Shown here in pieces: positions 1 through 34,719 of a stretch of 34,719 bases of DNA; position 1 is the stretch's first letter; every line of letters starts with the position of its first letter. Both the position numbers and the translations under genes were made by a program. The DNA is from Paludibacter sp. GTDB taxonomy: Bacteria > Bacteroidota > Bacteroidia > Bacteroidales > Paludibacteraceae. Below the pieces are notes generated by a model that worked only from the letters and a program-made list of their open reading frames with translations, made no database searches and was not told where the DNA came from. The DNA lies in the NCBI GenBank assembly GCA_029973975.1, contig JARKQF010000322.1:1-34719 (forward strand), given 5' to 3'.

Positions 1-2
1 TT

Positions 3-230
3 GATTATTTGGGGATTGGAAAGGATTTAAACAACACAAAAAGGGCACTACTTTTTGAAGCCATCACCGGAAAGGATAAAGAAACAACCCGTCAAAATTT
101 TTCAGAACTTGAAAAATCGAAAAAGAAAGCGAATCTTAAAAGAATAATGTCGCTTTTTGAAGAAATTGGATTTAAGACACAAGCTAAACAAGTTGAAAAA
201 GAAATGATTAAATATCAAAATAAAAAATAG
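3..230 (+). CDS. 3' end of an unrecognised gene (partial)
   Basis: The reading frame is open from the left edge of the window and ends at a TAG at 228-230, giving the last 75 residues of a protein whose start lies outside. The visible part is very Lys- and Glu-rich and probably all helical, with the stretch TGKDKETTRQNFSELEKSKK. The apparent TTG start at position 9 is probably an internal Leu codon. I do not recognise the family. Its position just before an excisionase-type regulator and an HUH replication gene suggests it belongs to the same mobile element, but that is inference. Confidence 0.6.
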   Translation, partial: DYLGIGKDLNNTKRALLFEAITGKDKETTRQNFSELEKSKKKANLKRIMSLFEEIGFKTQAKQVEKEMIKYQNKK

Positions 231-233
231 TAG

Positions 234-261
234 TACTACACCCTATTTACTACACCCCCTT
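234..261. repeat. Two 14-bp tandem direct repeats (TACTACACCC core)
   Basis: TACTACACCC occurs at 234-243 and again at 248-257, exactly 14 bp apart, in the short gap before the helix-turn-helix gene. The first copy also forms part of the palindrome GTAGTACTAC (233-242, starting at the G). The position suggests an operator for the promoter of the next gene. The 14-bp spacing matches the iterons before the replication gene. Confidence 0.55.
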
Positions 262-308
262 TCTGTATTGAACTTTGCAGCATGTTAAACCATAAAACCA
301 AAACAAAA

Positions 309-692
309 ATGCATCAAAGTTCAATTATTTTAAATGGCCTTACACGTGAAGAACTGCAAGCCGACATTTTAGAGATAATCTCTAAGTACATGGGTGGTAT
401 TACCGAAAATACCGTTTCTTATGACGCTTTTATCGATGGCAAAGTATATTCTTTTGATTGCCATCAGAACAAAAAAAGAATCTTTCAAGAATCGAAAGAA
501 AAGTATCTAACCCGTGCCGAAGTAGCAAGATTATTAAAAATCTCGTTACCCACACTTCACCGCTACACCAAAGACGGTATATTAAAATCATACCGGATTG
601 TTGGAAAAGTGCGTTACAAACTTCAAGATGTCGAAAACGCATTAAAAGAGCGAAATTTTGGACTTCCAAAGAAAGGAGGTTCAAATGCCTAA
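309..692 (+). CDS. Helix-turn-helix DNA-binding protein (excisionase/HTH_17 type)
   Basis: A 127-aa protein with an N-terminal segment (about residues 1-60) and a C-terminal winged helix-turn-helix of the MerR/excisionase-like HTH_17 family at about 66-115. The pattern YLTRAEVARLLKISLPTLHR followed by a Gly- and Arg-containing wing (YRIVGKVRYK) is typical. Such proteins in Bacteroidetes plasmids and integrative elements act as excision or replication-control factors. An upstream ATG at 282 is possible, but it lies only a few bases after an imperfect -7 box (GAACTTTG at 270-277), so I prefer 309. The stop overlaps the next gene, which suggests translational coupling and one operon with the 69-aa protein. 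Confidence 0.8.
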   Translation: MHQSSIILNGLTREELQADILEIISKYMGGITENTVSYDAFIDGKVYSFDCHQNKKRIFQESKEKYLTRAEVARLLKISLPTLHRYTKDGILKSYRIVGKVRYKLQDVENALKERNFGLPKKGGSNA

Positions 693-894
693 TCACGACA
701 GAGATTATTCAATTATCGCCTTTTTTGAGCGTGAAAAGCCTAAGAAGTGGGAGTATGTCCACAAACTTAATGGAATTGCTGTATTCCTTAACAAAAAACA
801 TCCGACGTGGTTATACTTCAACGTCTATGACCGCCGGACTGGGCAGTACTTAAAACGATTCAAAAAGAATGATTTTGTACCTGCTTTCCTCTAA
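685..894 (+). CDS. Small conserved-looking mobile-element protein, 69 aa
   Basis: A short basic and aromatic-rich protein. The start at 685 is fixed by an exceptionally good Shine-Dalgarno sequence, AAAGGAGGT at 672-680. That is unusual because Bacteroidetes genes mostly lack strong ribosome-binding sites, and it hints at a phage or plasmid origin. The gene overlaps the end of the helix-turn-helix gene by 8 bp. The middle contains NVYDRRTGQYLKRF. I have an impression of similar short proteins beside replication genes in other Bacteroidetes elements, but could not check it. Function unknown. Its place between a regulator and a replication initiator suggests an accessory replication or copy-control role. 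Confidence 0.65.
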   Translation: MPNHDRDYSIIAFFEREKPKKWEYVHKLNGIAVFLNKKHPTWLYFNVYDRRTGQYLKRFKKNDFVPAFL

Positions 895-903
895 ACCTTG
901 GCT

Positions 904-927
904 TGCTTTCCTGTTTTCAGGAAAGCA
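904..927 (+). terminator. Perfect 10-bp hairpin, possible terminator or attenuator
   Basis: TGCTTTCCTG (904-913), a TTTT loop and CAGGAAAGCA (918-927) form a perfect 10-bp stem just after the 69-aa gene. The downstream sequence is only moderately T-rich, so a classical terminator is not certain. A second copy of the left arm, TGCTTTCCT, lies at 882-890 inside the end of the coding region and could compete for the right arm. Alternatives are an attenuator or part of a replication origin. Confidence 0.5.
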
Positions 928-1002
928 TGTTCATTTTAAGAGTTCAATTTAATGCAGAAACAAGCAATCATAAATCATAAAATACAAAACAGAAAAACAA
1001 AT

Positions 1003-1089
1003 GAATCGTTGTATCTGTCTGTTTACACCTTTAAATATTTACCTTTAATAAATAACCTTTAAATGGTTTTAATTAAACTGCAACGATTC
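1003..1089. repeat. Iteron cluster between 9-bp inverted repeats: putative replication origin or rep operator
   Basis: Three direct repeats with core ACCTTTAA start at 1027, 1041 and 1055, exactly 14 bp apart, so the units are 1025-1038, 1039-1052 and 1053-1066. They are bracketed by an inverted repeat, GAATCGTTG at 1003-1011 and CAACGATTC at 1081-1089. The cluster ends 32 bp before the start of the HUH initiator gene. Tandem iterons beside a replication gene are the usual binding sites of plasmid or phage initiators and autorepressors. Whether this is an active origin, an operator, or both is inference. I saw no clear nick-site consensus. Confidence 0.6.
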
Positions 1090-1121
1090 CGAAATTATAT
1101 ATCACCTAAAACAAAATTATC

Positions 1122-2000
1122 ATGCTAAAAAATACATACGGTTTATCTGTGGCAATATCAAGTAAAATCCACAAAGACGCAAAAACAATAGAAATTTTTG
1201 CCGGTTCATCACTTAACAGAAAACCTCCGGTAAAAAACAAGCCAATTATAACAATCGAAGATTTAAACGGGGTAGAAATTCAGGAAGTACCCGAAAAACC
1301 GAAAATTAAGAAATTGCGTTCTATGTCTCAACGGACAAAACAGAAAATCAGAAAGAAAGTTACAGCATTTTCACAAGCATATGAAAAACTGAATTTTTTA
1401 ACCCTGACTTTTGTTAATCGGGTAGAGGACAGAAAAGCGGTTGCAATCCTGGGGAGGTTCCTGGATAATTGTAACAAACAGCTAAAAGATTTTCAGTATA
1501 TATGGGTAGCCGAACGGCAAACCAAAAATCTCACATTTCCGGATAACATACATTTCCATCTGATAACAAACAAGTATTTCAAAATTGAAAAGTATTGGGA
1601 ATACTGGATAAAGCTTCAGGAGCGAAACGGAATACTTCCACGCTCGCAAGACTACAAAGCATCATCATCGTTCGATATCCGGCGTTTAAACGCCAAAAAC
1701 ATCAAAGCAATCGGACAGTATATAACAAAGTATATCATCAAGAACAAAGATGAGTTCGATTGTCAGGTGTGGAACTGCTCAAAAAAAATATCAATGCTCT
1801 ATACTGATTTTTATTCCGACTATGATTTTATTCATAACATTGAAAGGATATTAGAAACCGAAATAGAGCCTATTCCGGCGGAATACTGCACCGTTTATCC
1901 TGTGCCACTTAATCGGCTGACTTTGCCGATGTATGAAAAGTTAAATGAGAAAAATAAAAATCTAATCAACAATAACTTGAGCAGATTTATTAAGGATTAA
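1122..2000 (+). CDS. HUH rolling-circle replication initiator (ORF2/G2P-like Rep)
   Basis: A 292-aa protein with the three motifs of HUH endonucleases in order: motif I FLTLTF at about 92-97, motif II IHFHLI with H144 and H146 as the metal-binding HxH, and motif III QYITKYIIK with Y200 or Y204 as candidate nicking tyrosine and K203 and K207. Such proteins nick one strand at the origin, stay bound through tyrosine, and start rolling-circle replication of plasmids or filamentous-phage-like elements. The arrangement resembles the replication-associated ORF2/G2P group more than IS200 or IS91 transposases. The N-terminal 65 residues are basic and without a recognised domain. Iterons lie immediately upstream. 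No integrase or phage morphogenesis gene is visible, so the element may be partial or extend to the left. Confidence 0.8.
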   Translation: MLKNTYGLSVAISSKIHKDAKTIEIFAGSSLNRKPPVKNKPIITIEDLNGVEIQEVPEKPKIKKLRSMSQRTKQKIRKKVTAFSQAYEKLNFLTLTFVNRVEDRKAVAILGRFLDNCNKQLKDFQYIWVAERQTKNLTFPDNIHFHLITNKYFKIEKYWEYWIKLQERNGILPRSQDYKASSSFDIRRLNAKNIKAIGQYITKYIIKNKDEFDCQVWNCSKKISMLYTDFYSDYDFIHNIERILETEIEPIPAEYCTVYPVPLNRLTLPMYEKLNEKNKNLINNNLSRFIKD

Positions 2001-2022
2001 TTGTTACAATTTAAATAATAAT

Positions 2023-2106
2023 TATCTTTGAATCCAGATTTAATTTATTATCACATTGATAACATAGTGTAACTTAATATATAATTATACAACAAAATTA
2101 CCTTTG
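2023..2106 (+). promoter_or_regulatory. Candidate promoters for the lipoprotein gene
   Basis: Two TAnnTTTG boxes lie in the AT-rich gap after rep: TATCTTTG at 2023-2030, with ATTG 19 bp upstream as a possible -33 element, and TACCTTTG at 2099-2106. The second would start transcription roughly 75 bases before the lipoprotein start. Between them is a small palindrome, TTATC-N5-GATAA (2049-2063). The rest of the gap shows nothing else. Confidence 0.4.
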
Positions 2107-2187
2107 TTTCCTTGTTTTTTCAGTTTGTTAAATAGATTATATAAGAAAATGGAAAGTAAGATTATGAAACCTAATAATAATTGTATT

Positions 2188-2637
2188 ATGAATAAATATT
2201 TAAAAATCTCATTTTTATTGTTAACTTTTTTGATTACGCTATCATCTTGTTCTAATGATGAACCGAGCACAAATGAACCTTGTGCAGATGAATCAACAAT
2301 AAATAATAATGATGGTTCAGCCACAAATAATGACAAACCAGCAACAATCGACAATTATTATGTTAAGTATGTTATAAAATGCAGTCAAAATCGTTATTAC
2401 GTAACCAAATTTTCAGTAAATACAGACAAAGGAATTGTTTATTTTAGCGATTATTTAAGTAAATATTGGACTCAAACGTATGGCCCAGTAAAAAAAGGAT
2501 TTACGGCCTCCGCTACTGCAGAGAGTACATATCCGACTATCGAAATATATGTTTCTAAAAACAATGAACCATTTGCATTGAAAGCCACTAATACAAAAAA
2601 TACAAAAGTAACCTCATCATATACTATTGATTTTTAG
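2188..2637 (+). CDS. Small surface lipoprotein, function unknown
   Basis: A 149-aa protein with a type II signal peptide: MNKYLKISFLLLTFLITLSS followed by the lipobox Cys, then SNDE. Acidic and polar residues straight after the Cys fit the Bacteroidetes lipoprotein export signal, so the mature protein is probably displayed on the cell surface. Next comes a low-complexity Asn/Thr/Asp/Glu linker (about residues 22-50) and a small domain of about 95 residues rich in Tyr, Thr and Lys, likely beta-stranded. In-frame ATGs at 2104, 2149 and 2164 exist, but only 2188 puts the signal peptide at the very start. I do not recognise the C-terminal domain. It lies between rep and the nuclease pair and is probably cargo of the element. 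Confidence 0.65.
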   Translation: MNKYLKISFLLLTFLITLSSCSNDEPSTNEPCADESTINNNDGSATNNDKPATIDNYYVKYVIKCSQNRYYVTKFSVNTDKGIVYFSDYLSKYWTQTYGPVKKGFTASATAESTYPTIEIYVSKNNEPFALKATNTKNTKVTSSYTIDF

Positions 2638-2774
2638 AAATAAAAAATGTTTTTAATCATAGTGAAAATATGACAACCGATATTAATCTATTTAAGAATA
2701 TATAGACATTTAATGAGCCAAATTACAGATGTAATCAGTAATGTTTTTATGTGTTTGTAGCCACTTCAAAAAAG

Positions 2775-3899
2775 TTATAAATTTCTCTCCTGTTTAGCCG
2801 CAACAATATCTATATGTGCTTTTTGACCATGTTTTTCTAATAAATACAATAAATGACCACCATTTAGTAACGTTAATGGTTTGCCGTTTGCAAAATCATA
2901 TGAATCTTTCCCATAGTCGGAAGTTGTAATCAATATCCCTTTTGTGGCTCCTTCATTTATTAATGTTCCATATAAATCCCTTACTGCTGAAACTCCAACC
3001 GTATTTGTATATCTCTTTGCTTGTATCACAATTTTTCCCCCACGAATTGGGTCAGGGTCAAAAGCAATTGCATCAACACCACCATCTCTACTCGCTTGTG
3101 TAACTTTAACTTCTCCGCCGTTCTGACTAAATTCCTTTTCAAATAACTCCCGTACTAAATGCTCAAAATCATCCCAATCCATAGATGCTAAATTTGTGCC
3201 TTCATTTATTTGAATATCTTTAGACTGAATAATTCTTTTATCATCTTTATTTAAGGTCATTATAGGTTGTATTGCAGATAAGTTGTATAAGGTAGTACTT
3301 CCAACTCCTTTTAAATTTTTAAAACATTGTTTGGGGTCTACGTATTGCAAATTTATTTTCTGAAAAACATCCTTGGTTACATAAATTGAAACGATACAAT
3401 TTGTCTCTACATTACCATTTGATTTATTAATTGATGTTGTCCATCCATTGAAATTTATTGCTTCAATTGCATTTATTTTGTCATTATAAAATAATTCATG
3501 TATGCTTCTTAATACTATCTTGTATGTTACAGAATCATACATTTTATTAATTTGATTTTCTGTTAAATAATATTCTCTTATTTCATTATATTTTGCAATA
3601 AATTTAACGTCTTTAATTTTTGGGAGGTTCTCTGGAATTGGAAGTTGATAATTTACAGCTAGAATTTTGTTTGTCTGTGAATAAATAAGTTCTATCAACT
3701 TTGGGAATTCAAAAGGATATGCAGAATAGGTCAATATTAACTTACAGTATTCTTCAATTACTAATGCTGATATTTCATTTGAAAAATACTGTTGTTTTAA
3801 TAGGTCAATTTGTTTATTATAACTATCTCTTGCAGAATAGAAATTCTCCTTACGTAATTTCCAATCTTGCTCTTCTAATATTACTTTATTGTCATTCAT
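2775..3899 (-). CDS. Mrr-type restriction endonuclease (PD-(D/E)xK nuclease)
   Basis: A 374-aa protein with a C-terminal Mrr catalytic domain at about 238-358. Visible motifs are MDWDDFEHLVRELF (helix with the conserved Glu), RDGGVDA with D276, and VIQAKRY with Q293 and K295, the D...QxK core of Mrr nucleases. Family members cut DNA, often modified DNA, and act against phage or foreign DNA. The N-terminal 230 residues lack a named domain that I recognise. They start with a charged helical segment (1-60) and contain an FNGW element and a DPKQCFKNLKGVG motif that I recall from other Mrr-like proteins, where they probably sense DNA or a partner. It is the second gene of a minus-strand pair, 18 bp after the coiled-coil membrane protein. 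Native target unknown. Confidence 0.85.
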   Translation of the reverse strand: MNDNKVILEEQDWKLRKENFYSARDSYNKQIDLLKQQYFSNEISALVIEEYCKLILTYSAYPFEFPKLIELIYSQTNKILAVNYQLPIPENLPKIKDVKFIAKYNEIREYYLTENQINKMYDSVTYKIVLRSIHELFYNDKINAIEAINFNGWTTSINKSNGNVETNCIVSIYVTKDVFQKINLQYVDPKQCFKNLKGVGSTTLYNLSAIQPIMTLNKDDKRIIQSKDIQINEGTNLASMDWDDFEHLVRELFEKEFSQNGGEVKVTQASRDGGVDAIAFDPDPIRGGKIVIQAKRYTNTVGVSAVRDLYGTLINEGATKGILITTSDYGKDSYDFANGKPLTLLNGGHLLYLLEKHGQKAHIDIVAAKQERNL

Positions 3900-3917
3900 A
3901 ATATTATAATTAATGCA

Positions 3918-4346
3918 TTATTTAGGAGAAATCAACAACATAAAAAATATAAGAAGTAGTATAAAAAGAAAAATTGCTGCAGAATCCCAAAAATTTCTTC
4001 TTTTAAATTTTTCAATGTTTTCCAACCTAATTTTCTCTCTTTCTAATCTTTCCTGTTCTTCTTGTTGTTCTTTTAACAAACGCTGTCTTTCTATTTCTGC
4101 TTGTTCCCTCTGATATTCGATATCTTGTAATTTGCGTATTCGTTCTTTCTCTGCTTCACGATGTTTTTTTAGGTCTAAGATTTTTTGTTTTTCTTCAAAA
4201 ATAATCCTTGGATTGATTTCAGTAAATACAGAATAGTCCTTAAAAAAATCAAAATCATACTTTTTATAAAGTCCATCAATTAATAAATTATCAACATCTA
4301 CAAGCTTTTTTTTTGCCGCAATTGAATATCTATCTTCATTTTCCAT
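3918..4346 (-). CDS. Coiled-coil protein with C-terminal membrane anchor, nuclease partner
   Basis: A 142-aa protein without a recognised family. Residues about 50-115 are almost entirely Glu, Lys, Arg and Gln with Leu and Ile spaced as in a long coiled coil. Residues about 121-139 (SAAIFLFILLLIFFMLLIS) form one membrane helix, leaving only a few residues at the C-terminus, so it is a tail-anchored protein with its coiled coil in the cytoplasm. The first 50 residues (aromatic and acidic, YDFDFFKDY) could form a small head. It is directly upstream of the Mrr nuclease on the same strand with an 18-bp gap, so the two are surely co-transcribed. A role as membrane sensor or tether of the nuclease is inference. 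Confidence 0.65.
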   Translation of the reverse strand: MENEDRYSIAAKKKLVDVDNLLIDGLYKKYDFDFFKDYSVFTEINPRIIFEEKQKILDLKKHREAEKERIRKLQDIEYQREQAEIERQRLLKEQQEEQERLEREKIRLENIEKFKRRNFWDSAAIFLFILLLIFFMLLISPK

Positions 4347-4480
4347 ATTTCTAAGAGTTTTATAAGATGATGGATATAACTATACTAACTGTCCCCTGAA
4401 GTGTTCTCTTTAAAAATCTAAATTGTTATATGACATTGTATATCAGCGTTTAAAATGCAATAAGTTAATTCTCGGCGGGG

Positions 4481-5131
4481 CTACAAAATCAAACCGTCTT
4501 TCATTTCTATAATCCTGTCCGACAAGGCTGCCAGTTCTTTATCATGTGTCACAATCACAATAGTTAGTCCGAACTTTTTCCTCAAGTCGAAAAGTAATTT
4601 ATGTAGTTCTTCCTTGTTTTTGGAGTCTAAACTACCGGACGGTTCATCTGCTAAAATGATTTTGGGATCGTTGATCAGGGCACGGGCAACCGCGACCCGC
4701 TGTTTTTCTCCTCCCGATAATTCTGACGGTTTATGCTCGAGCCGGTCGCTTAATTGCAGATAATGCAGTAATTCCTCCGCTTTTAATTTTGCTTTTTTGT
4801 TATTTTGATTGGCAATCAACGCCGGTATCATCACGTTTTCGAGTGCCGTAAATTCTGGCAATAGCTGATGAAACTGAAAGATAAACCCGATTTGTCGGTT
4901 TCTGAATGCAGCCTGTTGTTGCTCATTCATGTTACCGACATCCTGCCCGTCGACCTCCACGATGCCCTTATTGGGCTTATCAAGTGTCCCGAGAATTTGT
5001 AGTAAAGTTGTTTTGCCTGCTCCGCTGGGACCGACAATAGAAACAATTTCTCCGGCTTTTACGTTTAAATTGACACCTTTCAGTACTTCAAGCTCATCAA
5101 AGCTCTTGTGAATATTGGTTGCTTGTATCAT
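4481..5131 (-). CDS. lolD: ABC transporter ATPase, LolD type
   Basis: A 216-aa ATP-binding protein of the LolD/MacB class, which powers a membrane partner that extracts lipoproteins from the inner membrane. All ATPase motifs are present: Walker A GPSGAGKT at 34-41, the Q-loop in [11 protein letters not shown], the signature LSGGEKQR, Walker B IILADEP and the switch His in VTHD. The membrane subunit is not next to it, which is common in Bacteroidetes. A GTG start at 5152 would lie within the probable -7 box (CAAAGTTA at 5152-5159, TAACTTTG on this strand), so the ATG at 5131 is preferred. Another MacB-like export role cannot be excluded. Confidence 0.85.
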
Positions 5132-5192
5132 ATTAAATGAATTATTGGTCACAAAGTTAACTATAAATGGAGAAATTATATCTATAAAAAGT

Positions 5193-5200
5193 TATTTTTG
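5193..5200 (+). promoter_or_regulatory. -7 box (TATTTTTG) of the metallopeptidase gene
   Basis: TATTTTTG matches the Bacteroidetes -7 consensus TAnnTTTG and lies 23 bp before the ATG at 5224. It is divergent from the lolD promoter at 5152-5159. No good -33 TTTG is seen. Confidence 0.45.
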
Positions 5201-5223
5201 CATCTTAATTTAGTCGAATCTTC

Positions 5224-5922
5224 ATGCGTGAACTGAATGTTTTCGGGAAAGTAGAATTTGTTAGAAGTAACCGTGCTCATCGCATTACGGTCAAAATTTT
5301 ATTGGATGGCTTGAGGGTCAGTCTACCCTACCGTAGCAGTGAGACCGAAGCTACCCGTTTTATCCTGAACAATCAGGATACGATTTTATCAAAACAAGCG
5401 CGTATCCGGGCTAGGCGTATCAACACTGTCATCACTATTGAAAAAGAAATCAGCACAAGAACATTTACAATCAAAGCAAAATATGCTGATCGTTCAGATG
5501 TGTTTTTTAGTCTGAAAGATGGTTTTTTATTGATTGAGGTGCCTGGAGACGCAAATATAAGTTCTCCTCAGGTTCAGGAAGTATGTTGGAACGGCATCAA
5601 TTATTTTCTGAAAAAAGAAGCCAAAAGGATACTTCCTCCTCAGGTAGAACTATTGGCGAATCAATACGGTTTCAATTACTCAAGCGTTAAGATACAGTCC
5701 AGCAAAACCCGGTGGGGTAGTTGTTCTAAAACGCAAAATATCAATTTGTCGTTTTACCTGATGTTATTGCCGTCTTATTTGGCTGATTATGTTATACTTC
5801 ATGAATTGTGTCACACTGTGGAGATGAATCATGGCGAACGTTTCTGGAAACTGATGGATGAAGTAACCGGTGGAAGAACTAAAAAATTACGGACAGAAAT
5901 AAAACGGTTTGCGATACCTTAA
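5224..5922 (+). CDS. YgjP/WLM-type zinc metallopeptidase (DUF45)
   Basis: A 232-aa protein of the YgjP-like, SprT-related metallopeptidase family. It shows the zinc site HELCH at 193-197 with E194 as the catalytic base and H203 in MNHGERFW as probable third ligand. The family hallmark KTRWGSCS lies at 161-168. The N-terminal half carries the usual beta-rich domain. The length agrees with family members. The physiological substrate of these proteins is poorly known. The gene stands alone, transcribed away from lolD, and is followed by a hairpin near 5965-5985. Confidence 0.85.
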   Translation: MRELNVFGKVEFVRSNRAHRITVKILLDGLRVSLPYRSSETEATRFILNNQDTILSKQARIRARRINTVITIEKEISTRTFTIKAKYADRSDVFFSLKDGFLLIEVPGDANISSPQVQEVCWNGINYFLKKEAKRILPPQVELLANQYGFNYSSVKIQSSKTRWGSCSKTQNINLSFYLMLLPSYLADYVILHELCHTVEMNHGERFWKLMDEVTGGRTKKLRTEIKRFAIP

Positions 5923-5950
5923 TGTGGTTAAAAAGTTTTTTATGAGGTGT

Positions 5951-6028
5951 ATAAAAAGCAAGAAGGGCTGTCATCACGACAACCCAATCTTTTTTTGTTA
6001 ACCTTAAATCTAATACTATGAAAAAATC
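5951..6028 (-). ncRNA. Candidate minus-strand small RNA of about 75-80 nt
   Basis: A complete Bacteroidetes promoter faces left at 6035-6066. About 50 bases after its expected start site lies the hairpin GGGTTGTC-GTGAT-GACAGCCC (minus strand, 5985-5965) followed by TTCTTGCTTTTT. On the minus strand the stem pairs fully, with one U-G wobble. Read on the plus strand the same position is a C-A mismatch, which argues that the structure is kept for a minus-strand transcript. No start codon with a reasonable reading frame is inside. The hairpin may also end the metallopeptidase transcript, since a T-run follows on the plus strand too. Function unknown. Confidence 0.5.
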
Positions 6029-6034
6029 ACGATG

Positions 6035-6066
6035 CAAAGATAAGGCGTTTGAACTAATCTTGCAAA
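6035..6066 (-). promoter_or_regulatory. Full Bacteroidetes promoter facing left
   Basis: On the minus strand TTTG (6066-6063), 20 bp, then TATCTTTG (6042-6035), an exact match to the TTTG-N20-TAnnTTTG consensus. No coding region starts within reach on this strand, so the product is probably the small RNA at 5951-6028. The rest of the 6067-6290 gap before metG shows no recognisable element. Confidence 0.6.
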
Positions 6067-6292
6067 TAATATTCTCAAAAAAGGTGTTTTATAACATAAT
6101 TTTAACACTTTTCAGGGATTGTTTTCAATTCAGAGTATGTTTGAGTGTGTTTTTTTAGGTTTATTTGCGATATTCATTTGTTTGATTTTTATGTTCGGCT
6201 TAAAAAAGTATCGTCTTTTTGTTTACTTTGTGCAATGCATTGTTCGTATGTAAATAAAGCTCTAAATCATCCACTTTCTCCCAATTTTTTTG

Positions 6293-6300
6293 TAAATTTG
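6293..6300 (+). promoter_or_regulatory. -7 box (TAAATTTG) of metG
   Basis: TAAATTTG matches the -7 consensus and lies 21 bp before the metG ATG at 6322. A transcript starting about 7 bases after it would have a leader of roughly 15 bases, leaving no room for the longer coding start at 6145. Confidence 0.5.
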
Positions 6301-6321
6301 CCGCCTGTTAAAAATTCAAAT

Positions 6322-8361
6322 ATGAAAGAGTTTAAGCGTACTACAGTTACATCTGCCCTTCCTTATGCCAATGGCCCCGTGCATATCGGTCATTTGGCCG
6401 GGGTATATGTACCTGCTGATATTTATGTTCGTTATCTTCGCCTGAAAGGAGAAGAAGTGTTATTTGTCGGTGGATCGGATGAACATGGTGTGCCCATCAC
6501 CATTAAGGCAAAAAAAGAAGGTGTAACACCTCAGGATATCGTCGACCGTTATCATGCCATCATCAAAAAATCTTTCGAAGATTTTGGGATTTCTTTTGAT
6601 GTGTATTCCCGAACCACCTCATCAACGCATAAAGAACTTGCTTCTGATATTTTCAAAACAATCTACGAGAAAGGTGGTTTTATTGAACAAAGCTCAGAGC
6701 AGTATTACGATGAAAAAGCTCAACAGTTTCTTGCAGATCGCTATATCACGGGAAAATGTCCGCATTGTGGAAACGAAAATGCATACGGAGATCAGTGTGA
6801 GTCTTGTGGAACTTCATTAAATCCGACTGATCTTATCAATCCGAAATCAGCCATCAGTGGGAGTACACCGGTAATGAGAGAGACCAAACATTGGTATTTG
6901 CCTCTTGATCAGCATGAAGCCTGGTTGCGCAAATGGATTCTGGAAGATCATAAAGAGTGGAAACCGAACGTGTATGGTCAGTGCAAAAGCTGGTTGGATA
7001 TGGGTTTGCAACCTCGTGCGGTAAGCCGTGACCTTGACTGGGGTATTCCAGTGCCGGTGGAAGGTGCGGAAGGAAAAGTGCTTTACGTTTGGTTCGATGC
7101 TCCTATTGGTTATATTTCGAATACGAAAGAATTATTGCCGGATAGTTGGGAAAAATGGTGGAAAGAGGAAGATACACGTTTACTGCATTTTATCGGAAAA
7201 GATAATATTGTTTTTCATTGTATTGTATTTCCTGCCATGCTGAAAGCAGAAGGTAGCTATATCCTGCCGGAAAATGTACCTGCAAATGAATTTCTCAATC
7301 TGGAAGGGGATAAAATTTCGACTTCCCGTAACTGGGCGGTTTGGCTGCATGAATATCTCGAAGAATTTCCCGGCAAACAGGATGTGTTGCGCTATGTGTT
7401 AACAGCCAATGCTCCCGAAACCAAGGATAATGATTTTACCTGGAAAGATTTCCAGGCTCGGAACAACAGTGAATTGGTGGCTATTTACGGTAACTTTATC
7501 AACAGGGCATTAGTGCTTACACATAAATATTTTGATGGAAAAGTGCCGGCGTTGGGTGAACTTACCGATTATGACAAGCAAACACTCGATGAATTCGTAC
7601 ACGTAAAAACGGATGTGGAGAAATTACTGGATAATTTCCGTTTCCGCGATGCTCAAAAAGAAGCGATGAATCTGGCTCGTATCGGGAATAAATATTTGGC
7701 TGATACAGAGCCTTGGAAAGTAGCCAAGACTGATATGGAGCGTGTGGCGACTATCATGCATTTGAGTTTACAGATTGCGGCTAACTTAGCTATTGCTTTT
7801 GAGCCTTTCCTGCCGTTTTCATCAGAAAAATTACGTAGTATGCTGAATCTGAAATCTTTCGACTGGAAAGAATTGGGTCGTACTGATTTGTTGAAAGCAG
7901 GCGATCAATTGGAGACACCCGAATTGCTGTTTGAGAAAATAGAAGATGCCACCATCGAAACTCAGGTACAAAAACTGCTCAATACAAAAAAAGCTAATGA
8001 AGCGGCCACTTGGAGAGCTAATCCGGTAAAGGACAACGTTAGTTTCGAAGATTTTCAGAAAATGGATATTCGCGTGGGAACTGTGCTGGATTGTCAGAAA
8101 GTTCCTAAAGCCGATAAGCTACTGCAATTCCGTATTGCTGATGGTCTTGAAGAACGTACTATCCTTTCTGGAATTGCTGCATATTATCCTAATCCTGAAG
8201 AATTGATTGGGACACAAGTGTGTTTTATTGCCAATTTTGAGCCACGCAAACTGCGGGGGATTTTCAGTGAAGGTATGATTCTCTCTGCCGAAGATGCTGA
8301 TGGCAAGTTAGTACTTATTCAGCCAAAGATAAATGTTACAAATGGTGTTGAGGTGAAATAG
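6322..8361 (+). CDS. metG: Methionyl-tRNA synthetase
   Basis: A 679-aa cytoplasmic enzyme that charges tRNA-Met with methionine. It has the class I signature HIGH at 21-24 within [14 protein letters not shown] and the KMSKS-like loop KISTS at 331-335. A zinc knuckle has four Cys (C146, C149, C159, C162). The anticodon-binding helical domain follows, and a C-terminal EMAP/Trbp111-like tRNA-binding and dimerisation domain runs from about 575 to the end ([23 protein letters not shown]). The reading frame extends upstream to 6145, but that part is low in conserved features and includes the promoter, so the start is placed at 6322. Length and architecture are as expected for Bacteroidetes MetG. 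Confidence 0.97.
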
Positions 8362-8402
8362 GTAAACAAAACTTTTTCACTGAACAAAACCACCCTGAAT
8401 TC

Positions 8403-8446
8403 GGTTTATAATGTTAGTATTAATCTTAAAACTAACATTATGAACC
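8403..8446 (+). promoter_or_regulatory. 16-bp hairpin covering the transaldolase start codon
   Basis: GGTTTATAATGTTAGT (8403-8418) pairs with ACTAACATTATGAACC (8431-8446) over 16 bp with a single G-U wobble and a 12-base loop. The ATG at 8440-8442 and part of codon 2 and 3 lie inside the right arm. In the mRNA this would hide the start codon, so it probably sets translation. No T-run follows and it reaches into the coding region, so it is not a terminator. Confidence 0.65.
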
Positions 8447-9396
8447 TGCTTGAACAACTGAAATCCTACACGAAAGTTGTAGCTGACACCGGCGATTTCG
8501 AATCGATGATCGCTTTCCAACCCGTTGATGCTACTACAAATCCTTCACTTATTTATGCTGCCTCTCAAGATCCAAAGTACCAATCACTGACTGATGACGC
8601 TATTCGGTATGCAAAAGGTTCCTCCGGAGATAAGAAGGTGCAGCTGGCAAAGGCGCTTGATAAACTTGCTGTGAATTTCGGATTGAAAATCCTTGAAATT
8701 GTTCCGGGTAGGGTGTCTACCGAAGTTGATGCGCGTCTGTCTTTCGACAAAGAAGCAACCGTAATCAAAGCCCGTGAATTAGTATCATTATATGAAATCA
8801 ACGGTATCTCTCGTGAACGTATTCTGATTAAGATTGCATCGACATGGGAGGGCATTCAGGCCGCTGAAATCCTCGAAAAAGAAGGTATTCATTGCAATCT
8901 GACTCTTTTGTTTTCCATGGCACAGGCCGTTCAATGTGCCCTATCGAACGTCACACTTATATCTCCTTTTGTAGGAAGAATTCTTGACTGGTATAAAAAA
9001 GAACGTGGTGTAAACGACATCCCGGCTACGGAAGACCCCGGGGTTTTATCAGTTACCGATATCTACAATTATTATAAAAAATTCGGATACAAAACCATTG
9101 TTATGGGAGCAAGTTTCCGCAATGCAGGTGAAATTATCGAACTGGCCGGTTGCGATGCACTTACCATTTCACCTAATCTGCTGAAATCATTAGAAAGCAC
9201 AAAAGGGTCTTTAATAAAAAAACTTGATCCGGTTAAAGCGCAACAAATGGATATCGAACCCATTCAGATGGATGAAAAAAAATTTCGCTGGATGCTGAAT
9301 GAAGATGCTATGGCAACAGAAAAATTAGCTGAAGGAATCCGTAAATTCACAGAAGACCTCATCAAGCTGGAAAAACACATTTCATTTTTGCTGTAA
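8440..9396 (+). CDS. tal: Transaldolase, TalB type
   Basis: A 318-aa enzyme of the non-oxidative pentose phosphate pathway that moves a dihydroxyacetone unit between sugar phosphates. The Schiff-base lysine is K131 in [11 protein letters not shown]. The family residues around D16-T17 (ADTGDF), DATTNPSL and [14 protein letters not shown] are all present. Length and motifs are those of the classic TalA/TalB group, not the shorter TalC-like group. It lies 78 bp after metG without a terminator in between, but has its own structured leader. That leader, a hairpin over the start codon, is the unusual feature. Confidence 0.95.
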
Positions 9397-9465
9397 AAGA
9401 GGTTTATTGTCGTATTACCACCGCATCACCATTATCCTAATATTTCTTAAAAATTATACGCCATC

Positions 9466-9513
9466 TATATCGCTTGCGACATAATTGCGTATATTTGTAT
9501 CGCAAACGATATA
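9466..9513 (+). promoter_or_regulatory. OhrR/MarR-type double operator over the gpx promoter
   Basis: TATATCGCTTGCGA (9466-9479) and TCGCAAACGATATA (9500-9513) are inverted repeats with one mismatch. Each arm also carries a smaller near-palindrome, TATCG-N4-CGA. The -7 box TATATTTG sits between them at 9490-9497, so a bound repressor would block RNA polymerase. The obvious candidate is the OhrR-like MarR protein encoded at 10092, and its binding here is inference. Confidence 0.65.
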
Positions 9514-9533
9514 AAATCAAAAACAACTATATT

Positions 9534-10019
9534 ATGACACAAGATTTTTATGAATTCAAGGCGGTTTCGTTACAAGGTAAAGAAATAAGCATGGAGAGTT
9601 ACAAAGGAAAAGTAATTCTGGTGGTGAACACAGCCAGTAAATGTGGCCTTACTCCTCAGTTTGAAGGACTGGAGAAACTTTATAAAAAGTATAAGGACAA
9701 GGGACTCATAATTCTCGGATTTCCCTGTAATCAGTTTGCCAATCAGGAGCCGGGAACAGAAAAGGACATTGCGGAAGGTTGTATGATAAATTATGGTGTA
9801 ACTTTTCCCATGTTCTCGAAAGTGGATGTAAATGGAGATGCAGCTCATCCGATTTATAAGTACCTCAAATCAAAGCTTAAAGGAGGTCTGTTCGGTAATA
9901 ATATCAAGTGGAATTTTGCAAAATTCCTCATCGACAGAGATGGAAAACCGGTTAAACGTTATTCTCCTTTTACAAAACCGGAAAAATTAACGAAAGATAT
10001 CGAAAAACTACTGGCTTAA
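9534..10019 (+). CDS. Glutathione peroxidase family thiol peroxidase
   Basis: A 161-aa thiol peroxidase of the glutathione peroxidase fold. The peroxidatic cysteine is C37 in [11 protein letters not shown], with Q67 in [13 protein letters not shown] and W126 in KWNFAKFLI completing the active-site set. C83 (EGCMINYG) is at the place of the resolving Cys of Cys-type enzymes, so it likely uses thioredoxin to reduce hydroperoxides, although the name says glutathione. The start at 9534 is chosen because an upstream ATG at 9474 would lie inside the operator and before the -7 box. The gene ends in a strong terminator and is followed by an OhrR-like regulator. Confidence 0.9.
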
Positions 10020-10032
10020 AAAAATCGTTAAT

Positions 10033-10064
10033 ATCGGGACTGAAATTCATTTTTTAGTCCCGAT
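10033..10064 (+). terminator. Terminator of the peroxidase gene
   Basis: ATCGGGACT (10033-10041) and AGTCCCGAT (10056-10064) form a perfect 9-bp stem, followed by TTTTGTTATTTTTG. The T-rich tail also contains the -7 box of the next gene, TATTTTTG at 10070-10077. Confidence 0.8.
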
Positions 10065-10091
10065 TTTGTTATTTTTGTAAAAACAGATGTT

Positions 10092-10544
10092 ATGGCATAC
10101 GAACAACTAAAGCTTGAAAATCAACTTTGTTTTCCCTTTTACGCAACTTCCAGGCTCATCATACGGGCTTATCAAGAGGATTTGGATGCGCTGGGTATTA
10201 CTTACCCGCAATATCTGGTGATGATGGTTTTATGGGAAGAGCAGGAAACAACGGTAAATCAGATTGCCGAAAAGCTGATTCTCAATACAAATACGATTAC
10301 ACCACTCCTGAAAAGGATGGAAACCATGGGTTTGATTACCCGTACCCCCTCGAAAACAGATCAACGTAAGGTAATGGTTGGCCTGACAGAAGAGGGGAAG
10401 AATATGAGAGAGAAAGCAGCAGAAATACCTTCCCGGTTGTTACAACGGCTAAAAATCGACCCAACAGAAGAAAGTTTGCAGGATTTCCTCAATATGAAAA
10501 AACAATTAAATGCTTTGATAGATTTATTGAAGCGAAATACCTGA
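10092..10544 (+). CDS. ohrR: OhrR-like MarR-family peroxide-sensing repressor
   Basis: A 150-aa winged helix-turn-helix protein. The N-terminus LENQLCFPFYATSR and the segment ITYPQYLVMMVLWE are close to the OhrR hallmark, and C13 corresponds to the reactive cysteine (C15 in the Bacillus protein as I remember it) that senses organic hydroperoxides. The DNA-binding part spans about 55-100 with LNTNTITPLLKRMETMGL and the wing TRTPSKTDQRKV. Two Tyr residues near the sensing Cys (Y17, Y39) fit OhrR. It probably represses the neighbouring peroxidase gene through the operator at 9466-9513. No ohr gene is present here. The start is 15 bp after a -7 box, and the GH15 gene follows after 13 bp. Confidence 0.88.
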   Translation: MAYEQLKLENQLCFPFYATSRLIIRAYQEDLDALGITYPQYLVMMVLWEEQETTVNQIAEKLILNTNTITPLLKRMETMGLITRTPSKTDQRKVMVGLTEEGKNMREKAAEIPSRLLQRLKIDPTEESLQDFLNMKKQLNALIDLLKRNT

Positions 10545-10557
10545 AAAAATTAAGTTT

Positions 10558-12354
10558 ATGGCGGATTTAAATTATGGTGTGATTGGTAATTGCAGAACAG
10601 CAGCATTAATATCAAGAACAGGAAGCATTGATTGGTGCTGTTTCCCGGACTTTGATTCTCCTTCTGTATTTGCAAAATTATTAGATCAAAAGAAAGGAGG
10701 CCATTTCGGTTTTAAAGTTGATGAAACATACGAGATTTCTCAACGTTATATGCTTCATACTAATATCCTAATTACTTCCTTTGAATCTCCTGAAGCAGCC
10801 TTTGAAGTATATGATTTTATGCCCCGCTACAAAACCGGAGATATTAAAGGTTATTATCTTCCTGCTGAAATTTACAGGTTAATTCGCCACAGAAGAGGTA
10901 AGCCTTGTTTTTATATTGATTTTAAACCCGCTGCTAATTACGCAAGGGACCTGACTACTTTTGAGTTTAAAAAGAAATACCTCAAAGTCTGCTCAGTTGA
11001 GAATGAGAAAGATAGTTTTTATTTGTATTCCGGTTTCGACAAAGATCAAATACTGGGTAGAAAAGAAGTTCAAATTACGCAAAATGAATTTTTTCTGCTT
11101 TCTTACAACCAAAAGCTGATTAAAATTGATCACGACCGGGTTGACCTGGAATATCAACGTACGAAAGTGTACTGGTGGGACTGGTCTAATAGGTCCAAGA
11201 AGTTTAACTGTTATAATCATCAGATTGAGCGTAGTACGCTGATACTGAAATTAATGTCGTATCACAGGAGTGGAGCGATGTTAGCGGCAATTACGACAAG
11301 TATTCCTGAAGCTGTTGGTGAAAATCGTAACTGGGATTATCGCTTTTGTTGGCTTCGCGATGGTTCCATGTCGATAGAAACTTTAATGCAGGTAGGGCAT
11401 AAAGGAGCAGCCAATCGTTTTATAAATTTCATCAAAAATATTCTTCGTAAAAAATCCGATTCGTTCCAGATTATGTATGGTATCAGAGGGGAAAGAACGC
11501 TGACGGAGGAGTCGCTTCCACATTTATCCGGATACCAAAATACTCAACCGGTGAGAATAGGTAACGATGCTTATCATCAAAAACAAAACGATACTTACGG
11601 ATATTTGATGGATGTTATTTACAAATATTATCAGTATTTCCAGGGTACATTGGATGATATCGAGGATATGTATGAAATCGTGAAAAATATCGTGCGTACT
11701 GTGATTGAAGACTGGCGTAAACCAGACAAGGGTATTTGGGAAATCCGTGGAAAGGAAAAACATTTTGTCTTTTCGAAAGTAATGTGTTGGGTGGCACTCG
11801 ACAGGGCTGTAAATGTAGCCCGTTTGTTGCATGATTACGATAATGCCGAAGTATGGGAAGAAGAAGCCCTGAAAATCAGGGAAGACGTGCTAAAAAACGG
11901 TTGGAATGCAACGGTACGGAGTTTTACGCAAACCTATTGCAATACCGATCTTGATTCTTCTTTGTTGCTGATGGAGTTTTATGGCTTTATCGATGGAACG
12001 GATGAGAGATTTATCCGTACTGTAGAGGCTATACAACAAAACTTGGAGTATAAGGGGTTGTATTTCAGGTATAAAAATGAAGATGATTTTGGAGTTCCAA
12101 CTTCTGCTTTTACGATTTGTACTTTTTGGATGGTCAGGGCACTCTATGTAATCGGTAAAAAAGAAGATGCTCAAAAGCTCTTTGAGGAGCTCTTGCAATA
12201 CTCCAATCATCTCGGGTTATTCAGTGAAGACCTGAATTTTGATACAAAAGAACAACTTGGAAATTTTCCACAAGCGTATTCACATCTTGCGTTAATCAAT
12301 TCGGCTCTATTATTCTCAGAAGAAGTTCAGACTTCCCGTTTTATCCGCCCTTAA
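10558..12354 (+). CDS. Glycoside hydrolase family 15 (glucoamylase/trehalase-like)
   Basis: A 598-aa protein with an N-terminal beta-sandwich (about 1-240) starting MADLNYGVIGNCRTAALIS and a C-terminal (alpha/alpha)6 barrel. Family motifs include NWDYRFCWLRDGSMSIE, general acid E395 in IWEIRG and general base E557 in GLFSEDL, then LGNFPQAYSHLALI. This subgroup lacks a signal peptide and acts in the cytoplasm. Members include trehalases and maltose- or glucan-cleaving enzymes. Here the convergent neighbour makes trehalose, so a trehalase-like or related role is attractive but unproven. It starts 13 bp after ohrR and is probably co-transcribed with it, hinting at peroxide-linked expression. Its stop shares the TTAA with the stop of the opposite gene. 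Confidence 0.92.
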   Translation: MADLNYGVIGNCRTAALISRTGSIDWCCFPDFDSPSVFAKLLDQKKGGHFGFKVDETYEISQRYMLHTNILITSFESPEAAFEVYDFMPRYKTGDIKGYYLPAEIYRLIRHRRGKPCFYIDFKPAANYARDLTTFEFKKKYLKVCSVENEKDSFYLYSGFDKDQILGRKEVQITQNEFFLLSYNQKLIKIDHDRVDLEYQRTKVYWWDWSNRSKKFNCYNHQIERSTLILKLMSYHRSGAMLAAITTSIPEAVGENRNWDYRFCWLRDGSMSIETLMQVGHKGAANRFINFIKNILRKKSDSFQIMYGIRGERTLTEESLPHLSGYQNTQPVRIGNDAYHQKQNDTYGYLMDVIYKYYQYFQGTLDDIEDMYEIVKNIVRTVIEDWRKPDKGIWEIRGKEKHFVFSKVMCWVALDRAVNVARLLHDYDNAEVWEEEALKIREDVLKNGWNATVRSFTQTYCNTDLDSSLLLMEFYGFIDGTDERFIRTVEAIQQNLEYKGLYFRYKNEDDFGVPTSAFTICTFWMVRALYVIGKKEDAQKLFEELLQYSNHLGLFSEDLNFDTKEQLGNFPQAYSHLALINSALLFSEEVQTSRFIRP

Positions 12355-14528
12355 TCGGGCATTATCAGTCTGCGGAGAAATGGCAGTGTTTTCGATTGTG
12401 AGCGCAAATTATAGCGTGCCACCTGCGACATTTTACCTATTTTTATTGTGTAAGCTGTTTCTGGTAAAGCTTTGAACATATCTTCATCGGTAGTATCATC
12501 TCCAATTGCCATGATAAAATCGTAATTATCCATTTTCATTAACCGTTTGGCCTCAGAGCCTTTGGTATGAGAAGGAGACTTAATTTCTACAATTTTATTT
12601 CCCCGCATGATTTGCAGTCCAAGACGAGTACAGGGTTCAATCAGCGCGTTGATGAGCTGTTGTTCTCGTAAAGAAGCCAACCAAGCGTCTACATTGCGAT
12701 AATGCCACACCAGAGTTGTCTCTTTTTCTTCAATCATTGATTTGGGTGTCTTTTCCACAAATAATTGCAGGATATCTGTAATTTCATTATTCCATGGTTT
12801 GGAGTCGGGAAGATTGTGTTGCCATCCGCTTGCGTTTTTGTAATAGGCTCCATGCTCGGCAGCCATTGAAATTTTCATTTCACCAAACCATTTTTCAAGG
12901 GTGAGGTGATCACGTCCACTACTGATAACTACATTGTTCCGGTTGTCAGCAACCAAATCTTTCAATACATTCAAAATTGCAGCATCCGGTGAAGCATCTT
13001 CCGGTTTCTTTCTAAAAGGCGATAAGGTCCCGTCGTAATCAAGAATAATCAAACGTTTTTCTGAAGATTGATAAGCAGATTTAATATTAGATATGATTGT
13101 TTCATCTACTTGTTCGCTGTTTACATTGTCAAAATTCTGACGAATATTTAATAGTTGATTGATGAAATTATTAGCCCAGTAATTTACTGTATATCTTGCC
13201 GTTTTACGTTGCATATTCTGCAACCTCAACAGCTGATTTTCTTCCGGCATCTCAAGAGCTTCCCGGATGCTGTCCGCAATCATATCCGTATCATTAGGAT
13301 TGATAATCAGGGCATCGTTTAATTCAATTGCCGCACCGGCCATTTCACTCAGAATAAGCACTCCGGGCTTGTCCCTTTTGGCTGCAACATACTCTTTTGC
13401 AACCAGGTTCATACCATCACGAAGTGGAGTAATTAGAGCTACATCCGCGATGTGATACATGGCGATCAGTTCATTGAAATCAAAACCATGATAAAAATAG
13501 TACAGGGGTGTCCAGTTGATGCTGGAGTATCTTCCATTGATAGCGCCAATTGCTTCATCAATTTTTGTTTTCAAATCATAGTAACTATCCACAGTATCTC
13601 TGGAGGGAACAACAATCATCACCAGGGATGTCTTTTCATGAAATTCAGGATGTTTTTCCAGAAAACGTTCAAAACCTTTAATTCTGGATAGAATGCCTTT
13701 GCTATAGTCAAGCCGGTCGACGGATAGAATTAATTTCTTGTCGCCAAAAATATGCCTCAGTTCTTTTGCTTTATCCTGGATTTCAGGCAGTAAAGGAGCC
13801 TCATGATACAAGCTATAATTGATCCCCATAGGGAAAACGTCAGCGTAAGCAATTCTATTCTCCAGCGAAACCTGATCCAAATCGAAACGCAGGTCCAATA
13901 TCCGTTCACAGGCGCTGACAAAGTGGCGCATGTAGTCGTGTGTATGAAATCCGATTAAATCGGCCCCAAGCAATCCGGAAACTAATTCTGCCCGCTGCGG
14001 TAACACCCTTATCAACTCATAAGTTGGAAAAGGAATGTGATGAAAATAGCCGATGTTCATATCAATTCCCGACTCCCTTAACATCTGGGGTAGCAACATT
14101 AATTGATAATCCTGTACCCAGACGATATCGCCGGGCTGAATAAAATCCAGCGCAACATCACAGAAAATCTGGTTTACTTCTTTATAGCCATCCCAGTACG
14201 TCGTGTTATAATCGATAAAAGAATAGAAATAATGGCAGAGAGGCCACAAAGTGCTATTGCTAAACCCTTCATAATGGCTTTGTATCTGTTCCTGGTTCAG
14301 AAAGACCGGATGAAATTTTAACGCTTCGAGATGATCTCTTATTATTAACTCTTCATCCTGAGATTCGGCAATGGTTCCCGGCCAGCCGACCCAATGTTTT
14401 TCTATGTCTGTTTCTAATGAATCCAATCCTGTCGTTAACCCGCCTTCGCTTCTTACAAATTCAAGTTCATTATTGTCGTTTCGGTTGACTTTCAGCGGGA
14501 GACGATTGGCGATTATTATTAATTTCAT
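12351..14528 (-). CDS. Bifunctional trehalose-6-phosphate synthase/phosphatase
   Basis: A 725-aa fusion. Residues 1-about 465 are a GT20 trehalose-6-phosphate synthase that joins UDP-glucose and glucose-6-phosphate. It shows IIIANRLP, the N-terminal GG loop, DYQLMLLP, YFHHIPFP, DRLDYSKGI (271-279) and LRDGMNLVAKEY. Residues about 490-725 are a HAD-type phosphatase with motif I LDYDGT (496-501), SGRD, and the late acidic motif GDDTTDEDMF, so the protein could make free trehalose on its own. Trehalose protects against osmotic and oxidative stress. The promoter at 14577-14608 is a full consensus match. It converges on the GH15 gene with a 4-bp overlap and no visible terminator. Confidence 0.95.
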   Translation of the reverse strand: MKLIIIANRLPLKVNRNDNNELEFVRSEGGLTTGLDSLETDIEKHWVGWPGTIAESQDEELIIRDHLEALKFHPVFLNQEQIQSHYEGFSNSTLWPLCHYFYSFIDYNTTYWDGYKEVNQIFCDVALDFIQPGDIVWVQDYQLMLLPQMLRESGIDMNIGYFHHIPFPTYELIRVLPQRAELVSGLLGADLIGFHTHDYMRHFVSACERILDLRFDLDQVSLENRIAYADVFPMGINYSLYHEAPLLPEIQDKAKELRHIFGDKKLILSVDRLDYSKGILSRIKGFERFLEKHPEFHEKTSLVMIVVPSRDTVDSYYDLKTKIDEAIGAINGRYSSINWTPLYYFYHGFDFNELIAMYHIADVALITPLRDGMNLVAKEYVAAKRDKPGVLILSEMAGAAIELNDALIINPNDTDMIADSIREALEMPEENQLLRLQNMQRKTARYTVNYWANNFINQLLNIRQNFDNVNSEQVDETIISNIKSAYQSSEKRLIILDYDGTLSPFRKKPEDASPDAAILNVLKDLVADNRNNVVISSGRDHLTLEKWFGEMKISMAAEHGAYYKNASGWQHNLPDSKPWNNEITDILQLFVEKTPKSMIEEKETTLVWHYRNVDAWLASLREQQLINALIEPCTRLGLQIMRGNKIVEIKSPSHTKGSEAKRLMKMDNYDFIMAIGDDTTDEDMFKALPETAYTIKIGKMSQVARYNLRSQSKTLPFLRRLIMPD

Positions 14529-14576
14529 GGGGTAAAAATTTTCATCAGGTTTATATTAATCATCATTGAAGTATTG

Positions 14577-14608
14577 CAAATATAGTTAAAATTGACCTTA
14601 AAAGCAAA
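14577..14608 (-). promoter_or_regulatory. Promoter of the trehalose synthase/phosphatase gene
   Basis: On the minus strand TTTG (14608-14605), 20 bp, then TATATTTG (14584-14577), a full match to the Bacteroidetes consensus. The start codon is at 14528, giving a leader of about 40 bases. Confidence 0.65.
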
Positions 14609-14638
14609 TATAAATTACAAAACACCGACAAGAATGCA

Positions 14639-14646
14639 TAAATTTG
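14639..14646 (+). promoter_or_regulatory. -7 box (TAAATTTG) of the thioredoxin-like gene
   Basis: TAAATTTG lies 13 bp before the ATG at 14660, so the leader is very short, as often seen in Bacteroidetes. It is divergent from the trehalose gene promoter. Confidence 0.5.
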
Positions 14647-14659
14647 CAGGCAAAATTCA

Positions 14660-15220
14660 ATGATAATGATGATAAAAAATCTCAAAAAATTCTGTTTGAA
14701 TAAAAGAATAACAATATTCGGAATGATATTGTTGGTTTCATCCGGATTAAGCGCTCAGAATATGGACGAGCGTGGATATATTGTTAAGATTGGTGACGCA
14801 GCTCCGGAATTCAGCATGAAGTTGGCCGATGGGAACACGGTTAAACTAAGTGACTTGCGGGGGAAAGTGGTTATGTTGCAATTTACTGCCAGTTGGTGTG
14901 GTGTGTGCCGACGAGAAATGCCGTACATTGAAAAGGATATTTGGCAAAAACATAAAAATAATTCCAATTTTGCTTTGCTTGCCATTGACCGGGATGAACC
15001 ATTAGAGACCGTTATTGAATTTGCTCAAAGTACCGGTATCACATATCCGATCGGGTTAGACCCCAATGCTGATATTTTTGCTTTGTACGCTGATAGAAAA
15101 GCAGGTATAACCCGTAATGTTATCCTCGATAAAACCGGAAAAATTGTGATGCTTACCAGACTTTTTAATGAAGAGGAGTTCGGTAAAATGAAGAAATTAC
15201 TTGATGAAATGGTGAAGTGA
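14660..15220 (+). CDS. TlpA/ResA-like exported thioredoxin
   Basis: A 186-aa protein with an N-terminal signal sequence (about 1-33, basic start, hydrophobic ITIFGMILLVSSG, cleavage after SAQ) and a thioredoxin fold at about 45-186. The active site is WCGVC with C80 and C83, and the beta-strand before it reads KVVMLQFTASW. The segment FALLAIDRDEPLETVIEFAQSTGITYPIG fits the AhpC/TSA-Redoxin-like TlpA group. It probably reduces disulfides in periplasmic proteins. ATGs at 14660, 14666 and 14669 are all possible starts. The neighbours DoxX and pirin also have redox links, but lie on the opposite strand. Confidence 0.88.
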   Translation: MIMMIKNLKKFCLNKRITIFGMILLVSSGLSAQNMDERGYIVKIGDAAPEFSMKLADGNTVKLSDLRGKVVMLQFTASWCGVCRREMPYIEKDIWQKHKNNSNFALLAIDRDEPLETVIEFAQSTGITYPIGLDPNADIFALYADRKAGITRNVILDKTGKIVMLTRLFNEEEFGKMKKLLDEMVK

Positions 15221-15228
15221 AATCAAAA

Positions 15229-15256
15229 CAGGCCGGCTTTCTTCAAAACCGACCTG
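15229..15256. terminator. Hairpin between convergent genes, probable terminator
   Basis: CAGGCCGG (15229-15236) and CCGACCTG (15249-15256) pair except at one position, with a loop that is T-rich on the left and A-rich on the right. It lies between the thioredoxin-like gene and the convergent DoxX gene. On the minus strand the odd pair becomes a U-G wobble, so it may mainly serve DoxX. The T-runs are weak. Confidence 0.4.
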
Positions 15257-15280
15257 CTGACATATATCATATAAACTGAA

Positions 15281-15742
15281 TTATTTCAGATATTTTGAAA
15301 TCAGATTGTCCACGGAGAATTTTCCACTGCCACCAAGTATACCTGCTAATGCAAGTCCTAGAACCAGGATGAAATATTCCATTCCTTCGCCGGCCTGATT
15401 GCCGAACCAGTTCATAAAAAAGCCGTTGTCTACGTGACCACCGAGGAACATAGCGCCACCAAGTGTCAGGAAGATAGAAAACGCCATGAAACGGGTTCCT
15501 GCGCCGAGAATCATCCCGATAGCTCCGACAAATTCAGCTAAAATAACCAGTACACCCAGCAATAGAGGCATTCCCATGCTTTGGAAAGCTCCAAGTGTTG
15601 CTTCAAATCCGTAACCACCATACATTCCCAATGCTTTTTGCATGCCGTGTGGTAAAATCACGATACCCAATGATAAGCGCGCTACTAATAAAGCCCATGA
15701 TTGAGTGTCTGTTGCGAAAAATCTCTTAATCAGTGTATTCAT
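15281..15742 (-). CDS. DoxX family membrane protein
   Basis: A 153-aa integral membrane protein with four hydrophobic helices (about 17-35, 57-78, 82-100, 120-140) and the DoxX pattern RLSLGIVILPHGMQKALG near the start, then LLGVLVILAEFVGAIGMILG. DoxX-like proteins are linked to thiol and redox stress in some bacteria, but most lack a defined function. An ATG two codons upstream (15748) is also possible. It follows pirin on the same strand after about 50 bp, and the pair is probably one transcript. Confidence 0.85.
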   Translation of the reverse strand: MNTLIKRFFATDTQSWALLVARLSLGIVILPHGMQKALGMYGGYGFEATLGAFQSMGMPLLLGVLVILAEFVGAIGMILGAGTRFMAFSIFLTLGGAMFLGGHVDNGFFMNWFGNQAGEGMEYFILVLGLALAGILGGSGKFSVDNLISKYLK

Positions 15743-15793
15743 AATCATTCTTTTTTTTAATTGTAAAACCTATATTTATTATTGATTTAATGT

Positions 15794-16507
15794 TTACCAA
15801 TGCATCGGTACTTCCATAACAAGTACTCGTGCTTCAGCTGTGGATTTTATTTTGACAGAAGAGCTTTCAGTAATTGAAATGGCATCTCTGCCGGATAATA
15901 AATTTCCTGAGACTTCAATGTTCCCCTCTATCAGTTGAATAAAAACACCCGAACCTTCTCTGTGTAACTTGTATTCAAGCTCTTTTCCTGATGATAAATC
16001 GGCCATATTGAACCATGCATCCTGATGAATCCATACGCCCTGATCATCAGCATTCGGAGATAGAATCTGATAAAATTCATCTTTTTTAGCCCAATCACTG
16101 ATTGTTATCTGGTCATACCTCGGAGTCACATTTTTTTTGTTGGGAATAATCCAGATTTGAAATAAAGTAAGTGGATCAACCTTACTGTCATTATGCTCAC
16201 TGTGAAAAATTCCGGTTCCGGCACTCATTACCTGTAGTTCGCCGGGTTTAATTACTCCTTTATTTCCCATACTGTCCTGATGTAATACTGCACCGGTAAA
16301 TGGTATGGTGATAATTTCCATGTTGTCGTGCGGATGTCGGCCGAATCCTTCGCCGGCAGCAATCCAATCGTCATTTAGGACTCTCAGCGCCCCGAAATGT
16401 ATTCTTTCAGGATTGTAATAGTTGGCAAAACTAAAAGTGTGATTGGTCTTGAGCCAACCGTGATCGGCATGCCCTCTTGAATCTGCGGGATATAGTTTTG
16501 TTTTCAT
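15794..16507 (-). CDS. Pirin family protein (YhaK-like)
   Basis: A 237-aa bicupin of the pirin family. The metal site is readable as H58 and H60 in GRHPHDNMEIITIP, and H102 and E104 in FHSEHN. Also typical are the N-terminal TNHTFSFANYYNPERIHFGALRVLNDD and the GELQVMSAGTGI strand. Some homologues oxidise quercetin and some respond to oxidative stress. The true role is usually unknown. It probably heads an operon with DoxX, under a long leader (16508 to about 16629) that carries a sequence repeated before the lipase-like gene. The AraC regulator lies directly upstream. Confidence 0.9.
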   Translation of the reverse strand: MKTKLYPADSRGHADHGWLKTNHTFSFANYYNPERIHFGALRVLNDDWIAAGEGFGRHPHDNMEIITIPFTGAVLHQDSMGNKGVIKPGELQVMSAGTGIFHSEHNDSKVDPLTLFQIWIIPNKKNVTPRYDQITISDWAKKDEFYQILSPNADDQGVWIHQDAWFNMADLSSGKELEYKLHREGSGVFIQLIEGNIEVSGNLLSGRDAISITESSSVKIKSTAEARVLVMEVPMHW

Positions 16508-16571
16508 ACGTTTAAATTTTATTTTTTAGTTGTCGTATGGAACTCTCGATGAAATAATTGATTAAATTAGT
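16508..16571 (-). repeat. Dispersed leader repeat, copy 1 (before pirin)
   Basis: This 64-bp stretch directly before the pirin start matches 20825-20903 before the lipase-like gene. The copies share GGAACTCTCGATGAA and ATAATTGATTAAA exactly, with 5 differences in the first 46 positions next to the start codon. Copy 1 lacks a 20-base block present in copy 2. It lies inside the likely 5' leader, since a -7 box (TATCTTTG on this strand) is at 16643-16636. The remaining gap to 16695 shows only AT-rich sequence. Confidence 0.6.
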
Positions 16572-16695
16572 TCATGTTCGTTTCATATATCTCTTGTTAT
16601 GTTGTTACTTATTCTTTACACATTATTTGATGATGCAAAGATACAGCCACTTATACAAGTAAAAATTAATAAAAACAGGAGAAAAATTGCAAAAA

Positions 16696-17580
16696 TCAGG
16701 ACAAAACGATACCCGTACGAAATTCAGAAGGAGTTAAACCTGTGTTTTTCTTGAAAAAATTATTGAAATGAGCAGATTCATCAAATCCAAGGGCATACGC
16801 GAGTTCTTTACCGGTCTGAGTTGAGAACAGCAGGGAACGCTTCGCTTCTATTACCAATTTCGACTGAATATGATCTTTTGCAGATTTACCCGTGATTGAT
16901 TTCACGGTTTTATTCAGATAATCGGATGTAACGGCGAGTTTATCAGCATAGTCTCCAACTTTGTGATATTCGGTATAATGCTTATTGAGCAATTGTTTAA
17001 ATCCCCGCAGAATGTGATTGGTTGTTTCGAGGAACTGCGGATTATCTGATTTGAACAAAGAACAATGGTTGTTACACTGAATTAGAAGCAGTTTCACGAG
17101 CGCGCCCACAGCCTCCAGAGTGTACTTCCCGGTTGATGTTGCAAAACTCTCAATCTGATCGAACAGATTCAGGTAATTGGACACTGTATCCTGATTTATT
17201 GGAAGAGGGGGGGATTGACCATAATCATCAAATAGATATATTTCATTAATCAGGTAATCAGGAATAGCGTTACTCAACAGGAATTCTTCTGTAAAAGAAA
17301 TAATTCTACCCTGCGGAGGAGAATCAAACACAAGCTGATGCATCTGCCCGGGAAGTACGAAGAATATCTGCAAGTCTGTTACTCTGTATTCGTTAAAATC
17401 AATCACATGAAAACCGGATCCTTTTTCCACAAAGTATATATTATAATAATCATGGCGGTGAGGAACCGGTTTTTTGCCGGAAGCTTTTTTATAAAGTTCC
17501 TCCATTCTTTTCATCGAAAAATGCGGAGAAAAATTTGATTTTTCAGCAAGTGAATATGTTTTGACTTCCCGATGCAGCAT
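16696..17580 (-). CDS. AraC-family transcriptional regulator
   Basis: A 294-aa protein. The N-terminal part (about 30-130) has a cupin-like sensor with VPHRHDYYNIYFVEKGSGFHVIDF and VLPGQMHQL. The C-terminal 100 residues hold two helix-turn-helix units, the first around YADKLAVTSDYLNKTVKSITGKS and the second with the AraC signature ELAYALGFDESAHFNNFFKKNTGLTPSEFR. The inducer is not known. The closest target is the pirin-DoxX unit downstream on the same strand. It begins 30 bp after the Nudix gene and may be co-transcribed with it. Confidence 0.9.
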   Translation of the reverse strand: MLHREVKTYSLAEKSNFSPHFSMKRMEELYKKASGKKPVPHRHDYYNIYFVEKGSGFHVIDFNEYRVTDLQIFFVLPGQMHQLVFDSPPQGRIISFTEEFLLSNAIPDYLINEIYLFDDYGQSPPLPINQDTVSNYLNLFDQIESFATSTGKYTLEAVGALVKLLLIQCNNHCSLFKSDNPQFLETTNHILRGFKQLLNKHYTEYHKVGDYADKLAVTSDYLNKTVKSITGKSAKDHIQSKLVIEAKRSLLFSTQTGKELAYALGFDESAHFNNFFKKNTGLTPSEFRTGIVLS

Positions 17581-17610
17581 AATTGTTACTTTTTATTTTA
17601 TAAAATGCTA

Positions 17611-18231
17611 TTAACAATCCAAATCTAATAACTCAGTTAAAATCATGGCTGTTGCACCCCAGATAATTGCCCCTTCGACGTCGAAATATGGCGCTTTAGT
17701 TAAACGGGTGCTGTTATGTGTTTTGAATTCTCTGACCTTTATAACATCAGGATGTTTAAAGTGTTCATAATTGAGTACTAAAACCTCTTGTACTTCCCTT
17801 TCATTGATATTAAAAACTGGTTTTTCATTTACATATCCTACAAAAGCCCTGACCATAAAGTTACTTGGGGGAATATATAAGTCCGTCAAATGCCCGAGTA
17901 TATCTACTGTTTCTGTTTTTATTCCGATTTCTTCCTCTACCTCCCTCAGAGCCGTTGTTTTCAATTCCTTATCTGATTCTTCATACCTTCCTCCGGGGAA
18001 AGCAATTTGCCCTGAATGTATCCCAACGTATTCGCTGCGCCGTATAAAAACAATTTTCAGTTTGCCATCTTCATGAAATAAAATAATCAAAACGGCGCTG
18101 AGGCGGGGATTTAAATCATCCGGATTAATTTTGAATAGTTCTTCTGCACGATGTTCAGGCGCCATTTTAATGTGAGAATCGATTCCCGGAAGTTTCTCTG
18201 CAAGCTTGTATTTTAGTTGGTTAATATTCAT
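17611..18231 (-). CDS. Nudix hydrolase, CoA-pyrophosphatase-like
   Basis: A 206-aa Nudix enzyme. The Nudix box reads GGRYEESDKELKTTALREVE followed by EEIG, with the REVEEEIG catalytic helix. The preceding RRSEYVGIHSGQIAFPGG is the hallmark of the CoA diphosphatase (NudL/NUDT7-8) group, which cleaves CoA and oxidised CoA to phosphopantetheine and ADP. Substrate assignment rests on this motif only. It heads the Nudix-AraC pair on the minus strand. Confidence 0.88.
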   Translation of the reverse strand: MNINQLKYKLAEKLPGIDSHIKMAPEHRAEELFKINPDDLNPRLSAVLIILFHEDGKLKIVFIRRSEYVGIHSGQIAFPGGRYEESDKELKTTALREVEEEIGIKTETVDILGHLTDLYIPPSNFMVRAFVGYVNEKPVFNINEREVQEVLVLNYEHFKHPDVIKVREFKTHNSTRLTKAPYFDVEGAIIWGATAMILTELLDLDC

Positions 18232-18309
18232 GATAAAAAATCAGTCGCTGCAGGTTAGGTGCAACAACTGACAAATTTAAAATAATTATTTTAAACAGGG
18301 GCTAATTTC

Positions 18310-19578
18310 TTATTCGCTTCCTGACAATTCACCTTTAGAACCCAAATTAAGTTGATAGCAATATGCATTAAAATAGTCAAATACATACAGTTTACCTTCA
18401 AAAACTTTAGGCTTACACCCGGTTAGAAAATTATTCTCAGGAGATGAAATTTTCTGTTTTATTTCTCCTGTTTGTATCTCGGCGATATAAAGTCTGCCAT
18501 CTCTGCTGATTAGATAAACCATCCCGTCAAATACGGCAGCATTTCCACCGGTAATTCCATGCTCATAAATAGTTTGACCTGTTTTTATATCTAATCCGAT
18601 ATAGCGATTGGCACCCCACAAAAATAATACACCTTTATCAGCTAATATATCGGTCGTTATCAGGTTGAAAATATCGGTTGTCTGACATGTCCATTCAGAG
18701 GTTCCTGTTTGGGGATTCAGACAAAACACTTTTCTGCCACTTATACAGTATATCAAATCCTCATACAGAATGAGATCTGTCACGTTGTAATGCACGTCAT
18801 CCACTATATTGATTTTTGAAATCAGATTTCCGCTTTTTAAATCAAGCAAACAAACTGCACTTTCTTTGGCATTGAGATTCGATTGATCTCCAAATTCCTT
18901 GGTTGAAAACAGGAACAACGGCTGATTTGTGCTTTTCATTGTACAAAAAGAAGATGAGTTTAGCTCAAGCTTTTTATATCGGTGAGAAGGAGCAAGTGTC
19001 AGAATTCTGGAGGTATCACCGGTAAGTACATCTCCCCGGAAAATAATTGTTTCTTTATCCGATTCCGAAACAAAAAAGAACAGGTTATCATATCCGCCTA
19101 TATCTTTACATGTAGGGTATGAAAACGTTTTGGAGATTTCAATTTTCCACTCACAATTACCATTATCAAGATTGAGACAGATAATCCGGTCAAATTTACA
19201 AAACGGTTCAAATTTAGACATTTTAATGACCATGTGATTTTCAAAAAGATATGGTTTTCCCCAGAAAAACATCGGGTTTCTTGCATCATAATCGTGTGGA
19301 AAAGTCCAGTTGATTTTTCCGGTTTCGAGATTCAGTGCATGTATCCTGTTGTCTTCTCCGTTCTCGTTTGTAAAAATGGTAGAATGGAAAAATATGTTAC
19401 CCTTATACACAGGTAAGCCAATTAACCCGTCATTGTAAATTCCTGCTTTACCTGGTAATCTGGTTGCCCATATTGGTTTGGGTCCTTCGACCTTTTTGGG
19501 GTCTGGATAACTGATGTTACCACAACTGAAGAAACAACATAACGAAATAAAGAATAAATAATTACCTGCTGAATGCAT
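18310..19578 (-). CDS. PQQ-like beta-propeller lipoprotein
   Basis: A 422-aa protein with a lipoprotein signal peptide (MHSAGNYLFFISLCCFFS then lipobox Cys and GN) and repeated PQQ/WD-like propeller blades, seen as recurring phrases such as IHALNLETGKINWTF, IICLNLDNGNCEWK, VFCLNPQTGTSEWTC, IGLDIKTGQTIYE and LYIAEIQTGEIKQK. That gives about seven blades. No catalytic residues are recognisable, so a scaffold or binding role is likely. The start at 19578 makes the signal peptide N-terminal and gives a 17-bp overlap with the lipase-like gene upstream. An ATG at 19629 would add 17 residues before the signal. Confidence 0.78.
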   Translation of the reverse strand: MHSAGNYLFFISLCCFFSCGNISYPDPKKVEGPKPIWATRLPGKAGIYNDGLIGLPVYKGNIFFHSTIFTNENGEDNRIHALNLETGKINWTFPHDYDARNPMFFWGKPYLFENHMVIKMSKFEPFCKFDRIICLNLDNGNCEWKIEISKTFSYPTCKDIGGYDNLFFFVSESDKETIIFRGDVLTGDTSRILTLAPSHRYKKLELNSSSFCTMKSTNQPLFLFSTKEFGDQSNLNAKESAVCLLDLKSGNLISKINIVDDVHYNVTDLILYEDLIYCISGRKVFCLNPQTGTSEWTCQTTDIFNLITTDILADKGVLFLWGANRYIGLDIKTGQTIYEHGITGGNAAVFDGMVYLISRDGRLYIAEIQTGEIKQKISSPENNFLTGCKPKVFEGKLYVFDYFNAYCYQLNLGSKGELSGSE

Positions 19579-20824
19579 TTCCGTATTTTTTATTGATGAT
19601 AATCTCTTCCAATAATTTGCGCATCTCAATGTGATTGCCCATCTCCTGGTGATTTACGCTTAATACCCTGATATTATAGGTGTTGTCTTTATGTTCCATC
19701 CCTGAAATCACATCTTGTCTTGACAGGATACCATCATTTTCCAGGATACAGGGTAGATAGCATTTTTTACAGCTTAATTTTTGCATGTCTATGCCTTTCG
19801 GAATACAATAATCCTGTAAGCGATATTCCACAGCTCCCATGTTAGAAGCAAAATCAGCATGCATTCCAACATCCAGATAACGGTACAGGGCATCCCATTC
19901 GAGACGTGCTTTCAAAACCAATTCTCGGGTCCGCCAAATCCAGGGCATGAAAACAGCCGGAACTGCCAATGCTTTGTAAACAAGGTTATGGGTTTGCTGT
20001 ATTTGATTGATGAATGCCAACCCTGCCTGAATCTTTGGAATAAATTCCTGGTCAAAACTTTGATCCCGATATTGAGGATTCTTAACTTCAGAAATTTTTG
20101 ATAAAGATCCGATGGCTCTGACAACCTGCCAATGGTCTTCTGCACCATAAATGTTAATATGCGGGACTGTTTCTGTTTTCGCGTTTAAATGCTGAAGGAA
20201 AGTACTTCCGGGCAACATATCCCTGATGCATGGATGGCTGAGGGCATAAATTCCCATCCCGGTTTGAAGCACAGTTTTAAGAGAAGTGAGGACTCCGTTC
20301 TGTGTTGAGTTCTTGAAAATTGTTATCGGAATGACAATCGGAGCAGCAATTGTAGTGACCGGAAAACCGCTGAAAACTCCGGATAAAATGGAATTATCTG
20401 CGGCTCTTGATGCCATTCTGATTGCCTGATGGAAAAAATCGTATGTTTTGCCACTGAGCGTGTTTTTCAACAAAACAGAACCGGAATTTGGCGTTCCTAC
20501 TGTAATTATCCCTTTTATTTTTGGAGAAAATCCGGTTAAAGACCGTGCAACTAACCCTCCCATACTGTGTGCAATTATAACCAGGTCGGCATCAATCTCA
20601 AGAGCTTTGATGTCATTCAAATAAAGTCTGTTTGCGATTCCGGCGATTGTGTTGTTTGATGGGTACTCAATAACAAAACCGTTTGTAGCAGTCAGGTATG
20701 GCTGATAGATATCCCAGGTGTTAGGCCCCTTTTCTCCTTCCAGTCCATGGAGCCAGATAAATTTCTTTTGTGGGAAAGCTGTTGTGCTGATTATGAGGAA
20801 GATAATCAGGGCAATATTTTTCAT
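19562..20824 (-). CDS. Secreted lipase-like alpha/beta hydrolase
   Basis: A 420-aa protein with a short signal peptide (MKNIALIIFLIISTTAFPQ) followed by an alpha/beta-hydrolase core. FIWLHGLEGEKGPNTW forms the oxyanion-loop region and IIAHSMGGLVARSL the nucleophile elbow with Ser in HSMGG, then GIITVGTPNSGS as in triacylglycerol lipases and PGAP1-like esterases. A late catalytic His is likely in VLSVNHQEMG, near the C-terminus. A four-Cys patch (CKKCYLPC plus a nearby Cys) may be disulfide-bonded. The natural substrate is unknown, and lipid or ester cleavage at the cell surface is likely. Middle gene of a three-gene unit with two lipoproteins. Confidence 0.8.
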   Translation of the reverse strand: MKNIALIIFLIISTTAFPQKKFIWLHGLEGEKGPNTWDIYQPYLTATNGFVIEYPSNNTIAGIANRLYLNDIKALEIDADLVIIAHSMGGLVARSLTGFSPKIKGIITVGTPNSGSVLLKNTLSGKTYDFFHQAIRMASRAADNSILSGVFSGFPVTTIAAPIVIPITIFKNSTQNGVLTSLKTVLQTGMGIYALSHPCIRDMLPGSTFLQHLNAKTETVPHINIYGAEDHWQVVRAIGSLSKISEVKNPQYRDQSFDQEFIPKIQAGLAFINQIQQTHNLVYKALAVPAVFMPWIWRTRELVLKARLEWDALYRYLDVGMHADFASNMGAVEYRLQDYCIPKGIDMQKLSCKKCYLPCILENDGILSRQDVISGMEHKDNTYNIRVLSVNHQEMGNHIEMRKLLEEIIINKKYGNAFSR

Positions 20825-20903
20825 ACGTTTGAATTTTGTTTTTTAATTGTAGTTTGGAACTCTCGATGAATTAACGGTCAGCGAAGCTAAATAATTGATT
20901 AAA
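20825..20903 (-). repeat. Dispersed leader repeat, copy 2 (before the lipase-like gene)
   Basis: Second copy of the sequence at 16508-16571, again ending directly at the start codon. It differs by a clean 20-base insertion, TTAACGGTCAGCGAAGCTAA (20871-20890), between the blocks GGAACTCTCGATGAA and ATAATTGATTAAA. Here it fills almost all of the gap after the preceding lipoprotein gene, so it may act at the RNA level or carry an internal promoter. Confidence 0.6.
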
Positions 20904-20917
20904 CTGATAACAATCAT

Positions 20918-21916
20918 TTATTTAAAATAATAGCGTGTTTGGTTTGTTTTATAGAACTCCTTTGAATGCCTGATAACAGGATATCCTTCTGAGTTCATTG
21001 TCAGGGTAAAGGTTTCAATTGATTGCGGGTTTTCACATATCACCCTGTTATGGTGCAGACTCATCAGGTTTTTACTTGAATTATAAGTGTATTTTTTTCG
21101 TTGTATTAGGTTATTTCCCTGAAAAATATCGTGTTGTAGTGTTTTTGTCATTTCCGGATTCAATTCGATGCGGCTTTTTAAGGTTCCGCTTATCCCCGGA
21201 TAGACTCCGGAAGTGTTTTTCTCATTTGTAACCGGTGATTCTATCATAACATTACCGTTCGGTAGCTCGCAGATATTATTTCCGGCAGTGCAATACTGTT
21301 TAAAATACTTGGTTCCGGATTTTGGATTATTTTGTTTGTCCGGAGTGTTCCGGTTTATTTTCAAGACATAAACCTTCATGGTGTCGATAAAATCACGCAT
21401 GTCCGGTTCCGGGAACGCTTCCTGCGTGAGGATTTCACCTGCTGCATTATAAACAGTTAACATTCCGTTTTTTTGTGTTGTCAATGCAATCCTTGATTTT
21501 TCAGCAACAGGAGTTTCAGTAAGTTGAAAAATCATATTATCGGTAAGAGGAGTCAGAAACTCAGTAATACTTTCCATTGTTCCGTCTGTAAATATCCGCG
21601 TACGGTTTTTCGTTTCTTTTACAAGTGGGATTTCATCGTAGGAGAAAACTGTATCCACACTTGAAGGTTTATCCCGTTTCATTTTTTGTCTCAGGAATGT
21701 GTTTTTATTAATGAGATCTGTCAATTCGCGAGTCAGAAAATCATCATGAATACTTTCTTGTAAATATTCTGTTTGATCTATTAGAGTAACATGTGTCAAC
21801 ATTTCAATGACGATATCTTGCCGGTCGGTTGATATCTCGGATTGAAAATCATTATTGCATGATGTATTAGATAAAAAGAACCCGGCACAAACAAGGTAAA
21901 CAGAAACAGATTTCAT
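20918..21916 (-). CDS. Lipoprotein of unknown function, 332 aa
   Basis: Signal peptide MKSVSVYLVCAGFFLSNTS followed by a lipobox Cys and NNDFQSE, so an outer-membrane lipoprotein. I recognise no family. The mature part starts with an acidic helical region (about 35-85), then a likely beta-rich domain with many Thr and Asn, including YFKQYCTAGNNICELPNG with two Cys that could bond. No metal or catalytic motif stands out. It is the first of three minus-strand genes with the lipase-like protein and the propeller lipoprotein, and could be a partner or inhibitor of the hydrolase. That is inference from position only. The 21917-22080 gap upstream is AT-rich with no clear promoter match. Confidence 0.65.
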   Translation of the reverse strand: MKSVSVYLVCAGFFLSNTSCNNDFQSEISTDRQDIVIEMLTHVTLIDQTEYLQESIHDDFLTRELTDLINKNTFLRQKMKRDKPSSVDTVFSYDEIPLVKETKNRTRIFTDGTMESITEFLTPLTDNMIFQLTETPVAEKSRIALTTQKNGMLTVYNAAGEILTQEAFPEPDMRDFIDTMKVYVLKINRNTPDKQNNPKSGTKYFKQYCTAGNNICELPNGNVMIESPVTNEKNTSGVYPGISGTLKSRIELNPEMTKTLQHDIFQGNNLIQRKKYTYNSSKNLMSLHHNRVICENPQSIETFTLTMNSEGYPVIRHSKEFYKTNQTRYYFK

Positions 21917-22080
21917 AGATAAATAAATTAAGATTGTTAAACAAACAGATAAATTTTCAGTGTGCTAAATTATTGGAAATAATCACGCAAATTATCAAAA
22001 AATAAATTTCGATAAAAATTTGTACTTTTTACTTATGCTGATTATCAGCTTGATATGTGTTTGTTTGTGTGTGAAATGAA

Positions 22081-22115
22081 AAAAGATAAAAATCAACACA
22101 GGATTTTTATCTTTT
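22081..22115. terminator. Terminator after dprA
   Basis: AAAAGATAAAAATC (22081-22094) and GATTTTTATCTTTT (22102-22115) form a perfect 14-bp stem with a 7-base loop. It begins at the dprA stop codon and is flanked by an A/T tract, so it can end transcription on the minus strand. Confidence 0.7.
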
Positions 22116-23235
22116 ACCCGGGTATTACTGCCCTATAAATCCCTCCCGGAATACATTTAACGAGCGCCTTGAATTCCATTTCGAGAAGAAGCGACGTAAG
22201 TTTGCTGTAAGAAATAGAAGAAATAACTGAGAGTTGATTTACATGGATCCCATCCATATGTTTCCTGATGATGCTATAAATGAGGCTTTCCTCCTCCGAT
22301 AAATCAGTAAATAAAGCTGCCTGAACATCTTTTCTGTGATTTGTTTGTTGATCCCAGCCCATTTGCCTGATAAAGTCTTGAGGCGACTCAATCAGTGACG
22401 CCCGGTTGTTTTTGATGAGCGCATTGCATCCTTTCGACCATTCATCGGTAATTCTGCCCGGAAAAGCGAAAACATCGCGGTTGTAATCGTTAGCCAGTTC
22501 AGCCGTGATAAGCGCACCTCCTTTTTGAGCCGATTCCACAACAATAAGTGCATCAGACATACCTGCAATTATACGGTTGCGTTGTACGAAATTTTGCCGG
22601 TCGGGCTTGGTTTTGCTGAGGTATTCTGTAATAACCCCTCCCTGTTCCAACATGCGTACAGCAATAGATCTGTGTGCTGAAGGATAAATCACGTCAAGTC
22701 CATGCGCAACAATACCTATGGTGGGAATTCTATAATCAAGAGCAGATTTGTGTGCACAAATATCTATTCCATAGGCCAGTCCGCTTATGATTACAAGATT
22801 TGGAATTGTTGTCAATGCAGAAGCCAGGTTACGACAAATTTCCTTTCCATATTCAGTCGCATTTCTGGTACCCACTATGCTCACAAATTTCGCATCGTTG
22901 AGGTTTTGCGCGCATCTGGCAAATAACATCAACGGAGCATCCGGGCATTCTTTAAGTCTGAAAGGATAATTTTTGTCGGTGTAATAGAGGTATTGAATAT
23001 CGTTCTTTAGGATGAATTCAATCTCTTGTTCTGCCCGAAGAAGGGCTTGTTTGTGATTGACAATTTCTTTGGCGAGTGTTTCTCCGATGCCGGGTATCCG
23101 GGAAAGATTGTTCTTTTTTTCCTTGAAAACGGCCTCTTCGTTACCAAGATATGCAATCAGGTTTTTGGCGAGGTTGTTGCCTATACCATTGATCAGCGTA
23201 ATGCCGATCCTGAATTTCAATAAATCAAGATTCAT
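22114..23235 (-). CDS. dprA: DNA-processing protein DprA
   Basis: A 373-aa protein that protects incoming single-stranded DNA and loads RecA during natural transformation. The N-terminal part carries a helix-hairpin-helix-like region (ITLINGIGNNLAKNLIAYLG and RIPGIGETLAKEI). The Rossmann-like core has FVSIVGTRNATEYG, VIISGLAYGIDICAHKSAL, QRNRIIAGMSDALIVVES and KGGALITA. A winged-helix DprA C-terminal domain occupies about the last 65 residues. The ATG at 23235 is used because the in-frame start two codons earlier is TTG. It is 36 bp after the VanZ-like gene on the same strand. Other competence genes are not nearby. Confidence 0.93.
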   Translation of the reverse strand: MNLDLLKFRIGITLINGIGNNLAKNLIAYLGNEEAVFKEKKNNLSRIPGIGETLAKEIVNHKQALLRAEQEIEFILKNDIQYLYYTDKNYPFRLKECPDAPLMLFARCAQNLNDAKFVSIVGTRNATEYGKEICRNLASALTTIPNLVIISGLAYGIDICAHKSALDYRIPTIGIVAHGLDVIYPSAHRSIAVRMLEQGGVITEYLSKTKPDRQNFVQRNRIIAGMSDALIVVESAQKGGALITAELANDYNRDVFAFPGRITDEWSKGCNALIKNNRASLIESPQDFIRQMGWDQQTNHRKDVQAALFTDLSEEESLIYSIIRKHMDGIHVNQLSVISSISYSKLTSLLLEMEFKALVKCIPGGIYRAVIPG

Positions 23236-23271
23236 AAACAAACAAATAAAAAGTAAACAGGTTGCAGGATG

Positions 23272-23646
23272 TTAAAACATCTTTTTAAAAACAGTAAATA
23301 TACCCCAGCCGGTAAGTATCCCAATGGTATTGCTTAAGCTGTCGTATATGTCTGTAAATCTTTCTTTCATAAATACCGGTTGTAAGATCTCTGTAACAAT
23401 CCCCAGTATAAAAGGAAATACGAGGCACAGAAGAATAAAAACCAGACGTTTATTCCGGTTAATCTTATCTTGATGATGCTCAAACATTACCACAAGAGTA
23501 AGTGTCAGATACATCAAAAAATGCACAATTTTGTCCCAGAAAGTCACTTTGGGCATATCCTCTAACCCCGAGAAACTACCAAAGGTCAGAATCATAATTA
23601 TCAGGGTCACCAGGATTGTTTTCCAGTAATTTCTGATTAAATTCAT
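23272..23646 (-). CDS. VanZ-like membrane protein
   Basis: A 124-aa protein with four hydrophobic helices and the VanZ-like pattern WDKIVHFLMYLTLTLV, then ILGIVTEILQPVF and DIYDSLSNTIGILTG. Members of this family occur widely next to unrelated genes. One named member affects teicoplanin resistance, but the general function is unknown. A -7 box (TATCTTTG, 23703-23696) suits a transcript of this gene plus dprA and overlaps the end of the nucleoside kinase gene. Confidence 0.82.
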   Translation of the reverse strand: MNLIRNYWKTILVTLIIMILTFGSFSGLEDMPKVTFWDKIVHFLMYLTLTLVVMFEHHQDKINRNKRLVFILLCLVFPFILGIVTEILQPVFMKERFTDIYDSLSNTIGILTGWGIFTVFKKMF

Positions 23647-23706
23647 GTTTTTTCTGTCGTAAAATTTTTAATTCTTTTTCCCGTACAAAGACGTGCAAAG
23701 ATATAA

Positions 23707-25374
23707 TTAATATCTGAAACTACTGCCTCCCATAAACTCCCTGAGTAGTGATGTTGGTGGAATTTCCCGGTCGTGGATAGGTACAAAGAAGTTCAGAAAT
23801 TTCAGCAAACGATGGGTTTCGGTATATTCATCACAATATTTAGGTACTTCAGCCAGAATAGGCTCTGCATATTTTTTGAGTACGGCCAACTCGAAAATCA
23901 GGGCAGAATTGAACATTACATCTGCATCCTCCTGATAAGGAAAAATCCACTTTTCTTCGCCTCTTCTCACGCTTGGCCATCTGGAAATCGTATCGCGTGC
24001 CGAGTAATTTCTGAAACGATAATCCCTGATGATCCGGCGCAATAATCTTGTATCGGTCGTAGGCACCCAGTTGTGATTATCAATCGAAATGGTGGTCAGT
24101 GCCGAAACATAAATTTTAAAGGTTTTCTCCCTTGGTATTTTGGGAAGCAACTTTGGATTCAGAGCGTGAATACCTTCTAAAATCACAACCGTATCATGAT
24201 CCAGTTTCAGTTTATCTCCTCTGAACATTCTTTTTCCGTTCTCAAAGTTGAAAAAGGGCAGTTCAACTTCTTCTCCATTCAGTAATTGTTCCATCTGCTG
24301 GTTGAAGAAAGGCAAATCAAGCGCTTCAAGCGTTTCAAAATCATATTCTCCATTTTCATCTTTGGGGGTTTCCTCACGGTTGACAAAATAATTATCCATC
24401 GAAATGATGACCGGCTTTAGTCCACTCACCATCAACTGAACCGAGAGCCTTTTACTGAAAGTGGTTTTACCTGAGGAAGAAGGTCCGGAAACCAATACCA
24501 GTTTGACATTTTGCCTTTGCTCAATCATATCGGCAATGTAAGCCACTTTTTTCTCGTGTAAGGCTTCGCCCACCTTAATTAAATCGAACGATTGTTTATT
24601 CCGGCAGGCTATGTTAAATTCACCAATGGTCTTGAGGTTCATAATCTGATTCCAGCTCATAAACTCATTGAAAATCTCATATAACTTAGGCATTACCTCA
24701 AAATTTTCCAGCCGGTCGGGTTCGGCTCTGTTGGGAATTCGCAGTAGCATCCCGTCGTAATAAGGTAGTATATCAAACAAGTTGAGTTTATCTGTAGAAG
24801 GAAGAAGCACCCCATTATAATAATCTACATAATCATGAATGCGGAAATAGCGCATGTAGGGGGTGTTGATCGTTTCAAAAAGGGACAGATTTTCATGCTG
24901 ATTGTTTTGCATGGCAAAAAGTTTTTTCACTTCCTTAACCTGTTTTTCTTCAACGATAATTGGGTATGCTTCAGTAATAATTTTATTAATTTCTGATTTA
25001 ATCCGGTCTATCACTTCCTGATTCAACGGACAACTCAAATAATCCAACCGACAATAATAGCCCTTAGAAATAGAATGATTAATGCTTAATATCGCTTCGG
25101 GAAACAAACGTTTTACGGCATAAGCAAACACCATACTCAGGGTGCGAACATATACACGCATACCGGACGGACAACTTGCATCGATGAATTCAATGTCTTT
25201 TGGCTTGTAAACCAAAAAGTTAAGATCTTCAACCTTGTAATTTACCCTTGCTGCAACAATATCATATTTAAGTTTGATTTGCAACTGATTGCTAATTTCC
25301 AACAAAGATGTACCGATGGGAAAATCATGATAAGATGCTGTGTTTTTGCAGTATATGGTTACCGTCTTATTCAT
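23707..25374 (-). CDS. Nucleoside (uridine/cytidine-like) kinase with TGS and ThrRS-like N-terminus
   Basis: A 555-aa protein of a type common in Bacteroidetes. Residues 1-65 form a TGS-like domain. About 66-160 resemble the threonyl-tRNA synthetase second additional domain, with a HSISKGYYCRL segment where ThrRS has HxxxH. The C-terminal half from about 285 is a P-loop nucleoside kinase with Walker A GPSSSGKT (297-304), the SMDNYFVNREETP substrate loop, ILEGIHALNP and RRIIRDYRFRNYSA. It probably phosphorylates uridine or cytidine. The role of the synthetase-like part is not established, and the fusion suggests regulation by nucleic acid or nucleotide binding. Confidence 0.9.
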   Translation of the reverse strand: MNKTVTIYCKNTASYHDFPIGTSLLEISNQLQIKLKYDIVAARVNYKVEDLNFLVYKPKDIEFIDASCPSGMRVYVRTLSMVFAYAVKRLFPEAILSINHSISKGYYCRLDYLSCPLNQEVIDRIKSEINKIITEAYPIIVEEKQVKEVKKLFAMQNNQHENLSLFETINTPYMRYFRIHDYVDYYNGVLLPSTDKLNLFDILPYYDGMLLRIPNRAEPDRLENFEVMPKLYEIFNEFMSWNQIMNLKTIGEFNIACRNKQSFDLIKVGEALHEKKVAYIADMIEQRQNVKLVLVSGPSSSGKTTFSKRLSVQLMVSGLKPVIISMDNYFVNREETPKDENGEYDFETLEALDLPFFNQQMEQLLNGEEVELPFFNFENGKRMFRGDKLKLDHDTVVILEGIHALNPKLLPKIPREKTFKIYVSALTTISIDNHNWVPTTDTRLLRRIIRDYRFRNYSARDTISRWPSVRRGEEKWIFPYQEDADVMFNSALIFELAVLKKYAEPILAEVPKYCDEYTETHRLLKFLNFFVPIHDREIPPTSLLREFMGGSSFRY

Positions 25375-25422
25375 TTTGTCTATAATTTTTTTGGTAAAAA
25401 TAGGAATATTAATCGAATATTA

Positions 25423-25453
25423 TTTGTGTTTTTACTAAATTAAAGTATTTTTG
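25423..25453 (+). promoter_or_regulatory. Promoter of the Na/Pi cotransporter gene
   Basis: TTTG (25423-25426), 19 bp, then TATTTTTG (25446-25453), a full consensus match. The start codon is at 25548, so the leader is about 88 bases long, much longer than elsewhere in the window. It holds the palindrome CTTTTAAAAG (25459-25468) and an AC-rich stretch before the ATG. Confidence 0.6.
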
Positions 25454-25547
25454 TAACGCTTTTAAAAGTCCTTTGGTAAGAGTTTAAAGTCTGTTTGTTC
25501 ATTTTGTAGTTCATATCAAACATAAAACATCATAACACACACACTAC

Positions 25548-27353
25548 ATGAATTATTCATTTTATGATTTCATGATGCTGGTAGGCTCGCTGGGGTTATT
25601 CCTTTACGGGATGAAGATCATGAGCGAAGGACTACAAAAAGCAGCCGGGAACAAACTGAGGTCGATATTAACGGCCATGACTAAGAATCGTTTTACCGGT
25701 GTACTTACCGGGGTTTTCATTACCGCACTTATTCAGTCTTCTTCTGCAACTACCGTGATGGTGGTAAGTTTCGTAAACGCGGGTTTATTGAATTTGTTAC
25801 AGTCAGTAACGGTAATCATGGGGGCCAATATAGGAACAACCGTTACAGCCTGGATTATTTCATTCTTTGGCTTTAAGTTCAGTATCTCAGCTTATGCGAT
25901 TCCCCTGATAGCAATTGCTACTCCATTGATATTTTCAGCCAATGGTAAACGTAAATCTTACGGTGAGTTTATCCTTGGTTTCGCATTACTCTTCATGGGA
26001 CTGGATATGTTGAAAAATTCTGTTCCGGATTTGAAAAACAATCCTGAGATGCTTGAGTTCCTCACCAGATTTACCCAGTCCGGTTACATATCAGTCGTAA
26101 TATTCCTTGTTATTGGAACCTTGTTGACAATTGTTGTACAATCTTCGAGTGCGACAATGGCTATCACATTGATTATGGTGTCAAAGGGCTGGATATCTTA
26201 TGAACTGGGCGCTGCGATGGTGTTAGGTGAAAACATCGGAACTACCATTACGGCCAACATTGCAGCCATTCCGGCTAATATTTCTGCTAAAAGGGCGGCG
26301 TTGGCACACACGCTGTTTAATATTACCGGAATTATCTGGATGCTCTTTTTGTTTTTCCCCTTCCTTAATATGGTAACAAATCTCGCAGAATTTTTAGGTT
26401 TTGGGAACCCTACTTTATTTTCTCAGGAGTTGAGTACAAACCCGGATGCCATTCGAATTGTTTCAAATGAAAGCGGTTTGTTAAGTGCAGAAGAATTAAT
26501 ATATCAAAAGCAATTGATGGTTTATCAGACTTCCACATCATACGGTTTGGCTCTTTTCCATTCCATGTTTAATATTATTAATACTTCCCTGTTGGTTTGG
26601 TTCGCAAAAGCAATTACAAATGTGGTTTCCTTTATTATCAAGAAAAAAGCCACAGACGAGGAGTTCCAGTTACGTTATATTTCTACCGGATTACTATCTA
26701 CCTCTGAACTTTCGTTGATTCAAGCCTGGAATGAAATAAAATCATACGGGTTGAGAACTCAGAAGATGTTCTCTATCGCACGAACTTTCTATGAAGAAAA
26801 AAATGAGAATGAAGCAGTTAAACTATTCACCAGACTGCAGAAGTACGAAAGCATCAGCGATAGAATGGAAGTAGAAATCGCCCGTTATTTGTCCAAGGTT
26901 GGTGACGGAAGGTTAAGTGAAGAAAGTAAGCATCAGATTCAAAAGATGATGCGGGTAGTTTCAGAGATTGAAAGCGTTAGTGATGGTTGCTATAATATTG
27001 CCCGTACTGTTGTAAGAAGAAACGAGAGTAGTATTGTATATACCAAAGAGATGGATGAAAATATACAGCTCATGATGAATCTTGTCGACAAGGCAATACA
27101 AAACATGATTGATGCTCTCGAAAATGATGACGTAAGTGATGACGAACTCAATCGTTCCAAGAATACTGAAAATGAGATTAATAATTTCAGGAACCAGTTG
27201 AGAACCCAGAATATCCTGGATATAAACGCTAAAAAATACGAATATCAGGTTAGTGTAACATACATGGATATCATCATCGAATGTGAGAAAATGGGTGACT
27301 ACATCATCAATATTATGGAAGCGCTTAATCAGGCTTCCAATCACAATTCTTAA
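25548..27353 (+). CDS. Na+/phosphate cotransporter with PhoU-like C-terminal domain
   Basis: A 601-aa inner-membrane protein. The first 380 residues hold about eight membrane helices with the two inverted-repeat hallmarks of the NptA/PNaS family, IQSSSATTVMVVSFVNAG at about 62-79 and VQSSSATMAITLIMVSKG at about 197-214, and GANIGTT and GENIGTT, each in one repeat. The C-terminal 210 residues are helical and charged and match PhoU-like domains, which probably sense phosphate status. It imports phosphate with sodium. It is followed by a very strong terminator. Confidence 0.92.
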   Translation: MNYSFYDFMMLVGSLGLFLYGMKIMSEGLQKAAGNKLRSILTAMTKNRFTGVLTGVFITALIQSSSATTVMVVSFVNAGLLNLLQSVTVIMGANIGTTVTAWIISFFGFKFSISAYAIPLIAIATPLIFSANGKRKSYGEFILGFALLFMGLDMLKNSVPDLKNNPEMLEFLTRFTQSGYISVVIFLVIGTLLTIVVQSSSATMAITLIMVSKGWISYELGAAMVLGENIGTTITANIAAIPANISAKRAALAHTLFNITGIIWMLFLFFPFLNMVTNLAEFLGFGNPTLFSQELSTNPDAIRIVSNESGLLSAEELIYQKQLMVYQTSTSYGLALFHSMFNIINTSLLVWFAKAITNVVSFIIKKKATDEEFQLRYISTGLLSTSELSLIQAWNEIKSYGLRTQKMFSIARTFYEEKNENEAVKLFTRLQKYESISDRMEVEIARYLSKVGDGRLSEESKHQIQKMMRVVSEIESVSDGCYNIARTVVRRNESSIVYTKEMDENIQLMMNLVDKAIQNMIDALENDDVSDDELNRSKNTENEINNFRNQLRTQNILDINAKKYEYQVSVTYMDIIIECEKMGDYIINIMEALNQASNHNS

Positions 27354-27374
27354 AAAACTCATTATATTTAAGGT

Positions 27375-27410
27375 AAAATCCGGACAAATGAGTACTTTTG
27401 TCCGGATTTT
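27375..27410 (+). terminator. Terminator with embedded promoter box
   Basis: AAAATCCGGACAAA (27375-27388) and TTTGTCCGGATTTT (27397-27410) form a perfect 14-bp stem with an 8-base loop, followed by TTATT. The sequence TACTTTTG at 27393-27400, spanning loop and right arm, matches the -7 consensus and fits the start of the next gene at 27423. Confidence 0.8.
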
Positions 27411-27422
27411 TTATTGATTAAA

Positions 27423-28364
27423 ATGATTGATTACTTATTTATTGTTGTAGGATTTACCCTACTTATTTTTGGCGCAAATTTTTTAGTCGACGGCGCCAGC
27501 GGGCTGGCAAAGCGATTCAATGTTTCCAATCTGATTATCGGATTGACAGTGGTGGCATTCGGGACATCGGCACCTGAATTGGTTGTAAACCTGGTGGCTG
27601 CTCTTAATCCCGGGTCAACGGATATTGCTTTAACGAACATCATCGGCAGTAACATGATCAACACTTTCGTTATTTTAGGTGCTGCAGCTGTTGTGTTTCC
27701 GATTGCTTCACAGAAAAGCTCCAGAAGGTTCGATATCCCCCTGAGTTTTATTGCGCCGGTTGCTGTGTTTCTACTGAGCATGAATGGTATTTTATCCATG
27801 TCAGATGGACTTATTCTTATACTATTTTTCATTTGGTTCATGTATACGAACATTCGAAATGCAATACGTCACCCGGAAGAAGAGCAGGCTGAGGATTACA
27901 AACCAATGAAAATATGGAAAGCCATTCTGCTTATAATCGGAGGATTGGCCACATTGGTTGGCGGAGCGCAACTGATAGTTCCTGCTGCAACTAATATTGC
28001 CGCTAGTTATGGAGTTAGTCAATCGGTTATCGGACTGACTATTGTGGCACTCGGTACATCCTTGCCTGAACTCGCTACATCGGTTGTAGCTGCTTTTAAG
28101 AAGAACTCAGATATTGCACTTGGAAATGTTATAGGATCCAATATCTTTAATGTGTTTTTTATTCTTTCTTCCAGTGCCATAATAAGGCCTTTACCTGCAT
28201 ACCAGGGAATGAATGTTGATTTAATGGTGACAGCGGCAGGAAGTCTGTTGGTGCTTCTCTTTATCTATTCAAATAAGGAAAGAAATATAAAAAGATGGGG
28301 CGGATTGCTGTTCCTGTTGTCTTACACCGCATTTCTGATATGGAAAATATCCACATTAAATTAA
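27423..28364 (+). CDS. Calcium/sodium antiporter (CaCA family, YrbG-like)
   Basis: A 313-aa membrane protein of about ten helices made of two homologous halves. The alpha repeats contain GLTVVAFGTSAPELVVN (about 40-56) with IIGSNMINTF, and GLTIVALGTSLPELATSVVAA (about 196-216) with VIGSNIFNVFF. The acidic residues in GTSAPE and GTSLPE bind the cation. It probably exports Ca2+ in exchange for Na+. A TTG three codons upstream is possible, but ATG 27423 is better placed after the -7 box. The argD gene follows after 28 bp. Confidence 0.92.
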   Translation: MIDYLFIVVGFTLLIFGANFLVDGASGLAKRFNVSNLIIGLTVVAFGTSAPELVVNLVAALNPGSTDIALTNIIGSNMINTFVILGAAAVVFPIASQKSSRRFDIPLSFIAPVAVFLLSMNGILSMSDGLILILFFIWFMYTNIRNAIRHPEEEQAEDYKPMKIWKAILLIIGGLATLVGGAQLIVPAATNIAASYGVSQSVIGLTIVALGTSLPELATSVVAAFKKNSDIALGNVIGSNIFNVFFILSSSAIIRPLPAYQGMNVDLMVTAAGSLLVLLFIYSNKERNIKRWGGLLFLLSYTAFLIWKISTLN

Positions 28365-28392
28365 TAACTATTGAAAACTTATTTTTATTCAG

Positions 28393-29514
28393 ATGAAGAC
28401 TTTTGATGTATATCCTTTATTCAATATTGAAATTGAAAAAGGAATCGGTTGCAGAACGTATGATAAACAAGGTGTCGAATATCTCGATTTATACGGCGGA
28501 CATGCCGTTATTTCTGTCGGACATTCACATCCTTTCTTTGTGCAGAAACTTACCAATCAGGCTGAAAAACTGATTTTTTATTCCAATTCTGTTGTCAATA
28601 AATTACAGGACGAACTGGCTGAAAAGTTAGGAAAACTTTCTGGTTACGATGATTATTCCCTGTTTTTGATCAATTCAGGAGCAGAAGCAAACGAAAACGC
28701 CTTGAAATTAGCATCCTTTTACAATGGCAGAAAGAAAGTGGTTGCATTCGAGAAAAGTTTTCACGGAAGAACATCAGCGGCTGTAAAGGTTACTGATAAT
28801 CCTAAAATAGTTGCGCCGGTGAATGACGGTCTGGAAGTTGAATTTCTTCCTCTCAATGACATTGAGGGAGTAAAGAAATCTCTTCAGAAAGAGGATGTTT
28901 CAGCGGTAATCATTGAAGGAATTCAGGGGGTCGGAGGAATAAAAGTTCCGGATCCTGTTTTTTTGAAAGAATTAAGTGAGGCATGCAAAGCAACCGGGAC
29001 TATTTTGATTCTCGACGAGATACAGTCCGGTTATGGCCGCAGTGGAAAATTCTTCGCCCATCAATATGCAGGCATTCGTCCTGATTTAATAACAGTCGCT
29101 AAAGGAATGGGTAATGGATATCCGATTGGAGGTGTATTAATCAGTCCGCTTTTTCAGGCGTCACACGGGTTACTTGGTACTACTTTCGGAGGCAATCATC
29201 TGGCTTGTGTAGCTGCTATCGCTGTACTCGACATCATGAAGGCAGAAAGTCTCATTCAAAATGCAGAAAAAGTGGGAGAGTACCTGCTCAGTGAACTGAA
29301 GAAATTTCCTCAGATTAAGGAAGTGCGTGGTCAGGGACTGATGATTGGATTAGAATTTGATGAACCGGTAAAGGAAATCAGAAACCGCCTGCTTTTCGAA
29401 CAGAAAGTATTTACCGGCGCCACGGGTACACACATCATCCGTTTATTGCCGCCCTTGTGCCTGTCGATGAATGATGCCAAGATATTTTTAGAAAAGTTGA
29501 AATCAGCGCTTTAA
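28393..29514 (+). CDS. argD: Acetylornithine/succinylornithine aminotransferase family protein
   Basis: A 373-aa class III aminotransferase that uses PLP. The PLP lysine is K237 in ITVAKGMGNGYP. LILDEIQSGYGRSG supplies the cofactor-binding Asp, NSGAEANENALKLA binds the phosphate, and TTFGGNHLAC is also present. The sequence is close to what I remember of Bacteroides ArgD, where the substrate is N-succinylornithine, giving a step of arginine synthesis. No other arg gene is nearby. The 3' end overlaps the opposite-strand epimerase gene by 12 bp. Confidence 0.88.
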   Translation: MKTFDVYPLFNIEIEKGIGCRTYDKQGVEYLDLYGGHAVISVGHSHPFFVQKLTNQAEKLIFYSNSVVNKLQDELAEKLGKLSGYDDYSLFLINSGAEANENALKLASFYNGRKKVVAFEKSFHGRTSAAVKVTDNPKIVAPVNDGLEVEFLPLNDIEGVKKSLQKEDVSAVIIEGIQGVGGIKVPDPVFLKELSEACKATGTILILDEIQSGYGRSGKFFAHQYAGIRPDLITVAKGMGNGYPIGGVLISPLFQASHGLLGTTFGGNHLACVAAIAVLDIMKAESLIQNAEKVGEYLLSELKKFPQIKEVRGQGLMIGLEFDEPVKEIRNRLLFEQKVFTGATGTHIIRLLPPLCLSMNDAKIFLEKLKSAL

Positions 29515-30504
29515 CATAAAGGTACAAACTTCCTGAATGCATTGGGATATCGGTTTAAACTGATAATCCAATGCATTTATTATTTTCTGTGCGGAGTAGT
29601 ATGAGCGATTTGTTGCCGATATTGCAAAACTTCTGTCGATAACGGGTTTAAAGCCGAATATCTTACCTGCACTCTCAACCAAAAGTCCCGCTAAAGTCAG
29701 AAAGCTTTTATTTACATTGATAAAGGGACGTGGTTTTTTAAATGCTTTGGACATCATGGTTAGAATTTCTTTGTTTGAATTGTTTTCGCTTACCAGAATA
29801 AACCGTTCTCCACTGATATTACTTTCCATCAGTTGAATCATTACCTTCACCACATCCTGTACATCAACATATCCTGAACCACCCAGGGTATAGAAAAGCA
29901 GGCCTTTCCTTGATTGTTCAAAAATCAAGGAACTGCCAGAACTGGTACCTGACACTCCTAAAATAACGCCCGGATTCACAATAACTGCATTCAATCCATT
30001 TTGAATGGCCTTCCAGATTTCTTGCTCTGCTTTATACTTACTTATGGCATACAAAGATTTATGATTTGATTTTTCCCAGGGAGTTTCTTCCGTTATCATT
30101 TCATCATGATCTGCAAAACCACAGGCTGCAATGGAACTGACGAAGCAGAATTTATCAATTTTATTTTCCAGCGCAACGGAAACTATATTTCGCGTTCCCA
30201 ACACATTGGTATCCATCAACGTATTATTTCCTTTCCCAAGAGAAACAACAGCGGCACAATGATAAACACGGGTTATACCTTTCATGGCATCACGAAGTGA
30301 ATCCGGATCAAGGATATCCGCATTACGCCATTCAACTTTTTTTAACCAGGTGTCCGAATCATCCGTATAAAAACTAAAGATTGTTTTGAGTGGGTTCAAA
30401 TTACTTGTTTTTCTTTTCAAAGCAACAATTTGTTCGTGTTTCTGCAATAAATGCCAGAGTAGATGTCCCCCGACTAATCCGGTAGCGCCTGTAACCAATA
30501 TCAT
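29503..30504 (-). CDS. NAD-dependent epimerase/dehydratase family protein (extended SDR)
   Basis: A 333-aa Rossmann-fold protein. The NAD(P) site is TGATGLVG at 5-12, with a second conserved ADILD and the catalytic pair Y152 and K156 in YAISKYKAE. FCFVSSIAACG supplies the catalytic Ser. It resembles dihydroflavonol-reductase-like and sugar-nucleotide SDRs, and the substrate cannot be told. It converges on argD and diverges from the LOG gene. A -7 box (TATTTTTG on this strand, 30532-30525) lies 20 bp before its start. Confidence 0.87.
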   Translation of the reverse strand: MILVTGATGLVGGHLLWHLLQKHEQIVALKRKTSNLNPLKTIFSFYTDDSDTWLKKVEWRNADILDPDSLRDAMKGITRVYHCAAVVSLGKGNNTLMDTNVLGTRNIVSVALENKIDKFCFVSSIAACGFADHDEMITEETPWEKSNHKSLYAISKYKAEQEIWKAIQNGLNAVIVNPGVILGVSGTSSGSSLIFEQSRKGLLFYTLGGSGYVDVQDVVKVMIQLMESNISGERFILVSENNSNKEILTMMSKAFKKPRPFINVNKSFLTLAGLLVESAGKIFGFKPVIDRSFAISATNRSYYSAQKIINALDYQFKPISQCIQEVCTFMLKR

Positions 30505-30518
30505 AAGTGAGTCAAATT

Positions 30519-30553
30519 TTTGTTCAAAAATACAGAAAGAAAATGTACTTTTG
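30519..30553 (+). promoter_or_regulatory. Promoter of the LOG-DUF4271-hemD operon
   Basis: TTTG (30519-30522) and TACTTTTG (30546-30553) with a 23-bp spacer. This region also holds the -7 box of the divergent epimerase gene (30525-30532), so the two promoters overlap. Confidence 0.5.
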
Positions 30554-30585
30554 CATGATTATTATAAATTTCTTAAAATATCCAC

Positions 30586-31164
30586 ATGCAGAATATTTGT
30601 GTTTATTGCGCATCCAGTTCACAGGTAAGGCCGTTATTTTTTGATGCTGCTGAAAAATTAGGTGAAATTTTGGCTGAGAAAGGTTGCCGGTTGATTTATG
30701 GTGGCGGTCATCGCGGACTGATGGGGAAGATTGCCGATACAGTGCTAAACCATGGCGGAAAAGTGACCGGAATTATTCCCGGATTCATGTGTGAAGTTGA
30801 ATGGAACCATAAGGGATTGACTGAATTGATACTGGTAGAAACCATGCATGAGCGAAAAGAAAAGCTGGCAGGTATGGCGGATGCTGCGGTGGCGTTACCC
30901 GGTGGTTGCGGTACCATGGAAGAATTGCTCGAAGTGATTACCTGGAAAAGGCTGGGTATTTTCACCAAACCAATTATCATTTGCAATGTCGGCGGATATT
31001 TTGATCCTCTCATTGAAATGTTGAACCGCTCGGTTGATGAAAATTTTATGGGAGAAGAGCATCGTGCCATGTGGAGTGTTGTGTCTTCTCCGGAGAAAGT
31101 GATGGAAGCAATAGAAAATTCAGTTCAGTGGGATGAAAATGCACGGAACTTTGCTGCTTTATAA
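30586..31164 (+). CDS. LOG family protein (cytokinin-riboside phosphoribohydrolase-like)
   Basis: A 192-aa Rossmann-like protein with the LOG signature PGGCGTMEE at 105-113 and the preceding R90-K91 (MHERKEKL). YGGGHRGLMG lies at 38-47. LOG enzymes cleave nucleoside 5'-monophosphates such as N6-modified AMP to base and ribose phosphate. In bacteria the usual reaction is purine-nucleotide cleavage, and the exact substrate here is unknown. It is separated by only 6 bp from the DUF4271 gene, so the two are co-transcribed. Confidence 0.9.
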   Translation: MQNICVYCASSSQVRPLFFDAAEKLGEILAEKGCRLIYGGGHRGLMGKIADTVLNHGGKVTGIIPGFMCEVEWNHKGLTELILVETMHERKEKLAGMADAAVALPGGCGTMEELLEVITWKRLGIFTKPIIICNVGGYFDPLIEMLNRSVDENFMGEEHRAMWSVVSSPEKVMEAIENSVQWDENARNFAAL

Positions 31165-31170
31165 GACAAT

Positions 31171-31920
31171 ATGCCGGATTTTAGTATAGATACGATCAAC
31201 ACGCCCGACACCACGTTGCAATCGGTTGTTCCCACAAGTGTTATACGCTTTGAAGGAGAACCCCTGGCCCAGCTTCCGCACAATGAAAGCTGGATATTCG
31301 GGGTCGTATTTGTTCTTTTTATCGTTTTCATCTTTTCCTTAAACCGGTCTTATAGCTGGATTGAAGATTCCTTAAAAAATATTGCCAAAGTTAAAACCAG
31401 AAACAGCCTTTTCAGCAAAACTACGGTAGAGGAATATCAGTCCCGCTTTTTGCTTGTATTGTTTTCGGTTGGGGTAATAACGCTGTATCTGTATCTTACG
31501 TTTTATCCATCAATAATCATCAATCTGAAAGTATATGCATTATTGTTCCTGAGTAGCTTATTGTATTTGTTTTTGAAACAAAAGCTATCTCAAATGGTTG
31601 CTTATACCTTTTTAAACAAAGAATTATTCAAAATCGGGTCGGAAAATTTCTATAATACCTTGTCATTTTTGGGAATTCTTCTCTTTCCTCTTTTGATTTT
31701 GAAGATATACTTTTATGATGGCCTTAATGTGAAATTATTTGACACACTAGCTTTAATCTTCACATTTTCAGCACTGATTTTTTTAACGGTTAAATATTTT
31801 CAGATTTTTTACCGGAAAATATTAGATTTCTTTCACATATTGTTGTATCTTTGCACTCTTGAAATTTTGCCGCTAATCGGGATGTATCAAGTCTATAAGT
31901 GGATTATAAAAGAGTTTTAA
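31171..31920 (+). CDS. DUF4271 membrane protein
   Basis: A 249-aa protein. After a polar N-terminal segment of about 40 residues there are about seven membrane helices. It matches the DUF4271 family, which in Bacteroidales sits directly before hemD, as it does here with an 18-bp gap. No function is established. The conserved linkage suggests a role connected to haem synthesis or simply conserved gene order. Confidence 0.8.
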   Translation: MPDFSIDTINTPDTTLQSVVPTSVIRFEGEPLAQLPHNESWIFGVVFVLFIVFIFSLNRSYSWIEDSLKNIAKVKTRNSLFSKTTVEEYQSRFLLVLFSVGVITLYLYLTFYPSIIINLKVYALLFLSSLLYLFLKQKLSQMVAYTFLNKELFKIGSENFYNTLSFLGILLFPLLILKIYFYDGLNVKLFDTLALIFTFSALIFLTVKYFQIFYRKILDFFHILLYLCTLEILPLIGMYQVYKWIIKEF

Positions 31921-31938
31921 ACTTAAATTTGTTAGGTC

Positions 31939-32706
31939 TTGAAAATTAGGAAGATACTGGTTTCTCAACCGCAGCCTCAAGGAGAAAAATCTCCTTATTT
32001 TGACATCAGCGAGAAATACAATGTTAAGATTGATTTTCATCAATTTATTAAAGTTGAGCCTCTGAGTGCGAAAGAATTTCGTGCTCAGCGCATTGCAATT
32101 CTCGATTATTCAGCTATTATTTTCAATGCAAAACAGGGAATTGACCATTTCTTTCATTTATGTGAAGAGATGAGGATTACCATTCCTGAAACCATGAAGT
32201 ATTTCTGTATTTCCGAGTCGGTTGCTGTTTATCTCCAGCATTATATCCATTATCGTAAACGGAAGGTCTTCTATGGTACAACAGGAAAACTCCCCGAATT
32301 TATCACGGTTTTGAACAAACATGCAGCTGAAAAGTTCTTATTTGTAACTCCGGAAGTATTAAACGAAGAAATTATTACTGCGCTTGACGGGTCGAAAATT
32401 ACCTATACTAAAGCGGTAATGTACAGAACGGTAGCCAATCCGTTTACCCCCAAGGAAGATTTCAATTATGATATGATTCTCTTCTTTAGTCCTATTGGAG
32501 TTCAATCTTTGTTTAAAAACTTTCCTGATTTTGTGCAGGGAGAAATACAAATCGGCTGTTTTGGTTCGACAACAGCGGCAGCAGTGCGTGATGCTGATTT
32601 AAGACTTGACCTGGAGGCTCCGTCGACACAATATCCCTCGATGACAATGGCGTTGGATGGCTTTTTGAAAGATCATTTTAAAAAATTGAAAGCAAACGGA
32701 AAGTAA
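31939..32706 (+). CDS. hemD: Uroporphyrinogen-III synthase
   Basis: A 255-aa cytoplasmic enzyme that closes hydroxymethylbilane with inversion of ring D to form uroporphyrinogen III, the branch point of haem and sirohaem synthesis. The sequence matches the Bacteroidetes HemD type closely: start KIRKILVSQPQPQGEKSPYF, then IFNAKQGIDHFFHLCEEM, YFCISESVAVYLQ, VMYRTVANPF and IQIGCFGSTTAAAV. No ATG is available near the conserved start, so the initiator is TTG at 31939, preceded by DUF4271. It ends in a terminator carrying a promoter box for rnpA. Confidence 0.9.
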   Translation: MKIRKILVSQPQPQGEKSPYFDISEKYNVKIDFHQFIKVEPLSAKEFRAQRIAILDYSAIIFNAKQGIDHFFHLCEEMRITIPETMKYFCISESVAVYLQHYIHYRKRKVFYGTTGKLPEFITVLNKHAAEKFLFVTPEVLNEEIITALDGSKITYTKAVMYRTVANPFTPKEDFNYDMILFFSPIGVQSLFKNFPDFVQGEIQIGCFGSTTAAAVRDADLRLDLEAPSTQYPSMTMALDGFLKDHFKKLKANGK

Positions 32707-32733
32707 AATCTTTACAGCAATTAAAAAATAAAG

Positions 32734-32769
32734 ATCCCGAAAGTCGCGAAAAAAACGTACTTTTGGGAT
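32734..32769 (+). terminator. Terminator after hemD with embedded promoter box
   Basis: ATCCCGAAAGT (32734-32744) and ACTTTTGGGAT (32759-32769) form an 11-bp stem with one G-U wobble, followed by TATTTTTTATTT. TACTTTTG at 32758-32765 in the right arm matches the -7 consensus and would serve rnpA at 32810. Confidence 0.75.
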
Positions 32770-32809
32770 TATTTTTTATTTATGAGCAAAACTCCCCATT
32801 TGAAATTTA

Positions 32810-33199
32810 ATGAATATAAAGAACACATTTCCCAAGAAAGAAAAGTTATGCGGAGAGATTCGCATCGGGAGGTTGTTTGCAGAAGGCGAAGCATTTATTG
32901 CCTATCCGTTGAGGGTGGTTTATAAATTCTCGGAAGAAAGGGAGGATTCCGGTGTGAAGATACTCATCAGTGTTCCTAAAAAGAAAATAAAAAAGGCAGT
33001 TCACAGGAACAGGATTAAAAGACAAATCAGAGAGGCATACAGGCTCAATAAAGCTGTTTTACTGGAAAGCTGTCTGAATAATGATAAGTCTCTGCAAATT
33101 GCAGTTACCTATTTATCGGAGAAATTGCCGGAATATGAAGTTATAGAGGACAAAATCAAACTTACATTAACAAGGTTGCTGCAATTATTCTCAACATGA
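32810..33199 (+). CDS. rnpA: Ribonuclease P protein component
   Basis: A 129-aa basic protein, the protein subunit of RNase P that helps the catalytic RNA remove 5' leaders from tRNA precursors. The RNR signature is visible in [20 protein letters not shown] at about 55-74, and the N-terminal [17 protein letters not shown] is typical. The gene overlaps yidD by 4 bp (ATGA), the common rnpA-yidD pairing. In Bacteroidetes it is not next to dnaA/rpmH, as is the case here. A second ATG at 32782 belongs to a different frame. Confidence 0.93.
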
Positions 33200-33417
33200 A
33201 AAAATGGCTTCGACATCTATTTCTGATACCGGTGTATTTTTATAAATATGCTATTTCTCCGCTGAAGGCTCCCAGTTGCCGGTATACTCCGACCTGTTCT
33301 CAGTATGCTATTGAAGCTGTTATGAAACATGGTATTTTCAAAGGTGGATGGTTAGCCATCAAGCGGATACTCAGCTGTCATCCCTGGGGTGGAAGTGGCT
33401 ACGATCCTGTGCCCTGA
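33196..33417 (+). CDS. yidD: Membrane protein insertion efficiency factor YidD
   Basis: A 73-aa protein with the unmistakable YidD pattern: [20 protein letters not shown], then [36 protein letters not shown] with three conserved Cys. It sits at the inner membrane by an amphipathic N-terminus and helps YidC insert proteins. Translation is coupled to rnpA through the 4-bp overlap. Confidence 0.95.
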
Positions 33418-33484
33418 GCCCCATTAATATCAAACAATAAGGACAAAAATTTTGTTAATTATTTTAATTGATGCCCTGAATTGT

Positions 33485-33492
33485 TAACTTTG
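33485..33492 (+). promoter_or_regulatory. -7 box (TAACTTTG) of lpxK
   Basis: TAACTTTG lies 33 bp before the ATG at 33526. No well-spaced TTTG is seen upstream. The rest of the 33418-33525 gap is AT-rich and holds no clear terminator for yidD. Confidence 0.45.
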
Positions 33493-33525
33493 CACCAGGT
33501 AAGCATACAAAATTAGCATTTAATC

Positions 33526-34614
33526 ATGAAGAAAGCATTCAGATACCTGCTGTTTCTTCCGTTTTCGATACTCTACGGAATCGTTACCGGTATAAGGAAT
33601 TGGTTGTATGACATTGGAGTGCTTTCGACGGAAGAAAAAGGAACAGCTATAATTTCTGTAGGCAATCTTACAGTAGGAGGAACCGGAAAAACTCCCCATG
33701 TAGAATTTATCCTTACCGAACTACAATCCCTGTTTCGTGTCGCCATGCTTAGTCGCGGTTATAAGAGAAAAACGAAAGGTTTTGTATTAGCTGATCAACA
33801 CACCGATGCCAATCAAATCGGAGATGAGCCGTTTCAGATTTTTCAGAAGTTCAGCAGGATACCTGTTGCAGTTTGTGAGAACAGGAGTGAGGGCATAGAC
33901 AAATTGATGGCACTCTACCCCAATCTGGACGCAATCATTCTTGATGATGCATTTCAGCACCGGAAAATTCGTTCGGGTTTATCTATTCTCCTTACCGATT
34001 ACAAAAGACTCCATACCCGCGATTCGTTACTGCCGGGAGGCAATCTGCGGGAATCGGCAAGAGGTAGTCGCCGGGCTGATATTATAATTGTTACCAAATG
34101 TCCGGCAGATATGAAACCCATTGATATGCGGATCATTGAACATGAAGTCAGGCCTTCCATCTATCATCCGGTGTTTTTTTCTACTTATGTATACGATGAA
34201 CCGCTTCCTCTTTTTATTCGTTATGCCGATGAGCATTGGTTATTTAAGAAGGTTAAGAAGCGCAATGCCTCGATTCTGCTGGTAACGGGAATTGTTTCTC
34301 CGCAAATGATTAACACTTACCTGGCAGATTATTCAACTGATATCAGGAGTTTACATTTCAATGACCACCATGATTTCTCAAAAAAAGATATTATGCTGAT
34401 TGAAAAGAAATTCAATGAGATTCAAAATCAGGAGAAACTCATCCTCGTTACAGAAAAGGATGCGGCCAGGTTAATAAAAAATAAAGCCGTACCCAATTCG
34501 CTTAAATATTATATCTTTGTGTTGCCCATACGGGTTGAAATACTCAATTACAAAGAAACGGCACTAATAAAAAAAATTACAGATTATGTTGCAGAAAATT
34601 CAGGAAACCGCTGA
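33526..34614 (+). CDS. lpxK: Tetraacyldisaccharide 4'-kinase
   Basis: A 362-aa inner-membrane-associated kinase that adds the 4'-phosphate in lipid A synthesis. It has an N-terminal membrane-associated helix (LLFLPFSILYGIVTGIRNWL), the P-loop NLTVGGTGKTPHVEF at 47-61, the family segment MLSRGYKRKTKGF, DAIILDDAFQHR and LLPGGNLRES. Its presence shows the organism makes lipopolysaccharide. It is followed without a gap by punA, which starts inside its last codons. lpxK-punA is a familiar order in Bacteroidales. Confidence 0.95.
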   Translation: MKKAFRYLLFLPFSILYGIVTGIRNWLYDIGVLSTEEKGTAIISVGNLTVGGTGKTPHVEFILTELQSLFRVAMLSRGYKRKTKGFVLADQHTDANQIGDEPFQIFQKFSRIPVAVCENRSEGIDKLMALYPNLDAIILDDAFQHRKIRSGLSILLTDYKRLHTRDSLLPGGNLRESARGSRRADIIIVTKCPADMKPIDMRIIEHEVRPSIYHPVFFSTYVYDEPLPLFIRYADEHWLFKKVKKRNASILLVTGIVSPQMINTYLADYSTDIRSLHFNDHHDFSKKDIMLIEKKFNEIQNQEKLILVTEKDAARLIKNKAVPNSLKYYIFVLPIRVEILNYKETALIKKITDYVAENSGNR

Positions 34615-34719
34615 TTACCTCAAAGGTATCATCAAGACAAATCCAAAGATTGGAATTATCCTGGGTACCGGGTTAGGAAATCTTGTTACGCAGTTAACAG
34701 ATACATTAGAAATTCCTTA
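34586..34719 (+). CDS. punA: Purine nucleoside phosphorylase, 5' end only
   Basis: The first 44 codons of a gene cut by the window edge. MLQKIQETADYLKG and PKIGIILGTGLGNLV match the N-terminus of trimeric purine nucleoside phosphorylase, including the phosphate-binding GTGLG loop. The enzyme splits purine nucleosides with phosphate for salvage. It overlaps the end of lpxK by 29 bp in another frame, so translation is probably coupled. Confidence 0.85.
   Translation, partial: MLQKIQETADYLKGIIKTNPKIGIILGTGLGNLVTQLTDTLEIP

Follow-up and report, generated by a model that had tools for sequence, protein, structure and literature searches.

Two adjacent open reading frames (ORFs) on the minus strand of a Paludibacter sp. 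contig are probably the two halves of one single-chain nuclease of the Mrr type, the type that PADLOC models as mREase_IV (PDLC03663), whatever the present fate of the two pieces. The window (the whole stretch of 34,719 nucleotides that was analysed) is the entire contig C136 of a draft genome, and a sequence-only reading of it had described the ORFs as a minus-strand pair of 142 and 374 aa spaced by 18 bp. These positions and lengths agree with ours (Table 1), but the two ORFs also share one reading frame, with a single TAA and six codons between them, which that reading had missed. In our view the locus most likely represents a known family of single-chain Mrr nucleases in split form, unusual in having a membrane tail where the chain is broken.

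Table 1. Coordinates of the features discussed, in positions of the window
Feature	Position	Strand	Remarks
Rolling-circle-type Rep	1122-2000	+	PF23343, 38.8 bits (cut-off 27.8); phrog_3419
177-aa ORF, lipoprotein-like by reading	2104-2637	+	between Rep and nuclease
374-aa ORF (P0001), probable C-terminal piece	2775-3899	-	helix end aa 3-39, alpha/beta domain ~69-180, Mrr nuclease 237-353
In-frame TAA separating the ORFs	3918-3920	-	followed by six in-frame sense codons, 3900-3917
142-aa ORF (P0002), probable N-terminal piece	3918-4346	-	likely arm module 15-47, charged coil ~50-117, membrane helix ~120-140, stop TAA
Stretch coding aa 15-47 of P0002	4206-4304	-	similar to the conserved N-terminal arm module of the single-chain family
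BTncRNA_FopS, a Bacteroidetes small RNA family (Rfam)	5952-6030	-	67.6 bits, gathering score 56

The nuclease, the small protein and their surroundings

The catalytic D and the QxK that follows it form the motif of Mrr enzymes. In P0001 the Pfam scan assigns the nuclease domain to Mrr_cat (PF04471, E 3.4e-31, residues 237-353), which together with NA-iREase1 makes up the matches above cut-off, and the residues D276, Q293 and K295, already singled out in the sequence-only reading, are invariant in an alignment of 6 sequences, as are the corresponding columns in an alignment of 13. The Mrr identity that had been claimed for this nuclease is likewise upheld, and the family is a restriction family listed in the defence database PADLOC, where residues 26-363 of P0001 match positions 198-532 of the 544 positions of PDLC03663 with 175 bits. 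The match excludes the N-terminal part of the model and, as it starts at position 198, the central region upstream of the Mrr domain is present in P0001. No stop interrupts this half of 374 aa, in which D, Q and K are all retained. The AlphaFold2 model of P0001 is of moderate quality (mean pLDDT 69.3, pTM 0.47), with a helix (3-39) at the front, and a phmmer search of P0001 against the PDB sequences returned nothing at E 1. The best Foldseek matches of this model and of that of the intact relative L035 were the modification-dependent endonucleases MspJI and AspBHI (4f0p, 4f0q, 4oc8; E 6e-6 to 1e-3), with TM-scores by query of 0.15-0.25 overall and rmsd values mostly of 18-22 Angstrom, apart from two shorter alignments with 4.0 and 5.8, so that the nuclease core is comparable at most.

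The small protein P0002 is, as had been proposed, a charged coil followed by one C-terminal membrane helix, and this helix is strongly hydrophobic (best 19-residue Kyte-Doolittle mean 2.94). P0002 has no Pfam match above cut-off and no match in PADLOC or PHROGs, and its NCBIfam matches fall far below cut-off. No separate relative of it was found in viral contigs, in a search suited to close relatives, or in plasmids, by BLAST with the low-complexity filter on. A search in 60 genomes returned, besides its own locus, only two matches, which are confined to the coil and membrane helix and which we read as belonging to putative TPR-type signalling proteins.

The earlier description of the surroundings as an AT-rich element with a rolling-circle Rep stands in part. 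The Rep assignment holds and positions 2001-4000 are AT-rich (two 1-kb blocks at 27.5 and 27.8% G+C, the other 32 blocks at 34-42%), but the Rep gene itself sits within a 34% G+C block, outside the AT-rich ones. The element that carries Rep is truncated by the contig start, its left limit lying outside the window, and tblastn of Rep at E 1e-3 against the phage and plasmid collections gave no match. The 177-aa ORF has weak family matches only, for example to BamJ with 17.1 bits against a cut-off of 100. With our own regular expression for a Bacteroidota-type promoter motif, no promoter for the nuclease alone was found in the 18-bp gap, and one match lies within the small ORF, at 4196-4226 on the minus strand; sigma-70-like sites were not more frequent than in shuffled sequence (18, with 19.6 as the shuffle mean), and a search of 1900-5300 for terminator-like sites gave none. 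The promoter and terminator scans were uninformative.

Single-chain relatives and the N-terminal arm

To compare the pair with its relatives we used 53 loci carrying a relative of P0001, of which 7 are from genome contigs, 6 from plasmids, 21 from viral contigs and 19 are new loci from whole-genome searches; the plasmid loci are the 6 opened of the 182 plasmid records that match P0001, and the single matching record of the phage collection was left out. The whole-genome searches (cut-offs 1e-40 or 1e-30) found relatives, own genome included, in 10 of 395 genomes of the window's phylum, 4 of 393 of its order and 2 of 200 of its family, and in 2 of 395 genomes in the class search, none of them new. 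Relatives were also present in 7 of 164 genomes in the order of G224 (4 new), in 8 of 371 in the class of G039 (2 new) and in 1 of 6 in the family of G1211 (none new). They span the window's own phylum, other named phyla, plasmids and viral contigs, and are not all independent, 43 of 46 being left after arms at least 90% identical were dropped (L056 and L057 were added later).

In three of the 53 loci (L006, L008 and L019) the gene is disrupted, by in-frame stops or by a frameshift, which may be either decay of the nuclease or errors in draft genomes, and two more (L027 and L028) are truncated by the end of the locus and were left out of the intact set. In each of the remaining 48 intact, N-complete relatives the nuclease runs on upstream as a single chain uninterrupted by any stop, and the part that matches the nuclease has 158-310 residues in front of it when the count starts at the in-frame stop that precedes the open frame; in L048 this upstream part has no ATG and another start codon would be needed. 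An N-terminal arm in the same chain is common to the intact relatives and absent from the nuclease ORF in the window, where its module likely lies on a separate ORF.

No second split copy was found among the 53 loci. L027, with an open frame of 385 aa, was considered as one and rejected because it is cut by the locus end, as is L028, and L019 was rejected because a stop combined with a frameshift is not a clean split. L007 (3071-5278) encodes a 736-aa protein that is extended at the C-terminus by about 65 further residues, cysteines among them, and on two of the six plasmids opened (L022:745-6014 and L023:912-6011, from Agrobacterium and Xanthomonas plasmids) a large AAA or DEAD/DEAH helicase gene lies immediately before the nuclease gene, with which it possibly forms a unit.

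The sequence-only reading had taken the small protein for the dedicated partner of the nuclease in a two-gene unit and had suggested counting how often the two genes are adjacent. That count does not support a partner gene: as separate genes the pair is rare, in the sense that all 48 intact relatives carry it as one gene. A true two-gene defence system, in which a dedicated coiled-coil partner would sense phage attack at the membrane and signal it to the nuclease, would fit the common strand and the 18-bp spacing, and membrane-anchored defence nucleases do exist, ShdA being described as present only in the membrane fraction (PMC10270631). We nevertheless consider such a system improbable, since the pair occurs as separate genes in 0 of 48 relatives and the small protein was not found alone in the viral contigs or plasmids.

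As a test of whether P0002 corresponds to the arm that P0001 lacks, a whole-arm HMM was tried and rejected as a proof of homology, being too weak by shuffles (152 of 10,000 shuffles by best domain, and 188 by full score, beat P0002), and the module was therefore tested alone. The module HMM, built from 43 relatives only and without the window, matches P0002 residues 15-47 with 12.3 bits (E 5.9e-6 for one sequence), a score reached by 0 of 20,000 shuffles of P0002 aa 1-55 and by 2 of 20,000 shuffles of the whole protein. For an earlier version, the borders of which had been set on an alignment containing the window, the match scored 10.9 bits and was exceeded by 1 of 10,000 shuffles. One ORF of the window outscored P0002 in the first test of the module, and this was P0002's own ORF read from stop to stop. 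Direct comparison with L026 gave a BLAST E of 4e-5 for one subject, a local alignment score of 61 for the first 60 residues of P0002 (best of 2,000 shuffles, 60), and a phmmer full-sequence E of 0.012 after bias correction, with a best domain at 1e-5. These scores suggest that residues 15-47 of P0002 are likely homologous to the arm module. The link between the two ORFs that had been assumed earlier is supported in a different form, because the module of P0002 is fused to the nuclease in the relatives. It counts against the split-gene identity that the module match is short and that two ORFs share a frame by chance in 1 case of 3.

Like P0001, five single-chain relatives match PDLC03663, and the window differs from them in that its arm would lie on a separate ORF ending in a membrane helix. 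Three of the five match from positions 28-43 on, and L035 and L026 match only from 187 and 195 on, much like the window, so that the profile alone does not show a missing arm in the window and its N-terminal part is not conserved in all relatives.

It could also be argued that P0002 is an unrelated neighbour that matches the module by chance, the nuclease gene having lost its arm. Coiled-coil proteins produce spurious similarity, the whole-arm HMM performed weakly in its control, and the two matches to the coil and membrane helix lie in proteins of other kinds. The module match, however, precedes the coil, its order and strand are as expected, none of the 20,000 shuffles of residues 1-55 or of the 2,000 shuffles compared with L026 scored as high, and the two ORFs share a frame, and on this evidence a chance neighbour seems unlikely to us. 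The two ORFs as halves of one gene remain the preferred explanation.

The break and the membrane helix

Read as one frame, the 524 codons of 2775-4346 on the minus strand contain stops only at codon 143 and at the final codon. A frameshift as the source of the membrane helix of P0002 was rejected, since stops are numerous in both alternative frames across the small ORF, with no sign of a frameshift. The position of the break can be estimated from the AlphaFold2 model of the intact relative L035 (mean pLDDT 84.9, pTM 0.53, 18 sequences). In order along the chain, this model has a small beta domain and a helix (42-95), then the module region and one unbroken helix (168-258), and after these an alpha/beta domain and the Mrr nuclease. 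W13 and F39 of P0001 align with W232 and F258 of L035, the first few residues of P0001 being placed elsewhere by the program, so that by extrapolation P0001 begins inside helix 168-258 and the break falls near L035 residue 220. The gene in the window would thus be cut inside the longest helix predicted for L035.

To find membrane helices in the relatives, hydrophobic helices were scored as 19-residue windows with a hydropathy of at least 1.6. At the position of the break no membrane helix is present in any of the 48 intact relatives, and no counterpart of the coil and membrane helix of P0002 was found at the same place in the relatives examined. Marginal stretches (1.61-1.66) occur in L020, L025, L044 and L005 at or beyond chain residue 223, and the one in L005 lies downstream of the break, close to P0001 residues 40-47 in the alignment. 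Hydrophobic N-terminal helices are found in L026 and L005 and in none of the other 46. L026, a relative from the window's order with 56% identity, is an intact single chain (L026:1483-3276, minus strand) whose own N-terminus has two or three hydrophobic stretches, and is probably, judging from its sequence, a membrane-anchored Mrr nuclease in one chain.

The pair may simply be a single-chain gene inactivated by a nonsense change, or the stop may be an error of the draft assembly. Such decay or artefact is compatible with the split-gene identity and denies only a working two-piece enzyme. It would account for the one in-frame stop between the ORFs, the source is a draft genome (85.7% complete, 5.7% contaminated, 358 contigs), and 3 of the 53 relatives are themselves broken. 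Yet the strong membrane helix lies just before the stop, where 0 of 48 intact relatives have one, which argues against plain decay; an end resembling a tail anchor is not expected from a chance nonsense change, and no further stop is present in the 524 codons. Weighing these points, we hold decay or artefact to be a serious possibility, somewhat short of an even chance.

A possible two-piece enzyme

In the preferred reading the break in the chain is in frame and falls within the long helix, and the front half ends in a membrane helix that the relatives examined do not have at this place. The most likely substrate of the nuclease piece is foreign DNA, probably carrying modifications. Should both pieces be produced, their helices would bring them together, and the nuclease would be held at the membrane by the front piece. 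We infer a role of the nuclease in defence because PADLOC names its model a type IV methyl-directed restriction enzyme and because relatives reside on plasmids and viral contigs, and the two pieces may both be expressed, pair, tether the nuclease and defend the cell. A naturally split, membrane-tethered Mrr nuclease, formed by fission in the long helix and gain of a tail anchor, with the coil capturing the nuclease and releasing it on infection, is a tentative proposal that we find rather doubtful.

Known systems offer partial parallels. GmrSD is a single-chain type IV restriction enzyme that has also been cloned in a stop-split, re-initiated two-chain form, and that clone, according to the report, 'still retained activity', the split having arisen during subcloning (PMC4437046); a two-piece form is therefore workable in principle. 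GmrSD differs in being an HNH nuclease, per its abstract, whereas the window protein carries Mrr_cat and its Pfam scan contains no HNH. The Shield protein ShdA is described as a membrane-anchored defence nuclease for which cloning failed when the anchor was missing (PMC10270631), and differs from the window protein in being an RmuC nuclease in one chain with an N-terminal anchor, the Pfam scan of the Mrr protein containing no RmuC. Elsewhere, coils are reported to be encoded separately in type I-B CoCoNuTs (PMC11090510), and Mrr_cat is reported on STAND NTPases (PMC9122126). Among the matches listed in a search of titles and abstract starts in the open-licence literature, none dealt with an Mrr pair that is split or tail-anchored.

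Because no second split copy was found, a single draft genome is all that stands behind any function of the split form, and the lack of such a copy also argues against a widespread two-piece form. If the halves are made and cooperate, the locus would be an example from nature of a single-chain Mrr nuclease working in two pieces, and of a type IV-like enzyme that has moved to the membrane, as is reported for ShdA. Should the tethered reading be true, then together with L026 and L005 membrane tethering would have arisen more than once in this nuclease family. If the halves do not work together, the locus is a caution that adjacent ORFs in defence genes can be one split gene, which in this case was revealed by checking the reading frame and the relatives.
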